This document shows positions 1 to 64,000 of a stretch of DNA of 64,000 bases, one piece after another (within the stretch, counting starts at the first letter, position 1; every line of letters begins with the position of its first letter). The DNA is from Jezberella montanilacus (GTDB lineage: Bacteria; Pseudomonadota; Gammaproteobacteria; Burkholderiales; Burkholderiaceae_B). The notes beneath the pieces were generated by a model, which was not told the origin of the DNA, did no database searches, and saw nothing but the letters and a program-made list of their open reading frames with translations. The stretch covers positions 1 to 64,000 of the forward strand of contig NZ_PVTV01000012.1 of assembly GCF_003003055.1 (NCBI RefSeq), in the 5' to 3' direction. Position numbers and translations under genes: made by a program.

Positions 1-165
1 TCCTTAGGCACCAACTTGCAAGCCACGGTCAACTCGCTCCAAGCCGTCGATCAAACCGCCCTGCAAGCTCAGTTGCAACAGTTAAACAACCAACAATCGG
101 TTGACTACTACCTGGTCTCGCAGATGAACACCGCCGCTCAGGCTGTGCTCACACTCTTCCGTTGA
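1..165 (+). CDS. Flagellin-like protein, C-terminal end only (cut by window edge)
   Basis: Frame 1 is open from the first base to a TGA at 163-165 and gives 54 residues. They match the last 54 residues of the complete gene at 466-1269 at 50 positions; the differences are A/S, V/I, T/S and L/I. The end VLTLFR resembles the VLSLLR-type C-terminus of bacterial flagellins, which forms the D0 coiled coil with the N-terminus. The start lies outside the window. This is therefore the upstream member of a tandem pair. The function of a secreted filament subunit is inferred from family resemblance only. Confidence 0.75.
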   Translation, partial: SLGTNLQATVNSLQAVDQTALQAQLQQLNNQQSVDYYLVSQMNTAAQAVLTLFR

Positions 166-465
166 TCTGAGTAGCGGTTGTTAGTTGAATTGATTTGAAT
201 AATCTTTAATTGAGGAGTTATCGCTCGCACAAACTTAATTATCGAAGGGCTGAGTGGGATCGCATTGCGGTTTTGCTCACGGGTTTTACCATTTTTAAGC
301 TTTGCAGTTGCTATAAAACTAAGCCAACGCGCCAAACATTATCTGGGCTCGGTTGCTGTGGTCTGTGTATCACGCACCGAAGCTTTTTGCAGGGTCGTAT
401 GAGTAAGCAGCCCGCCTACTCATATCGTGTATTTGCACAATCTACAAATTAAAAGGATATTTATC
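166..465. other. Intergenic region between the two flagellin-like genes
   Basis: This 300-base stretch is A+T-richer than its neighbours and carries no convincing coding frame; the short frames here lack ribosome sites. A TATAAA-like box lies near 313-318, and the ribosome site AAAAGGA (451-457) serves the downstream gene. I looked for a sigma-28 site (TAAA-N15-GCCGATAA) and a sigma-54 site and found neither with correct spacing. No hairpin with a T-run follows the upstream gene, so read-through from one copy to the next is possible. Confidence 0.4.
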
Positions 466-1269
466 ATGAGCGCAATCACAGGCTTGTCCTCGCTGCTTGA
501 CCAAAGCGTCAGCTCTGTTCAAGCACAAATCGCCACCACGCAAAACCAGTTGGCAACGGGCATTAAACAAACCAACCCCGCTATCCAGGGTATTGTTACC
601 CGTCTGTCGGCCAACATCAGCCAGTACTCGTCAATCGGCACTAACATCACGGCAGCGCAGAACGTGGTCGCCGTGGGTCAAACCAGCTTGACCACCATCA
701 GCTCACTGATTTCACAGATGCAGCAGCTTGCCACGCAAGCAGCCAGCGGTGGCTTATCAACGACTGACTTGGCCAGCTTGAACACCACCTTCACGGCCCT
801 CGCCAGCCAGATCTCGGCAGCCGTCTCCAACGCCTCGATCAACAGCACAACCGTGCTCTCAACCGGTGGCGGCTTGACTGTCCAGATCGGCTTGACGACT
901 GCGGCAAGCTCAACGGCTGCGTTTGGTACCCTGGGGCTTGATACCTCGGTTGTGTCGGTTGCCACGGCCTTGTCAATCAGCACCGGTACCGCTGCGTCGG
1001 CCTCCATCACGAGCTTGACTGCCTTGCTCACGACTGTCTCAACAGGTCAATCCAACCTGAATGCCTACAGCGTGTCTTTGGCTGCGGATCAAAGCGCCGT
1101 GACTTCGTTGGGTACCAACTTGCAAAGCACGATTAACTCGCTCCAGGCGGTTGATCAAACTGCCCTGCAAGCTCAGCTCCAACAGTTAAACAACCAGCAA
1201 TCGGTTGACTACTACCTCGTATCCCAGATGAACACGGCAGCTCAGGCTGTCTTGTCCATCTTTCGTTAA
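466..1269 (+). CDS. Flagellin-like filament protein, complete copy
   Basis: The product has 267 residues. The ATG at 466 is chosen over an in-frame ATG at 427 because AAAAGGA (451-457) sits nine bases ahead of it. Residues about 1-140 resemble the flagellin N-terminal D0/D1 helices (LATG around 29-32, a long Q/N/S/T-rich amphipathic helix, then LSTGGGLTVQIG). The last 60 residues resemble the C-terminal helix and end in VLSIFR. The variable centre is very short. Composition is striking: only one Lys (34) and two Arg (46 and 267), with no Glu, His, Cys or Trp. There is no cleavable signal peptide, as expected for a type III-exported flagellin. No flagellar genes lie in this window. A non-flagellar surface role is possible. 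Confidence 0.7.
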   Translation: MSAITGLSSLLDQSVSSVQAQIATTQNQLATGIKQTNPAIQGIVTRLSANISQYSSIGTNITAAQNVVAVGQTSLTTISSLISQMQQLATQAASGGLSTTDLASLNTTFTALASQISAAVSNASINSTTVLSTGGGLTVQIGLTTAASSTAAFGTLGLDTSVVSVATALSISTGTAASASITSLTALLTTVSTGQSNLNAYSVSLAADQSAVTSLGTNLQSTINSLQAVDQTALQAQLQQLNNQQSVDYYLVSQMNTAAQAVLSIFR

Positions 1270-1292
1270 TACCCTAGCTTCACCATAAGACT

Positions 1293-1331
1293 GATTGTGC
1301 GGCTTAGGGTAAAACCACACGCCGCACAATC
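1293..1331 (+). terminator. Hairpin after the flagellin-like gene
   Basis: GATTGTGCGGC (1293-1303) and GCCGCACAATC (1321-1331) form a perfect 11-bp stem with a 17-base loop, 24 bases after the stop codon. A short T-run (1338-1341) follows. It probably ends transcription of the flagellin-like gene or protects its 3' end. Confidence 0.6.
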
Positions 1332-1371
1332 CCTTAGTTTTGAGGATTGGCACTAAGTCGGAGTTATGAGG

Positions 1372-1399
1372 AAATACCGTTTAGGTCGCGGTATTTTTT
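1372..1399 (+). terminator. Rho-independent terminator-like hairpin
   Basis: AAATACCG (1372-1379) pairs with CGGTATTT (1389-1396) around a nine-base loop and runs into six T residues (1394-1399). It is the second hairpin between the flagellin-like gene and the next small gene, and it looks like the stronger terminator. Confidence 0.6.
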
Positions 1400-1422
1400 C
1401 AGTGAAAATCACGAAAGCTTAA

Positions 1423-1704
1423 ATGTCTATCCCAAAAACTGCCATAACAGTTGGTGCTTACTATTCAACGAACAACCACCAATTGAGAAAAATCGTTGAA
1501 ATGCCTGTAGACGCTAAAGGTGTCGTTAGAGTTCGATACATCAAAAAAAGCATATGGCTGACTGGTAAATCGTTCGAATTTGGCGAGGGCGTCCTCTCAA
1601 AACCGATCGTGTTAGACACGTTTGCCAACACCTGCGATAAGGTTCTTGCCGAGACAGACCTTCAGCATTTAAAAGATAAAAATATTCTCCTAGCTGGCGA
1701 ATAA
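1423..1704 (+). CDS. Small conserved-looking protein of unknown function (93 aa)
   Basis: I do not recognise this 93-residue soluble protein. It has no signal peptide, membrane segment or cysteine pair; its single Cys lies in TFANTCDKVL near residue 70. It begins with a beta-rich segment (ITVGAYYS, RKIVEM, VVRVRYI) and ends with helices, which suggests a small folded domain. The ATG at 1423 has no clear Shine-Dalgarno sequence. Codon use and amino-acid composition look natural, unlike the shadow frames nearby. It lies downstream of a terminator and convergent with glmS, so it should have its own promoter. It is lower in G+C than the core genes around it. Confidence 0.5.
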   Translation: MSIPKTAITVGAYYSTNNHQLRKIVEMPVDAKGVVRVRYIKKSIWLTGKSFEFGEGVLSKPIVLDTFANTCDKVLAETDLQHLKDKNILLAGE

Positions 1705-1855
1705 AAACGCTAGCTGGATAAAGTATGTGACAGATACCCTATTGTCTGGCTCAGTAACCTTAGTGCATTGCTTGAGCCATCCGCAATACTACTGAAACAA
1801 TTGCTTTCAACCTGCCGCCTGATTCTCAAATGGCGCCAACAAGCAATGGTTTCGC

Positions 1856-3688
1856 CTACTCCACCGTTACACTCTTAGCCAAATTGCGTGGCTTATCTAC
1901 ATCTGTGCCGCGTGCACATGAAGTGTGGTACGCCAGTAGCTGCAAGGGTACTGTGTGCAAAATTGGGGACAACACCCCATAAAACTCAGGCATACGAATC
2001 ACATGCACCCCCTCACTGCTCGAAATATGCGAATCCGCATCGGCAAACACATACAACTGACCACCCCGTGCACGAACTTCTTGCATATTGGATTTCAGCT
2101 TCTCTAACAACGCATCATTAGGCGCAATCGTCACCACGGGCATCGACTCTGTCACCAGCGCCAGAGGCCCATGCTTCAGCTCACCAGCGGGATAAGCTTC
2201 GGCGTGGATATAGCTGATCTCTTTGAGTTTAAGTGCCCCTTCAAGCGCGATGGGATAGTGCATGCCACGGCCAAGGAATAACGCGTTCTCTTTGGTGGCG
2301 AAGCGCTCGGCCCAGGCAATGATCTGCGGCTCAATGGCCAGCACCGCACTTAAAGCAGCGGGCAGATGCCGCAAGGCTTTCAAGTGTTCAGCTTCTTGCG
2401 CGGGAGTCATATGACCCTTGACCTTGGCCAAGGTCAGCGCCAACAAAAACAAGGCTGTCAGTTGGGTTGTAAAGGCTTTGGTGGATGCCACGCCAATCTC
2501 AACACCTGCGCGAGTCAAGAAGGCCAGCTTGCACTCGCGCACCATCGCACTGGTGCCGACGTTACAGATGGTCAGTGTTTGTTCCATGCCAAGCGAACGC
2601 GCATGTTTCAAGGCCGCCAGCGTATCTGCTGTCTCGCCAGACTGCGAAATTGTAATGACCAAGGTGTCGGGATGAGGCACGCTGTCGCGATAGCGATACT
2701 CACTGGCGATCTCAACTGAAACAGGGATTTTAGCGATCGATTCGATCCAGTATTTGGCGGTCAGACCAGCGTAGTAGCTGGTACCGCAAGCCAAAATTAA
2801 CACCCGATCAATCTGCTTAAACACTGCAGCCGCTTGTTCACCAAATAAACTAGGTGAGATCGACTCAATCCCAGAGATGGTGTCGCCAACTGCGCGAGGT
2901 TGCTCGAAAATCTCTTTCTGCATGTAATGGCGATAAGGCCCGAGCTCAGCCGCACCCGTGTGAACGAGCACCGTATTGACCTTTCTATCTACCTTCACGC
3001 CATTGACATCATAGATATCAATGCGATCGAGATGCAGATCAACCACATCACCTTCTTCAAGGTAAATAATCTGATCTGTCGTGCCCGCTAAAGCGAGGGC
3101 ATCAGACGCCAGAAAATTTTCGCCTTGACCGATGCCAGCAACCAAAGGCGATCCCTGACGGGCACCGACCACTCGATGTGGTTCGTCTTTACAAAAAGCA
3201 GCAATACCGTAAGCGCCATGCAAGCGTGCGACTGTCTGTTGAAATGCCGCTAACAAATCACCCTTGTATAGGTGATTGAGTAAATGGGCAATCACTTCAG
3301 TGTCAGTCTGGCTCACAAATACATAACCAGCTGCTTGCAGCTCGGCGCGCAGCGCCTCATGGTTTTCAATGATACCGTTGTGAACAAGCGCAATGCGTGG
3401 CTCGCCGCCACCGAACGATGAGAAATGCGGATGCGCATTGCCGGTTGTTGGGGCGCCATGTGTTGCCCATCTCGTGTGAGCAATACCAGTGAAACCGCTA
3501 ATCTTGTCCTGTTCGATGACACGATCAAGTTCTGCTACGCGCTCAACACTACGAGCACGCCGCAAGCCTCCATCCTGATAGACCGCGACGCCGCAAGAAT
3601 CGTAACCTCGATACTCGAGACGCTTTAAGCCCTCGACCAAAATTGGGGTAATGTCACGGGTCGAAACAGCGCCTACGATGCCACACAT
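1856..3688 (-). CDS. glmS: Glutamine--fructose-6-phosphate aminotransferase (isomerizing)
   Basis: GlmS converts fructose-6-phosphate and glutamine to glucosamine-6-phosphate, the first step towards UDP-GlcNAc for peptidoglycan and LPS. The 610-residue length is normal. The N-terminal MCGIVGAV places the Ntn nucleophile Cys at position 2 after Met removal. HTRWATHG and the glutaminase domain follow (about 1-240). Two SIS domains (SQSGETADT and the CGTSYY region; about 290-605) end in the family's typical [13 protein letters not shown] tail. GGAGA at about 3697-3701 supports the start. It lies downstream of glmU, the last enzyme of the same pathway, with a glycosyltransferase and a transporter between them. 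There is no self-cleaving glmS ribozyme, as expected outside Gram-positives. Confidence 0.98.
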
Positions 3689-3743
3689 AAATCAATCTCC
3701 TGTCTATCCCGTGATTGTCACCGCTTTGCGACAAGGGTGCAAA

Positions 3744-4799
3744 CTAGGCTGTCGTCAAGCCTCGATAAACCTCGAGATAGCGGTTAGCCATTGCGCTGAC
3801 GCTGTAATGCGCTTGCACATCTTCGAAAGCCTGTTGAACCATGGGTGCAATAACGCTGGGGCGACCCAGTACCAGCAAAATCTGGCTCGCCATGGCGTGT
3901 ACATCACCCACGGCAACCAAGAGACCTCGCCCATTTGCTAAAGTTTCTTTTAACCCACCTGCATCCGTTGATACGACTGGAACCCTCTGTTGCATCGCGT
4001 CCAGAACGCTACTACCCAGTGCCTCAAACTTGGAGGCCATCACGAAAACCGACAAAGCTGGGTACAACTGCTCGACCGACTGCTCGAATCCTAGCAACAA
4101 ATAGCGATCCTGCAGACCCAGCTGATCGATACGCTCGCGCGCAGCATGCGCCGCTTGCTCGGCCGCCCCCCAATGCACAAAGGTGACATCGTCCTGTGCC
4201 TTGCACACCTCGGCTGCAGCCTCGATCAGAGTCAAGGGATCTTTCTCAAAAGACAAGGCCGCAGCTGTCCCGACCAACCGACGTCCTTGCAAGCTTCGGT
4301 GGACTAGAAACGCCTGAATCCGCTCTGGATGAGGATCTATGACAGCGACTGCGCTGGGGATCACCTGGGTCTCTATGCCCAGTTCACGTGGGCCTGCCGC
4401 AGCCGCTTCACTGATGGCGATCAGGCGATCCACTTGCAGCCACTTTAGCCGGGTCTTCCAATGGCCTCGCTTCAGGGCAAAACTGGTGCGCTTGGTAAAT
4501 ACGAGGGGGGTCGATACGAGCAGTCGAACCAGCGCAGCCCAGGTAACCGCTTTCGCAGTTTGAGCGTGGACAACATCGTAGCCGCGCGCAAGCGACAATA
4601 GCTTGAGCCCGAAACCGATCCCCGAGTCTGCTTCAAAAACATTGAATCCCGCGGCCTTAGCTCGCGAGGCAAGCTCGCTTTCTCGGGCAGTTAACAAGTC
4701 AAGCTGATGGCCTTTTTCTGCGAGCGTCTGCATGGTGAGCAAGGTTTGCCGCTCACCCCCACGCCAGGATTTTTCAGTATTAATTTGCAGAATGCGCAT
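3744..4799 (-). CDS. Glycosyltransferase family 4 protein
   Basis: This 351-residue GT-B enzyme probably transfers a sugar from a nucleotide donor to a lipid or LPS acceptor at the inner face of the membrane. The N-terminus MRILQINTEKSWRGGERQT is typical of family-4 acceptor domains. The donor site contains GTAAALSFEKDP (the position of the usual G-R-L-x-x-EKG motif) and KFEALGSSVLDAM. In that last motif the second Glu of the classical E-x7-E is replaced by Asp. It starts five bases after the MFS gene stops and is probably co-transcribed with it. The sugar and acceptor cannot be told from the sequence. A LPS-core or exopolysaccharide role is a guess based on glmU and glmS flanking it. Confidence 0.85.
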   Translation of the reverse strand: MRILQINTEKSWRGGERQTLLTMQTLAEKGHQLDLLTARESELASRAKAAGFNVFEADSGIGFGLKLLSLARGYDVVHAQTAKAVTWAALVRLLVSTPLVFTKRTSFALKRGHWKTRLKWLQVDRLIAISEAAAAGPRELGIETQVIPSAVAVIDPHPERIQAFLVHRSLQGRRLVGTAAALSFEKDPLTLIEAAAEVCKAQDDVTFVHWGAAEQAAHAARERIDQLGLQDRYLLLGFEQSVEQLYPALSVFVMASKFEALGSSVLDAMQQRVPVVSTDAGGLKETLANGRGLLVAVGDVHAMASQILLVLGRPSVIAPMVQQAFEDVQAHYSVSAMANRYLEVYRGLTTA

Positions 4800-4804
4800 C
4801 GCGC

Positions 4805-6226
4805 TCAGCCGTCCGACCTAGATGCAGTGGCCTGGCGATGTCTGATGACATTAACCAAAACCGCAATCGAAGCAAAACTTGCACCCACAAGCAAGCCAAT
4901 CGTTGACCCCCATTGCTCGGTCAAGGCAAAGGCAGACGCAACCGTCGCTGCGCCGAAAGATTGGCCAAATACACGCGTGGTCGCCTGCAATCCACCCAAG
5001 GCACCCGCACGGGTTTTAGGGGCAGACCTGATCAACACACGATTATTGGGTGTTTGAAAAAATCCGAAACCCACCCCCGCGACAATCATAGCCATAATGA
5101 TCCACGCGTCAGCAGTGCTGGAGGGCAACAAAATGATGAAAACGATTCCACAGGCCATCGCGGCCGCCCCTGCACCGCTGAGCAAGGAGACAGGAAAGCG
5201 ATCAGATAGCCTACCTGCGAATAATGCCGTCAAGGCCGCACCAGCTGGCCACCCGCCCATCAAAATACCCATTGATATCGGTGGGCGGTGCATCACATGC
5301 TGAAAATAGAAAGGCAGAGACACAAAGGTAGCCATCTGAGCCATAAAGGTGCTCGCTGAAGCAGCGATGGCAAAGCGCATCGCTGGAATCCTGAACAGGT
5401 CAACTGGCACCAACGGTGCCGTCTGTGCGGAGGACTGCCGGACAAGCAGAAAACCGACACCAATGCTGAAGCAGATGGCACAAACCGCGAGCAAAGGATA
5501 GGTAGAGAGATAATCGACGCCCACGATCAGCGATCCCAGCGTCAACATACTCATCAGCGCACCCACGAAATCAAAGCGCGATTTAACGGGGGGTACATCG
5601 GGCAACGCTTTCACCCCTAGCATGGCGAGCAAACCAAACGGAATATTGAAGGCGAAAATCCAGTGCCAATTCGCAATATGCAGAATAAACGACCCGATTG
5701 CCGGCCCTAAAACTGACATGACACCGACTGTCATGGCATTGATCCCTATCCCTTGTCCCATTTTGTCAGGCGGATAGATATAGCGCACTAGCGCTCCGAA
5801 CAGGCACATGATCGCAGAGCCACCGAGACCCTGGCAAACCCGACAGAACAGCAACAACCCCATGTTCGGCGCGAGCGAACTCGCCAGCGATGCCAGCGTA
5901 AAGACCAACAAGCCGTAGTGAAATAGTTTTTTAAACCCAATCCGCTCACCAAGCGCTGCCAGCGGCAAAAGTGTCATGGCTACTGTGATGCCGTAGGCGT
6001 TGACTACCCACACGACAAGGGAAGAAGATTGATTCAGATCACGGGCAATCGCCGGCAATGCCATATTGGTCATTGAGGAATCGAGCACCGAAATACTCAG
6101 TCCCATCAAAAAGATCAAAGTTGCCCAGTGCCGCCTTGGCAAGGGCAACCCCTCTGGGGCCGAGTAAGCTGGCTTGGGCGCTGCTGTTGTATTGTGGGTC
6201 AAGTTTTCTTTACCGGCCGCTTCCAT
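4805..6226 (-). CDS. MFS drug/solute exporter, DHA2-like (EmrB/QacA type)
   Basis: This 473-residue major facilitator protein has about 14 hydrophobic segments. The first segment carries the DHA2 signature [13 protein letters not shown], followed by [12 protein letters not shown] and LGERIGFKK (motif A). The second segment pair contains GPAIGSFI, the antiporter-type motif C region. Family members expel drugs, dyes or metabolites in exchange for protons. The start overlaps the end of glmU by 28 bases and has no clear ribosome site, so translation may be coupled to glmU. The substrate is unknown; the neighbouring glycosyltransferase hints at a glycoconjugate but does not prove it. Confidence 0.85.
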
Positions 6227-7569
6227 TTTGGGATAGTTATTTGCTTGGCACGTGAGATTGTCAGTTGATGCTCTGGCGCATCGCTTGTCAAGGTCGTGCC
6301 GGCGCCAAGTGTTGCACCACGCCCAACGGTAACCGGCGCAACCAATTGGGTATCGGATCCAATAAAGGCATCGTCACCGATCACTGTCGTGTATTTATTT
6401 GCACCATCGTAATTGCAGGTAATGGTGCCAGCGCCAATATTGACCCGTGCACCAATCTCTGCGTCCCCAAGATAGGCGAGATGACCGGCTTTGGCATCTT
6501 CACCGAGTCGAGCATTTTTAATTTCAACGAAATTACCAACGTGCACACGATCACTCAGTGCAGCGCCCGGACGAAGTCGTGCATACGGTCCGACGTGCGC
6601 ATCCTTACCCACGACCGCCTGCTGCAGATGGCTGAAGGCTTCGATTCGTGTTGAATCCCCGATACTCACATCTCGTAATACGCAATGGGGACCAATGTGG
6701 ACTCCGTTGCCCAAAGTAACAATACCCTCGAACACGCAGCCAACGTCGATGAACACATCTCGTCCACAGTGAAGTGACCCACGTTGATCAAAGCGTGCCG
6801 GGTCGGCCAAAGTCACGCCCGCCTCAAGCTGTCTTCTTGCGAGTTCTGCTTGCCAGGTTCGCTCGACCGCCGCTTGTTGTACGCGACTATTGACGCCTGC
6901 GGTCTCGTAGGGTGCACTGGGGTGTGCCACATTCACACTCAGGCCATCGGCTACAGCCATGCCGATAATATCTGTCAAATAGTACTCACCCTGAGCGTTG
7001 TTATTGGTGAGCCTCGCTAGCCAGGTTTTTAATTTCGCGGTAGGTGCGACCACGATGCCCGTGTTGACTTCTTTAATTTGACTTTCAGCCTCAGTGGCAT
7101 CTTTATGCTCAACAATAGCAACAACTTGGCCACGGGCATCGCGCACGATTCGGCCATATCCTGTTGGGTTGTCTAGCAGCTCTGTCAGAATCGCGACACC
7201 ACTGCCCCTCACGTCTAATAACCGCTGCATGGTCGAGGGCTGAACCAGCGGCACGTCCCCGTATAAAACCAATGTGACATCGTTGTCTTGATTCTCTAAG
7301 AGGAGCGGCTCAGCCTGCTGGACGGCATGCCCTGTTCCGCGCTGCGGATCCTGGATCGAGAACTGCAAACCGACTTCATCAGCAAAACGGGTTCGCACTT
7401 GCCCGGCCCCATGCCCGATGACAGCAATAATATTGTCGGCCTGTAGTGCCCGCGCAGAATCCAGCACATGACTCAACATGGATTTACCAGCTATCGGATG
7501 AAGTACTTTAGGCAGATCAGACTGCATTCGCTTGCCTTGACCGGCCGCGAGAATAACGATATTCAACAT
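6199..7569 (-). CDS. glmU: Bifunctional GlcNAc-1-P uridyltransferase / glucosamine-1-P acetyltransferase
   Basis: GlmU acetylates glucosamine-1-phosphate and then couples it to UTP, giving UDP-GlcNAc. The 456-residue length is normal. The N-terminal domain starts [14 protein letters not shown] (nucleotide-binding GxGxRM loop) with [12 protein letters not shown], and YGDVPLV is the metal-site region. The C-terminal half is a left-handed beta helix of hexapeptide repeats, with RLRPGAAL and [16 protein letters not shown] in the acetyl-CoA and active-site loops. It is the first gene of the minus-strand run glmU-MFS-GT4-glmS, so both dedicated steps of amino-sugar activation are at this locus. Confidence 0.98.
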
Positions 7570-7628
7570 ATTTGTGTATTTGTTTTGGTAGCGAACCGTT
7601 TTAATTGAGTTGTTTGAACGGCTCTCTG

Positions 7629-8204
7629 TTAAGACTTCGTCGTAGCTGACTTGCTTGTCTTACTGGCTCGTCGAGTCGTCGTTTTTTTTGCGGCGGGTTT
7701 CTTTTTAGCCGCTGCTGTCGATGCTGAATTGACGACAGACTGCGTCGCTGCGGTTGATGCTGCCATCGTTGCTGCCGTCGCCTGCGCGACCTGACCGAAC
7801 TGCTTTTGCAACATATCCCACCATGCTTCAGCGGCCTCTGTCACCTTGGTATCGGCTGCGGGCAAAGGAGATGGTTCTGCCGCAGCATTGATGCCTGACA
7901 CGTAAGACTTGAGTGTCACGATGGTTGCAAGCTGGACCTCCATGCCCTGTATGGTGCTGCTCAACATGGATAAATTAAGTTTCAACCAGTTTTCGACAGC
8001 ACGTAAGTCGGTAATTTTTTTCTCGAGTTCGTCAGGATCCATTGCACGAGTCATTTGAAGACCGGCATTGAGGCCGCCCGCCCCAGTCAACCCCGCAAAC
8101 GCCTGTCGCATCATCTCCATACTGGCTAACAATGGGTTGCTACCTGCCTCACCCGGCTGCCCCATCCCGGGCAACACAAAGGGGTTAGAAGAAAAAGCGT
8201 TCAT
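7629..8204 (-). CDS. phaM: PhaM-type polyhydroxyalkanoate granule regulatory protein
   Basis: This 191-residue protein has three parts. An N-terminal NPF..PGMG stretch comes first. The conserved helical core is next ([21 protein letters not shown] and [17 protein letters not shown], about residues 55-110), matching PhaM family proteins. The tail is Ala/Lys-rich and histone-like ([19 protein letters not shown]). In Ralstonia, PhaM binds and activates PHB synthase and tethers granules to the nucleoid through such a tail. The ATG at 8204 is chosen because AAAGGAC precedes it; the longer frame to 8270 would overlap the divergent gene. It implies PHA storage, although no phaCAB genes lie here. Confidence 0.8.
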
Positions 8205-8264
8205 ATGACAGTCCTTTTGTCTTGGGTTCAGTAAGATATTAAGATATTCTGGGACAATAGCGAT
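8205..8264. promoter_or_regulatory. Short divergent promoter region between phaM and the DUF3717 gene
   Basis: These 60 bases must hold the 5' signals of both genes. They contain the phaM ribosome site and a tandem TAAGATAT TAAGATAT repeat around 8232-8247 that could supply -10 elements. No confident -35 box is visible. Confidence 0.35.
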
Positions 8265-8489
8265 ATGCAAACGACTATAACTATTACTGAACTTGAAGCT
8301 GCGATTAACTTTTGGCGTCAGCGTAGCCCTTCTGTTGGCGAAGAGTTACGTTTATGCAAAGAAGCGTCTGCCCTCGCCAATCCTTATGCGCTGCTGATTT
8401 ATCTGCATCGCCAATCTATCAACCTTAACGAAATGCCCGAGGCTGCTCAGCAGGCTTGGTTGTCCTGGCAAGCAAGCGTCACTGGCTAA
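8265..8489 (+). CDS. DUF3717 domain protein
   Basis: This 74-residue soluble protein matches my recollection of the DUF3717 family, which is found mainly in Burkholderiales. Its core TELEAAINFWRQRSPS, GEELRLCKEASALANPYALLIY and a Trp-rich tail (QQAWLSWQAS) span nearly the whole length. The family has no established function. It is divergent from phaM and convergent with sco. No membrane segment or catalytic motif is visible. Confidence 0.75.
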   Translation: MQTTITITELEAAINFWRQRSPSVGEELRLCKEASALANPYALLIYLHRQSINLNEMPEAAQQAWLSWQASVTG

Positions 8490-8535
8490 CTATCAACCGT
8501 TAACTCCGGGGTTCCGGTCAAGCAAGCGCTGTTCT

Positions 8536-9150
8536 TTACTCAGCAAGCAGTGTTGTTAAATCTTTAATGATTGCAGCTACACCAGAATTGTTTTGCAACA
8601 AAACGCGCGATTCGCCTTTTTTGTCAAAAAGATAAAACGATGCGCTGTGATCCATGGTGTATTGACCGTTTGCTTGTGGCACTTTCGCGTAATAAGCCTT
8701 ATACAAGCCTGCCACCTGTTTGATGTCTGCTGGCGTGCCTGTCAGTCCGAGTATTCTGTCATCAAAGGCTTTAATGTAGGCGGTTAAGACCTCGGGTGTA
8801 TCTCGCTCGGGATCAACGGTAATCATAAGCATTTGCACCTTGTTTGCCTGATCACCGAGCTGCTTTAAGACCTCGGCCAACTCTGCCAGCGTCGTGGGAC
8901 AAACGTCAGGACACTGCGTAAAACCAAAAAATACCAACGTCACTTTACCTTCGAAGCTGTGATCCGTGTAATGTTTACCGTCCATACCCGTTAGGCTGAG
9001 TCCACGGCCTAAATGAGTGCCTGAGATATCACTGCCAGTAAACACTGGCTTTTCATTGCTGCAACCAGCCAGCGCGACAAGCACGCTGACGAAGATCAGA
9101 GAAGCCAGGCCATAATGTCTCAAATGCCTGAGTGCCAAGGCCAGCGTCAT
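8536..9150 (-). CDS. sco: SCO1/SenC copper chaperone for cytochrome oxidase
   Basis: Sco proteins deliver copper to, or reduce, the CuA site of cytochrome oxidase subunit II in the periplasm. The 204-residue precursor has a lipobox ending at Cys30 (ALAGC), so it is a predicted lipoprotein. The thioredoxin fold carries the copper-binding C80-P-D-V-C84 and the distal His168 (in MDHS). It is the last gene of the oxidase cluster, overlapping ctaB by four bases. A second protein with a C-x3-C motif lies upstream at 11066-11710. Confidence 0.95.
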
Positions 9151-10043
9151 TGAATCACCACCCAGTGATCAAGCAGTAAAGCTGCAAACAGCAGAGAGAG
9201 GTAGATAATTGAATCTCTAAATAATTTGCGCGCCAGCTCATCACTATAAGAACGGAACAAGCGGTAGGCGTTAAACACGAACCACGCACCAAGCAGCGTC
9301 GCTAGCGCAAGATATAACAAACCGCTCATGCCAATCACATAGGGCAACAGGGTGGTGGCCCAGAGAGCCACGCTGTATAGCAAAATATGCAACCGGGTAA
9401 ATTTTTCACCATGCGTGACAGGCAGCATGGGTAGTCCTGCGCTGGCGTAATCTTTAGTACGGTATAGCGCCAAAGCCCAGAAATGGGGCGGCGTCCATAT
9501 AAAGATAATCAACACCAGCAACCAAGCCTGCGCCGGCACTGCATCGGCAATAGCTGCCCAACCCAGCGCTGGCGGCATGGCGCCTGATAGCCCGCCAATC
9601 ACAATATTCTGAGGGGTCCGAGGTTTAAGGATGACGGTGTAGATCACTGCGTAACCAACAAATGTCGCGAAGGTCAACCACATGGTGAGTGGGTTGACCC
9701 ATCGATACAAAATCAACATTCCAGCACCACCCAGCAGACCCGACAGCAATAATACCTGTGTGGGCGGGATGGTGCCTGCAGCGGTTCCTCGTCTCGCTGT
9801 TCGAAGCATCTTGGCATCGACTTGTTGCTCAATCAAACAATTGATGGCAAAGGCTGCCGCAGCCAACAACCAGATACCAACGGTCGCACAAGCGACCTTA
9901 GACAGATCAGGTAAGCCAGGTGTTGCCAGAAACATCCCAATCACGGCACAAAAGACCGCTAATTGGGTGACGCGCGGCTTAGTCAGCACCCAATATTGGC
10001 GCAACAAACCGAGATTGCTGTCTTTAGCGGTGGTTGATGTCAT
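9147..10043 (-). CDS. ctaB: Protoheme IX farnesyltransferase (heme O synthase)
   Basis: This UbiA-type prenyltransferase adds a farnesyl group to heme b, giving heme O. The 298 residues form about nine membrane helices. The two Asp-rich or polar loops are present ([18 protein letters not shown], with the conserved DAKMxRTxxR, and [15 protein letters not shown]). It overlaps ctaA (ATGA) and sco, so the three are translated as a unit. With ctaA it makes heme A for the oxidase encoded upstream. Confidence 0.96.
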
Positions 10044-11059
10044 GACTGCGTTTGTGTTGAGTGAGTCGACATTGTACCGAGCCGAACCAGCATGGTCACT
10101 GTCACAATCACAAGGCCTGCTGCCCCGCCGCTATGCATGACCGCGATCGCAATCGGCCACTGGAAAAAAATAGTCGTCAATCCTGTTAAAACTTGCGCGC
10201 ACAACAAAGTTAACGCTAGATTGGCTGGACCTCGCAGGCCTGCAAACTGCCGGAGTTGCCATGCCAAGATTGCCAGATAGCTAAACACCACAAACGCGGC
10301 ATTTCGGTGAACCCAGTGGATAGCGGTCAGCGCATGCTGAGAAATCATTGCACCTGCAGTTGTCTCTCCCAAGCCTCTCAACAACGAAAAACCGTCGTTA
10401 AAATCCATTTCAGGTAGCCAGTCCCCCTGACAGGTCGGGAAATCCATACAGGCCAGTGCCGCATAATTAGTACTGACCCAGCCACCGAGACCGATTTGCG
10501 TAAAAAGAACGATCAAACCCAAGGCGGCCCAGGGGATAAAGCGCTTAGCCGACTGGGGAATCGTCGCATGTGTTTTTTGGCGGGCAGCGAGCCAAGTCAT
10601 TAAACCGAGCAGAGACATACCAAATAGCAAATGGGCGGTTACGACGATTGGCATGAGCCGGTGGGTCACTGTCCAGGCACCAAAGGCGCCTTGAAGGCAA
10701 ACGGCGACTAGGGTGAGACTAGCCAAAAAGGGCGTGCGGCCTATCGGCTTGCGATGGCGCCAAGCCATGAAAACAATGGCGATGATCAGCAGACCTAAAG
10801 CTGCGCCCGCGTAGCGATGAACCATTTCGATCCACGCCTTCGAAACGGTCACCGGACCGTCAGGCATGGCGGTGGTGGCGGTGTTGATGTCATGCGCTGC
10901 ACCAATGGGCGTGACGCTACCATAGCAGCCTGGCCAGTCTGGGCATCCTAAACCCGAGTCAGTAAGCCTGACGAAGGCACCAAACATAATCAGATCGAGG
11001 GTCAGAAACCAAGTCAAAAAAACGAGACGACTATACCGTCGAAGTTGGGTATCGCTCAT
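10040..11059 (-). CDS. ctaA: Heme A synthase (CtaA/COX15)
   Basis: CtaA oxidises the methyl group on heme O to a formyl group, giving heme A. The 339-residue protein has about eight membrane helices in two four-helix halves. His residues expected as heme ligands occur in [27 protein letters not shown] and VMHSGGAAG. The Cys pair C-P-D-W-P-G-C in the first periplasmic loop and a second Cys pair (CMDFPTC) fit the Cys-containing class. It sits six bases after the Sco-like gene and overlaps ctaB. Confidence 0.95.
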
Positions 11060-11065
11060 TTTTAG

Positions 11066-11710
11066 CTAACCAATCCGCGAGTTGGTAAGCAGCTTACGAA
11101 GTTCATCGCGGATTTTGCTGGGATCCGCATCTTCAGGGTATTGAATAAACAGGTTACCGAGTGGATCGATGATCCAGAGAAAATTATTGATACCTTTATT
11201 AATTGGGTTTTTGCCGTCGTTGGGATATAAAAACACCGTGAGCTGCTCGGGCTTGACTCGGACCATGATCGTCCCTTTGTAAGCGTCCAGCACTTTTTGG
11301 GGCACTGGGGCATCATCGGTGATGAACCAGATTCTCTTCAGCCGTTCGACTTCTTTACCTTGGCTTGCGTGGGCATTGCGCCAGATAAATAGTTTTTTAG
11401 CGCAGTCATCACCGCACTGACCGCTATCGGCTGTGGCCAGTACCCATTTACCGTTCAGGGTTGCCAGATCAAATGGCTCACCTTCAATGGTCGTGAGCAC
11501 TAGGGCGCCTGATGCTGGAACAGGTCGTTGGGGGTCGATAAGCATGCCGTAGGCAACACTATTGGCGGGCCTCAGGCTGGGATTGAAATAAACCAGCACT
11601 GCTGCGAGAACGGGGGCCAGACTCAGCAAAAAAATAAGGATCAAGGGCAGCCGAGACCGGCTCTTGCCCTGTGGACCTGTTGGTGACCGACCAACGTTAA
11701 TTTGGCTCAT
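11066..11710 (-). CDS. Sco-like membrane-anchored protein of the oxidase cluster
   Basis: This 214-residue protein has one N-terminal membrane anchor (about 21-41) and a periplasmic thioredoxin-like domain. C99-G-D-D-C103 has the same C-x3-C spacing as Sco copper sites, and NFLWIIDPLGNLFIQYPED resembles the beta-strand region before the Sco His. I see no equivalent of the Sco MDHS histidine, so copper binding is uncertain; it may act as a thiol reductant. Proteins of this kind are regularly found between SURF1 and ctaA in Burkholderiales, but their role is not well defined. Confidence 0.7.
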   Translation of the reverse strand: MSQINVGRSPTGPQGKSRSRLPLILIFLLSLAPVLAAVLVYFNPSLRPANSVAYGMLIDPQRPVPASGALVLTTIEGEPFDLATLNGKWVLATADSGQCGDDCAKKLFIWRNAHASQGKEVERLKRIWFITDDAPVPQKVLDAYKGTIMVRVKPEQLTVFLYPNDGKNPINKGINNFLWIIDPLGNLFIQYPEDADPSKIRDELRKLLTNSRIG

Positions 11711-11768
11711 TTCACATCTACCTATAAAAGCTTGCGCAGGTTATGGCGCACCCACCATTATCGCCGAT

Positions 11769-12602
11769 CTAGTCTTCACGCTTTGTCCGGTAATAGGCTT
11801 TAAAAGCAATAACCACCCAAGCTATCAGGGCAATCGTTGCAAACCCAAACCATTGCAAGGCGTAGCCCTGATTTTTATCGGAGTCAATTGAGGGTTGCGG
11901 CCAAGATCGGCTCAAGCCATCAGCCTTTGTGTCGGTTTGCAGCAGCACAGTCGAGATAAAGTTCAAACCTGTTGCCGTTTTTAGGTCAATCAGCTCGATA
12001 TTTTGAACCCGCGGCAAGGATTCTAATGAAGGTTGATGACTACCCGCTTGTTGCTGCGGCCAACCCTTTGGTAAGGTGCCTTGGCCGGCCGGTCCACTCA
12101 GGCGCCAGATTTCAAAAAGCCGAGGCACGTGTTCTGCTAATTCTCCGGTGACGATTTGCTCTTCGTTCCCGCCTACCACTTGTTTAATTAAAGCAATATT
12201 TTTAGCTTCCTCACTAGCTGGATCTACTGTAAGACCGTCAATCATTCGGGGTAGCCAGCCTCGCAATACCAAGACCGCCGAGCCATCTTTAAGCATCAAG
12301 GGGGTCGCAAGCCACAGACCTGGGCGGCCTTCTTGATTGCGGTTGTCGATGAGTAAACTCAACTCGGGCATCCACCGACCTTCAGCAATCGCTGGCAACC
12401 AGGCCTTTAGACTGGATGGCGCAAGGGTTGCTGACAAAAATAGCGGACTGCCTTTGCGTCCTGAGTCGATTTGGGCTGCGATCGCTTTACGTTCCTCTGC
12501 ACGACGCAATTGCCAGCGACCTAAAGAGACAAACACGACACAAATCACCGCCAGCAACAGCAGGGCCGCCCAAGTCATCAGCCGATCATGCCGGGTGGTC
12601 AT
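11769..12602 (-). CDS. SURF1-family cytochrome oxidase assembly protein
   Basis: This 277-residue protein has the SURF1 layout: one N-terminal membrane helix followed by LGRWQLRRAEER, a large periplasmic domain (DNRNQEGRPGLWLATPL and VLVLRGWLP), and a C-terminal helix with the conserved NQGYALQWFGFA. SURF1 binds heme A and helps insert it into subunit I. Its start overlaps the 5' flank of the divergent DUF2909 gene. The gap of 58 bases to the next gene shows no terminator. Confidence 0.9.
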   Translation of the reverse strand: MTTRHDRLMTWAALLLLAVICVVFVSLGRWQLRRAEERKAIAAQIDSGRKGSPLFLSATLAPSSLKAWLPAIAEGRWMPELSLLIDNRNQEGRPGLWLATPLMLKDGSAVLVLRGWLPRMIDGLTVDPASEEAKNIALIKQVVGGNEEQIVTGELAEHVPRLFEIWRLSGPAGQGTLPKGWPQQQAGSHQPSLESLPRVQNIELIDLKTATGLNFISTVLLQTDTKADGLSRSWPQPSIDSDKNQGYALQWFGFATIALIAWVVIAFKAYYRTKRED

Positions 12603-12638
12603 TTGAGCGATAATCCGATTATTACGGGGGTATTTCTA

Positions 12639-12842
12639 ATGCGTATCGTTGTTGCGATCATCTTTGTGGTTATCCTGGCAAGTCTCGGTTCGGCGCTGTT
12701 TTATCTGATGAGGGATAAGGGCAAAAGCAGCAAGACTGTCTATGCGCTGACAGTGCGTATCGGTCTGTCTGTCGTATTGTTTCTGTTCCTGCTGTTCGCC
12801 AACTGGATGGGTTGGATTCAAGCGACAGGCTCACTGCGCTGA
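12639..12842 (+). CDS. Twin-transmembrane DUF2909-type protein
   Basis: This 67-residue membrane protein has two hydrophobic helices joined by the basic loop RDKGKSSK. The ATG at 12639 is preferred over the frame start at 12588 because GGGGG lies about eight bases upstream and the extra 17 residues are polar and unconserved-looking. DUF2909 proteins sit beside coxC/SURF1 in Burkholderiales and are presumed to help oxidase assembly. It is divergent from SURF1 and shares a bidirectional terminator with ctaE. Confidence 0.75.
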   Translation: MRIVVAIIFVVILASLGSALFYLMRDKGKSSKTVYALTVRIGLSVVLFLFLLFANWMGWIQATGSLR

Positions 12843-12880
12843 TACGAGCACTGCAGTGATACTTAGTCTGTCATTTTGAT

Positions 12881-12909
12881 AAAAAAAGCCGGCATTGCCG
12901 GCCTTTTTT
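12881..12909. terminator. Bidirectional terminator between DUF2909 gene and ctaE
   Basis: GCCGGC (12888-12893) and GCCGGC (12897-12902) form a 6-bp G+C stem with a tight loop. It is flanked by seven A on the left and six T on the right, so it can end transcription from both convergent genes. Confidence 0.8.
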
Positions 12910-12929
12910 ACGCGTGTCGATCGAGCTGC

Positions 12930-13805
12930 TTACATCCAGTAAACAAAGATGTACAGGCCAAGCCACACCACGTCAACAAAGTGCCAATACCAGGCAGCAC
13001 CTTCAAAACCGAAGTGGTGATCGGGTTTGAAATGACCTTTGATCATCCTGAACATGATCACGGTCAACATGGTCGCACCCAACAACACGTGAAAGCCATG
13101 AAAGCCTGTCAACAGAAAGAACAGTGATCCGTAGGCTCCAGAAGAGAACTTCAGATTCAGCTCTGTGTATGCGTGTATATATTCAACAGCTTGGCAGCCC
13201 ACGAAGATAAAGCCAAGGATGATCGTCGCAGCCATCCAGAAAATCGCTTTGGCGCGATGATTGGCGATCAGAGCGTGATGGGAAATTGTCAAGGTAACGC
13301 CCGAGGACAACAACAAGGCGGTATTGATTGTTGGCAACCAGAAAGGTGTCACCGTACCAAACGACTCAACCGTGCCAGCCGGACCAGCATTGGGCCATAC
13401 GGCGTTAAACGCTGGCCACAGCAATTGTTTGTGATCCAGATCACCGAGCCAGGGGATAGTGACTGTCCGCGTGTACCAGAGGGCACCAAAAAATGCCGAG
13501 AAAAACATGACTTCAGAAAAAATAAACCAGCTCATGCTCCAGCGATATGAATTATCGATGCGCTTGCTGTTAAGTCCGGTTTCAGATTCGTGGATCGCGT
13601 CGCCAAACCATGAATACAGGACAACAAACAACCCCAACACGCCTGCAAGTACGGCCCACTTGGCAAGATCAACGTGATTGACCCAGGCTGCCGCACCCAA
13701 CATGACAACGAGCAGACACATACTCGCACGAGCCGGATGAGGCGAGCTATGCGGCACATAGTAATAAGGCGCCTCTTTGGCTTGAATCGAGTGTCCTGCA
13801 CTCAT
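12930..13805 (-). CDS. ctaE: Cytochrome c oxidase subunit III
   Basis: Subunit III stabilises the oxidase core and the proton-uptake path. The 291 residues form seven membrane helices. Recognisable stretches are YRWSMSWFIFSEVMFFSAFFGAL, the conserved GFHGFHVLLGA, and the C-terminal HFVDVVWLGLYIFVYW. GGAGAA lies just before the ATG. It belongs to the oxidase cluster, downstream of the DUF2970 gene on the same strand. Confidence 0.97.
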   Translation of the reverse strand: MSAGHSIQAKEAPYYYVPHSSPHPARASMCLLVVMLGAAAWVNHVDLAKWAVLAGVLGLFVVLYSWFGDAIHESETGLNSKRIDNSYRWSMSWFIFSEVMFFSAFFGALWYTRTVTIPWLGDLDHKQLLWPAFNAVWPNAGPAGTVESFGTVTPFWLPTINTALLLSSGVTLTISHHALIANHRAKAIFWMAATIILGFIFVGCQAVEYIHAYTELNLKFSSGAYGSLFFLLTGFHGFHVLLGATMLTVIMFRMIKGHFKPDHHFGFEGAAWYWHFVDVVWLGLYIFVYWM

Positions 13806-13890
13806 GTCGTTCTCCCAGCTACAGATGTTTGGTTACAAACAGTTAATAAGAAATAACTTGAACAGATTTTTACCGAGCCGATCTGGGTCG

Positions 13891-14115
13891 TTACTTTAGT
13901 AGTGATATTGCCCAAGTTGCTACAGACACTAAAGCCACGACAAAGATCACACCGCCGATCAGTCCTGCAATGACTAAGTGAACGGGGTTCAACTTAGCCA
14001 TATCTTCTTGATACCCAGAGCCCTTACGCACCCCGAACATTGCCCAGGATACTGCTTTGAGCGTCTGAAAGAAATTCAGCTTTCTCTGGCTAAGTTCTTT
14101 CAGATCTTCAGTCAT
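13891..14115 (-). CDS. DUF2970 membrane protein of the oxidase cluster
   Basis: This 74-residue protein has one or two hydrophobic segments. KLNFFQTLKAVSWAMFGVRKGSGYQEDMAKLNP is the DUF2970 core, followed by a C-terminal helix (VIAGLIGGVIFVVALVSVA). The ATG at 14115 follows GAGGTA at a spacing of ten; the frame runs eight residues further upstream without a ribosome site. The family is a constant neighbour of ctaE and cox11 in betaproteobacteria, and its function is unproven. Confidence 0.8.
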   Translation of the reverse strand: MTEDLKELSQRKLNFFQTLKAVSWAMFGVRKGSGYQEDMAKLNPVHLVIAGLIGGVIFVVALVSVATWAISLLK

Positions 14116-14153
14116 GCGTAAAGTTACCTCGACAATCAAGAAACACTAAACCG

Positions 14154-14252
14154 CTACAAATTCTTAACGATAGTCCACGCAAATAACGCGACAACAATAA
14201 ACAAAAACACCAGCCCGACGCGTTTATTTTTGCTACGTTGTTCTGGTGTCAT
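14154..14252 (-). CDS. Cytochrome oxidase small assembly protein (32 aa)
   Basis: This small gene lies right after ctaD on the minus strand (ATG at 14252-14250, TAG at 14156-14154). The product is a 32-residue peptide: a basic N-terminus MTPEQRSKNKR, one membrane helix (VGLVFLFIVVALFAWTIV) and KNL. Peptides of this shape in the same position are annotated in Burkholderiales as small oxidase assembly proteins. The gap to ctaD is nine bases, and I see only a weak ribosome site, so translation may be coupled to ctaD. In related genomes cox11 usually follows here; it is absent. Confidence 0.75.
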   Translation of the reverse strand: MTPEQRSKNKRVGLVFLFIVVALFAWTIVKNL

Positions 14253-14261
14253 TAGCTTGGC

Positions 14262-15863
14262 TTATTTAACGACTGGTGGTTCTACGAAAGTGTGGAACGG
14301 TGCAGGTGAAGGCACAGTCCATTCGAGACCTTCGGCGCCGTCCCAGGGCTTCGCAGCTGCGGGCGCACCTTTGCCTGCGTATGCTTTAAGCACGATGTAG
14401 AGGAACAATAACTGCGACAAACCAAACCAGAAGGCACCAATCGTGGCTATCTGATGGAAGTCAGTAAATTGAGCTGGGTAATCGGCATAACGACGCGGCA
14501 TCCCAGCCAACCCCAAGAAGTGCATCGGGAAGAAGGTGACATTAAACGAGATCATGCTTGACCAGAAATGGACCTTGCCCAAGGTTTCGTCATACATGTA
14601 GCCGCACCACTTGGGCAGCCAGTAGTAGGTACCTGCAAACAAGCCAAACAGCGACCCAGCAACCAGCACGTAGTGGAAGTGTGCCACGACGTAATAGGTG
14701 TCATGCACTTGGATGTCGATAGGCGCCATCGACAGGATCAAGCCAGTGAAACCACCAATCGTAAACACAAAGATAAACCCGATCGCAAACAACATAGGGG
14801 TTTCGAATGTCATCGAACCCTTCCACATCGTAGCCACCCAGTTAAACACCTTAACGCCTGTTGGGATTGAAATCAGCATCGTTGCGTACATGAAATACAA
14901 CTGTGCTGTAACCGGCATACCTGTCGCAAACATGTGATGGGCCCACACAATGAACGAGAGGATGGCGATCGAGGCTGTTGCATAAACCATGGAGGCATAG
15001 CCAAACAGCTGCTTGCGTGAGAAGGCTGGGACGATCGCCGAGACAATGCCGAAGGCCGGCAAAATCATAATGTAAACCTCGGGATGACCGAAGAACCAGA
15101 AGATATGCTGGTACAGCACTGGGTCGCCACCGGCTGCTGCGTTAAAGAACCCTGTACCGAAATGGCGGTCCGTCAGTACCATCGTGATGGCTGCTGCTAA
15201 AACGGGCATCACAGCAATCAACAGGTAAGCCGTAATGAGCCATGTCCAGCAGAACAAAGGCATTTTCATCAACGTCATGCCAGGCGCACGCATGTTCAAG
15301 ATTGTGACGACGATATTAATCGCCCCCATGATTGAAGATGCACCCATGATATGCACAGCAAAAATCGTCAAGTCCATGCCTGGACCCATTTGCGCGGTTA
15401 AAGGTGCGTATAAGGTCCAGCCAGCTGCAGTTGCCCCACCTGGCACAAAGAACGAAGTGGTTAACAGAACAGCGGCAACGGGCAGCAACCAGAAACTAAA
15501 GTTGTTCATCCGCGCAAAAGCCATGTCTGAGGCGCCGATTTGCAACGGAATCATCCAGTTCGCAAAGCCAACAAAAGCTGGCATGATCGCACCAAAAACC
15601 ATAATCAGACCATGCATGGTCGTGAACTGATTGAACAGTTCAGGCCTAAAGAACTGTAACCCGGGTTCAAACAGTTCTGTGCGCAGCAGAAGGGCTAAGG
15701 TGCCCCCCTCAAGAAGCATTGTGAACGAGAAGATGAGATACATCGTCCCAATGTCTTTGTGATTGGTTGCGAACAACCAGCGACGCCAGCCATGAAGCAT
15801 GCCATGATCATGGTCGCCTTCGTGCCCGTGTCCTGAAACGTGGTCTGCTGTAACGCTGCTCAT
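14262..15863 (-). CDS. ctaD: Cytochrome c oxidase subunit I
   Basis: This is the catalytic subunit, holding heme a and the heme a3-CuB centre that reduces oxygen and pumps protons. It has 533 residues and 12 membrane helices. TMHGLIMVF carries a heme a ligand. FGHPEVYI holds the CuB His cross-linked to Tyr. WAHHMFATG supplies the other CuB His residues, and [13 protein letters not shown] holds the heme a3/a His pair. The N-terminus faces the cytoplasm. It is co-directional with ctaC upstream and the small assembly peptide downstream. Confidence 0.98.
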
Positions 15864-15951
15864 ATTGGACTCCCCTGCTGCTTTTACCTATATCGTGCAA
15901 ACGTGGCACGATACGTCGTTAAATTTGATTGTTAGATCCCTGGCTCTGAAC

Positions 15952-17106
15952 TTAGCGAGCCGCCTTGATATCTGCCGGCGCCACAACAGGATCCTGACCT
16001 TTGCCTGCATTGCCCCAGCTATTACGAGTATAAGTAATCACCGCGGCAATCTCGACGTCACTCAGCTGATTGGCAAACGACTGCATGGCGGTGCCTTGGC
16101 GCCCTTTGAGCAGAATCGCAATTTGATCTGCTTTGGGGCCCATCACGACTTTGCTACCGTCAAGTGCAGGGAATGCACCCATGACACCTTTGCCGCTACC
16201 TTGATGGCAGGCTGCGCAAGTCTGATAAACCTTTTCTCCCCGTGCAACGAGCTCGGCTTGGGTCCATTCTTTGTTCGGGTCATCGGCTGAAGCGGCAAGC
16301 AGTTTTTGCTGATCTTCGGACCACTTGGCAAAGTCGGCCTCTGATCTGACGTCAACGACGATAGGCATAAACGCGTGGTCTTTACCGCACAGTTCCGAAC
16401 ATTGTCCGCGATAGACACCTACTTTGTCGGCGCGGAACCACGTATTACGGATAAAGCCGGGAATTGCATCTTGCTTCATGCTCAATTCAGGAACGGCCCA
16501 GGAGTGAATCACATCGCCACCGGTCGTCGCGATACGAATCTTCTTGCCGACAGGCACGACTAACGGATTATCAACTTCCATCAGATAGAAAGGGCCTTTA
16601 GGCTCTTTGTTTTCAATCTGGGCGCGTGGCGTCGACAGATTTGATAAAAACTTGACGCCTTTAGCAGGCCCATCGATGTATTCGTAACCCCATTTCCACT
16701 GGTAGCCCGTGGTTTTGATGGTCATGTCAGCGCCGCTGGTATCCTTCATGGCAACAACCGTGCGGGTTGCTGGCAGGGCCATTGCGATCACGATCAGGAA
16801 AGGGATAACCGTCCAGGCAACTTCTACCCCGACATGTTCATGAAAAGTAGCAGGCTTTGCACCGCGTGATTTCCGATGCGCCCATATTGAATAGAACATG
16901 ACACCGAAGACTGCCAGAAAGATGACCAGGCAAATCCACAACAGCATGTAGTGCAAATCATTGATGGCGTGCGTAATCTGAGTGACGCCCTCTGGCATAT
17001 TGATCTGATTAACACGCGGCCCGCCGGGCATATCCTTGACCTGCGCAGTCACCAGCTCGCTCATGAGCATGGCACAGGCGCCTAGAAATCCACTGAACTT
17101 CTTCAT
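15952..17106 (-). CDS. ctaC: Cytochrome c oxidase subunit II with fused cytochrome c domain
   Basis: Subunit II receives electrons from cytochrome c at the binuclear CuA site. The 384-residue protein has a signal peptide (about 1-21), two membrane helices, and a cupredoxin domain with the CuA ligands in CSELCGKDHAFM and the upstream His of GGDVIHSWAVPEL. A C-terminal class I cytochrome c domain carries CAACH, followed by a GAFPALDG-type loop. The fusion makes this a caa3-type oxidase. It is the first gene of the minus-strand cluster; the 88 bases to ctaD hold no visible terminator. Confidence 0.97.
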   Translation of the reverse strand: MKKFSGFLGACAMLMSELVTAQVKDMPGGPRVNQINMPEGVTQITHAINDLHYMLLWICLVIFLAVFGVMFYSIWAHRKSRGAKPATFHEHVGVEVAWTVIPFLIVIAMALPATRTVVAMKDTSGADMTIKTTGYQWKWGYEYIDGPAKGVKFLSNLSTPRAQIENKEPKGPFYLMEVDNPLVVPVGKKIRIATTGGDVIHSWAVPELSMKQDAIPGFIRNTWFRADKVGVYRGQCSELCGKDHAFMPIVVDVRSEADFAKWSEDQQKLLAASADDPNKEWTQAELVARGEKVYQTCAACHQGSGKGVMGAFPALDGSKVVMGPKADQIAILLKGRQGTAMQSFANQLSDVEIAAVITYTRNSWGNAGKGQDPVVAPADIKAAR

Positions 17107-17221
17107 GCTGACCTCGAAAAATTCATCACCAAACCGCGTGAGTATAAACGACAGCGAGGTGTAGTGGTTTACGATAGGTTAATTAATATTTCTATTCGGA
17201 ATCATTCCTATTAAGGATGCC
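17107..17221. promoter_or_regulatory. Divergent promoter region of ctaC and the Nudix gene
   Basis: These 115 A+T-rich bases carry a small perfect palindrome GGAAT-C-ATTCC (17198-17208) just upstream of the Nudix ribosome site. They must contain the oxidase-cluster promoter as well. No full sigma-70 pair stands out. Confidence 0.35.
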
Positions 17222-18058
17222 ATGCGCTTGTTTCCACACCAAGTTAACTTGAGTCTTTCTCGTTCTAAGCTGAGCGGTTTATTGTCATACTTTTTAGGGC
17301 AAGCGAATCAGTCTGCCCCGTCTGACGCACTGCCCTTGTGGATTGGCGGCCATCTTTGTGGCTCGCTGCGTCGTGCCGCTGTCGAGACATTGCGTGCGAG
17401 CCGTTCAGTTCGCTTACACACACACACCGTTCACATTGGTGACGAGCTGACCTCACTGCCAGCACTCAATGAGACTCTTGCCGAGATCGCCTTGGCGTTA
17501 AAGGCAGCCGGCCAAGCGCCAGGTTGGCGTGATGAACTGCTGGACGTCTGGTCAGAGCAAAATCAATCAATCGCGGGCATTGAGCGCGGGGTGGTGCGTC
17601 CGCTTGGACTGGTCACCAAGGCTGTGCATCTGAATGGCCTCTCGGCAGACGGTGGCATTTGGGTTGCCCGCCGTTCACTAACCAAAGCAACAGACCCGGG
17701 GGTGTGGGATACGCTAGTCGGCGGACTCGTTGGCTATCAGGAGGACCCGGAAATCGCCTTAATCCGCGAGTCCGATGAAGAGGCTGGTTTAGATGCACCT
17801 CAAATTTCGCAAAGAACTTCACTCAGAAAAATTACGCGCATGCACAGACAAGTTAAAGAAGGCTTTCAGGCTGAGGATGTGCTCACCAGCGAGTGCGTAC
17901 TCGAATCCGGTGTAACCCCTCAAAACCGGGACGGTGAAGTCATGGAAATCGCCTGTCTGGCGCCCGACACCCTCATGCGAATGCTGGGAGAAGATGCCTT
18001 CACTATCGAAGCATCCATTGTGCTTGCGGAAGATCTGTTACGCAGAAGTGTTGGGTGA
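17222..18058 (+). CDS. Nudix hydrolase with DUF4743-type N-terminus
   Basis: This 278-residue soluble protein has two parts. The N-terminal ~120 residues (SALPLWIGGHLCGSL-like start, then a helix-rich part) resemble the DUF4743 extension of thiamine-pyrophosphokinase-related Nudix proteins. A Nudix fold follows, with the box G-x5-E-x7-RESDEEAGL around residues 165-190. The position usually hydrophobic after RE is Ser, a mild deviation. The substrate is likely a nucleoside or thiamine diphosphate derivative. An AAGGA site precedes the ATG. Its 3' end overlaps the convergent antiporter gene by 21 bases. Confidence 0.85.
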   Translation: MRLFPHQVNLSLSRSKLSGLLSYFLGQANQSAPSDALPLWIGGHLCGSLRRAAVETLRASRSVRLHTHTVHIGDELTSLPALNETLAEIALALKAAGQAPGWRDELLDVWSEQNQSIAGIERGVVRPLGLVTKAVHLNGLSADGGIWVARRSLTKATDPGVWDTLVGGLVGYQEDPEIALIRESDEEAGLDAPQISQRTSLRKITRMHRQVKEGFQAEDVLTSECVLESGVTPQNRDGEVMEIACLAPDTLMRMLGEDAFTIEASIVLAEDLLRRSVG

Positions 18059-20587
18059 GGCGCTCACAAGATCCTTTGGGGCGGCTGTGCCGGACGCTGT
18101 CTGCTGAGCCTGCCACACCTCAATCGCTCTGAGCCGTTGTTTAGCAACCGATTCGATGTGCGCTCGCAAGTCTGGATCTTGCTCGAGCAGCGTGTTAAAC
18201 GCCTTGGCAGGTAAGCACAAGAGTTTGCTGTAGCCCAACGACCTGACCTCGAATCCGGCGGTTTGTTGACCGAGCAGATGTAGCTCACCAAAAAATTCAC
18301 CAGTACCCAGTTCGACATGGGTATTGTCCGGCAAGAGTATTCGCACAGCGCCAGAAGCGACGAAGTAGAGCTCTATTGATGGCTTATCTTTTGCGAGGAC
18401 CCTCTGGTCAGGCAAGTAAAGCCTGGGACGCAGCAGTTTTGTCACTTCAATTTGCTTGCTGTTAGAGAGCCCCTGCAAGAGTGGCACACGGGCGACCAAA
18501 TCTTTCGCACCCATTTCAATATCCAACCGCGGATCTTGCTCCAGAAAAGCCCAGCGGTTGCGCAGCTGGCTTAGCAAATCTTGATAGACTGCGCCGCTGA
18601 GTAGGGAGTGACGAAACATCTGCTCATATCGCTCTCGTTCTAGTTTGCGTGCAATGCGGCCTAAGTATCGTTCTTGCAACCACATTGCGTAAATTGGGTA
18701 CTGCAAGTTCAGTGCTTGTAACCCTTCGTTGATTAACGCAAGCCGCTCGTGATGAAGCGAGAGGATCTCAAGACTGATTTCTTCGCCGAGCAGCGGGCGC
18801 ACCTCCTTTTCAGCGAACTTAATGACCAACTGCGCGGCTGATCGCATGACCAGCAGCAAGCCGAAGCGTTGCGCCAACTCGGCAGCAAGCCAGCGTTGCA
18901 AACCAATTGCTTTATGCGCTTGCAGCGCTCGCCTGAATCGACGCGGATAGCGCATTGCTTTTGCCGACGCAAGACGAAACCCCTGCACACCAAGGGTTCG
19001 AATTCCATCTTCCGTTTGTTCTGCTCTGCTGAGCAGCTGTGCCGCTATCTTTTCATCAATAAGCTGCTCTTTAAGAATCTCGAAAAACATTTCATGCTCA
19101 TGTCGAGCCACGATCGCCAGGCCCAGTTCAACACGCTCGGTCACCGAAAAATTTTTGAGCAGACCTTCCGTTAGTTGAATCGTATTGACTGCCAAAACAG
19201 CCCGTAGCTTGTCGCGTGCTTGCCCTGACAGTCCCTCTGCTTCGGCGATCTCATCTGTCGCCAACTGGACGCTGCTCGTCGCTTCGAACAGCGCAGTGTT
19301 GCGCAGCGCTTCTTCTTTCGGGCTCAGTCGGTTTAACCCAAGTAAGGCGATTAACGGTCGCAAAGTGAGGCCCTTCAAAACAAGCGTGGCGAGCACAAAG
19401 CCAGTAGCAGAAACGCCAACAAAATGCCGAATGTCCTCTGGAATAGTCTGATGCTCGATAACGGCAAGCGCCAAAGCTAATGAAACAGCGCCACGCAACC
19501 CTCCCCAGCACAGTGCGAGTTTGTACCGAGTGCCGACTCCCGCGCTCAGGTTTGCCATACTCAACAGCGGCAGCAGGCCGAAAACCACCAACGCTCTCGC
19601 AAATAACGTCGCAACAAACACGAGACTGATCTCGAACAGATTCTCAAGATTCAAATCCGGCATTAGCCGGGGGATGAGCATGGCTGCTAAAAGAAAGATA
19701 AGAGAGTTAGCCCAGAATCCAAACTGATGCCACGCTTGGGTCAGCATTTCAAAGGTGTTGGGTGCCATTTTGGTTCGGCCAGTTGAACCGACGACGAGTC
19801 CGGCGACAACCGTGGCGACGACTCCCGACACGCCAAAATAGTGCTCGGCAACTAAATATGAAAGGTAGGCTAGCGACAGAGTCAGCGAAATTTCTGCAGC
19901 GGGCCAACCGCGAAGCCAGAAGAAGAGCTCGCAGGCAATTCGTCCCAACACAAAACCCGTGAGTGCTCCGCCTGAAAACATGATCACTGTATCCGACAAG
20001 ACGAGCCCGACTTGCCAGCTGCCGGAGTGACTCACCACACCAAGCAGCACCGTGTAGACCGCGATTGCGCCGGCATCGTTCAGCAGGCTTTCGCCTTCCA
20101 CTAAGGTCATTAACCGATTGGGGGCGCCAACTTCTTTAAAAATGCCTACAACTGCTGCGGGATCCGTTGTGGCGACGATTGCGCCCAACAATAGGCACGC
20201 GGCTAAGCTGTAAGGAGTGAACTGACTCACCAGAAAGCCCACAGACAGGGTGCTCACAAATACAGCGACAATGGCAAGCATTAATATTGGACCAATGTCT
20301 TCCATCAGTCTGCGCACGTTCATTGCCAGGGCCGTTTCGAACAGGAGCACAGGCAAAAATACGACCAGAAAGGTCTGGTGCGATACATCGAAGGTGTTAA
20401 TGATGCCCAAAAAATCGCCTAATACTGGTGGCAACCAGGCGTTTGGGTGCGCCGCGTAGGCGAGCAGAAAGCCACAAATTGCCAAGAGCAGCGAATGGGG
20501 AAGTCTTAATTTCACCGCGAGTGGTGGCATAAAGCAGACCAGCATAAGCAGTCCCGCTAAGCCGAACACTAACGAGCCGATTTCCAT
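18038..20587 (-). CDS. CPA1-family Na+(K+)/H+ antiporter with cyclic-nucleotide-binding domain
   Basis: This 849-residue protein has an N-terminal transporter domain of about 12 membrane helices (about 1-410) with the CPA1 hallmarks ATTDPAAVVGIFKEVGAP and EGESLLNDAGAIAVY (the ND ion-site pair). A long cytoplasmic helical region follows (about 430-680). A C-terminal cyclic-nucleotide-binding-like domain (about 700-810) includes GTGEFFGELHLLG in the phosphate-binding position; the usual Arg of the cassette is not obvious, so ligand binding is uncertain. It likely exchanges cations for protons in pH or salt homeostasis. It begins one base after rpoH stops, which suggests co-transcription with rpoH. 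Confidence 0.88.
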   Translation of the reverse strand: MEIGSLVFGLAGLLMLVCFMPPLAVKLRLPHSLLLAICGFLLAYAAHPNAWLPPVLGDFLGIINTFDVSHQTFLVVFLPVLLFETALAMNVRRLMEDIGPILMLAIVAVFVSTLSVGFLVSQFTPYSLAACLLLGAIVATTDPAAVVGIFKEVGAPNRLMTLVEGESLLNDAGAIAVYTVLLGVVSHSGSWQVGLVLSDTVIMFSGGALTGFVLGRIACELFFWLRGWPAAEISLTLSLAYLSYLVAEHYFGVSGVVATVVAGLVVGSTGRTKMAPNTFEMLTQAWHQFGFWANSLIFLLAAMLIPRLMPDLNLENLFEISLVFVATLFARALVVFGLLPLLSMANLSAGVGTRYKLALCWGGLRGAVSLALALAVIEHQTIPEDIRHFVGVSATGFVLATLVLKGLTLRPLIALLGLNRLSPKEEALRNTALFEATSSVQLATDEIAEAEGLSGQARDKLRAVLAVNTIQLTEGLLKNFSVTERVELGLAIVARHEHEMFFEILKEQLIDEKIAAQLLSRAEQTEDGIRTLGVQGFRLASAKAMRYPRRFRRALQAHKAIGLQRWLAAELAQRFGLLLVMRSAAQLVIKFAEKEVRPLLGEEISLEILSLHHERLALINEGLQALNLQYPIYAMWLQERYLGRIARKLERERYEQMFRHSLLSGAVYQDLLSQLRNRWAFLEQDPRLDIEMGAKDLVARVPLLQGLSNSKQIEVTKLLRPRLYLPDQRVLAKDKPSIELYFVASGAVRILLPDNTHVELGTGEFFGELHLLGQQTAGFEVRSLGYSKLLCLPAKAFNTLLEQDPDLRAHIESVAKQRLRAIEVWQAQQTASGTAAPKDLVSASPNTSA

Positions 20588-20588
20588 C

Positions 20589-21464
20589 TTAAGCAGTCAG
20601 GGCCAATCTCATTTTTTTCATTGCAGCAACCTCAATCTGACGGATACGCTCGGCAGAAACACCAAACTCATCAGCTAGCTCATGCAAGGTGGCACCACCA
20701 TCATCCTGTAACCATCTTGCTTTAACGATACGCCGAGAGCGGTCATCAAGCTTTGCCAGAGCCGTGTCCAGGCCCTCACCCTGCTGCAGGTCGATAGCCC
20801 GACGTTCTATGACTTGGGTCGGGTCGTCGTGGCCTTCGTCGGACAGAAACGCAATGGGCGCAAAGGTGTCGTCGTCATCCTCGGGGTTCTCGAGAGCCAT
20901 CTCGCGACCCGACATGCGGACTTCCATTTCGCGAACTTCTTCTGGTTTGACGTTCAGCGTTTTAGCAATATGCGCCACCTGATCTGGATCAAGTGTGTGA
21001 CCATCCGGGCGCATGCTGCGCAAATTAAAGAAGAGCTTTCTTTGAGCCTTGGTGGTAGCAACCTTGACCATACGCCAGTTTTTGACGATGTATTCGTGAA
21101 TTTCCGCTTTGATCCAGTGAACGGCGAACGACACGAGACGCACGCCGCGCTCAGGGTCATAACGCTTAACAGCTTTCATTAGACCAACGTTGCCCTCTTG
21201 AATCAGATCCGCGTGCGGGAGACCGTAGCCAAGATATTGCCTCGCAATTGACACAACCAGTCTCAAGTGTGACAGCACGAGCTCGCGGGCAGCATCAAGA
21301 TCTTGCTGATCGCGCAGCGCGCGAGCAAGACTCACTTCTTTTTCGGCAGACAAAACGGGCAAGTGATTAACTGCCGTAATGTAGGCGTCGATGGAACCCA
21401 GAGCACCTGGGTTGGCAATGGCCATTGCCAATTTGTTTTGGGCCAAAGTCACAGTCGTCGTCAT
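20589..21464 (-). CDS. rpoH: RNA polymerase heat-shock sigma factor sigma-32
   Basis: This 291-residue sigma-70-family factor directs polymerase to heat-shock promoters. Region 1.2 comes first (VLSAEKEVSLARALRD). Region 2 follows with HLRLVVSIARQY and GLPHADLIQEGNVGLMKAVKRYDPERGVRLVSFAVHWIKAEI. The RpoH box comes next (TKAQRKLFFNLRSMR), unique to sigma-32. Region 4 ends with a helix-turn-helix (TLHELADEFGVSAERIRQIE). Length and motifs are normal. The start sits 74 bases from a perfect CIRCE operator, so HrcA repression is likely. The downstream antiporter gene is one base away. Confidence 0.97.
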   Translation of the reverse strand: MTTTVTLAQNKLAMAIANPGALGSIDAYITAVNHLPVLSAEKEVSLARALRDQQDLDAARELVLSHLRLVVSIARQYLGYGLPHADLIQEGNVGLMKAVKRYDPERGVRLVSFAVHWIKAEIHEYIVKNWRMVKVATTKAQRKLFFNLRSMRPDGHTLDPDQVAHIAKTLNVKPEEVREMEVRMSGREMALENPEDDDDTFAPIAFLSDEGHDDPTQVIERRAIDLQQGEGLDTALAKLDDRSRRIVKARWLQDDGGATLHELADEFGVSAERIRQIEVAAMKKMRLALTA

Positions 21465-21537
21465 GATGTTTCGTTACCGCCCCCACACAGAATGACTTTT
21501 TTTACTCGGGATGACTTTTATTTCATTCGTATCGATT

Positions 21538-21564
21538 TTAGCACTCTCCTAAACTGAGTGCTAA
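21538..21564. promoter_or_regulatory. CIRCE operator (HrcA binding site) upstream of rpoH
   Basis: TTAGCACTC (21538-21546), nine spacer bases and GAGTGCTAA (21556-21564) form an exact match to the CIRCE consensus. On the minus strand a TAAAAT box overlaps the downstream arm, so bound HrcA would block the rpoH promoter. The element could also influence the divergent gene at 21679. HrcA itself is not in the window. Confidence 0.92.
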
Positions 21565-21678
21565 TAGGATTGGCTATTTTCGCGAAAGTTCCGAATTTTT
21601 TAGGAGGGTGTTAATCTTGGGCTGCAGACGTCGGGCGTCACTACCCCTCGCTTGTCTTGTTTATGCCCCGGACTCAGC

Positions 21679-22623
21679 ATGGCCGATTTATTCAAATTTT
21701 TATCTAAAATCCTGCTTGCTTGCGTGCTTGTCATCCTGGTTGGATGGGCAAGCTACATTGGCGTCCGGTATTACCACGCAGAGCAAGTGGCATATCGCTG
21801 GGTTTCTGGCCTAAAGGCCAAGCAGGCGGCCTGGGAGAACAAGATTGCATCGGCTGGTGGCAATACGCTCATTGGTTACTCAGGGCCAGATTCGGCGAGA
21901 GTGATCGAAGGAGTGAAAGGTAATTTGTCTGGTCTAGCCTATGACTCATTACAGGACAAGTTGTGGGCCGTTGTAGATAAACCAGCCGCATTGGTTTCTT
22001 TATCACTAGACGGATTGGTGCTTGCGACCTATCCACTTAAAGGAATTTCGGAGGCTAATGGGGTGGCCTGGCTTGGCGCCAACCGGATCGCATTAGTTAA
22101 CGGCCGCCGCAATCGAGTCGTCATTGCTGAAATCCCAAACACCCCGCAAACCATCGATGTCACACGCGCTTTTTCTCTGGTGTTGAGGTTTGGCGAAGAC
22201 GAGGACAGTAATCACGGCTTTCAGGGCCTCGGGTACGACCTAAAACGCGATCGGCTTTATATTGCGAAAGAGCACAGCCCCAAGGGTCTCTATCGTATTA
22301 GTGGCTTGAGCAATCTGCAATCCTCCGAGTCCAAGGGATTACGGATTGAAAACTTTAGTTTTTGGCTCGATGAAATCCCCTTCGCCACAGATCTCGCCTC
22401 TGTCGAAGTGGATCCGAGCAACGGCAGAGTCCTTCTGTTAAGCGAAGAGTCCCAGATTCTCGTGCAGGTTGACGGGGATACGGGAGCGGGTCGGGGCATG
22501 CTTGAGCTATCCACCAATAAGGGTGGTCCCATGCCGAAACCTGAAGGGGTGGCGATGGACGATCGAGGTAACATCTACATCGTGAGTGCGCCGAACCTGT
22601 TTTACCGATTCCGTAAGCCCTAA
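21679..22623 (+). CDS. SdiA-regulated domain protein, membrane-anchored beta propeller
   Basis: This 314-residue protein has an N-terminal membrane anchor (LLACVLVILVGWASYIGV, about 11-30) and an exported domain resembling the SdiA-regulated/YjiK family. GNLSGLAYDSLQDKLWAVVDKPAALVSLSLDG and the paired EANGVAWLG and KPEGVAMDDRGNIYIVS repeats are typical propeller blades. Family members are predicted phosphodiester- or phytate-binding propellers without confirmed activity. The ATG at 21679 is preferred to the TTG at 21652, which would only add eight polar residues before the anchor. It is divergent from rpoH and lies next to the CIRCE element. Confidence 0.7.
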   Translation: MADLFKFLSKILLACVLVILVGWASYIGVRYYHAEQVAYRWVSGLKAKQAAWENKIASAGGNTLIGYSGPDSARVIEGVKGNLSGLAYDSLQDKLWAVVDKPAALVSLSLDGLVLATYPLKGISEANGVAWLGANRIALVNGRRNRVVIAEIPNTPQTIDVTRAFSLVLRFGEDEDSNHGFQGLGYDLKRDRLYIAKEHSPKGLYRISGLSNLQSSESKGLRIENFSFWLDEIPFATDLASVEVDPSNGRVLLLSEESQILVQVDGDTGAGRGMLELSTNKGGPMPKPEGVAMDDRGNIYIVSAPNLFYRFRKP

Positions 22624-22652
22624 TTAACCCTCTAGCGACTGGGCTGACAAAA

Positions 22653-23351
22653 GTGGCTCGACTAGCTCGACTTTATGCGCCCGGCATCGCTCAACTTGCC
22701 TTTGCCTCGTTCTCGGCCGATTTGTTACACGGCAAGTTGCTCACGGCAACAGTTTTTACTCAGATACAGGGATGGCTCGCCGAGGCAAGTCAACGCTTTC
22801 ATGTGCCGGTTCACGGTTGGTGTATCGATCACGATGGAATCGGGCTTTTAGCAACTCCTCAGGATGACAGGGGCCTGGGGCGGCTGATGCAGTCAGTTGG
22901 CCGTAATTTGGCTTCACGCTTGGTTCAAGGTGCCGTGTTTGCTGGGCGGTACCATTCTTGTCTGATTCAAAGTGATCGGTGGGTTGTACCGTCCCTCGTT
23001 TGGCTGGAGAGTCGCGCCTTTAGTCGTAGGGCGTTCATTCCAGCAGATCCTTGGCCCTGGTCATCGGCAGCTGTCCATATTGGGTTGCAACCGCCAGCGT
23101 GGCATAACCCTCACTCTGATTACTGGGCTTGCGGCAACACCCCTTTCGACAGACAGGCCGAATACAGGCAAAGATTGGTTCTCGGCAATACCCCAAAAGA
23201 CTCAGAAGCCATTGAGGCGGCTGTCCGAGGTCAGTGGGCTTTGGGAGACAAGCAATTTTTAAGCGCATTGTCGCTGATAGCGAATCGCCGCCCGACTGCC
23301 TTGTCTCGAGGGCGTCCAAAAAAAACTGGCCCACCAAACCTCTCTCGGTGA
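22653..23351 (+). CDS. REP-associated tyrosine transposase (RAYT) relative, catalytically decayed
   Basis: This 232-residue protein follows the plan of Y1/DUF1568 REP-associated transposases: GTG start followed by MARLARLYAPG, then TPQDDRGLGRLMQSVGRNL, VFAGRYHSCLIQ, a PWPWSSAAVH segment and the C-terminal RGRPKK tail. The catalytic HxH motif expected in the NHVHLL position reads DHDGIGLL, and the region that normally holds the catalytic Tyr and the LNPVRA motif reads LESRAFSRRAF. Strand cleavage is therefore unlikely. The frame is nevertheless intact, so the gene may be kept as a DNA- or RNA-binding protein. An inverted repeat lies directly downstream. Confidence 0.75.
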   Translation: MARLARLYAPGIAQLAFASFSADLLHGKLLTATVFTQIQGWLAEASQRFHVPVHGWCIDHDGIGLLATPQDDRGLGRLMQSVGRNLASRLVQGAVFAGRYHSCLIQSDRWVVPSLVWLESRAFSRRAFIPADPWPWSSAAVHIGLQPPAWHNPHSDYWACGNTPFDRQAEYRQRLVLGNTPKDSEAIEAAVRGQWALGDKQFLSALSLIANRRPTALSRGRPKKTGPPNLSR

Positions 23352-23538
23352 AACGTTATTCACACAGTCTATACATTGAACTTCTCACGACACCGGTCCG
23401 TCCCCAATATTATCGAATCCCTGCTTATTGAGACTTTAAAAGGGGACGGATCGTCGGATTTTACTTGCATGCTAGGGTTTTCCACGGTATTGTCTTTTTT
23501 CGCACTGCACCATGATCGCAGCGCCACCGGAGCACCCA
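23352..23538. other. Leader region between the RAYT relative and gltB
   Basis: This 187-base stretch contains the inverted repeat listed separately and the gltB ribosome site GGAG (23529-23532). A weak promoter-like pair (TTGCAT and TATTGT, 17 bases apart, about 23466-23494) is present but poor. No coding frame is supported. Confidence 0.4.
23397..23450. repeat. REP-like inverted repeat next to the RAYT relative
   Basis: TCCGTCCCC (23397-23405) and GGGGACGGA (23442-23450) are exact reverse complements 36 bases apart. The GGGGACGG core preceded by AAAA resembles short repeats often found near Y1-type transposase genes in other bacteria; this comparison is from memory. Because only one pair is visible in this window, it may be a relic of the element that brought the transposase relative in. 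Confidence 0.5.
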
Positions 23539-26500
23539 ATGAGCACCCACCCATTACACTTCCATCCGACCAATTCGGTACGGACCTCAGCAACTGCCCC
23601 CGTCGGTTTGCCACCGTCGCAAGGGCTGTACTCACCTGCGAATGAGCATGATGCTTGCGGGGTTGGTTTTGTTGCTCATATAAAAGGGCATAAGAACCAC
23701 GATATCGTCAAACAAGGTTTGAAGATCCTCGAAAATCTCGATCACCGTGGCGCAGTTGGCGCAGACAAGTTGATGGGAGATGGCGCTGGGATACTGATCC
23801 AGATCCCTGATGTTTTCTACCGCGAAGAACTCGCCAAACAAGGCGTAAAACTCCCCGCACCAGGCGAGTACGGCGTTGCCATGGTGTTTCTGCCTAAAGA
23901 GATCGCCTCGAGGCTCGCCTGTGAACAAGAGCTCGAGCGCGCAGTGAAAGCTGAGGGCCAAGTAGTACTGGGCTGGCGTGACGTACCCGTAGACACCGAC
24001 ATGCCCATGTCGCCAGCCGTACGTGCCTGTGAGCCCTTCATTCGGCAGCTATTCATTGGGCGCGGCGCAAACGTGATGGTGCCCGACGCGCTCGAGCGCA
24101 AGCTGTACGTGATTCGCAAAACGGCAAGCCATGCCATTCAGTCAATGGGGCTCGCTCATGGCAAAGAATATTTCGTCCCTTCAGCCTCTGTCCGTACGGT
24201 AGTGTACAAAGGCCTGTTGTTAGCGGACCAAGTGGGGCGCTATTACCGTGACCTCGCTGATCCACGCACCGTATCGGCCGTTGCTTTGGTCCATCAGCGT
24301 TTCTCGACAAACACCTTCCCTGCGTGGCCTCTGGCCCACCCCTACCGGATGATCGCCCACAACGGCGAAATCAATACGGTGAAAGGCAACTTCAACTGGT
24401 TACGGGCCCGTGAAGGCAAAATGCAATCTGCTGTGCTGGGTGAAGATCTAAGCAAACTCTATCCAATCGTTTACGAGGGGCAATCTGACACAGCCACGTT
24501 TGATAACTGTCTCGAGCTGCTTGTGATGTCAGGTTATTCACTTGCCCATGCCATGATGATGATGATCCCAGAGGCTTGGGAACAACATACCCAAATGGAC
24601 GCCAGCCGCCGCGCCTTCTACGAATATCACGCAGCCATGATGGAGCCCTGGGATGGTCCGGCAGCCGTCGCCTTTACAGATGGTCGCCAAATCGGCGCAA
24701 CACTGGATCGCAATGGTTTGCGCCCAGCCCGCTATCTCGTCACCGATGATGATATGGTCGTGATGGCGTCAGAAGCGGGTACTTTGCCAATCCCTGAAAG
24801 CCGCATCGTTAAAAAATGGCGTCTGCAGCCGGGCAAGATGTTCTTGATCGACCTTGAACAAGGTCGCATCATCGATGACGCTGAAATCAAGGCCCAGTTA
24901 TCCAATTCGCGTCCCTACCGGCAGTGGATTGAAGGGCTTCGCATCAAGATCGAAACGCTCGTCGCACCTGAAGGCGAAACGCCGGCGACAAGCAGGGAAA
25001 CCTTGCTTGATCGCCAGCAAGCGTTCGGTTGGACGCAAGAGGATTTCAAATATATTCTCGAGCCCATGGCTGCTTCGGGAGAAGAAGCGACCGGCTCGAT
25101 GGGCAATGACGCGCCGCTGGCAGTTTTGTCCAATCGGGACAAACCTTTTTATAACTACTTCCGTCAATTGTTTGCGCAGGTCACCAACCCACCCATTGAT
25201 CCGATTCGTGAACAAATGGTGATGTCTCTGGTGTCCTTTATTGGTCCCAAGCCTAACTTGCTTGATATCAATAACGTCAATCCGCCCCTACGCCTCGAAG
25301 TCAATCAGCCGATACTTGATGCAAAAGAGATGTCGCGGATCCGATCGATTGCAGCAATAACGGGCGATAAGTTCAGCAGCCATGAGATTGACATCACGTA
25401 TCCCGCTGCTTGGGGCGCAGAAGGGATTGAAGCCCGCGTTGCGGCATTGTGCGCCAGCGCTTTAGATGCTGTGAGAAGCGGCTACAACATCCTCATTTTG
25501 ACCGATCGCGCCGTTGATCATCAGCGTGTTGCCATCCCTGCATTACTTGCCACTTCAGCCATTCATCAAACTCTGATCCATGAAGGGCTGCGCACCAACA
25601 CGGGTTTGGTTGTAGAAACCGGTTCAGCTCGTGAAGTCCATCACTTTGCGCTGCTCGGTGGCTACGGCGCCGAGGCGATTCATCCTTATCTGGTAATCGA
25701 GTCACTAGAGGCAGAAGCCGCCAGCGCCGAAAAAGCTGAAAAGGCCGTTAAGAACTTCATCAAAGCGATCGGTAAGGGACTAAACAAGGTCATGTCCAAA
25801 ATGGGCATCTCGACCTACATGTCATATTGTGGCGCGCAAATTTTTGAAGCGGTTGGTTTGCAATCTGGCCTGATTAACAAATACTTCTCAGGCACGCCAA
25901 GCAATATCGAAGGTGTCGGTATTTTTGAAATCGCAGAAGAAGCGCTGCGCACGCATCGCGCGGCCTTCGGCAAAGATCCTGTCCTTGCCCACGCACTGGA
26001 TGCAGGCGGCGAATACGCCTTCCGCGTTCGTGGTGAGGAGCACATGTGGACGCCAGACTCAATCGCAAAACTACAACACGCGTCGCGCGCCAACAGTTAC
26101 AACACATACAAAGAATACGCACAACTGATCAATGATCAAAGCAAGCGTCTGATGACACTCAGAGGTTTGTTCGAATTCAAAGTCGACCCCGCGCGCGCGA
26201 TTCCGCTTGACGAAGTCGAATCTGCAAAAGAGATCGTCAAACGCTTTGCAACGGGCGCGATGTCGCTCGGGTCGATCTCCACCGAAGCTCACTCAGTGCT
26301 GGCGGTTGCCATGAACCGTATTGGTGGTAAATCAAATACTGGTGAAGGTGGCGAAGACGAACTGCGCTATCGCAACGAATTGCGCACAGGCAGCAGCGGC
26401 ATCAAAGCCGGTGCCACCCTTGCCTCCGAGTTGGGGGCAGATCGCATTGCGGCTGATGTACCGCTGCAAGCGGGTGACTCGATGCGCTCGAAAATCAAAC

Positions 26501-28284
26501 AGGTCGCATCCGGTCGCTTCGGCGTGAGCGCCGAGTATCTGGCAAGTGCTGATCAGATTCAAATCAAGATGGCTCAAGGTGCCAAGCCTGGCGAAGGCGG
26601 TCAATTGCCCGGACACAAAGTGTCGGAATACATTGCGAAGCTTCGTTGCTCAGTGCCTGGTGTTGGTCTGATTTCACCACCACCCCATCACGACATTTAC
26701 TCGATTGAGGATTTGGCCCAGCTCATTCACGACCTCAAAAATATCAACGACAAAGCATCGATCTCGGTCAAGCTCGTATCGGAAGTCGGTGTAGGGACGG
26801 TCGCTGCTGGTGTTGCCAAAGCTAAAGCAGATCATGTGACCATCTCGGGTCATGATGGCGGCACGGGTGCCTCACCTGTTTCGTCAATTAAACATGCTGG
26901 CACGCCCTGGGAGCTCGGTCTTGCTGAAACCCAACAAACTTTAATGCTCAATCGCCTGCGCAGTCGCATACGCGTGCAAGCTGACGGTCAGATGAAGACG
27001 GGGCGTGACGTTGTGATTGGTGCGCTGCTTGGTGCGGATGAGTTCGGTTTTGCTACCGCTCCGCTCGTCGTTGAAGGCTGCATCATGATGCGCAAATGCC
27101 ATCTCAATACCTGCCCTGTTGGCGTAGCAACGCAAGATCCAGTATTGCGTAAAAAGTTTCAAGGCAAGCCCGAGCACGTCGTCAACTTCTTTTTCTTTAT
27201 CGCAGAAGAAGTTCGCGAAATCATGGCTCAGCTTGGCATTCGGCGGTTTGACGATCTGGTTGGGCGCGTTGATTTGATTGATACGCGTGCTGGCATCGAT
27301 CACTGGAAGGCCAACGGTTTAGATTTCAGTCGGGTGTTCTATCAGCCGCAAACCGACAGCTCACGGCGCCAGATCGAAGAACAAGACCACGGTCTCGATG
27401 TTGCACTCGATCACGAGCTAATCGACCGCGCGACACCTGCCATCGAGCGCGGTGAAAAAGTATCCTTCATCGTCCCGGTACGAAACCGCAATCGCACCAT
27501 CGGGACGATGCTATCTGGTCGTATCGCCAGCAAGTATGGCGACGAGGGCCTGCCCGATGACACCATCCACATTCAATGTAACGGTACCGCTGGACAGAGC
27601 TTCGGCGCCTTCTTGGTCAGTGGCATCACACTCGACCTCGTTGGTGAAGGTAACGACTACGTTGGCAAAGGCTTGTCGGGTGGTCGAATTATCGTGCGCT
27701 CACCAAACGATTTCAGAGGTTTCGGCCCAGAGCACATTATTATCGGCAACACGGTGCTGTATGGCGCGACCTCTGGCGAGGCCTATTTCAACGGCGTCGC
27801 AGGCGAGCGCTTCGCCGTGCGCAACTCGGGCGCCGCAGCCGTCGTTGAAGGCACAGGCGATCACGGTTGCGAATACATGACAGGTGGCACAGTTGTCGTG
27901 CTCGGCGCGACTGGTAGAAACTTCGCAGCCGGTATGTCAGGTGGCGTTGCTTATGTTTGGGATCCGGACGGTAGCTTCATCGATCGTTGCAACCTGAGCA
28001 TGGTGGCAATTGAACCCGTTCTTTCTGCTAAACAGCAAGAAAAAGATCAAGGTATTGCTCTGTTCCACAATATGACCCGTGGCGCTGAACGCGAAGCGGA
28101 TGAAACCATCTTGCGCAGATTAGTTGAAAATCATTTCCGCCACACTGGTAGTTTTTGCGCCCGTGACATGGTGAGTGACTGGGATAGCGCCCGTGGCAAG
28201 TTCATCAAAGTCATGCCTATCGAGTACAAACGCGCGCTTGCTGAAATGTGGGCTGCCGCTAACCCCAAATCTATTGCTGCATAA
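23539..28284 (+). CDS. gltB: Glutamate synthase (NADPH) large subunit
   Basis: GltB makes glutamate from glutamine and 2-oxoglutarate. The precursor is 1581 residues from the ATG at 23539, chosen because GGAG lies seven bases upstream; a longer frame starts at 23512 without a site. HDACGVGF places the amidotransferase nucleophile at Cys40, exposed after propeptide removal. The glutaminase domain (with [15 protein letters not shown]), the central domain and the FMN/synthase domain ([36 protein letters not shown]) follow. The 3Fe-4S cluster Cys residues are in [13 protein letters not shown], and the C-terminal GXGXG beta helix ends the protein. It is nine bases ahead of gltD. Confidence 0.98.
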
Positions 28285-28293
28285 GAGATCATC

Positions 28294-29763
28294 ATGGGCA
28301 AAATTACTGGTTTTCTTGAAGTAGAACGTCTACAGGAAGCATCGGAAGCTCCTCAGAGTCGTGTAAAGCACTGGCGAGAATTCGTGCTGCACCTGTCAGA
28401 TGAACAAGCGGGCAAACAAGCCGCTCGTTGCATGGACTGTGGCATCCCCTTTTGTAACAACGGGTGCCCCGTCAACAACATCATCCCCGACTGGAACGAT
28501 TTGGTTTATCACCAGAACTGGCGTGGGGCGATTGATGTATTGCACTCGACCAATAATTTTCCTGAGTTCACCGGGCGAATTTGTCCTGCTCCGTGTGAAG
28601 CCGCTTGTACGCTGAACATTAACGATAACGCTGTTGGAATCAAATCCATTGAGCACGCAATTATCGACAAAGCCTGGGCCGAAGGGTGGGTAACGCCCGA
28701 GCCGCCAGAGTCCAGAACAGGCAAACGTGTAGCGGTTGTGGGATCGGGTCCCGCCGGTCTCGCCTGTGCTCAGCAACTTGCGCGTGCTGGACATGACGTC
28801 ACGGTTTACGAGAAAAACGATCGTGTTGGTGGCTTGCTTCGTTACGGTATTCCCGACTTCAAGCTCGAGAAGCAGTTGATCGATCAACGCATGAAACAAA
28901 TGGAAGCTGAGGGCGTGACCTTCAAGCCATCCCATTACATTGGTAAAGCCACTGATCCAGCAGCAACCAAAGGCCTGGCCGTCATTACGCCTGAAGCATT
29001 GAAGGCTGAGTACGATGCGATCGTCTTATCAGGTGGATCCGAGACACCTCGCGATTTGCCTGTGCAGGGCCGTGAACTGGATGGGGTCATGTACGCCATG
29101 GACTTCTTACGGCCACAAAACAAGGTTGTTGCAGGCGACAAAGTCGAAGGGCAAGTGCTTGCCAAAGGAAAACACGTCGTCGTGATCGGTGGTGGCGATA
29201 CGGGCTCAGACTGTGTTGGCACGAGCAACCGTCACGGTGCAAAATCGGTGACACAAATTGAATTGATGCCTAAACCGCCTGAAACCGAGAACAGAACCAT
29301 GACTTGGCCATATTGGCCAGCCAAACTGCGCACCTCGTCCTCTCATGAAGAGGGTGCGGAACGCGACTGGGCTATCACCACAAAACATCTCGAAGGCAAG
29401 GACGGCAAGGTACAAAAGCTTGTCGCCTGTCGGGTTGAATGGATCAAAGACGAAGCAACTGGTCAACTTAAAATGCAAGAAGTCAAGGGTTCAGATTTCG
29501 ATATTAAAGCTGACTTGGTCCTTCTTGCAATGGGGTTTGTTGCACCGATCAACAACATTCTAAAAGCCTTCGAAGTTGATCAAGACGGGCGCGGTAATGT
29601 TCGCGCGAACACCGACGACTATCGTACGAACGTCGACAAGGTATTTGCTGCGGGCGATATGCGTCGCGGTCAGTCGCTGGTTGTCTGGGCGATTCGCGAA
29701 GGCCGTCAGTGCGCAAGATCGGTCGATGAGTTCTTGATGGGTTCAACTGTGCTACCTCGCTAA
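28294..29763 (+). CDS. gltD: Glutamate synthase (NADPH) small subunit
   Basis: GltD passes electrons from NADPH through FAD and two 4Fe-4S clusters to GltB. The 489-residue protein has N-terminal Cys motifs ([17 protein letters not shown] and [11 protein letters not shown]), the FAD fold [22 protein letters not shown] (about 145-165), and the NADPH fold [15 protein letters not shown]. It ends with the typical [20 protein letters not shown]. Length and motifs are normal. It forms the gltBD operon and runs close to the next gene (four bases to mlaF). Confidence 0.98.
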
Positions 29764-29767
29764 AACG

Positions 29768-30577
29768 ATGTCAGCCATCCTTGCGCTAGACAATGTCTCG
29801 CTGGGTTACGGTCAGAGGACCATCCTTAAAGATATTTCTCTGACTGTTGCGCAAGGTGAAGTCGTCGCGCTCATGGGCGGTTCAGGGTCGGGAAAGACAA
29901 CCCTGCTTCGCGCTGCAACCGGCCAGTTAAAGGCACGCTCGGGATCGATCAAACTGTTCGGTCAAGAGGTGAATAGTTTCGACAACAAATCACTGCGCGA
30001 AGCTAGGCAACGCATGGGGGTTCTTTTCCAGCAAGGTGCGCTGTTCACCGATCTTAATGTCTTCGAGAATGTAGCGTTCCCCCTCAGAGAGCACCTGTCG
30101 CTACCTAACGAGCAGCTTCAGCAAACTGTTCTCGACAAGCTGGCGGCGGTCGGATTACGTGCTGCCGCTCATCTCAAGGTATCCGAGATTTCGGGGGGTA
30201 TGGCCAGGCGCGTCGCCTTAGCCCGCGCGATTGTGATGAACCCCGAGCTGATTTTGTATGACGAGCCCTTCGCAGGTCTTGATCCGATCGCTGTGGGTGT
30301 TACCGCGCGTTTAATTCGACATTTATCGACGACTTTGCATTGCGGCTCACTCATTATTACGCATGACGTGGCCGAAACCTTTGAGATTGCCGATCAGGTT
30401 TATTTAATCGGGCAAGGCGCCATCAAGGCCAAAGGGACCCCAGCCGAACTGCGCGACGCGGTTGACCCTTATGTTGAGCAATTTCTCCGCGGTTTGCCCG
30501 ATGGCCCAGTCAAATTTGACTATCCGCTGAGCGCTGAATTTGAAGCATGGCTGGTCAAACACACGGGCTGTTCATGA
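29768..30577 (+). CDS. mlaF: Mla phospholipid transport ATPase
   Basis: MlaF is the ATPase of the inner-membrane MlaFEDB complex that moves phospholipids between the inner membrane and the periplasmic carrier MlaC. The 269 residues hold Walker A (GGSGSGKTT), the Q-loop ([26 protein letters not shown], characteristic of MlaF), signature [14 protein letters not shown] and Walker B ([13 protein letters not shown]). It overlaps mlaE by four bases. The partner STAS protein MlaB is not encoded nearby. Confidence 0.95.
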
Positions 30578-31359
30578 AAGCATTCACCTGGATTGCGGCA
30601 ACGGGCCGATTCGTCAATCAAAATCTGATGGCAGTGGGTGCCTTCGCGAGGCTGCTTGCTGCCATGCTGCTAAATAGCGGCATGGCCTTTAAACGCCCCC
30701 GCCTCATCATCAGCCAAATTCATTTTATCGGTAACTATTCTCTGATTATCATTGCCGTATCAGGCCTTTTTGTCGGGTTTGTTCTTGGCTTGCAAGGCTA
30801 CTACACGCTCAATCGCTATGGCTCGGAAGATGCGCTCGGCTTGCTGGTAGCACTTTCACTCACGCGCGAACTGGGGCCTGTGATCACAGCCTTGCTCTTC
30901 GCTGGACGCGCTGGTACGTCCCTGACGGCTGAAATCGGTCTCATGAAGGCAGGCGAACAACTCGATGCCATGGAGGTCATGGCAGTCGATCCTGTCAAAC
31001 GGGTGCTAGTCCCCAGGTTTTGGGGTGGTGTTATCGCCATGCCAATCCTGGCTTCAGTTTTTTCCGCGGTCGGGATTTTGGGCGGCTGGCTGGTTGGGGT
31101 TGCCTTGATTGGCATCGATAATGGTATTTTTTGGTCTCAGATGCAAAGTGGCGTGGATATCTGGAAAGACATTACGAACGGCCTGATCAAAAGTTTTGTT
31201 TTTGGTATCGCAGTTACTGCGATTGCGTTGTATTCGGGCTGGCGTACCAAACCTACCCCAGAGGGTGTGGCGCGCTCAACCACCCAAACAGTTGTCGTGG
31301 GATCGCTAACCGTGTTGGGGTTAGATTTTCTGCTGACAGCCCTGATGTTTGGCAACTAA
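30574..31359 (+). CDS. mlaE: Mla phospholipid transport permease
   Basis: MlaE forms the dimeric membrane channel of the Mla complex. The protein is 261 residues from the ATG at 30574, which overlaps the mlaF stop as ATGA; an in-frame ATG at 30547 is less likely. Family hallmarks are [41 protein letters not shown] and [25 protein letters not shown]. Five or so membrane helices are expected. Confidence 0.95.
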
Positions 31360-31376
31360 CAAAGGAAACACTCAAC

Positions 31377-31886
31377 ATGTCTAACGAAAAAGCTGATTGG
31401 TGGGTAGGACTTTTTGTCTTACTGGGGCTTATTTCCTTGACTTTTCTCTCATTGAAAGCCGGCAATCTGAGCTCATTTTCTCTGAATAAAACCTACGTCG
31501 TTTACGCAAAATTTGACAATATCGGGGGGCTCAAAGCTCGCGCACCCATTAAAAGTGCAGGTGTTGTAGTGGGTCGGGTGTCAAATATTGATTTGGATCA
31601 CAAGAGCTTTCAAGCTGTTGTCACGCTGGATATTCAGGAGGGGGTCGATTTTCCTGCAGATTCTTCAGCAAAAATTCTGACCTCTGGCTTGCTAGGGGAG
31701 CAATATATTGGATTAGAACCAGGTGGGGATGACAAAACCCTGAAAACAGGTGACACGATTCATTACACACAGAGTGCTATCGTGCTTGAAAATCTCATCA
31801 GCCAGTTTCTATTCAGCTTTGCTGATAAACAGGGTTCTAGCACTACCCCCTCCGATTCAAGCACGGGATCCAAAGCCGAGCGATAA
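31377..31886 (+). CDS. mlaD: Mla transport substrate-binding protein (MCE domain)
   Basis: MlaD forms a hexameric ring in the periplasm, anchored by one N-terminal helix (WWVGLFVLLGLISLTFLSL, about 8-26). The MCE domain follows (YVVYAKFDNIGGLKARAPIKSAGVVVGRVSNI). The hydrophobic pore-loop region is GLLGEQYIGLEPG. The ATG at 31377 has AAAGGA ten bases upstream; the frame stays open much further but that part is a shadow of mlaE. The length of 169 residues is normal for the single-MCE class. Confidence 0.93.
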   Translation: MSNEKADWWVGLFVLLGLISLTFLSLKAGNLSSFSLNKTYVVYAKFDNIGGLKARAPIKSAGVVVGRVSNIDLDHKSFQAVVTLDIQEGVDFPADSSAKILTSGLLGEQYIGLEPGGDDKTLKTGDTIHYTQSAIVLENLISQFLFSFADKQGSSTTPSDSSTGSKAER

Positions 31887-31952
31887 TGTTACAAATTGTC
31901 GTTATTGGCCTGATGTAAGGTCACGCTTGTTTCACCAAGGCTAAGCTCTCAA

Positions 31953-32732
31953 ATGGTCGTCCCATTTATTAAGGCACTGTCCTGTGCTGTTCTGTGCACC
32001 GCGCTGATCGGTTGCGCCGCAGGTCCCGCTGGGCCACCTAACCCGAGGGATCCCTTTGAGGCAGCAAACCGCAGCATGTTCGCCTTCAATGATGGCGTGG
32101 ATCGTGCTGTGCTAAAACCCTTGGCTCAGGGTTATCAGGCAGTGACCACGCCAGATATTCGCAATTGCATCAACAATATGTTCCTGAACGTGGGTGAAAT
32201 CTGGGCGGGTGCAAACAGTGCCCTGCAAGGTCGACAAGAAGATGCTTTAACGACGCTGGGTCGCTTCTTGCTCAACACAAGCTTAGGTCTTGGTTGTTTT
32301 GACTGGGCGGGTGCAAATGGCGCCAAGCGTATTCCAAATGATTTTGGCGTAACACTTGGTGTGTGGGGTCTGAGCACTGGGCCTTACGTTGTTTTACCGA
32401 TCTTAGGCCCAAGCAATGCGCGTGACGGCGTGGGTAAACTAGCCGACCTGTACGTCAATCAAATTGAAGTTGGCACAAGCATTCAGAACGTCGGGCTTCG
32501 CAACAGTCTGTATGGGCTCGAATTGCTTGCACGACGAGAGGCTTTGCTCGGAATTTCTGACACGATTGATAAAACCGCGCTCGATTCCTATAGCTTCATC
32601 CGCGATGCTTACCTGCAAAGCCGAGCGGCTCAGGTTCGTGGTGCGGCGGCCGAGGCCGATCACATCCCCAACTATGACGATAGCGACGATGCCTCCGCCA
32701 CTCAAACAGCTACTGATAGCCCGAAGAAGTAG
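31953..32732 (+). CDS. mlaA: Outer-membrane lipoprotein MlaA/VacJ
   Basis: MlaA sits in the outer membrane with a porin and removes misplaced phospholipids from the outer leaflet. The 259-residue protein has a signal peptide and lipobox ending at Cys21 (LIGC). The VacJ core follows: NPRDPFEAANRSMFAFNDGVDR, GRFLLNTSLGLGCFDWA, and PNDFGVTLGVWGLSTGPYVVLPILGPS. The C-terminal tail is acidic and low-complexity. Its place inside the mla operon, between mlaD and mlaC, is common in betaproteobacteria but unlike E. coli, where vacJ is unlinked. Confidence 0.95.
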   Translation: MVVPFIKALSCAVLCTALIGCAAGPAGPPNPRDPFEAANRSMFAFNDGVDRAVLKPLAQGYQAVTTPDIRNCINNMFLNVGEIWAGANSALQGRQEDALTTLGRFLLNTSLGLGCFDWAGANGAKRIPNDFGVTLGVWGLSTGPYVVLPILGPSNARDGVGKLADLYVNQIEVGTSIQNVGLRNSLYGLELLARREALLGISDTIDKTALDSYSFIRDAYLQSRAAQVRGAAAEADHIPNYDDSDDASATQTATDSPKK

Positions 32733-32738
32733 AAAGCG

Positions 32739-33383
32739 ATGACATTAAAGAAAATCATCACCGCTATTGCCCTTTTTGGCCTTGTCCAAATCGCTTTCGC
32801 TCAAGCGAACGGGACAACTGCGGCAGCGGACGCTAGTGCAGCCAAAACACCGGTCGAGTTCATCGAACAGGCAGTCAATTCGACTTTGCACAGCATTCAA
32901 AATGATCCGTCCATAAAAATGGGCGATATGGTGCGTATTTCACAGGTAGTCGAACAGTTTGTCGCGTCTTACGTTGATTTCAGAAAGACAACCCGGCTTG
33001 CCGCAGGGCGCTACTGGAAGGACGCCACACCTGAACAACAAGAGGCATTAGCGCTAGCTTTCAGAGCAACATTATTGAGAACGTATGCTGGGGCGTTTAC
33101 TCGCGTCGAACCTGCTACCGCGATGAAGATCATGCCGTTTAGAGGCGACCTAACTGCCAGCGACACCGTCGTCAGAACACAGCTATTCAGGCGTCCGACC
33201 AGTGACGCAACTATTCTGGATTACCGGCTCGAAAAAACACCAACAGGCTGGAAGATATACGACGTAAACGTAGAAAACATCTGGCTGATTGAAAACTATC
33301 GAAACCAGTTTTCACAGCAAATTGCCCAGAACGGTATCGCCGGGCTGATTGACGCGTTGAACCAACACAATCAAAAACAATAA
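32739..33383 (+). CDS. mlaC: Periplasmic phospholipid carrier MlaC
   Basis: MlaC ferries phospholipids between MlaA and MlaD. The 214-residue protein has a signal peptide (about 1-21, ending FAQA). The Tol-Ttg2 fold follows, with DFRKTTRLAAGRYWKDATPEQQEALALAFRATLLRTYA as the central conserved block, then YRLEKTPTGWKIYDVNVENIWLIENYRNQFS near the C-terminus. It starts six bases after mlaA and is followed 14 bases later by an ABC ATPase; the usual mlaB position between them is empty. Confidence 0.94.
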   Translation: MTLKKIITAIALFGLVQIAFAQANGTTAAADASAAKTPVEFIEQAVNSTLHSIQNDPSIKMGDMVRISQVVEQFVASYVDFRKTTRLAAGRYWKDATPEQQEALALAFRATLLRTYAGAFTRVEPATAMKIMPFRGDLTASDTVVRTQLFRRPTSDATILDYRLEKTPTGWKIYDVNVENIWLIENYRNQFSQQIAQNGIAGLIDALNQHNQKQ

Positions 33384-33397
33384 GGCAAAGCGCCGTC

Positions 33398-34189
33398 ATG
33401 CATGCAGTTTCGTTTGAGCACGTCTCTAAAATCTACCCACCGCGTCGTGGTGGATTTAAATCACTATTCTCAAAACCTGAAGGCACAGGCTTTCAAGCTT
33501 TGGATGACGTGACGCTAACAATTGAGCAGGGCGAGTTTTTTGGCCTGCTTGGGCCAAATGGGGCGGGCAAAACGACACTGATATCGGTCCTTGCTGGTCT
33601 GGCAAAGGCGAGCGCTGGGCGCGCTAGCGTGTGCGGGCATGACGTCGTGACCGATTACAAACAGTCAAGGCGTTCCCTTGGTGTGGTGCCGCAAGAGTTG
33701 GTGTTTGATCCGTTTTTCACTGTACGAGAAACGCTAAGAATTCAGTCAGGCTACTTTGGTTTACCCAAAAATGATGACTGGATTGATGAAATCCTGGCAA
33801 ATCTTGGTCTGACCGAAAAAGCAGACAGCAACATGCGCACCTTATCGGGTGGCATGAAACGTCGCGTGCTTGTCGCACAAGCTTTAGTACATCGGCCTCC
33901 TGTCATCGTGCTGGACGAGCCGACCGCTGGCGTTGACGTCGATTTACGTCGCAGTCTATGGGAGTTCATCTCCCGGCTGAACAAAGCAGGCCACACGATC
34001 CTGCTCACCACCCATTACCTCGAAGAAGCTGAATCACTCTGCGGCCGGATTGCCATGCTTAAACGCGGGCGAATCGTTTCCTTATCCACCACTGCAGCGC
34101 TACTTGAGCAATTTGGTGGACGTAGCCTGGAAGAGGCTTTTGTTGAAATCATGAAAGACGACTCGCAAAATGAGGAGGCTCTTTCGTGA
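33398..34189 (+). CDS. ABC-2 type transporter ATP-binding protein (YadG-like)
   Basis: This 263-residue ATPase has Walker A (GPNGAGKTT), the signature LSGGMKRRVLVAQ, Walker B (VIVLDEPTAG) and the H-loop (LLTTHYLEEAESLCGR). It is followed by an ABC-2 permease overlapping by four bases. The pair resembles E. coli yadG/yadH, an exporter of unknown substrate. Its constant place between mlaC and bolA suggests an envelope role. Confidence 0.88.
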   Translation: MHAVSFEHVSKIYPPRRGGFKSLFSKPEGTGFQALDDVTLTIEQGEFFGLLGPNGAGKTTLISVLAGLAKASAGRASVCGHDVVTDYKQSRRSLGVVPQELVFDPFFTVRETLRIQSGYFGLPKNDDWIDEILANLGLTEKADSNMRTLSGGMKRRVLVAQALVHRPPVIVLDEPTAGVDVDLRRSLWEFISRLNKAGHTILLTTHYLEEAESLCGRIAMLKRGRIVSLSTTAALLEQFGGRSLEEAFVEIMKDDSQNEEALS

Positions 34190-34983
34190 GCACGAGCACT
34201 ACAAAAATGGCCTCGCCGCAAGTGATGGGATTGGGTTTTCCAACACTCTTCAAAAAAGAACTACTACGTTTTTGGAAGGTCAGTTTCCAAACGGTTGCGG
34301 CACCTGTGATCACTGCCCTGCTTTATCTTGTCGTTTTCGCGCAAGTGCTGCAGGACAAAGTTCAAATGTATGGTCACGTGCCGTACACGGCATTTCTGAT
34401 CCCCGGCTTGATGATGATGAGCATGCTACAAAACTCATTTTCTAACCCGTCATCGTCACTCATTCAAAGTAGGATGACGGGTAATCTTGTGTTCGTTCTG
34501 GTGACGCCAATGTCTCATTACGAGATCTTCAGCGCCTACGTGCTTGCTGGTGTGATCCGCGGGATTGCTGTTGGCATCTGTATCTGGCTCGTGTCTTTTT
34601 TCTTTGTCACGATTGAATGTGTGCAACCGCTCTGGATCTTGGTTTTCGCTGGGCTTTCTTGCGGAATCATGGCCATGCTCGGTTTAATCGGTGGTCTGAC
34701 CTGCGAAAAATTCGATCAACTGTCTGCATTTCAAAACTTCCTGATCATGCCAGCCACGTTTTTATCCGGCGTGTTCTATTCTGTACACGCTTTGCCAAAG
34801 TTCTGGCAATACGTGACGCACTGGAATCCGATTTTTTATACTATTGATGGATTCAGACACGGTTTTTTCGGTGTTTCAGACGTCTCACCTTGGCATAGCC
34901 TGGCAGTCATCGTTTGCGTCTTCATCGCACTGGCGGCCTTTGCGCTGCGTCTGCTCGCCACTGGCTACAAACTACGAACTTAA
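34186..34983 (+). CDS. ABC-2 type transporter permease (YadH-like)
   Basis: This 265-residue membrane protein with six predicted helices belongs to the ABC-2 permease family: FWKVSFQTVAAPVITALLYLVVF near the start, and PATFLSGVFYSVHALPKFWQYVTHWNPIFYTIDGFRHGFFG, the typical C-terminal block, near the end. The GTG start overlaps the upstream stop as GTGA. The substrate is unknown. Confidence 0.87.
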   Translation: MSTSTTKMASPQVMGLGFPTLFKKELLRFWKVSFQTVAAPVITALLYLVVFAQVLQDKVQMYGHVPYTAFLIPGLMMMSMLQNSFSNPSSSLIQSRMTGNLVFVLVTPMSHYEIFSAYVLAGVIRGIAVGICIWLVSFFFVTIECVQPLWILVFAGLSCGIMAMLGLIGGLTCEKFDQLSAFQNFLIMPATFLSGVFYSVHALPKFWQYVTHWNPIFYTIDGFRHGFFGVSDVSPWHSLAVIVCVFIALAAFALRLLATGYKLRT

Positions 34984-34999
34984 GGTTGATTACTCACTT

Positions 35000-35242
35000 A
35001 TGCTACCCACCCCAGAAAATATTCGGGATTACATTGCCGCCGGGCTGACCTGCGAACACCTTGATGTCACCGGCGACGGCGCTCACTTTGAAGCGATTAT
35101 TGTGAGCCCTGAGTTCGCCGGCAAGCGATTGATTGCCCGTCATCAGCTCGTCTACCAAGCACTGGGCGAACGGATGAAAGACGAAATTCATGCGCTCTCC
35201 ATGCGGACTCTCACGCCTGATGAATACAAGGCGCTGGGTTAA
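35000..35242 (+). CDS. ibaG: BolA/IbaG family protein
   Basis: This 80-residue protein has the BolA fold with [39 protein letters not shown]. The Cys in LTCEHL and the invariant His of RHQLVY are typical of BolA proteins that share a 2Fe-2S cluster with monothiol glutaredoxins. E. coli ibaG also lies next to mla and murA. The ATG at 35000 begins the conserved part; the frame extends upstream only as a shadow of the permease gene. It abuts murA (TAATG). Confidence 0.9.
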
Positions 35243-36510
35243 TGGACAAGCTCTTAATCAGAGGCGGTACGCAGCTCAAAGGCGAAATCAATGTGTCAGG
35301 CGCAAAAAACGCCGCACTGCCAATTCTGTTTGCCTCTTTGCTGACTAGCGAACCCCTCGATTTACAGAATGTCCCTCATCTCAACGACACGGCCACCGCC
35401 CTCAAACTTCTAGATAAGCTTGGCGTAAAAAGCGAGCGCCAAGGTCATTACAAGGTAACCGCCTGCGCAAATCAAGTAACTGGCTTTGAAGCGCCTTACG
35501 ATTTAGTGAAAACCATGCGGGCATCAATTCTCGTTTTAGGCCCGCTGGTTGCAAGGTTTGGCGAAGCCAAGGTTAGTTTGCCAGGAGGCTGCGCAATCGG
35601 GCAGCGCCCTGTCGATCAGCACATCAAAGGCCTAACCGCTTTAGGAGCCGAGATTGTGGTCGAGCATGGCTATATCATTGCCAAAGCGAAACGGCTCAAA
35701 GGCGCCATTATCCGCACGGATATGGTGACGGTCACTGGCACCGAAAACCTGATGATGGCAGCCGTATTGGCAGAGGGTGAAACCATTCTTGAAAATGCTG
35801 CACGCGAACCAGAGGTTGTTGACTTAGCGGAACTGCTGATCAAAATGGGCGCGAAGATAAAAGGTCATGGCACTGACAAAATCGTGATTCAGGGCGTTAA
35901 AAGCCTTTCTGGCGCTACTCACAGCGTCACGCCAGACCGAATCGAAGCCGGAAGTTTTCTTTGCGCGGTTGGTGCAGCGGGGGGCAGCATCGTCTTGCGC
36001 AGTGTCGATCCCACTACACTTGGCGCAACTATTTCAAAGTTACAAGAGGCCGGGCTCGACATTACACAGGGTGACGACTGGATCAAGGCCAGCATGTCCA
36101 AACGACCCCGCGCAGTGGATGTGCGTACGCATGAATACCCGGGGTTTGCCACCGATATGCAAGCCCAGTTGATGGCCTTAAATACGATTGCTCAGGGTAC
36201 GTCTGTTATCAACGAAACTATTTTTGAAAATCGTTTCATGCATGTTCAAGAGATGATCCGTCTTGGCGCTAATATTGATATTGATGGTCATACAGCTGTT
36301 GTGCGCGGTGTTCAAAGACTCTCGGGTGCAACCGTGATGGCAACCGATTTAAGAGCATCGGCAGGTTTGGTTATCGCCGCTTTGGCAGCTGAAGGCGAAA
36401 CAACGCTTGAACGGATTTATCATCTGGATCGCGGCTACGAGCGGATGGAAGAAAAGTTGCGCGCACTGGGTGCCAATATTGAGCGAATTTCGAGCAGGGC
36501 AAACCAATGA
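35242..36510 (+). CDS. murA: UDP-N-acetylglucosamine 1-carboxyvinyltransferase
   Basis: MurA carries out the first committed step of peptidoglycan synthesis, adding enolpyruvate to UDP-GlcNAc. The 422 residues include SGAKNAALP with Lys22 at the substrate site. Cys117 in [14 protein letters not shown] is the residue alkylated by fosfomycin, so the enzyme should be of the sensitive type. The EPSP-synthase-like halves and C-terminal [21 protein letters not shown] are typical. It overlaps hisG by four bases. Confidence 0.97.
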
Positions 36511-37202
36511 GTAGTCAAACGAATACCAACCCGCTAGCGCTCCCCATCACCCTTGCACTCTCAAAGGGACGCATCTTTGACGAGACGCTACCCCTGTTAG
36601 CTGCCGCTGGTATTGAAGTATCCGAAAATCCAGAGACCTCGCGCAAGCTAATCATCGGTACCAGCAACCCCATGGTCAGACTGATCATCGTGCGCGCGTC
36701 TGATGTACCAACTTATGTCGAATACGGCGCGGCAGATCTGGGCATTGCGGGTAAGGATGTGCTGATCGAGCATGCCAGCGACCATCCGGGCGGTCTCTAT
36801 CAACCGATTGACCTTAACATCGCCCGTTGCAAGCTTTGCGTCGCCGTTCGCAAAGGTTTCGACTATAGCTCCGCAGTCAAGCAAGGGGCGAGGCTTCGGG
36901 TCGCAACCAAATACGTGAATGCTGCTCGCGAGCACTTTGCTGCGAAAGGGGTTTACGTCGATTTGATCAAGCTCTATGGCTCCATGGAGCTCGCACCGCT
37001 GGTTGGCCTTGCCGATGCGATCGTAGACCTAGTGTCAACAGGCAACACGCTAAAAGCCAATGATCTGGTCGCCGTCGAGGACATTGTCGAAATTTCGTCT
37101 CGCCTGATCGTCAACCGAGCTTCATTGAAAACACGGCATGCTGAGCTTCAGCCCTTGCTAGATGCTTTTGAACAAGCGAGCCGCAGTCATGCGGCATCAT
37201 AA
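36507..37202 (+). CDS. hisG: ATP phosphoribosyltransferase, short form
   Basis: HisG joins ATP and PRPP in the first step of histidine synthesis. At 231 residues this is the short form, which lacks the C-terminal regulatory domain and normally needs the HisZ subunit, absent from this window. Motifs include [15 protein letters not shown] and the PRPP-loop region [19 protein letters not shown]. The start overlaps the murA stop (ATGA), so the his genes continue the mla-murA run. Confidence 0.95.
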
Positions 37203-37232
37203 ATATTGGTTTTGTTAAGCACGGTGTAACCC

Positions 37233-38543
37233 ATGGCAAATATATGTCGCCTCGACTCTCGTGACCCAGGTTTTAAAGCGACGCTCAGTCAGTTGTTAAA
37301 AGTCGACGCTGAGCAAGATGACGCCATTGAGGCCGCCTGCGCACGCATTCTTCGAGAAATTAAAGCGGAAGGCGATACAGCCTTAGTGCGGCTGACCAAT
37401 CAATTTGACCGGATGAATATCAGTCGCGCCACCGAACTGGAAATAGATCGCCACGAGTGGTTGGCCGCACTGAACAGTTTGCCGCGCCTTCAGCGCCTCG
37501 CACTGGAGGCAGCAGCAGAGCGCGTCAGATCCTATCACCAGCATCAACGCCAAAATAGCTGGTCTTACACGGAGGCAGACGGCACTCGGCTTGGTCAACA
37601 GATTACTCCACTAGATCGTGTTGGCCTTTACGTACCGGGTGGCAAAGCGGCATACCCTTCATCAGTGCTGATGAATGCTATTCCGGCCAAGGTCGCAGGT
37701 GTTGATGAAATTATTATGGTGACCCCTACGCCTGACGGGATTCGTAACCCCATCGTGCTCGCGGCTGCTGCGATCGCCGGTGTAGATCGTGCCTTTGCTG
37801 TAGGTGGCGCCCAAGCCGTCGGTGCGCTGGCCTACGGCACTGACACCATCCCCGCAGTTGACAAAATTGTCGGGCCAGGCAACGCATATGTAGCTGCCGC
37901 CAAACGGCGTGTCTTTGGTACGGTCGGCATCGACATGATTGCAGGACCTAGTGAAATCCTGATTATCTGTGATGGCAAAACCCCCGCTGATTGGATCGCC
38001 ATGGATCTGTTCTCACAAGCTGAACATGATGAATTGGCTCAGGCGATTCTGCTTTGTGATGACAGGGCTTACCTAGATGCGGTCGAGGCTGCCATTGATC
38101 GTCTATTGCCCACGATGCCACGGGCCGATATTATTCGCACGAGTTTAGCTAACAGAGGCGCCTTGGTGCTAGTAAAGGATCTGCAAGAAGCATGCGATCT
38201 GAGCAACCTGATTGCGCCAGAGCATCTGGAAGTGTCTGTCGCCGATCCAGATGCGTTGTTACCCTTAATCCGGCATGCTGGCGCCATCTTCATGGGTTCT
38301 TACAGCTCAGAAGCACTGGGCGACTATTGTGCAGGTCCCAATCACGTTTTACCAACCTCTCGCACAGCCAGATTTTCATCGCCACTCGGCGTTTATGATT
38401 TTCAGAAAAGATCCAGCTTGATACAAGTTTCGAGCCAAGGGGCGAAAACGCTGGGAGCAATTGCTGGCACCCTCGCTGACGGTGAAGGGCTACATGCCCA
38501 TGCTGCGAGCGCTCGGTTCAGACTAAAAAAAGTGTTTGAATAA
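37233..38543 (+). CDS. hisD: Histidinol dehydrogenase
   Basis: HisD oxidises histidinol to histidine in two steps, the last reactions of the pathway. The 436-residue protein carries [27 protein letters not shown], the NAD-site [17 protein letters not shown], the zinc and catalytic region [15 protein letters not shown], and [10 protein letters not shown] with catalytic Glu-His. The C-terminal [17 protein letters not shown] block is also normal. In many relatives hisC follows; here hisB comes next. Confidence 0.97.
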
Positions 38544-38616
38544 AACAATGCTGCAACAAGCCCTACAATAACAGCCTAGATATCCGATTGGCCGATCAAT
38601 ATTTCGAGTGCATGAA

Positions 38617-39204
38617 ATGCGTACCGCCGAGATTACCCGCAATACAAACGAAACCCGGATCCGGGTAGCGTTAAACCTTGATGGCACCGGTCGTCAAAAC
38701 TTGAATACGGGTGTGCCGTTTCTTGATCACATGCTGGATCAAATCGCGAGACATGGTTTGATTGATCTCGAGGTGCATGCTGAGGGTGATCTTCACATCG
38801 ATGCGCACCACACGGTTGAAGACGTCGGGATCACGATTGGCCAGGCAATTGCCAAAGCGGTCGGCGACAAGTCCGGGATTCGTCGCTATGGTCACGCCTA
38901 TGTGCCCCTCGACGAGGCGCTCTCACGGGTAGTCGTTGATTTCTCTGGTCGCCCAGGGTTGCAATTTCATGTGCCCTTCACCAGAGCACGGGTGGGCGAC
39001 TTTGATGTCGACCTGACAATCGAGTTCTTTCAAGGCCTGGTCAACCACGCGTTACTTACCATGCACATTGATAATATCCGCGGCGTTAACGCCCATCATC
39101 AATGCGAAACTATTTTCAAGGCAACCGGAAGAGCCTTACGCATGGCACTTGAGAGGGACCCTCGCAGTGAAGGGGTTGTCCCTTCAACAAAAGGCGTGCT
39201 CTGA
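38617..39204 (+). CDS. hisB: Imidazoleglycerol-phosphate dehydratase
   Basis: This is a monofunctional HisB of 195 residues. It dehydrates imidazoleglycerol phosphate. Metal-binding His clusters are in [16 protein letters not shown] and [14 protein letters not shown] (first half) and in [28 protein letters not shown] (second half). The ATG at 38617, which gives the typical [13 protein letters not shown] start, is chosen over the GTG at 38608. The 73-base gap to hisD contains no hisC. Confidence 0.95.
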
Positions 39205-39207
39205 CCC

Positions 39208-39855
39208 ATGCTAAAGATCGCCATCGTTGACTACGGGATGGGCAACTATCACTCGGTCGCGCGTGCTCTGCAACATGCCGCACCAGAGGCCGAGGTCAAA
39301 CTCTGCCAGTCAGCAACTGAGATCGATGAGGCTGACCGAGTCGTGTTTCCAGGCCAGGGGGCGATGGCGGATTGTGTTCGCACCCTTGATGAGGCCGGGC
39401 TTCGCGACAGCGTGTTGCGGGCCCTCAATAACAAGCCCTTGCTAGGTATTTGTGTCGGCGAACAAATGCTTTTCGACCGTAGCGAAGAAGGCAACACTGA
39501 GAGCCTTGGTTTCTTCAAAGGCGTTGTGAGAAGATTTAGTGGTCCTGCCTTCGGTCTAAACAGTGCAGAGTCGGATGACCGACTAAAAGTGCCACACATG
39601 GGCTGGAATCCCGTGAGGCAAGTGCGCACTCACCCACTGTGGTCTGGCATCCCGGACATGACGCCTTTTTATTTTGTTCATAGCTATTATGCTGTGCCTG
39701 AAGATCCACAGCTAACCGTTGGTTCAAGCCTGTACGGCGCTCCCTTTGCCTGTGCCATCGCGCGAGATAATATTTTTGCAGTGCAGTTTCACCCTGAAAA
39801 AAGCGCAGATTCCGGTTTGCGCCTGTGCCGTAATTTTGTAGACTGGAACCCTTAA
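39208..39855 (+). CDS. hisH: Imidazole glycerol phosphate synthase, glutaminase subunit
   Basis: HisH supplies ammonia from glutamine to HisF. The 215-residue class I amidotransferase has [10 protein letters not shown] near the N-terminus and the nucleophile Cys in [12 protein letters not shown]. The catalytic His-Glu pair is in [15 protein letters not shown]. It follows hisB by three bases. Confidence 0.96.
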
Positions 39856-39922
39856 ATCTAATAATGTCCACTTCTCGACCACAACTAACAGAAATGACAT
39901 TTACTTCTCGATCAAAAACGAT

Positions 39923-40663
39923 ATGCTGCTGATCCCCGCGATTGACCTAAAGGACGGGCAATGTGTCCGTCTTCGCCAAGGTGACTTGGACGACGCCACG
40001 ATATTCTCCGAAGACCCGGTAGCCATGGCAAAACATTGGCTGGACAAAGGGGCAAGACGTTTGCATCTGGTTGACTTGAACGGCGCGATTGCGGGTAAAC
40101 CGAAAAACGAGTCCGTGATCAAAGCCATTGTTCAGTCGGTTAGTGCAACTATCCCGGTGCAGATTGGTGGTGGCATTCGAGATCTGGACACAATCGAAAG
40201 ATATCTGGATTTTGGTATTTCGTATGTCATCATCGGGACAGCTGCCGTAAAAAATCCAGGGTTTTTGCACGATGCTTGCGGTGCGTTTCCAGGTAGCATC
40301 ATCGTCGGGCTTGATGCTAAAGACGGGAAAATCGCAACCGACGGCTGGAGCAAACTCACTAAGCACGACGTAGCAGATCTGGCCAAAAAATTCGAAGACT
40401 ACGGCTGTGAATCGATTATTTATACCGATATCGGTCGGGACGGGATGCTCTCGGGTGTCAATATCGAGGCAACTGTGCGGCTGGCTCAACACGTCAGAAT
40501 CCCAGTCATTGCATCTGGGGGTGTCACGGATCTGACCGACATCGACGCTCTCTGTGCGGTTGAAGAAGAGGGCGTAGAAGGTTGTATTCTCGGTCGCAGC
40601 ATTTACGAAGGCACACTGGATTTTGAAGCGGCGCAACTGCGTGCTGATGAACTTGCACCATGA
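39923..40663 (+). CDS. hisA: ProFAR isomerase
   Basis: HisA isomerises the ProFAR intermediate by an Amadori rearrangement. The 246-residue TIM barrel opens with [20 protein letters not shown] (catalytic Asp in AIDLKDG) and contains [13 protein letters not shown] and [12 protein letters not shown] (second catalytic Asp). [15 protein letters not shown] supplies a phosphate-binding loop. The 67-base gap after hisH is the largest inside this run after hisB; the gene has no strong ribosome site. It overlaps hisF. Confidence 0.96.
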
Positions 40664-41466
40664 CTGGCAACCCCCCTATTGGCGCACAAAGCGGCCTCAC
40701 GCGCCGCATTATTCCCTGTCTTGATGTCACGGCAGGTCGGGTCGTTAAAGGGGTGAATTTCGTTGAACTCGTGGACGCTGGCGATCCTGTTGAAATTGCG
40801 AGCCGCTATAACGATCAAGGTGCCGACGAACTGACATTTTTGGATATCACTGCAACCAGCGATGCGAGGGACCTGATCTTACCCATCATCGAACAAGTGG
40901 CGTCGCAGATATTCATCCCGTTGACGGTTGGCGGTGGTGTCAGGCAAGTAAGCGACGTCCAACGTTTGCTAAACGCTGGTGCTGATAAGGTTTCTATCAA
41001 TAGCGCTGCAGTGGCCAACCCTGCTCTGGTTAGGGACGCATCCAATTACCACGGGTCCCAATGCATCGTCGTGGCAATCGACGCAAGAAAGGTCAGCAAA
41101 GCAGAAGAACCTGCTCGTTGGGAGATCTTCACTCACGGCGGTCGTCGGGCAACAGGTATCGATGCGATCGACTGGGCCAAAAAAATGGCTGAGTTCGGTG
41201 CAGGCGAATTACTGCTAACGAGCATGGATCGGGATGGCACCAAAGCAGGTTTCGATCTTGATCTGACTAGACGGATTTGCGACTCGGTTTCAATCCCCGT
41301 CATTGCCTCGGGTGGCGTCGGCAACCTGCAGCATCTCGCGGATGGCGTGACGTTAGGTGGCGCTAGCGCAGTGCTGGCGGCAAGTATCTTTCACTATGGT
41401 GAATATACAGTTCGCCAGGCGAAAGCCTACATGGCTGAACGCGGCATCCCTGTCAGGAGCTCGTGA
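40660..41466 (+). CDS. hisF: Imidazole glycerol phosphate synthase, cyclase subunit
   Basis: HisF uses the ammonia from HisH to form imidazoleglycerol phosphate and AICAR. The 268-residue TIM barrel includes [20 protein letters not shown] (catalytic Asp in CLDV), [30 protein letters not shown] and [20 protein letters not shown] (second Asp). It overlaps hisA and hisI by four bases each, indicating translational coupling. Confidence 0.97.
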
Positions 41467-41876
41467 TGACAAATTCGCTAAGGCCGGCTTGGCTGAACGA
41501 AGTTAGCTTCGACGACAAGGGATTGATACCTGCGATCGCGCAAGACGCTGAATCCGGCGAGATATTAATGGTGGCCTGGATGAATGCGGAAGCACTGCTC
41601 GAGACTGCCCAGACAAGCCGCGCCGTATACTGGTCACGCTCCCGCGATCGGATTTGGCGCAAGGGTGAAGAATCCGGGCACACACAGGACGTCATTGAAC
41701 TGCGTATTGACTGTGACGCAGACGTCATTTTGTTGAAAGTTAAGCAGCACGGCGGGATTGCGTGTCACACCGGTCGGGTCAGCTGTTTTTATCGTCGGTT
41801 AAATACAAGTACCATCGAGGCAAACTGGGATTCAGTCGACCCTGTGCTGAAAGATCCAGAGTTAATCTACAAATGA
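41463..41876 (+). CDS. hisI: Phosphoribosyl-AMP cyclohydrolase
   Basis: This 137-residue enzyme opens the adenine ring of phosphoribosyl-AMP. Motifs include [32 protein letters not shown], the metal-binding [11 protein letters not shown], and the zinc Cys region [15 protein letters not shown]. It is separate from hisE, which overlaps its stop codon. Confidence 0.96.
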
Positions 41877-42223
41877 CCACTGAAAACCACCTGCACGATG
41901 ATCTGGTTCTGGCACGCATCGCCGACGTGCTAGAGACCCGTTTGCCTGCCAGGGGTGGCGACTCATCCTCGTCCTATGTAGCCAAGCTGTTTGCAAAAGG
42001 CCCAGATGCCGCTTTGAAGAAGATCGGCGAAGAGGCAACTGAGCTCGTGATGGCGGTTAAAGATGGGGCAAAAGATAGAATGGTTTCTGAAACAGCCGAT
42101 CTATGGTTTCACTGCCTGGTCACTCTCGTTGAGCATGGTATCCGACCAGAGCAAGTTTTAGCAGAACTGGCCCGGCGCGAAGGCGTATCGGGATTGATAG
42201 AAAAAGCGAGCCGTCAAACATGA
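41873..42223 (+). CDS. hisE: Phosphoribosyl-ATP pyrophosphatase
   Basis: HisE hydrolyses phosphoribosyl-ATP to the AMP form, just before the HisI step. The 116-residue all-helical protein shows the MazG-like metal motif [13 protein letters not shown] and [17 protein letters not shown]. The ATG at 41873 overlaps the hisI stop (ATGA); the frame upstream is a shadow of hisI. It is the last his gene in the run. Confidence 0.95.
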
Positions 42224-42588
42224 GTGATCACTGCCTATTTTGCAAGATCGTTGGAGGAGCTATTCCTGCCAAAATTGTCCATGAGGATGAGGATTGCGTT
42301 GTTTTTCACGACATTGCGCCTGCTGCGCCAGTCCACTTATTGGTCGTACCACGTCACCACATCATATCTTTGCAAGAGGTAAACCCCACAGATGCGGGTT
42401 GGTTGGGTAGAATAATGGCATTGCTTCCCAAGATTGCACTAGAAAACGGCTGCAATCCTGGCCACGATGGTGGTTTTCGCCTTATGGTCAACTCAGGTAT
42501 TGAGGGTGGTCAAGAGGTAAATCACCTGCATTTTCATATTCTTGGTGGTAAGCGACCCTGGCAGGGGCGCACCACAGCTAACGGGTAA
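42220..42588 (+). CDS. HIT-family nucleotide hydrolase (HinT-like)
   Basis: This 122-residue protein has the HIT motif [13 protein letters not shown] near its C-terminus and [20 protein letters not shown] at its N-terminus. HinT proteins hydrolyse purine phosphoramidates. The start overlaps the hisE stop (ATGA). HIT genes commonly sit between hisE and tatA in betaproteobacteria. Confidence 0.93.
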
Positions 42589-42601
42589 ACGGAGATCCAC
42601 T

Positions 42602-42835
42602 ATGGGCGGCTTTAGTATTTGGCATTGGCTGGTTTTGCTGGCAATTGTTGCGCTGGTTTTTGGTACAAAGAAAATTCGCAATATCGGATCAGACCTTGGC
42701 AGTGCGGTCAAAGGATTTAAAGAAGGGATGAAAGATCCCAACGCAAAAGAAACTGAACCCACCGAAACACCGCGTGTTGCAACCGGTGAAACGATCGACG
42801 TGACCGCTAAAGAGAAATCTGGCACCACGCACTAA
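42602..42835 (+). CDS. tatA: Sec-independent (Tat) translocase subunit TatA
   Basis: TatA polymerises to form the protein-conducting element of the Tat pathway, which exports folded proteins. The 77-residue product has an N-terminal membrane helix ([19 protein letters not shown]), the hinge Gly and an amphipathic helix ([14 protein letters not shown]), then a charged tail. The ATG at 42602 follows GGAG. The Rieske protein encoded at 47381 is a likely Tat client. Confidence 0.96.
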
Positions 42836-42882
42836 ACTTCGGGTTCAACCTTGGTTGAACCTGATCTCTCCGGCATCTCAAA

Positions 42883-43425
42883 ATGTTTGACGTCAGTTTT
42901 TCTGAATTAATGGTCGTCGGTGTCGTTGCCCTGATTGTCATCGGCCCCGAACGCTTACCTAAGGTGGCTAAAACACTTGGGCATCTTGTAGGACGTGCAC
43001 AGCGTTATGTGAACAACGTGAAAGCCGACATTCAGCGCGAAATGGATCTTGACGATTTGCATAAGTTCAAGGATCAAGTGCAGGAAGCAGCACAATCGAT
43101 GAAGAGTTCGATTAACGAAGCTCAAGCAGCCATTTCCGACCCCTTGAAGACGTTTGAAAAAGACACCATGGATACACTTCATGAGGTCGGTCATGACTCG
43201 GGGCTATCTCCATCCACAGCATCTTCGGCAACTGGGGCTGAGGACTTAGTCAAGGTTGAACTCACTGATTCAGACTCAGCGCTTGCACAGGTCGAAGCAG
43301 CGACGCCAAGTGCAACGAGAGAAGAGCCTGCTGTGCCCCAACAACTTGAAATCGATGCGCTGCATCCGCAACCGTCTGCGAGCACTGCTGCGACCACCCA
43401 GACCAAGACGGGGGCAAGTTCGTGA
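42883..43425 (+). CDS. tatB: Tat translocase subunit TatB
   Basis: TatB forms the twin-Arg receptor with TatC. The 180-residue protein opens MFDVSFSELMVVGVVALIVIGPERLPKVAKTLG with the conserved GPERLP. A long amphipathic helix and an acidic, Ser/Thr/Ala-rich tail follow. The stop overlaps the tatC GTG start. Confidence 0.95.
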   Translation: MFDVSFSELMVVGVVALIVIGPERLPKVAKTLGHLVGRAQRYVNNVKADIQREMDLDDLHKFKDQVQEAAQSMKSSINEAQAAISDPLKTFEKDTMDTLHEVGHDSGLSPSTASSATGAEDLVKVELTDSDSALAQVEAATPSATREEPAVPQQLEIDALHPQPSASTAATTQTKTGASS

Positions 43426-44186
43426 GCTCAACGGATAACGCTGAACAGGATGCAAAGCCCGGCGATACCTTCATGTCGCATCTCATCGAGCTCAGGCAAA
43501 GGCTTCTCTACGCGGTCGCTGCAATACTGGCTGTTTTTCTCGTCCTGTTTTTTTACCCCGGCGCGTCCTATATTTACGACTTACTAGCGCAACCAATGTT
43601 AGCCTCTCTGCCAGAGGGCACCAAAATGATTGCTACGGGGGTCATTACTCCTTTCATGGTGCCAGTCAAAGTAACTTTGATGGCGGCTTTCGTTATCGCC
43701 CTGCCGGTGGTGCTTTATCAAGCATGGGCTTTTGTAGCGCCTGGCCTGTACCAACACGAGCAGAAGCTCGCCCTGCCGCTCATTGTTTCGAGTTCAGTTT
43801 TATTTATCGGCGGGATGGCGTTTTGTTATTTTGTCGTTTTTAGAACTGTCTTTACGTTTATCGCCCAGTTCGCCCCTCAATCCATCACGCCAGCGCCGGA
43901 TATCGAAGCCTATGTCAGCTTCGTCATGAGTATGTTTTTGGCATTCGGGGTCACGTTTGAGGTGCCAGTCGTCGTCGTGATCCTGGTTCGAATGGGCTTA
44001 GTGACCGTCGAGAAACTCAAGTCTTTCAGAGGTTATTTCGTCGTTGCCGCCTTCTTTATTGCAGCCATTGTGACACCGCCCGACGTCGTCAGCCAGTTTA
44101 TGCTCGCTGTGCCACTCTGCATCCTCTATGAAGTGGGTTTACTGTTTGCTCGAGGCGTGAAGCCGCGCGCTAAAGAAGACGATTAA
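43422..44186 (+). CDS. tatC: Tat translocase subunit TatC
   Basis: TatC recognises twin-Arg signal peptides. The 254-residue protein has six membrane helices. Hallmarks are FMSHLIELRQRLLY with the essential Glu, the FMVPVKVTLM region, APGLYQHEQKLALP and TPPDVVSQFMLAVPLCILYEVGLLF. The GTG start overlaps tatB (GTGA). The plus-strand run that begins with gltB appears to end here. Confidence 0.97.
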   Translation: MSSTDNAEQDAKPGDTFMSHLIELRQRLLYAVAAILAVFLVLFFYPGASYIYDLLAQPMLASLPEGTKMIATGVITPFMVPVKVTLMAAFVIALPVVLYQAWAFVAPGLYQHEQKLALPLIVSSSVLFIGGMAFCYFVVFRTVFTFIAQFAPQSITPAPDIEAYVSFVMSMFLAFGVTFEVPVVVVILVRMGLVTVEKLKSFRGYFVVAAFFIAAIVTPPDVVSQFMLAVPLCILYEVGLLFARGVKPRAKEDD

Positions 44187-44404
44187 GTTTAGTTTGCTGT
44201 GCTCAGCTTATTGCCCCTCAGAAAAAACTCAAATACGCGGTTTTTCGTCGAAAACACCCTAATTGGCGTATAAAATATCTCTGAAAGGCATCAAAAACAT
44301 CTTGATGTCTTTTTCTGTTGCATATAACCTTTAACTCAGGATTTCTTTTTGAACGATGCTTCTTTGAGCATCGCAACCCGATCTCGTTAAAGGAGCTTCA
44401 TCCC
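44187..44404. promoter_or_regulatory. Intergenic control region of the XRE regulator gene
   Basis: This A+T-rich stretch has a TATAAAAT box (44269-44276) that could be a -10 element. Downstream is the 12-base palindrome ACATC-TT-GATGT (44297-44308). A 7-bp perfect inverted repeat CGATGCT/AGCATCG (44354-44360 and 44367-44373) comes just before the ribosome site. Both palindromes are possible operators for autoregulation by the XRE protein, and the second could alternatively form an mRNA hairpin. Confidence 0.45.
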
Positions 44405-44728
44405 ATGCTAGCTCACCGCCTCAAGCAAGCCCGCTTAAAAGCCAACTTATCACAAGAGAAGCTTGGGAAACTCGCCGGCATTGACCCAATGTCAGCAAGT
44501 GCTCGCATGAATCAGTACGAACGTGGCAAGCACGCACCCGACTACCAGTTAATGTGCAAAGTGTCTGAAATTCTGACCATGCCAGTGAGCTGGTTTTACA
44601 CTCAAGACGAAGACGCTGCAAAGTTACAAGAGATTTTCTTCAATTTATCAGCAGACAACCGCAAATCGATTCTGGCTTCAGCAGAGACTTTGTTGGCACG
44701 AAACACACCCGTGGCAGCAACCGAATAA
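44405..44728 (+). CDS. XRE-family helix-turn-helix regulator
   Basis: This 107-residue protein has an N-terminal Cro/CI-type helix-turn-helix (HRLKQARLKANLSQEKLGKLAGIDPMSASARMNQYERGKHAPDYQLMCKVSEIL, about 4-58). The short C-terminal part is helical with no sensor domain. The ATG at 44405 has GGAG nine bases upstream, and the frame upstream is unconserved. It is monocistronic, between tatC and the convergent protease gene. The target is unknown; palindromes in its leader suggest that it may regulate itself. Confidence 0.82.
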   Translation: MLAHRLKQARLKANLSQEKLGKLAGIDPMSASARMNQYERGKHAPDYQLMCKVSEILTMPVSWFYTQDEDAAKLQEIFFNLSADNRKSILASAETLLARNTPVAATE

Positions 44729-44752
44729 GCAACCAGGCATTCGGCTGGTCAG

Positions 44753-45940
44753 TTATCTATTGATCGGTGGCTTAGTGCCCAATGTGACAGTGATGTCCTG
44801 GTGCTGAGCTTTGCGAACCACATCCAGCTTGACGGTCTTGCCGGGTAACAAAGCGGCAATCCGCCCCAAAAGTCGGTTTGCATCTTCAACTTTCCTACCG
44901 TCCAGATGTTGAATGATATCCCCCACCTGTAACCCTGCAATCATCGCGGGCCCATCGCGGACTATGCCTGCCACAATGGCGCCTTGAGCTTGCTCAACCC
45001 CAAAAGCTCGCGCAAGTTCAGCCGTCATGTCCTGAGGCTCGATCCCCAACCAGCCTCGCTTGACTCGGCCCTCTTTAATTATCTGATCCATCACGCGCAA
45101 AGCGGCGCTGGCGGGAATTGCAAAACCGATTCCCAAGGATCCGCCCGATTGAGAGTAAATCGCGGTGTTAATTCCGACAAGTTTTCCTTGAGTATCGATC
45201 AAAGCGCCCCCTGAGTTGCCCGGATTAATGGCGGCATCAGTTTGAATAAAATTCTCGTAAACATTTATGCCAAGGCCATCTCGACCGAGCGCCGAGACAA
45301 TACCCATTGTGGTTGTCTGGCCAACGCCGAATGGATTGCCGATTGCCAGCACAACGTCGCCAACTCGCAGGGTCTCTTGCGTAGCAAAAGGCAAAACATG
45401 TAGGTCAGGTAATTCGATCTTCAATACCCCTAGATCGGTCTCCGGATCGACGCCAATCACTTTTGCATTCGCTTGCCGGCCATCACTCAACGCAACCAAA
45501 ATCTCTTCGGCACCATCAATAACGTGAAAATTCGTAAGAATATGGCCGGCCTTAGATACAACGACGCCCGAACCAAGGCTGTTGCTCTGGCGCCGCTCAC
45601 TAAACCCAGGCATTTGCTCAAAAAACTTCCTGATAAAAGGATCCGCTGGCAAAGGTAGCCTGCTCACAGCAACGTGTTTGGTCGTAAAAATATTAACGAC
45701 CCCTGGCGTGGCGGCAGCAACACCATTAGCAAACGAGGTCGGAGCGTTAAAAGAACGAGCCATCCGCTCTGATTCTTTAGACAACTTCGACGGGTCTACG
45801 TTAGTATTCAATGCAAGTGGAGGCGATGCCTGCTTGGTCGTCGCGCGGCCCAGCCAATCTGGTCGCAAAGTCACCACAACGAATAAAACCCCTAGGCAGA
45901 CCGTCACAGTCTGCGCAAATAACAGCCAAATTCGACGCAT
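44753..45940 (-). CDS. DegS/DegQ-like periplasmic serine protease with one PDZ domain
   Basis: This 395-residue HtrA protein has an N-terminal membrane anchor (IWLLFAQTVTVCLGVLFVVV, about 3-23). The trypsin-like domain follows, with the catalytic His in LTNFHVIDGAEE, Asp in DPETDLGVLKI and Ser in NPGNSGGALID. One PDZ domain (about 290-385, GWLGIEPQDM, GPAMIAGLQVGDIIQHLDG) ends it. One PDZ plus an anchor fits DegS, which starts the sigma-E stress response. The start MRRIW (ATG at 45940) is chosen as the conserved-looking one; ATGs at 45943 and 45973 are in frame. None has a clear ribosome site. The start codon region overlaps that of the divergent Nif3 gene. Confidence 0.9.
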   Translation of the reverse strand: MRRIWLLFAQTVTVCLGVLFVVVTLRPDWLGRATTKQASPPLALNTNVDPSKLSKESERMARSFNAPTSFANGVAAATPGVVNIFTTKHVAVSRLPLPADPFIRKFFEQMPGFSERRQSNSLGSGVVVSKAGHILTNFHVIDGAEEILVALSDGRQANAKVIGVDPETDLGVLKIELPDLHVLPFATQETLRVGDVVLAIGNPFGVGQTTTMGIVSALGRDGLGINVYENFIQTDAAINPGNSGGALIDTQGKLVGINTAIYSQSGGSLGIGFAIPASAALRVMDQIIKEGRVKRGWLGIEPQDMTAELARAFGVEQAQGAIVAGIVRDGPAMIAGLQVGDIIQHLDGRKVEDANRLLGRIAALLPGKTVKLDVVRKAQHQDITVTLGTKPPINR

Positions 45941-45941
45941 C

Positions 45942-46712
45942 ATGTCATCACACAAAAAGAAAGCCGTTGCCACAAACGAATTATGCGCGTGGCTAGATAA
46001 AACACTTAATGCTCAAGCCTTTGCAGATTACTGCCCAAACGGGCTGCAGGTTCAAGGCCGCGATTCTGTCTCGCATATTATCGCCGGTGTCACGGCAAGC
46101 GAAGCCCTTATCGACTTGGCAATACAAGAAAAAGCTGACGCGTTATTGGTTCATCATGGTTGGTTCTGGAAAGGGGAGGATTCCCGGATAATTGGAATCC
46201 GCCGCACTCGCTTAGCCAAACTGCTGGCGCACGATATCAACTTGATTGCTTATCACCTACCCCTCGATGCGCATCCCACATTAGGGAACAACGCCCGATT
46301 GGCACAAATTCTTGGCTTTGATACCAGCCATACCACCGGACGCAATGGACTGATTGGCGTCGGGCGCAGTCAATCCATCCGCAACCTGGGACAATTAACC
46401 GCCCGAATTGCCGACAAACTTGGTCGCGTGCCGTTGGTCATCGGCGACAGCAAGAAAAAGATCACCCGTATTGCCTGGTGCACGGGCGCTGCACAAAGCA
46501 TGTTTCAAGAGGCTATCGACGCGGGCGCAGACGTCTTTATTACTGGTGAAATATCTGAACCAACCGTGCATCTGGCGAGAGAGTCGGGTGTCGCCTTTAT
46601 CAGCGCAGGACATCACGCGACCGAGCGCTATGGTGTTCAGGCACTGGGGCAAGCGCTTCTAGAACACTTCCCCATTACCGTCAAATTCATGGATGTTGAC
46701 AATCCGGTCTAG
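45942..46712 (+). CDS. Nif3/DUF34-family dinuclear metal protein
   Basis: This 256-residue protein is a Nif3-like (YbgI) family member. The metal-site motifs are ADALLVHHGWFWKGE, with the double His. NLIAYHLPLDAHPTLGNNARLA is the second site. Near the C-terminus comes FISAGHHATERYGVQALGQ. The family has been linked to GTP cyclohydrolase I type 2 activity and to metal handling, but the role is not settled. The ATG at 45942 lies inside or next to the protease start codon on the other strand, and no ribosome site is seen. It is convergent with mscL. Confidence 0.88.
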   Translation: MSSHKKKAVATNELCAWLDKTLNAQAFADYCPNGLQVQGRDSVSHIIAGVTASEALIDLAIQEKADALLVHHGWFWKGEDSRIIGIRRTRLAKLLAHDINLIAYHLPLDAHPTLGNNARLAQILGFDTSHTTGRNGLIGVGRSQSIRNLGQLTARIADKLGRVPLVIGDSKKKITRIAWCTGAAQSMFQEAIDAGADVFITGEISEPTVHLARESGVAFISAGHHATERYGVQALGQALLEHFPITVKFMDVDNPV

Positions 46713-46736
46713 CCAACCAGGCAAGGACAAGTGTCC

Positions 46737-47207
46737 CTACTCGGTTTTGCTGGCGTTGTTCAGATTAGCTTGAAGCAAATCGCGGATTTCAGTCAATAGC
46801 ACTTCTTCGGGCTTGGGCGGAGGGGCTGCGGCCTCAAGCGCCTGGCGGGCTCGCGTGCTGTTAATCCCCTTCACCATGAAGAAGATGACGAAGGCAAGCA
46901 AAACAAAATTGATCACAATTGTGACAAAGCTACCCCAGGCAAACACATTCGCACCCGCCTTCGTGAGGTCCGCATAAGTGAGCGCCCCACTATACCCAGC
47001 CGGCATGTGTAAGACGATGAATTTGTTACTAAAATCAACTGTGCCCCCGACCATGAAATTGATCACTGGCATGATGATATCTTTGACTAAAGACTCGACT
47101 ATTTTGCCAAAAGCTGCACCAACAATCACACCGACCGCCAGATCGACCATGTTGCCACGGACGGCAAAATCACGAAATTCCTTTAAAAGACTACTGGCTT
47201 TACTCAT
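46737..47207 (-). CDS. mscL: Large-conductance mechanosensitive channel
   Basis: MscL opens under membrane tension and releases solutes during osmotic downshock. The 156-residue protein has the family's N-terminal helix ([40 protein letters not shown], first membrane segment) and a second membrane segment ([23 protein letters not shown]). The cytoplasmic end [15 protein letters not shown] is the usual C-terminal bundle. AGAACAAG just upstream fits a ribosome site. It is divergent from petA. Confidence 0.97.
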
Positions 47208-47380
47208 TTCTTGTTCTCCATCCTTTTTTTGCTTTGCGGCTGACGCTATAATAAGTGGTTAAGGATATAGTAACAACCGTAACCTTCTCGCTGCAACGAC
47301 CCTTTCAACGGACCGAAGACATGACTTTTCGGGTTCCAAGAAATAGTCAACTTCCGCAGCTGCAACAAGGATCGTAGAGA
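47208..47380. promoter_or_regulatory. Divergent promoter region of mscL and petA
   Basis: The 173-base region has a perfect TATAAT (47247-47252) on the plus strand, suitable for petABC transcription, though only a T-run stands at the -35 distance. The petA ribosome site is AAGGA/GAGA about 8-14 bases before 47381. I see no other clear signal. Confidence 0.45.
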
Positions 47381-48022
47381 ATGAGTCAGGATTCAGCTAT
47401 GCAAGACGACGAGGGCTCAGTGCCCCCAAATCTGCCGTCAGACCCCTCACGTCGCTTCTGGATTGGCGCCACCTGTGCTGCAGGCGGCGTTGCAGGCGCA
47501 GGGATGGCGGTGCCGTTTGTCAGTACTTTTCAGCCATCTGAGCGCGCCCGTGCTGCAGGCGCACCTGTCGAAGTGGATATTTCCACTTTGCAGCCCGGCG
47601 AAATGCGGACGGTCGAGTGGCGAGGTAAGCCTGTCTGGCTGATCCGCCGCACAAAAGAGCAACTCGATTCGCTCAAAGTGACCAATAATGAAGTTGCGGA
47701 TCCTGCATCGAACCGCCCGGGTTACACCCCAAAGTACGCTCAAAATCAATGGCGTTCGCGCAAAGAAGAGCTCTTTGTGGCGGTCGGCATCTGCACGCAC
47801 TTGGGCTGCTCACCATCACCGTACTTCAAGCCCGGTGCGCAACCCAGCCTGCCCGACAACTGGGAAGGCGGCTTCCTCTGCCCTTGCCACGGATCAACAT
47901 TTGATCTGGCTGGTCGCGTATTCAAAAACAAGCCCGCACCAGATAACCTTGAAGTGCCACCTTACCAATATTTAAGTGACACCAAAATTATCATTGGTGT
48001 TGACGAGGATAATAAAGCTTAA
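47381..48022 (+). CDS. petA: Ubiquinol-cytochrome c reductase, Rieske iron-sulfur subunit
   Basis: The Rieske protein carries electrons from ubiquinol to cytochrome c1 in the bc1 complex. The 213-residue protein has a twin-Arg-like start (SRRFWIGATCAAGG, about 22-36) that fits Tat export. The 2Fe-2S ligands are in CTHLGC and CPCHGS, with a Cys pair for the stabilising disulfide. It is the first gene of petABC. The Tat machinery is encoded at 42.6-44.2 kb. Confidence 0.97.
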   Translation: MSQDSAMQDDEGSVPPNLPSDPSRRFWIGATCAAGGVAGAGMAVPFVSTFQPSERARAAGAPVEVDISTLQPGEMRTVEWRGKPVWLIRRTKEQLDSLKVTNNEVADPASNRPGYTPKYAQNQWRSRKEELFVAVGICTHLGCSPSPYFKPGAQPSLPDNWEGGFLCPCHGSTFDLAGRVFKNKPAPDNLEVPPYQYLSDTKIIIGVDEDNKA

Positions 48023-48080
48023 TCGTCATACCGACGAAACCGTAACAACGCGACACTGAAACATATCAAGGAGCCATCGC

Positions 48081-49460
48081 ATGGCTGGCGATAAAACCGT
48101 CGAAACGACAGGACTGATTGGGTGGATAGATCGTCGATTCCCCCTGACGTCGACTTACAAAGCACACCTGTCAGAGTACTACGCACCAAAGAACTTTAAC
48201 TTCTGGTACTTTTTTGGCTCACTCGCCCTAATCGTGCTGGTGTTGCAGATCGTGACGGGTATTTTCCTCGTCATGCACTACAAGCCTGACGCCCAATTCG
48301 CGTTTCAGTCAGTTGAATACATCATGCGCGAAGTACCGGGTGGCTGGTTCATCCGCTATATGCACTCAACCGGCGCTTCGATGTTCTTTGTCGTAGTCTA
48401 TCTTCACATGGTTCGTGCGCTGATCTATGGCTCATACCGCAAGCCACGCGAGCTGATCTGGATCTTCGGTGTCGGCATATTCCTCTGTTTGATGGGCGAG
48501 GCCTTCTTTGGCTATCTGCTGCCTTGGGGTCAAATGTCTTTCTGGGGCGCGCAGGTTATCGTGAACCTGTTCTCGGCCATTCCTTTCATCGGTCCTGAGT
48601 TGTCAATCTGGATTCGCGGTGATTACGTTGTATCGGATGCCACTCTGAACCGCTTCTTCTCCTTCCACGTCATCGCCATCCCGCTCGTGTTGTTAGGCCT
48701 TGTGGCTGCACACATTGTGGCATTGCATGAGGTTGGTTCAAACAACCCTGACGGCGTTGATATCAAGAAGTATAAAGACAAGCATGGTCGCCCTCTGGAT
48801 GGGATCCCTTTTCATCCTTTTTACACCGTGCATGACATCATGGGTCTGGCAGGTTTTCTGATCATCTTCATGGCCATCGTCTTTTTTGGTCCTGAGATGG
48901 GCGGTTACTTCCTTGAATTTAACAACTTCATCCCAGCTGATCCGCTAAAAACACCTCCCCACATTGCCCCAGTCTGGTACTTCACACCGTTCTACTCGAT
49001 GTTGCGTGCAACGACCAGTGAGTTCACGACTGTGTTGACTGGTTTGGTTGGCTTGGGTGCCATCCTCATGTTCATTCGGCAACAAGGCATCATGAAGATT
49101 ATTTCGGCCGGCGCGCTCATCGTCGTTGCCGTTCTGCTGCAAGTGATTGATGCGAAGTTTTGGGGTGTTGTTGCGATGGGTGGCGCAGTTGTTTTACTGT
49201 TCTTCCTGCCTTGGCTCGATCACAGTCCAGTCAAATCGATCCGGTATCGCCCGGGTTGGCACAAGGTGTTGTATGGCATCTTCTTTGCCAACTTTCTGGT
49301 GTTAGGCTATCTGGGCACTCAACCACCCAGCGCCGTGTTTAACTTGATGTCGCAGATTGGTACGTTGATCTATTTGGGCTTTTTCTTCCTGATGCCCATC
49401 TGGAGCACACTTGGCACGTTCAAAGCAGTGCCCGACCGTGTCATCTTCCACGCCCACTGA
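48081..49460 (+). CDS. petB: Ubiquinol-cytochrome c reductase, cytochrome b subunit
   Basis: This 459-residue membrane protein holds hemes bL and bH. The first His pair is in RYMHSTGASMFFVVVYLHMVRAL. The second pair is in RFFSFHVIAIPLVLLGLVAAHIVALHEVGSNNP. PEWYF of the Qo site appears here as PVWYFTPFYSMLRA, and the CD-helix region GYLLPWGQMSFWGAQVI is normal. AAGGAG lies before the ATG. Length fits betaproteobacterial cytochrome b with an extended C-terminus. Confidence 0.97.
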   Translation: MAGDKTVETTGLIGWIDRRFPLTSTYKAHLSEYYAPKNFNFWYFFGSLALIVLVLQIVTGIFLVMHYKPDAQFAFQSVEYIMREVPGGWFIRYMHSTGASMFFVVVYLHMVRALIYGSYRKPRELIWIFGVGIFLCLMGEAFFGYLLPWGQMSFWGAQVIVNLFSAIPFIGPELSIWIRGDYVVSDATLNRFFSFHVIAIPLVLLGLVAAHIVALHEVGSNNPDGVDIKKYKDKHGRPLDGIPFHPFYTVHDIMGLAGFLIIFMAIVFFGPEMGGYFLEFNNFIPADPLKTPPHIAPVWYFTPFYSMLRATTSEFTTVLTGLVGLGAILMFIRQQGIMKIISAGALIVVAVLLQVIDAKFWGVVAMGGAVVLLFFLPWLDHSPVKSIRYRPGWHKVLYGIFFANFLVLGYLGTQPPSAVFNLMSQIGTLIYLGFFFLMPIWSTLGTFKAVPDRVIFHAH

Positions 49461-49485
49461 GCCCAACTTTATTTACGGAATGACC

Positions 49486-50346
49486 ATGATCAAGAAGCTG
49501 ATTGGTGCTCTTGCCCTAGTAATCTTAGCCACAGGGTCTAGTGCTAACACGGGTGGCTACGAGCTAGAAGCCGCACCGAACCGTATCAATGACCTCACGG
49601 CGCTACAACATGGCGCCAAGCTGTTCGTTAATTACTGTTTGAATTGCCACAGTGCATCGTCGATGCGCTACAGCAAACTTAAAGAAATTGGTTTGACGGA
49701 TGAGCAGATCAAGTCCAACCTCTTGTTCACCGGCGTAAAAGTCGGGGACATGATGATGGGTTCGGTCTCTGCCAAAGATGGTAAAGCCTGGTTTGGCGCT
49801 GCGCCTCCAGATTTATCTGTCATGGCTCGGGCCAAATCGGCTACGGCAGGCCCAACCGGTTCGGACTATATCTACACTTACTTGCGTACCTTCTATCGTG
49901 ACACAAGTCGGCCGACTGGCTGGAACAACCTTGCTTATCCCAATGTAGCCATGCCTCACGTTTTATGGGATCGTCAGGGTGATCGCGAGATGACGGTTGT
50001 CGCGATGCATGAGCATGCAGCAGCGGAAGGTCACGGCGGTGAGCACGCCGCATGGCAGCGCGTCACAACGACCTACGATGCGATGGGCTACTCCACCGTT
50101 AAAACCGAAGCTGTTGAAAACTACCATGGGGCCGCTACCTCAACGGTGACGTTCAAGAGTGCTGATCCTGCCCGCGCAACAGCCTACGATAATGACGCAG
50201 CAGATATCACTGCGTTCATGACGTGGATGTCAGAGCCTGTGCAACAAACTCGCAAACGTATCGGTGTTTGGGTGTTGCTGTTTCTAGGCGTATTCTTTGT
50301 CATTGCCTGGCGCTTAAACGCTTCCTTCTGGAAGCACGTCAAGTAA
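49486..50346 (+). CDS. petC: Ubiquinol-cytochrome c reductase, cytochrome c1 subunit
   Basis: Cytochrome c1 passes electrons from the Rieske protein to soluble cytochrome c. The 286-residue protein has a signal peptide (about 1-20, ending SSAN), heme-binding CLNCHSASSMRYS, and a likely Met ligand in the second half. A C-terminal membrane anchor follows (RKRIGVWVLLFLGVFFVIAWRLNASFWKHVK). ATG codons at 49480 and 49486 are both possible; GGA at 49477-49479 fits the second. A His-rich loop (MHEHAAAEGHGGEH) lies between. Downstream is a hairpin and sspA. Confidence 0.94.
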   Translation: MIKKLIGALALVILATGSSANTGGYELEAAPNRINDLTALQHGAKLFVNYCLNCHSASSMRYSKLKEIGLTDEQIKSNLLFTGVKVGDMMMGSVSAKDGKAWFGAAPPDLSVMARAKSATAGPTGSDYIYTYLRTFYRDTSRPTGWNNLAYPNVAMPHVLWDRQGDREMTVVAMHEHAAAEGHGGEHAAWQRVTTTYDAMGYSTVKTEAVENYHGAATSTVTFKSADPARATAYDNDAADITAFMTWMSEPVQQTRKRIGVWVLLFLGVFFVIAWRLNASFWKHVK

Positions 50347-50358
50347 TGTCTTTTCCGA

Positions 50359-50400
50359 GGCCAGCGTCTACCAAAAAGTGGGCGCTGGCCTTTCGCTTTT
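50359..50400 (+). terminator. Terminator or attenuator between petC and sspA
   Basis: GGCCAGCG (50359-50366) and CGCTGGCC (50383-50390) form a perfect 8-bp stem with a 16-base loop, followed by TTTCGCTTTT. The T-run is interrupted, so termination may be partial and allow some sspAB expression from petABC. Confidence 0.65.
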
Positions 50401-50421
50401 CTTATTAGGACGGAACCCATC

Positions 50422-51033
50422 ATGATGGTCCTCTACTCCGGCACAACCTGCCCTTTTTCGCACCGCTGTCGTTTTGTGCTGTTCGAGAAAGCCATGGACT
50501 TTGAAATCCGTGACATCGATCTCTACAACAAGCCCGAAGACATCGCGGTCATGAACCCCTACGGTCAAGTGCCCATCATGGTTGAGCGCGATTTGATTCT
50601 GTATGAATCAAATATCATCAACGAATACATCGACGAGCGTTTTCCGCATCCGCAGTTGATGCCTGCTGACCCCCTGATGCGTGCCCGCACGCGTCTGTTT
50701 TTGTACAACTTCGAAAAAGAATTGTTCATCCATGTTGCAGCACTGGAAGATCGCTCAGCACGTGGCGATACCAAACGCCTTGACGCTGCCCGCATCGCCA
50801 TACGCGATCGCTTGTCGCAACTGGCGCCCTTGATGATGAAAAACAAGTACATGCTGGGCGAAGAGTTCTCCATGCTTGACGTTGCCATGGCACCTTTGCT
50901 CTGGCGCTTGGATCACTATGGTATCGAGTTACCCAAGACAGCAGCCCCAATCCAGAAATACGGTGAGCGTCTGTTCTCGCGCCCTGCGTATATTGAGGCA
51001 CTGACTCCGTCAGAAAAGGTAATGCGTCGTTAA
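50422..51033 (+). CDS. sspA: Stringent starvation protein A
   Basis: SspA is a glutathione-S-transferase-fold protein that binds RNA polymerase under starvation and stress. The 203 residues open MMVLYSGTTCPFSHRCRFVLFEK, a thioredoxin-like half, with YGQVPIMVERDLILYESNIINEYIDERFPHP. The C-terminal helical half carries LGEEFSMLDVAMAPLLWRLDHYG. The sspA-sspB pair after petABC is a recurrent arrangement in betaproteobacteria. GGAC/GGAA is near the ATG. Confidence 0.95.
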   Translation: MMVLYSGTTCPFSHRCRFVLFEKAMDFEIRDIDLYNKPEDIAVMNPYGQVPIMVERDLILYESNIINEYIDERFPHPQLMPADPLMRARTRLFLYNFEKELFIHVAALEDRSARGDTKRLDAARIAIRDRLSQLAPLMMKNKYMLGEEFSMLDVAMAPLLWRLDHYGIELPKTAAPIQKYGERLFSRPAYIEALTPSEKVMRR

Positions 51034-51048
51034 GCGAGGCGTTTGAAG

Positions 51049-51477
51049 ATGGCTGAAAGCTCTACAAAGCCCTACATGATTCGTGCACTACATGAGTGGT
51101 GCACGGATAATGGCTACACCCCGCATTTGACCGTCAAGGTTGACTCGAACACCATGGTGCCCCGAGGCTATATTAAAGACGGCCAGATCACGCTCAATAT
51201 CGATTCTCTTGCCACTAACCGTTTGGTTATTGGCAACGAAGCCATTGAGTTTCAGGCTCGCTTCAACGGGGTCACTGAAGATCTTTATGTCCCAGTCGCC
51301 GCTGTGACTGCTATCTACGCACGTGAAACTGGTGCAGGCATGGCCTTTGAGGCCACGGACTCGGCTGCCCCAGTTGCAGCAAGTCATGTGTCAGTTCAGG
51401 CGGATAAGGGTTCAAAAAGTGAGGACGATCCAAAAGATCCGCCCCCAGCTCGACCCAAACTGAGTATCGTCAAATAA
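51049..51477 (+). CDS. sspB: ClpXP protease specificity-enhancing factor SspB
   Basis: SspB delivers ssrA-tagged proteins to ClpXP. The 142-residue protein has the substrate-binding domain (KPYMIRALHEWCTDNGYTPHLTVKV and FNGVTEDLYVPVAAVTAIYARETG), a flexible acidic linker, and the ClpX-binding tail RPKLSIVK, close to the XB motif of E. coli SspB. The ATG at 51049 follows GAGG; a TTG at 51043 is in frame but unlikely. Confidence 0.95.
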   Translation: MAESSTKPYMIRALHEWCTDNGYTPHLTVKVDSNTMVPRGYIKDGQITLNIDSLATNRLVIGNEAIEFQARFNGVTEDLYVPVAAVTAIYARETGAGMAFEATDSAAPVAASHVSVQADKGSKSEDDPKDPPPARPKLSIVK

Positions 51478-51494
51478 AGTCGGCAAAAATCACC

Positions 51495-51525
51495 TATAAT
51501 CTCGTGCCTTGATTACTAAATCAAG
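51495..51525 (+). promoter_or_regulatory. tRNA-Thr promoter -10 box and leader hairpin
   Basis: A perfect TATAAT (51495-51500) lies 47 bases before the tRNA. Between them, CTTGATT (51508-51514) and AATCAAG (51519-51525) form a perfect 7-bp hairpin with a 4-base loop. It lies in the 5' leader that RNase P would remove. No good -35 box is seen. Confidence 0.55.
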
Positions 51526-51546
51526 CGCGACAAAAGCAGCAGCAAT

Positions 51547-51622
51547 GCCGGAGTAGCTCAGTTGGTAGAGCAGCTCACTTGTAATGAGAAGGTCGAGGGT
51601 TCGATTCCTTTCTCCGGCACCA
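51547..51622 (+). tRNA. tRNA-Thr (anticodon TGT)
   Basis: The 76-base gene has a 7-bp acceptor stem (GCCGGAG with CTCCGGC), an A discriminator and an encoded CCA (51620-51622). The D arm is GCTC-AGTTGGTA-GAGC and the anticodon loop CTTGTAA gives TGT, reading ACA. The T loop is TTCGATT. The first anticodon-stem pair is G/A rather than a Watson-Crick pair, and the T stem contains G-T pairs. Confidence 0.97.
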
Positions 51623-51638
51623 GTTATATCAAGGACTT

Positions 51639-51666
51639 AGCCCGACTCAAGAGGTTGGGCTTTTTT
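51639..51666 (+). terminator. Rho-independent terminator after tRNA-Thr
   Basis: AGCCCGAC (51639-51646) pairs with GTTGGGCT (51654-51661, one G-T pair) around a 7-base loop and is followed by a T-run to 51666. Confidence 0.9.
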
Positions 51667-51790
51667 GCTTCTGCGCCCGACGTTATGTGTGTTTCCGTCC
51701 AAAGAAGGATAAGGCCTTTTGTTGGAGGACTGGAAAAGGGTTATAAACGATCAAAACAAGGTTTGGGATTTAACCTCATCGGAGACCTTC

Positions 51791-52675
51791 GTGGATCAAT
51801 CATTTACCTTTGGCACCGTCGTTTACCTGTTCCTGGCTCTATTGATCATCGTGTCCCTGACGAGAACCGTCAAAATAGTCCCGCAATCCGAAAACTGGCT
51901 AGTAGAGCGGATCGGCAAGTACAACCGAACCCTTGGGGCCGGTCTACATCTGATTATCCCTTTCTTCGAATCGATCTCCTCGTTGCACAAGATTTCAATT
52001 CAAGAAGTCCAACTCCCTACCGATCGAATTGCCGCAATCACGAAAGATAACGTCACGATCAGCATTAAGCTCGCCATCCTTTATCGCATCGTCGATGTCT
52101 CGCGTACGGTTTATCGCATCCAAGACGTGAAAAGCGCAGTAGAGACAGTCGTAATCGGTGCAATTCGTAATGTAATCGGCCAAACGGATTTAGATGGCGT
52201 GCAAACCAATCGGCAACATCTGGCCGCGGTCATTGAAGAACAACTTCAGCACGTCGCGAGCGAATGGGGTATCAAGCTGACTCGTGTCGAAATCATCGAA
52301 GTCGATGTCGACCCCGCTACAAAAGAAGCCATGCAAATTCAGCTCAATGCAGAGCGCATGCGACGTGGTAGCGTCACCGAGGCCGAGGGAAAAAAACAAG
52401 CGCTGCAGTTGCAGGCTGATGCAGAGTTATACACGGCGCAACGAGTCGCTGAGGCCACACGCTTGCGCGCTGATGCACAGGCTTATGCGTTAGAGGTTGT
52501 ATCTAAAGCCATCAGTGCCGGCGGTAACAGCGCAGTTGAATTTGAGATCAGAAAAATACAAGCTGCCGCTGTGCAAGAGCTTTCAAAAAGTAGCAATTCA
52601 AAAATCATCATGCTACCGACTGATGTCTTATCGTCACTGACATCGACCATTGCGCGCATTACCGACAAGTTCTGA
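51791..52675 (+). CDS. SPFH/band 7 family membrane protein (QmcA-like)
   Basis: This 294-residue protein has one N-terminal membrane helix (TFGTVVYLFLALLIIVSL, about 6-23). The SPFH domain follows (SENWLVERIGKYNRTLGAGLHLIIPF, with VEIIEVDVDPATKEAM in the second half), then an Ala/Gln/Glu-rich coiled coil (about 190-240). Family members form membrane microdomain scaffolds and cages around proteases. A GTG at 51791 with GGAG at 51781-51784 is the chosen start; the frame extends to a TTG at 51719. The NfeD-like gene follows one base later, the usual partner. Confidence 0.88.
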   Translation: MDQSFTFGTVVYLFLALLIIVSLTRTVKIVPQSENWLVERIGKYNRTLGAGLHLIIPFFESISSLHKISIQEVQLPTDRIAAITKDNVTISIKLAILYRIVDVSRTVYRIQDVKSAVETVVIGAIRNVIGQTDLDGVQTNRQHLAAVIEEQLQHVASEWGIKLTRVEIIEVDVDPATKEAMQIQLNAERMRRGSVTEAEGKKQALQLQADAELYTAQRVAEATRLRADAQAYALEVVSKAISAGGNSAVEFEIRKIQAAAVQELSKSSNSKIIMLPTDVLSSLTSTIARITDKF

Positions 52676-52676
52676 T

Positions 52677-52940
52677 ATGGCGATCTATCAAATCAGCTTG
52701 CTCATCGCGGTTGGGTTTGCGATCATCGAGGTATTAACCTTTACGTTTCTATTCCTGAGCTTCTCAATTGGCATGATGGCAGTTGCACTATCCCAATACT
52801 TATTTGCTGGTCTGAGCTGGAGCCGAGACATCGTCATATTTTCAGTAGTCTCAGTGTTAGCTGTGGTGTTTTGCCGGTTGGTGTTTAAAAAGCGTACGGA
52901 TCAAATACAGCCTCTTGAAGATGACGTGAATCGTTACTAG
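52677..52940 (+). CDS. Short NfeD-like membrane protein
   Basis: This 87-residue protein has three hydrophobic segments (about 3-50 and 56-68), followed by the tail RLVFKKRTDQIQPLEDDVNRY. It resembles the membrane part of NfeD short forms (NfeD1b), which pair with SPFH proteins. The C-terminal OB-fold domain seen in the usual ~140-residue form is missing. It starts one base after the SPFH gene stops and is surely in the same operon. Confidence 0.7.
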   Translation: MAIYQISLLIAVGFAIIEVLTFTFLFLSFSIGMMAVALSQYLFAGLSWSRDIVIFSVVSVLAVVFCRLVFKKRTDQIQPLEDDVNRY

Positions 52941-53071
52941 CGCGAGTGCTGCGGTGAAAGCAAGTAACAGTCAGAAACAGTAGCGCTGCCAGGACATTTT
53001 TGACTCATCGCTCAGCTTGAAACGTCCACCACTAGACTAGAATCATCGTCTAATTATCTTGAAGGTGTTGC
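52941..53071. other. Intergenic region before the small coiled-coil gene
   Basis: These 131 bases show a TTGAAA (53017-53022) and TAGAAT (53038-53043) pair with short 15-base spacing, a possible weak promoter, and AAGGTG before the ATG at 53072. Nothing else stands out. Confidence 0.3.
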
Positions 53072-53320
53072 ATGCAAACTCGTATCGCCAAACTCGAAGC
53101 AATTATTCCCACGCTCGCAACGCGTGAGGATTTGGCAAAACTTGAAGTCGGGATGCACCGGGAAATCTCGGCAGTTCATCGCGAAGTGTCATCCCTTCAC
53201 AAAGAAATAGGCCGGGTACACGAGACCATTGCCGCTTTGATGTGGAAGATGGTATCCACCATCATCGCCACATCAACCGCTTTAGTATCAGCTACCTATT
53301 TCCTGGCTACACGCACTTAG
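53072..53320 (+). CDS. Small coiled-coil membrane protein with His in each heptad
   Basis: I do not recognise this 82-residue protein. It has an N-terminal helix (TRIAKLEAIIPTLATREDLAKLE), then four heptads with hydrophobic residues at two positions and His at the same place each time (His29, 36, 43 and 50). A C-terminal membrane helix follows (TIIATSTALVSATYFLA). The shape resembles DUF1640- or XhlA-like tail-anchored coiled-coil proteins. AAGGTG precedes the ATG. It lies between the NfeD gene and a convergent peptidase gene. Confidence 0.55.
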   Translation: MQTRIAKLEAIIPTLATREDLAKLEVGMHREISAVHREVSSLHKEIGRVHETIAALMWKMVSTIIATSTALVSATYFLATRT

Positions 53321-53333
53321 TTCGGGTTTTCCG

Positions 53334-54833
53334 CTAAGCCACTAAACCAGGGTTTCTGCGAGTCGTGGCAGGCAGCTTTGTCCACGGCAAATCCGCTGGA
53401 TCAGCGGCCATTGGCCCAGCCGCTTTGGCAACCAACACATGCGACGCGATCGGAGTGAAATCTGCTCTGAAGTGATTAGAGCTTTTTACAATCAGTATCT
53501 TCATCGTCTCCGGGTGAACGCCGAGCATTCTGAAGAGTTCCCGATCTAGCAATTGCTTTTTACCACTAGCCACCGCGACCAACACACCATCTATTTCAAG
53601 CAGCGCACATTGGCCCAATTTGATTGATAGCCCTGTCATCATTGGACCTTTAAGGGTGACCTTGCCGTCAGATAAAGCCTTAACTTTAAAAGTCCCTTGC
53701 ACAGGATCATCACTCAGTTGACCTGTGAAGGTCGGGACGGCGGTACCAACCGTCGTCGTGATCGTCGAGCCCAGTCCTGCAGCATGTGCCATCGCTGCTG
53801 CCGCTGAGTCATAAATCAGTCCGATCGCCACTTTACCGGGTATCCGTTTGCCCGCGCCTTTCTCTAATAGCGCTCTGAGCAAGCCGGTGGTGTTGCTATC
53901 GCCGCCAGCGCCCGGATTGTCTTGGGTATCTGCAATCACAACTGGTTTGTCATTCGACTCGGCAAGCACACAGGCGTGCTCAACAGCATCTCGCGCTGAA
54001 AAGATTTCAAGCTGCCATTGCGTCGGTTCACTAACGAGTCGATACAAGCGATCAACCGCAATGTCTGCCGCCGGCCCGTAACCCCAGACCATTGGCGCAC
54101 ACTCAGCGATATCCGCTGCAGGAAAAGCCATACAGAAGCTAAGACAAGCATTGAACTCTTTATCAAGATCGAGGATGTCTTCGTAACGTGATTTGGCAGG
54201 CTCTAGCCAGGTGCTCTGTGCGTTCAAGGGGATTAGAAATGGCAGACGTCGATACGCCAGGGGCTCTTTGCGACCCAGTTCGATTCGGCGCTTTAGCAAC
54301 TTCGCTGCGAGCTCGCCAGTCGCAGCCATATCCACATGAGGATAAGTCCGGTAAGACGCCAGAGCATCGGCCTCTGCCAACATTTTCACTGTCACGTTCG
54401 CGTGCAGATCCAAACTGACAACAATGGGCATCTTGGGACCAACGATCGCGCGAATCCGCCCAATCAATTCGCCCTCGCAGTCATCGACATGCTCGGCAAC
54501 CGCAGCACCGTGAAGATCGAGGTAGACAGCCTCGAAGCCGCCTTGACGAACATCGGCAAGGATTGAGTCACTCACACGCTCGAACGCATCGCGGGTGACG
54601 TAAGAGGAAGGGATCGCGCCGCACCAAGAGCCAGGCACCAGTTGCCACCCCTCGCGACGAGCCGCATCCATGAAGCCACCTATCGGGATATTGACGCCGC
54701 GCAAACTGTCGAGCATTGCCTGTCCTTTGATAAACGCCGGGAAGGAATCACCGCGATTAAAAGCAGCCCAGTCGGCCAGCGAGGGCGCAAAAGTATTGGT
54801 CTCATGCTGAAATCCTGCGACGTAAATCTTCAA
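53334..54833 (-). CDS. M81-family metallopeptidase (MlrC-like)
   Basis: This 499-residue protein matches the MlrC (microcystinase C) family. The N-terminal metal-binding half includes AGFQHETNTFAP, the DLHGAAVAE loop (DLHG) and VSLDLHANVT with Asp and His ligands. The C-terminal domain has DTQDNPGAGGDSNTTGLLRALLE and SNHFRADF. Members cleave linear microcystin or other peptides; the natural substrate here is unknown, and there is no mlrABD nearby. It is monocistronic, downstream of the hppA terminator. Confidence 0.85.
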   Translation of the reverse strand: MKIYVAGFQHETNTFAPSLADWAAFNRGDSFPAFIKGQAMLDSLRGVNIPIGGFMDAARREGWQLVPGSWCGAIPSSYVTRDAFERVSDSILADVRQGGFEAVYLDLHGAAVAEHVDDCEGELIGRIRAIVGPKMPIVVSLDLHANVTVKMLAEADALASYRTYPHVDMAATGELAAKLLKRRIELGRKEPLAYRRLPFLIPLNAQSTWLEPAKSRYEDILDLDKEFNACLSFCMAFPAADIAECAPMVWGYGPAADIAVDRLYRLVSEPTQWQLEIFSARDAVEHACVLAESNDKPVVIADTQDNPGAGGDSNTTGLLRALLEKGAGKRIPGKVAIGLIYDSAAAAMAHAAGLGSTITTTVGTAVPTFTGQLSDDPVQGTFKVKALSDGKVTLKGPMMTGLSIKLGQCALLEIDGVLVAVASGKKQLLDRELFRMLGVHPETMKILIVKSSNHFRADFTPIASHVLVAKAAGPMAADPADLPWTKLPATTRRNPGLVA

Positions 54834-55034
54834 GAGGCACCCCTTCTGTTCAGACGATTCTATGGATAGAACATTTTGTCACAACTGTGAATTGAATGGG
54901 CAAAAGCTTGTACGACCAGCGTTTGCCTTTTTCATGGCCGGGCCGGATGAACGGTTGAAATAAAAAGCCGCCCTGGTCTCCCTGAGCGGCTTTTTGACTC
55001 ACGATCGTTTTAGCGATCGCTTACGTTGGTCTCT
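54834..55034. other. Intergenic region between the M81 gene and hppA
   Basis: This 201-base region holds the hppA terminator listed separately and the 5' flank of the M81 gene. A GCGATCGC-type palindrome (AGCGATCGCT) near 55012-55021 lies just past the hppA stop. No gene is visible. Confidence 0.4.
54962..54995 (-). terminator. Rho-independent terminator downstream of hppA
   Basis: AAAAAGCCGC (54962-54971) and GCGGCTTTTT (54986-54995) form a perfect 10-bp stem with a 14-base loop. On the minus strand the hairpin ends in a T-run about 40 bases after the hppA stop. The symmetry would allow it to work on both strands. Confidence 0.88.
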
Positions 55035-57110
55035 TTAACTCCACATCTTCACCACCAGTGGCACGATCAAAAGTGCCACGATATTAATGATTTTAATTAA
55101 AGGATTGACCGCTGGGCCAGCCGTATCTTTATAGGGATCACCCACTGTGTCGCCGGTCACAGCCGCTTTATGCGCGTCTGAACCTTTGCCACCGTAATGA
55201 CCCTCTTCGATATATTTTTTGGCGTTATCCCAAGCACCACCTCCGGTACACATCGAGATCGCGACAAACAGACCTGTCACGATGGTCCCCATGAGCAAAC
55301 CGCCCAGGGCGGCTGGGCCAAGCGCCAAGCCCACCACAATCGGCACAACGACTGGCAACAAAGAAGGCACAATCATTTCCTTGATCGCAGCTGAGGTCAA
55401 CATGCCAACCGCAACGCCGTACTCTGGCTTACCCGTACCATCCATGATGCCGGGAATCTCACGAAACTGTCTTCTGACCTCTTCAACAACAGAACCTGCA
55501 CAGCGGCCAACCGCCTCCATCGCCATTGCACCAAACAAGTAGGGGATCAAACCGCCGATGAACAAACCGATGATCACCATGTGGTTAGACAAATCAAACG
55601 TCACTTTTTGGCCGGCAGACTCGAGTGCATGAGTGTAGTCAGCAAAAAGGACCAGGGCGGCCAGACCAGCAGAGCCAATCGCGTAGCCTTTAGTCACAGC
55701 CTTAGTGGTGTTACCGACGGCGTCAAGCGGATCGGTAATATCCCGCACTGATTGCGGCAAGCCAGCCATCTCAGCGATACCGCCTGCATTGTCAGTAATC
55801 GGCCCATAAGCATCTAAGGCAACAACAATGCCAGCCATCGACAGCATGGCTGTGGCAGCGATGGCAATACCGTAGATCCCTGCCAACGCATAAGCAGCAT
55901 AAATCGCCGCGCAGACGCACAAGACAGGGCCTGCGGTCGACTTCATCGATACGCCAAGACCAGCGATGATGTTGGTGCCGTGACCTTGTGTTGACGCTTG
56001 AGCAATATGCTTGACCGGTGGATAGTCAGTACCCGTGTAGTATTCAGTAATCCACACCAACAAAGCCGTCAGTGCCAAGCCAACAACCGTGCACCCAAAC
56101 AATTGCATCCGGCTGCCAGCATGGCCGAGTGCGTCGTCAGGCATCGCCCAATTCGTCGCAAAGTAGAACGCAACCAGAGAGATAACGCCAGCGATGATCA
56201 AACCTTTGTACAAGGCGGGCATGACATTTTTCATACCCGGTGTCGCTTTAACAAACGAGCAACCGATGATTGAAGCGATAATAGAAATACCGCCTAAGAC
56301 GAGCGGATAGATCACGGCAGCAGCAACCGCCCCCTTAATCATCAAGGCGCCCAGCACCATCGTCGCAATCAGGGTTACGGCGTATGTTTCGAACAAGTCA
56401 GCCGCCATGCCGGCGCAGTCGCCAACGTTGTCGCCCACGTTGTCGGCAATCACTGCAGGGTTACGAGGATCATCCTCCGGGATACCGGCTTCAACCTTAC
56501 CAACCAGATCAGCACCCACGTCGGCGCCTTTGGTGAAGATCCCACCACCTAAGCGGGCAAAGATCGAAATCAACGATGAGCCAAACGCCAAGCCGATTAG
56601 CGGATGCAAGACAGCGGACATATCCGTGCCTTTACCTGTCGCGCTCAAATACATGTAGAACAAACCAACACCAAGTAAGCCTAAACCGACTACCAGCATG
56701 CCCGTTATCGCACCGCCTTTAAATGCAACATTCAAAGCTTCGTTCATGCCTTGAGTTGCTGCCTGAGCCGTTCGTACGTTAGCTCGCACAGAGACATTCA
56801 TGCCGATAAAGCCGCAAGCACCCGACAGCACAGCGCCAATAACAAAACCCAGGGCGGTCGTGTAAGGAGCCACGCCATGATCAATGAAGACAGCAATCAA
56901 GACGGTCAATACGACGCCAACGATGCCAATGGTGCGATACTGTTTGGATAGATAGGCCGCTGCCCCTTGCTGGATGGCATCCGCGATCTCAACCATCTTC
57001 GCATTACCCGTGCTTTGCTTAAGAATCCACGACCTGACGGTGAAACCGTAGATCACTGCGATCAACCCGCAGGCCAACGCAAAATAAAGGCCCTGTGTTT
57101 CGATAGGCAT
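55035..57110 (-). CDS. hppA: H+-pumping membrane pyrophosphatase, K+-independent type
   Basis: HppA hydrolyses pyrophosphate and pumps protons (or Na+) across the inner membrane. The protein is 691 residues from the ATG at 57110, which has AAGGGAG nine bases ahead; the frame extends 31 residues upstream without a site. It has about 16 membrane helices. The substrate loop is [45 protein letters not shown], with the DVGADLVGK signature. [16 protein letters not shown] has Lys where K+-dependent enzymes have Ala, so the enzyme should be K+-independent and H+-specific. It is divergent from the soluble ppa. Confidence 0.96.
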
Positions 57111-57281
57111 GCTTAAAAACTCCCTTAAGTGTGGTCTCTTGAATTGTTTTGATTCACTCATTAGAACTTTTGCTGCGCCCTCAGTATGTAACAGATTGTT
57201 CACGATGCAAAGGGGGCTAGGCCGTGTTTCTTTGTTAACATTAGGGTATTCACTAATTAAACATGGTTTGATGGAGTTCGC
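57111..57281. promoter_or_regulatory. Divergent promoter region of hppA and ppa
   Basis: The 171 bases carry the hppA ribosome site on the minus strand and GGAG (57273-57276) for ppa. The part from about 57220 to 57260 is A+T-rich (TTTCTTTGTTAACATT) and likely holds the ppa promoter. No classical -35/-10 pair is certain. Confidence 0.35.
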
Positions 57282-57815
57282 ATGAGTTTAGATATGGTCA
57301 CTGCAGGCGATAAAGTGCCTGAATCCTTCAACGTCATCATCGAAATTTCGATGAATTCTGACCCAATCAAATATGAAGTCGATAAAGAGTCAGGTGCGCT
57401 GTTCGTTGATCGTTTCATGGGCACGTCCATGCACTATCCATGCAATTACGGCTACATCCCCAAGACGATTGCTGGTGACGGCGACCCGGTTGATGTGCTG
57501 GTGATTACGCCTTTCCCCGTTATCCCTGGCGTGGTGGTCAGATGCCGCGCCCTTGGTGTTTTGTTGATGGAAGACGAAGGCGGTCAAGACGCCAAACTGT
57601 TGGCCGTGCCAATCGATAAAGTTTTGCCCATTTACAGCCATTGGCAGCAGGCGACAGATATTCACCCGATGCGCTTAAACGCGATCCAGCACTTCTTTGA
57701 GCATTACAAAGATCTTGAGGCTGGCAAGTGGGTCAAAGTGCAAGGCTGGGGTGGGATTGAAGATGCCCACAAGGAAATCCTTGAGGGCATCGCGAACTAT
57801 AACGCTCAAAAGTAA
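57282..57815 (+). CDS. ppa: Soluble inorganic pyrophosphatase, family I
   Basis: Ppa hydrolyses cytoplasmic pyrophosphate and drives biosynthesis forward. The 177-residue protein has the family I metal-binding signature [11 protein letters not shown], plus [29 protein letters not shown] and the C-terminal [21 protein letters not shown] lies six bases before the ATG. The head-to-head pairing with membrane HppA means one locus has both a heat-releasing and an energy-conserving pyrophosphatase. Confidence 0.96.
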
Positions 57816-57826
57816 CTTGTCGAGGC

Positions 57827-58966
57827 TTACATTGCCTCACGCAGAATTTCTACGTAGTCTTGTTCAGTGGCGATGCGGGGATTGGTGAAGTGACAGTGAT
57901 CCTTCATCGCCATTTCTATAGCTGCCGGATACATATCCTCCGTCACGCCCAATGCGCCCAAACCTGAAGGTAAGCCCAAGCGTTGATTCATGGCTTTCAC
58001 GGCAGGCGACACGTCAGTGCCAGATGACAGGCCGGTTGCTTGCGCCAGTCGAGCCAGTTTATTGGCCTGCTTCATTGAATCAACACTCGAGTTGAAATTG
58101 ATCACTGCCGGCAACAGCATGGCGTTCAGCGTACCGTGATGTAGCTTGGGATTCAACGCGCCCAAAGAATGGCTCAGGCTATGCACAGCACCTAAGCCCT
58201 TTTGAAACGTCATCGCGCCTTGAGTAGAGGCGCTCATCATGTGAAAACGCGCTTCTTTATCTCCGGGGTTTTTGGTGGCTCGCTCAATGTGAGCCCAACC
58301 GCGCCATAGGCCGTCCAACGCAATCCCCTCAGCAGGGAAATTCAAGGCGGCCGACATGAAGGTTTCCATGCAATGGGTGATCGCATCCATACCCGTTGCT
58401 GCAGTTAACAGCGGTGGTAAACCCAGTGTGAGTTCTGGATCGCAGATAGCTACCTTGGGGATAATGTAAGGCGATACCAGTGCCACTTTGCGACCGTCAT
58501 CGAGAATCATCATCGAACCGCGACCAACTTCACTGCCCGTGCCTGCAGTGGTTGGGATAGCGATAACCGTGGCAGTCGCAGCGGTGATCCGGGCAACACC
58601 GCCCTCCACTGCCGCAAAGTCTTTAAGGGGGCCTTCGTGTACAGAACAAATCGCCACCGCTTTGGCTAGATCCATGGCCGATCCGCCACCCAACGCGATC
58701 AAGCCATCAAACTTGCCTGCGCGATATTGTGCAAGCGCCACACGCATGGCGGCCTCGGTTGGATTAGGCGGGGTCTGATCAAAGACACCTACAGCTGAAG
58801 CGTTCTTGAGTTGCGCCAAGACCTTATCAACAAGGCCTGCTGCTCGCACACCTGCATCGGTCACAAGCATCGGCCGAGTCACACCCAAGCGATCACATTC
58901 TGCTTGTAAAAGTTTGATTGCACCGTGTTCAAATTGAACTTGGGTGACGTAGTTAATGAGTGCCAT
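57827..58966 (-). CDS. Iron-containing alcohol dehydrogenase
   Basis: This 379-residue group III alcohol dehydrogenase oxidises alcohols or reduces aldehydes with NAD(P). The nucleotide-binding GGGSAMDLAKA and PTTAGTGSEV motifs are present. The metal ligands are in DAITHCMETFMS and the GAVHSLSHSLGAL/HHGTLNAMLLP block. The ATG at 58966 follows GGAG; the frame extends 14 residues upstream without a site. It is convergent with ppa, 11 bases apart. The substrate is unknown. Confidence 0.88.
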   Translation of the reverse strand: MALINYVTQVQFEHGAIKLLQAECDRLGVTRPMLVTDAGVRAAGLVDKVLAQLKNASAVGVFDQTPPNPTEAAMRVALAQYRAGKFDGLIALGGGSAMDLAKAVAICSVHEGPLKDFAAVEGGVARITAATATVIAIPTTAGTGSEVGRGSMMILDDGRKVALVSPYIIPKVAICDPELTLGLPPLLTAATGMDAITHCMETFMSAALNFPAEGIALDGLWRGWAHIERATKNPGDKEARFHMMSASTQGAMTFQKGLGAVHSLSHSLGALNPKLHHGTLNAMLLPAVINFNSSVDSMKQANKLARLAQATGLSSGTDVSPAVKAMNQRLGLPSGLGALGVTEDMYPAAIEMAMKDHCHFTNPRIATEQDYVEILREAM

Positions 58967-58995
58967 GCTTTGTCTCCGTTTATGTTTTATGTATT

Positions 58996-59295
58996 TTACT
59001 GCTGCCAACCAAGAATCTCTGCCAAACGCTTGATGACCCAGCCCGCCTCTGCGTCGCTCAGTCCAATATCGGTCTCAGCCAGTCCAGTACTGATCCGCTG
59101 CAAGACATCAGACTCGGTGATACCGAGCTCCCACAGTTTATTGCTCGCTTGCTCAGTCAGTAAATTGGCGAGGTCTTCACACAAGTCATAGCGCTCATGA
59201 ATATGCTCTCTTGAAGCGCTCGGCTTGATCCGACCGGGTTCAACAAACATAGAAATAAAAGACGGCGGGATAATGATTTGGTTGTCGTCCGACAT
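58996..59295 (-). CDS. Small conserved protein of unknown function (99 aa)
   Basis: This 99-residue acidic, soluble protein opens MSDDNQIIIPPSFISMFVEPGR and has an all-helical middle (HERYDLCEDLANLLTEQA) and the C-terminal AGWVIKRLAEILGW. I recall similar betaproteobacterial proteins that carry the unhelpful label 'ATPase with chaperone activity', but no Walker motif is present. It lies 29 bases upstream of the alcohol dehydrogenase on the same strand, so the two may be co-transcribed. Confidence 0.65.
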   Translation of the reverse strand: MSDDNQIIIPPSFISMFVEPGRIKPSASREHIHERYDLCEDLANLLTEQASNKLWELGITESDVLQRISTGLAETDIGLSDAEAGWVIKRLAEILGWQQ

Positions 59296-59373
59296 CTAGT
59301 CTCTCTGTATCTAGTAATAATACGCATTGCCGCACTCAGCTTAACCGAAGATACCTGGACGCCTGGGAGGAGG

Positions 59374-59402
59374 TTGTCATCTGCCTTGCTATCTCTGATA
59401 AT
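59374..59402 (+). promoter_or_regulatory. Sigma-70 promoter of the gamma-glutamyltransferase-like gene
   Basis: TTGTCA (59374-59379) and GATAAT (59397-59402) are separated by exactly 17 bases, each differing from consensus at one position. Transcription would begin near 59410, which leaves about 35 bases of leader for the ATG at 59445 and argues against the ATG at 59418. Confidence 0.75.
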
Positions 59403-59444
59403 CGGGCATGCTATCTAATGCACTCAACCACAGGGATAATAAAA

Positions 59445-61022
59445 ATGCTGGATAACTTTTCAAGCTCACAGATCATCCGGAAAGCCGTTGTCGCCACCAA
59501 GGGAGGGGTTGTTTCGGCTCAACATCGCCGCGCCGCTGAGGTAGGCGCTTCGGTTCTGCAAGCGGGCGGGGATGCGATCGATGCAGCGATTGCCACGTCG
59601 TTCGCAATCGGTGTACTGGAGCCTTGGATGAGCGGTCCAGCAGCGGGCGGTGCGATGGTAATTTGGCGAGCTAAAGAACAAAAAGCACACGTTATCAATT
59701 TCGGTTGCCGCTCGCCTCGCGAGCTCGATCCCGCCGACTATCCTTTGTCTGGAAGTGGCAAATCAGCAGACCTCTTCCCCTGGCCCGAGGTGGTCGACAA
59801 TCGCAATGTCCAAGGCGCCACAGCTGTCGCCGTACCTGGTGTCGTATCGGGGATGGATTTGGCGCACAAGCACTTCGGCAAGATGCCTTGGAAGGACCTT
59901 GTGAAACCGGCCGCTCAACTCGCTGATGAAGGTTTACTGGTGGATTGGTATACGTCTCTGGTCACCGGTACCAACGCAAAAGTGCTTTCAAAAGACCCAG
60001 ACACTGCCGCCATGTTTCTGGACGAAGGCCGCTACCCAATAGCCGGCTCATGGACAGCCAACATCGAGCAGCATCTCAACCAGAAAGCCTTTGCCAAAAC
60101 ACTCGGGCAAATCGCAGATCAGGGTGCGAAAGCTTTTTATCATGGCGATATCGCTCACGCTTTGGTCAAAGATGTTCGGGATAAAGGCGGCTGCCTGAGC
60201 CTTGACGATCTCTCACACTACGAAGCTGAGCTGGTCGATCCGCTTACCATTCATTATCGTGGCGGCAAGGTTTTTGCAGCCCCTGGCTTAACTGGCGGGC
60301 CCACCTATGGCAAAGCGCTTGAGATCCTCGCAAAAGAATTGACCCCTAAGGCTGGTGCACCAGGCTCAGACACCTATTCAGCCTACGCACGTGCCTTGAG
60401 CCTTGCCTTCAAGCTTCGCTTTGAAAACATGGGTGATCACGAATCCCCAGCTGCACCAGGATGCACGACCCATTTCAGCGTTGTCGATCAAGAAGGCAAC
60501 ATGGTCGCAGTCACGCAAACCTTGTTATCTATTTTTGGCTCGCGTGTGGTGTCGCCCTCGACCGGTTTACTACTTAACAACGGCATCATGTGGTTTGATC
60601 CAGAACCGGGCAAAGCCAATTCACTCGCTCCCAACAAGCGCTGTCTGGCAAACTATTGCCCTATCGTGGGACAAGACGCGATGGGTCGAACCTTTGCGTT
60701 GGGTGCTTCAGGAGGGCGCAAGATTCTCGGGTCCGTGATGCAGTTAACTTCGTTCATCATGGATCACGGTCTGGACATTGACCAGGCGTTTCATCAGCCA
60801 CGTATCGATGTGAGTGGTGGCGAGACCATCCTTGCGGATCAGACCTTGCCTGACAAGGTGATGGCCGCCTTGAATGAAGTCATGCCTACCGTGGCAACTC
60901 GCCGAAGCGTCTATCCTTATTCTTTCGCCTGTCCGGCGGGTGTCATGCGTGCAGGTGATCTCAACACTGGTTGCACTGAAATCATGTCGCCTTACGGAGA
61001 TTCTGTCGCGCAGGCAAGTTGA
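59445..61022 (+). CDS. Gamma-glutamyltransferase-family Ntn hydrolase
   Basis: This 525-residue protein is a GGT homologue. The large-subunit half includes HRRAAEVGASVLQAGGDAIDAAIATSFAIGVLEPWMSG. CTTHFSVVD holds the self-cleaving catalytic Thr (residue 341), and the small-subunit half carries a FALGASGGRKILGSVMQ block. The start at 59445 is favoured by AGGGA and by the promoter position. No signal peptide is visible, so a cytoplasmic place is likely, unlike E. coli periplasmic Ggt. Cytoplasmic members often act on other amides, so glutathione is only one candidate substrate. It is convergent with phnZ. Confidence 0.85.
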   Translation: MLDNFSSSQIIRKAVVATKGGVVSAQHRRAAEVGASVLQAGGDAIDAAIATSFAIGVLEPWMSGPAAGGAMVIWRAKEQKAHVINFGCRSPRELDPADYPLSGSGKSADLFPWPEVVDNRNVQGATAVAVPGVVSGMDLAHKHFGKMPWKDLVKPAAQLADEGLLVDWYTSLVTGTNAKVLSKDPDTAAMFLDEGRYPIAGSWTANIEQHLNQKAFAKTLGQIADQGAKAFYHGDIAHALVKDVRDKGGCLSLDDLSHYEAELVDPLTIHYRGGKVFAAPGLTGGPTYGKALEILAKELTPKAGAPGSDTYSAYARALSLAFKLRFENMGDHESPAAPGCTTHFSVVDQEGNMVAVTQTLLSIFGSRVVSPSTGLLLNNGIMWFDPEPGKANSLAPNKRCLANYCPIVGQDAMGRTFALGASGGRKILGSVMQLTSFIMDHGLDIDQAFHQPRIDVSGGETILADQTLPDKVMAALNEVMPTVATRRSVYPYSFACPAGVMRAGDLNTGCTEIMSPYGDSVAQAS

Positions 61023-61060
61023 TAGCTTCGACTGAACGGACTGGGTTGGCCAATACCACC

Positions 61061-61621
61061 TCAGTTACTGACTCGTTGAAGCTTTTCGAGCCCAGCGATA
61101 AAGTAGGCAAGCGGTGGGGTCTCACGACCCTGTACTTTTGCCAGATCATCATAACGACGCAGACGAACGCCTTCGGGTGCGAAGGGCTGTGCGATGAAGG
61201 CTGCCGCCTGCTCTTCGTTAAACACCCCGCCCTGCAGCTCCAAACTGTGCTTTGATGCGGGTGATAACGTATCCCAATAAGTCTGCTCGGTCGCGCACAA
61301 ATAACGTTTTGCGTCGACATGCAAACGAATCGGTTCAAGCACAGCATCATCAAACAGCGGGCGCAAAAACGGTAGCGCAATGTACTGATGCAAGTCGTCT
61401 TTTGCGGGGGGTTGAGTTCTATCCATCTCCTCTTGTTCGCCGAGAAAATGGCCAAGATCATGCAGCAGCGCGGCTCCGATGGTCTCAGGCGTTTCGCCTG
61501 CTTGCTCTGCCAAATGCGCGCATTGCAGGGCATGATCCAACTGACTCACCGCCTCGCGACCATACTGGTTTGAACCACGTGTCAAAAAGAGAACCTGAAT
61601 CTGCTCTAAGGTCAGTGCCAT
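61061..61621 (-). CDS. phnZ: PhnZ-like HD-domain phosphonate oxygenase
   Basis: PhnZ uses a mixed-valent di-iron centre and O2 to cleave 2-amino-1-hydroxyethylphosphonate to glycine and phosphate. The 186-residue protein has the PhnZ-specific Y20-x-x-E23 (Tyr lid and Glu), then His30, the HD pair His54-Asp55 in LLHDLGH, and His78 and His101 in helices that fit the remaining ligands. The offset to published PhnZ numbering is about four, recalled from memory. It is 16 bases from phnE and probably the last gene of phnCDEZ. Its upstream partner phnY is not in the window. Confidence 0.8.
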   Translation of the reverse strand: MALTLEQIQVLFLTRGSNQYGREAVSQLDHALQCAHLAEQAGETPETIGAALLHDLGHFLGEQEEMDRTQPPAKDDLHQYIALPFLRPLFDDAVLEPIRLHVDAKRYLCATEQTYWDTLSPASKHSLELQGGVFNEEQAAAFIAQPFAPEGVRLRRYDDLAKVQGRETPPLAYFIAGLEKLQRVSN

Positions 61622-61637
61622 ATGAATTATTGCCTAG

Positions 61638-62432
61638 TTAAATTAACAGCTTGCGGATATTGGCTGACAATAAGTCCAGCAGAATCACGGTTGCGATGAT
61701 GATAAGCATGACGGCGCAAGTCTCGCCGTACTGAAAGCTGCGCATGATGTCCCAGAGAATGGCACCGATACCACCTGCAGCAACCATGCCGACGACCGAC
61801 GCTGAACGCACATTCGATTCAAAACGGTATAAGGTGAATGACACCCAGAGCGGCATCACTTGTGGCAGGACGCCATAAATGACTTCGTGCAAACTACTTG
61901 CACCTGTTGAACGAATGCCTTCAACCGGCTGGGGATCGATTGCTTCAACCGCTTCAGAGAAAAGCTTAGCCAAAATTCCAGTTGTATGCACCCACAGTGC
62001 CAAGACACCTGCGAACGGTCCTAAACCAACAGCCACGACGAACAACATGGCAAAGACCATTTCATTAATCGCGCGACACGAATCCATCAAACGACGTACC
62101 GGTTGATAACACCACCAGGGCACGAGGTTGGATGAAGCCAGCAAAGCCATCGGCACTGCACTGACTACTGCTAGGGCGGTACCCCACAGGGCAATCTCTA
62201 AGGTGACGAGCATCTCATCAAGATACACTCGCCAGTCTGCAAATTTGGGCGGAAAAAAATCCGCCGCAAATTTTGCCATGTTGCCTGAATCCCGCCATAA
62301 CTCAGCGGGACGCATATCGGCACCATGCCACGACGCAATCAACAAGATGCCAAGGATTGCCCAACCGAACTGTATCAACAGACTGCGGCGGGACAAGCTA
62401 TCAGCGCTAGAGAGCATCGTGGCGGTAGACAT
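61638..62432 (-). CDS. phnE: Phosphonate ABC transporter permease
   Basis: This 264-residue inner-membrane permease has about six helices. The EAA loop region is [69 protein letters not shown], the typical PhnE C-terminal block. It forms the channel of the PhnCDE phosphonate importer. It begins nine bases after phnD. Confidence 0.94.
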
Positions 62433-62441
62433 ATCAGTAAC

Positions 62442-63398
62442 TTACTTTTTCAACGCAGCGAGCTTGCCATCAATTTCAGCAATCGCTTTAGTTTTGTCAC
62501 CTTCAGCCATCGTCGTGTCAGCTTCTAACTTAAGGCGCTTAGAGAACAAGTCGAGTTCACGAATCGGGATCAACTGATCATTGGTCGACGCCTTGAAGCC
62601 AGACAGCTTAGCAACATCTTTCAACACCTGTTTTTCGCGATCATCCTTACCGTAGCCCAGGAAGAACTTCGTGATTTTCTCTTTGGTTGCGGCCGGTACA
62701 TCTTTACGAATGACGAGAGGATCCGAAGGGATCAGCGGTGAAGTCCAGATGATTTTGATCTCTTTAGCCTTGTCTGGTGCATTGGCCTTCATGATCTCGA
62801 ACTGCTCGCTATTGAAAGTCGCCACATCAACTTGCTTAGCAGAAACAGCTAAACCGTTGCTTTCATGATTGCCTGAACGCATGATTTTGAATGCAGTTTT
62901 CGCGTCGACTTTATTTTTGGCGAACACGTAAAAACCTGGAACGAGATTGCCAGATGTTGAATTTGGGTCACCATTACTAAAGCTCAAAGTTTTGGCTGCT
63001 TTCAACATATCGTCAATGTTGTTGATGGGGCTGTCTTTGTTAACGATCATGTAAGAGTAATAACCCTTCGATCCATCAGCATTGACCATCTGGGCGAAAA
63101 TCTCACCTTCTGAGCGATCAACAGCTTCCATCGCTGATTTGTTGCCAAACCAACCCACTTGGACCTTGTTGAAACGCATCGCTTCGATCACACCAGCATA
63201 GTCAGGCGCGAAAAAAGGCTTGATGTCCAAACCTGTTTGCTTGACCATATCGTCGATCAAAGGCTGCCAGCGAGCTTTAAGTGCTTGCGTGGAGTCGGTC
63301 GAAATAATACCGAAGTTAATCTCTTGTGCTTGGGCGACAACAAACGCGCTGCTCAAGGCAAAGGCTGCAGCAGTCGTTGCAAGTAGCTTTTTAAACAT
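62442..63398 (-). CDS. phnD: Phosphonate ABC transporter periplasmic binding protein
   Basis: This 318-residue protein has a signal peptide (MFKKLLATTAAAFALSSAFVVAQA, about 1-24), then a PhnD fold starting INFGIISTDSTQALKARWQPLIDDM. VGWFGNKSAMEAVDR and SFSNGDPNSTSGNLVPGFYV are binding-site regions. The ATG at 63398 follows AGGA; the frame starts five residues earlier. Phosphonate or related anions, including 2-aminoethylphosphonate, are expected ligands. Confidence 0.94.
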   Translation of the reverse strand: MFKKLLATTAAAFALSSAFVVAQAQEINFGIISTDSTQALKARWQPLIDDMVKQTGLDIKPFFAPDYAGVIEAMRFNKVQVGWFGNKSAMEAVDRSEGEIFAQMVNADGSKGYYSYMIVNKDSPINNIDDMLKAAKTLSFSNGDPNSTSGNLVPGFYVFAKNKVDAKTAFKIMRSGNHESNGLAVSAKQVDVATFNSEQFEIMKANAPDKAKEIKIIWTSPLIPSDPLVIRKDVPAATKEKITKFFLGYGKDDREKQVLKDVAKLSGFKASTNDQLIPIRELDLFSKRLKLEADTTMAEGDKTKAIAEIDGKLAALKK

Positions 63399-63438
63399 GG
63401 GTTTTCCTATCATTAGGCCAGTGGGGAGGTCAAATCAA

Positions 63439-64000
63439 TCAAGCGGCTTGGGCAATCAACACAGCGTTAGTCTTGCCTTGACTAAACTGCGCACTACTTT
63501 GATGTGCATCATTCGTTGTTGATGAAAAGAGTTCATCAACTTGCACACCATATAAATCTTTTAGAAGCGTTGGGGTAAGCAACGATGAGGCACCGTCAAA
63601 AACGACGCGCCCCTGATGCAAAGCGATGGTTCGCGGGCAATACTTGATCGCCATCTCAACCTGGTGCAAAGATACGATTACGGTTGACCCATCTTCGCGA
63701 TTAATTCGTGTCAGGATCTCCATCACATTGCGCGATGATTCTGGATCCAGCGACGCGATGGGTTCATCTGCCAGAACAACCGTCGCACCTTGAACGAGCG
63801 TGCGAGCGATGGCGGCACGCTGTTGCTGGCCGCCAGACAATGTCGAGGCGCGCTGCGCTTGACATTGTGCGATCCCTACACGCGTGAGGGCTTGGATGGC
63901 CAGCTGCTTATGGGCGCTGGTAAACAGGCCCGTGATCCCCCGCCACCAGGCGATACGATGCAACAAGCCCACTAAGACATTGGTCACAACGGGCAGACGA
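63439..64000 (-). CDS. phnC: Phosphonate ABC transporter ATP-binding protein (5' end beyond window)
   Basis: The visible C-terminal ~187 residues include the region [11 protein letters not shown] (Q-loop area), the ABC signature [18 protein letters not shown], Walker B ([13 protein letters not shown]) and the H-loop ([15 protein letters not shown]), all typical of PhnC. The frame is open through the right edge, so Walker A and the start are missing. The GTG at 63987 is an internal Val, because conserved residues continue upstream of it. With phnD and phnE it forms a phosphonate importer. Confidence 0.92.

Follow-up and report, generated by a model that had tools for sequence, protein, structure and literature searches.

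Does a flagellin-like protein with almost no charged residues build the filament of a bacterial flagellum, and if so, what kind of flagellum would that be? The question is raised by a gene at the left edge of the window, i.e., the whole 64,000-nucleotide stretch of Jezberella montanilacus DNA analysed here, which corresponds to the initial 64 kb of contig C2 in the genome (G000; 3.16 Mb in 19 contigs). The gene starts with ATG at 466 and its stop codon ends at 1269. Translation reproduces the composition given in the initial annotation: 267 residues with one Lys, two Arg and no Glu, His, Cys or Trp. Six Asp residues are also present, 3.4% of the whole protein is charged, and Ser, Thr, Gln, Asn, Ala and Gly make up 67% of all residues. 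The tail of a preceding copy at the contig edge, which shares 50 of 54 residues with the C-terminus of the complete protein, was likewise recovered. The features of this part of the window are:

1..165, plus strand: last 54 codons and stop of a preceding flagellin copy, recognised by translation and by its 50/54 identity to the corresponding part of the complete gene product; the remainder lies beyond the contig start
343..389, plus strand: stem-loop conserved in the leader of flagellin mRNAs (model R1), from model matches and pair counts
390..465, plus strand: rest of the leader, a second hairpin and the Shine-Dalgarno region, predicted from folds to be partly paired
466..1269, plus strand: charge-poor flagellin of 267 amino acids and D0/D1 length, assigned by Flagellin_N over its cut-off, full-length similarity to solved filament flagellins, and composition

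A 93-residue open frame without a Pfam match lies directly 3' of the flagellin gene, at 1423-1704.

A Divergent Clade of Flagellins

By sequence homology, the window protein is a flagellin. A comparison with the two flagellin families of Pfam, proposed in the initial annotation, gave 39.7 bits for Flagellin_N (PF00669; cut-off 26.6), while Flagellin_C (PF00700) matched residues 184-265 at 15.6 bits, below its cut-off of 23 (19.6 bits on the paralogue on contig C1). Residues 11-267 match solved filament flagellins of Caulobacter with phmmer (E 6.4e-10), and a profile built from eight family members matches Caulobacter FljN at E 4.4e-21. The best 60 of 76 rows of the profile search are all of flagellin type, including one fusion to FliD, and no other Pfam or NCBIfam family exceeds its cut-off for the window protein. 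An AlphaFold2 model predicted from two sequences (pLDDT 52.8) contains long helices at residues 3-31, 38-93, 99-132 and 172-266. Flagellins top the Foldseek list obtained with this low-confidence model, but the best match is not significant (E 0.043), and because the model is poor no weight was given to these matches in judging the fold.

The protein is neither FlgL nor a member of the ordinary FliC clade. Its best NCBIfam match is the FlgL/HAP3 model TIGR02550, yet the score of 35.5 bits is far below the cut-off of 127.2 and the values of 256-325 for FlgL of relatives (n = 3), and the tree places it apart from FlgL. FliC proteins of the same family and order share the Flagellin_N domain and the helix layout with the window family, but differ from it in charge, in a conserved loop and in the tree. 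The charge of the D0/D1 parts, measured on the first 150 and last 95 residues joined, is 2.9-11.4% in eight family members (mean 7.1) and 13.1-18.4% in 17 FliC of the order (mean 15.6); thus, the family has on average half of the usual charge. The lowest values are those of the window protein (3.3%) and of the copy on contig C3 (2.9%). The 17 FliC rows comprise one per locus, except for two from L077, and the L076 row lacks nine leading residues. Omission of other flagellin-like frames (L024, L028, L036, L037, L038, L041 and additional ones from L021 and L027) gives the comparison no advantage, their whole-length charge being 13.5-18.7%.

Flagellins characteristically carry a DD(A/P) loop behind their first helix. 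DDA or DDP is present in 17/17 FliC and 3/3 FlgL, and in none of ten family rows, which include two charged paralogues. The family rows, ten out of 23 in the tree, group as one clade with support of 100/99, apart from FliC and the three FlgL, although the family sits on a long branch, long branches meet, and four rows are of unlike composition. Membership in the ordinary FliC clade is ruled out by this tree and the missing loop, and FliC is kept as a working analogy. Thus, as judged from sequence comparisons, the window family is a flagellin clade that fails two flagellin marks. This agrees with the divergent flagellin family suggested at the outset, a reading to which Flagellin_N, the separate clade, the family profile and the charge and loop comparison all point.

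Flagellar Gene Context

The window was initially described as lacking nearby flagellar genes. For the window itself this holds: the proteins of at least 90 residues encoded within 20 kb at both flagellar stretches of the genome (on contigs C1 and C6) match only flagellins in the 64 kb (tblastn, E ≤ 1e-4). As an inference it carries little weight, since the window starts where the contig starts and its left neighbour is unassembled.

The stretch on C1 has the order flhB, flhA, flhF, fliA, motA, motB, flgJ to flgB, flgA and flgM, followed by a flagellin gene (fla). On C6, among frames of at least 90 residues, which do not include fliQ, the order is fliT, a fliK-like gene, flhX, fliE to fliR, a FliS-like gene, a charged flagellin paralogue and a flagellin tail. 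FlhA, FlgM, FliT, FliF, FliJ, FliK, FlgE, FlgJ and a rod protein of the FlgE/F/G type were checked with models, and the other names were given by eye. In the congener G009, a 5.3 kb contig carries flgM (identified by Pfam), two fla genes, a charged paralogue, a FliS-like gene, a third fla and a second FliS-like gene. A family member thus stands directly 3' of flgM in both genomes; together with the position beside fli genes on C6, this argues that the family is part of the flagellum. A search for a full flagellar set, another check proposed initially, yielded rod, hook, export and motor genes, with FliD, FlgK and FlgL undetected.

Undetected Adaptor and Cap Proteins

Neither of two models found FliD in this genome, and nothing exceeded the cut-off of the one FlgK model. 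The seven weak FlgK matches (up to E 1) comprise six inside flgB, flgC, flgE and flgG of C1 and one elsewhere (E 0.18). FlgL, sought in this genome alone, was not found either: Flagellin_N picks up only five family genes. The same model scores FlgL of three relatives at 67-94 bits, so that a FlgL in G000 would probably have shown.

Across 61 genomes, FlhA was found in 28, namely in 5/32 of the genus and 23/29 outside it. All 23 FlhA-bearing genomes outside the genus have FlgK over the cut-off, and 22 of them have FliD; within the genus, both counts are 0/32. The exception is G055 of the same order, in which FlhA and FlgK are present and FliD_N has no match. Three genomes of the genus, G000, G001 and G009, encode a flagellar-type FlhA at 879-887 bits, with FliD and FlgK undetected in all three. 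Lower FlhA-family scores were obtained for G004 (C93:95812-97803, 723 bits) and G013 (C577:3-1286, 408 bits, partial), whose genes may encode injectisome export gates.

Canonical flgK, flgL and fliD could still be present, either hidden in assembly gaps or too divergent for the models, and this is considered somewhat unlikely. The assembly does break at flagellin repeats, and FliD was sought with two models and FlgK and FlgL with one each, but the likely sites of these genes are assembled with other genes. Usually, flgK and flgL are located after flgJ; in G000 and G009, the gene after flgJ is motB. The row flaG-fliD-fliS-fliT occurs in 6/6 stretches of related genomes (names assigned by eye, with Pfam confirming two of the FliS), and in L067 and L071 it continues with a fliK-like gene, flhX and fliE. 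The present genome keeps fliT, the fliK-like gene, flhX and fliE without the preceding flaG-fliD-fliS; a response regulator and a kinase lie ahead of fliT on the opposite strand. The listed completeness of G000 is 100, and G001 and G009 agree with it, though they are only 93% and 76% complete, respectively. Since in addition no match to the window flagellin family was found in G001, despite the presence of FlhA, the case for absent adaptors leans mainly on G000. Retention of FliT without a detectable FliD is unexpected and may hint at a substitute client.

A FliS-Like Protein and a Charged Paralogue

Two further genes accompany the family, at the following positions:

L009:18382-18762, minus strand: small helical FliS-like protein, with a FliS-like predicted fold and no FliS sequence match
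L009:18875-19687, minus strand: charged flagellin paralogue, adjoining the FliS-like gene
L047:139-537 and 1609-2007, minus strand: small helical FliS-like proteins, by predicted fold
L047:2129-2935, minus strand: charged flagellin paralogue, adjoining a FliS-like gene
L054:1214-1588: small helical FliS-like protein, by predicted fold

The FliS-like protein adjoins family members on C6, twice in G009, and in L054, with 57-60% identity to the L054 version. It resembles FliS in its predicted fold and in its place beside flagellins, but differs in sequence. PF02561 (FliS), which scores 117 and 101 bits on two ordinary FliS, has no match to two of the FliS-like proteins at E ≤ 0.1 or to that of L054 at E ≤ 0.01, and a profile comparison with six FliS gave no match (hhalign probability 0.6). 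An identity with FliS by sequence was thus rejected, and the fold alone speaks for FliS. The L054 protein was modelled by AlphaFold2 from a single sequence with a pLDDT of 84.9. The top five Foldseek rows for this model are FliS or flagellar chaperones, at non-significant E values of 0.12-0.31. In VIA-align, the top nine rows are FliS or flagellar export chaperones with Z values of 11.0-12.9, followed by 10.2; since helical bundles below about 13 can be common arrangements, the FliS fold is support rather than proof.

The charged paralogues of the two species are 43% identical and differ at their C-terminal end. Their D0/D1 parts are 16.3 and 16.7% charged. Located about where relatives carry fliD, the charged paralogue is a candidate replacement for the cap or junction.

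A Shared Leader of Flagellin mRNAs

A leader of 116-124 bases is common to five flagellin genes: those on C1, C2 and C3 and two of G009. In addition to the window copy, it is located at:

L007:18747-18870: leader copy, shared by flagellin genes
L006:18823-18938: leader copy, shared by flagellin genes
L047:3817-3936 and 1408-1529 (minus strand): leader copies, shared by flagellin genes

The folds have z values of -1.6 to -1.9 for each of the five, weak individually. In the stem of the first part, 94.7% of cells are paired, a value reached by 16/500 shuffles, three pairs are changed on both sides (71/500 shuffles), and the covariation score is reached by 9/500; coming from five sequences, all these values are modest. 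Model R1 has five matches at 61-69 bits among 61 genomes, all of them upstream of flagellins and identical with the five leaders from which the model was built, followed by a next best match of 22.1 bits. Rfam gave only a chance-level snoRNA match on the window leader. Judged by alignment and by the lack of a strong R1 match, the leader appears to be absent ahead of the C9 gene, the charged paralogues and the G009 copy G9a. According to the folds, pairing covers the Shine-Dalgarno region in C1, G9b and G9c, but only about half of it in C2 and less in C3. From these folds, the leader may control flagellin translation, perhaps by hiding the ribosome site.

Copies, Probable Gene Conversion and Selection

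The Flagellin_N search located five full flagellin genes in the genome. Compared with the window protein (C2), the products are 93% (C3), 65% (C1), 42% (C9) and 28% (C6) identical. With the two tails at the edges of C2 and C6, the genes are spread over five contigs. The tails run into different sequence; barring misassembly at the contig edges, the genome therefore has seven or more flagellin genes. Window bases 1-166 recur at the end of C6 with a single difference, and the identity stops one base past the stop codon, a pattern that looks like gene conversion. Between the C2 and C3 copies, 23 of 71 differences lie within a single 60-base bin where the gene begins, and codons 1-25 hold 11/18 amino-acid changes. 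In codons 26-267, dN is 0.013 and dS 0.147 (dN/dS about 0.09). The crowding of changes into the first codons and the low dN beyond them give the appearance of mosaic copies under constraint. Together, the near-identical tails and the C2/C3 mosaic support the recent duplication or gene conversion proposed in the initial annotation.

On the C3 contig, genes of chemotaxis type as well as transposase-like and regulator-like genes are found near the flagellin (L007:5928-20000), and the contig end resembles an insertion element by eye.

The copies in the window, on C3 and on C9 sit away from flagellar structural genes. They could accordingly be secreted, flagellin-like proteins that form no filament, comparable to Campylobacter FlaC, with only the cluster copies building the filament; an excerpt of PMC8306008 describes FlaC as a flagellin homologue without a central domain that is dispensable for a functional flagellum. 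This reading is unlikely, as the leader of the window and C3 genes is also present on the C1 copy after flgM and on two cluster copies of G009, the C2 tail is nearly identical to the C6 tail beside fli genes, and the C-terminal arm is well kept across the family, as seen in invariant alignment columns.

PMC8527033 describes FlgK, FlgL and FliD as essential for forming the filament in Salmonella, and a genome without them might thus form no filament. The flagellum could then be degenerating, its adaptor and cap genes lost and its flagellins left over, as the presence of FlhA in just 5/32 and of FliD in 0/32 genomes of the genus would suggest. Such decay is improbable, however, given that the flagellins have multiplied, that no internal stops were found in their genes, and that purifying selection acts on them, with a dN/dS of about 0.09 for C2/C3 and about 0.05 for G9b/G9c, a pair in which dS is close to saturation.

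Distribution and Known Systems

The family is rare. Matches above 47 bits are confined to G000 and G009 among the 61 genomes. Among 399 genomes of the order, with at most six candidates scored per genome, only G000 exceeds 81 bits and seven match at E ≤ 1e-20; the six other matches score 75-81 bits, contain the DD loop and were rejected as ordinary flagellins. A pattern scan of species genomes retrieved one further member, L054 ('uncultured beta proteobacterium').

Caulobacter FljK, FljL and FljN (PDB 6xl0, 9cem and 9cef) resemble the family in length, in a layout consisting of D0/D1 only and in full-length similarity. Like the present genome, Caulobacter has several flagellins per cell, given as six in an excerpt of PMC8306008, in which up to seven per cell are mentioned as known. 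FliD is undetected in Caulobacter too, but unlike this genome it has FlgK by the same model. Among the matches listed from the open-licence literature, there was no report of flagellins without FlgK, FlgL and FliD (titles and abstract starts), nor of charge-poor flagellins.

A Probable Remodelled Flagellum

The window gene probably encodes one of the filament subunits of a bacterial flagellum that has been remodelled but still works. The filament itself would form as follows. The flagellin mRNA is predicted to start with a structured leader that possibly hides the ribosome site. The flagellin would be exported by the flagellar secretion machine with the help of the FliS-fold chaperone, and would polymerise as a core-only (D0/D1) filament from several paralogues encoded at dispersed loci, while gene conversion, to judge by the identity pattern, would keep the copies alike. 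The charged paralogue beside the FliS-like gene may stand in for the undetected FlgK, FlgL and FliD. A surface coat or adhesin protein without a role in motility, a reading suggested initially and in keeping with the unusual composition (67% Ser, Thr, Gln, Asn, Ala and Gly), is barely credible, as no evidence was found for it and the full-length flagellin similarity, the flagellar-cluster context and the lack of any other family over its cut-off stand against it.

More tentatively, a flagellated betaproteobacterial lineage can be envisaged in which the entire filament module has been exchanged: its flagellins are poor in charge and devoid of the DD loop, FlgK, FlgL and FliD are absent, the chaperone has the FliS fold without detectable sequence similarity to FliS, a flagellin paralogue serves as cap or junction in the place of fliD, and a new RNA leader controls the translation of flagellin. 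Flagella of this lineage may therefore be assembled by a route that has yet to be described. If so, a natural flagellum without FlgK, FlgL and FliD would show other routes of filament start and growth and would provide a direct test of the purpose of cap and junction, while a nearly uncharged filament would bear on how the contacts between its subunits are made.
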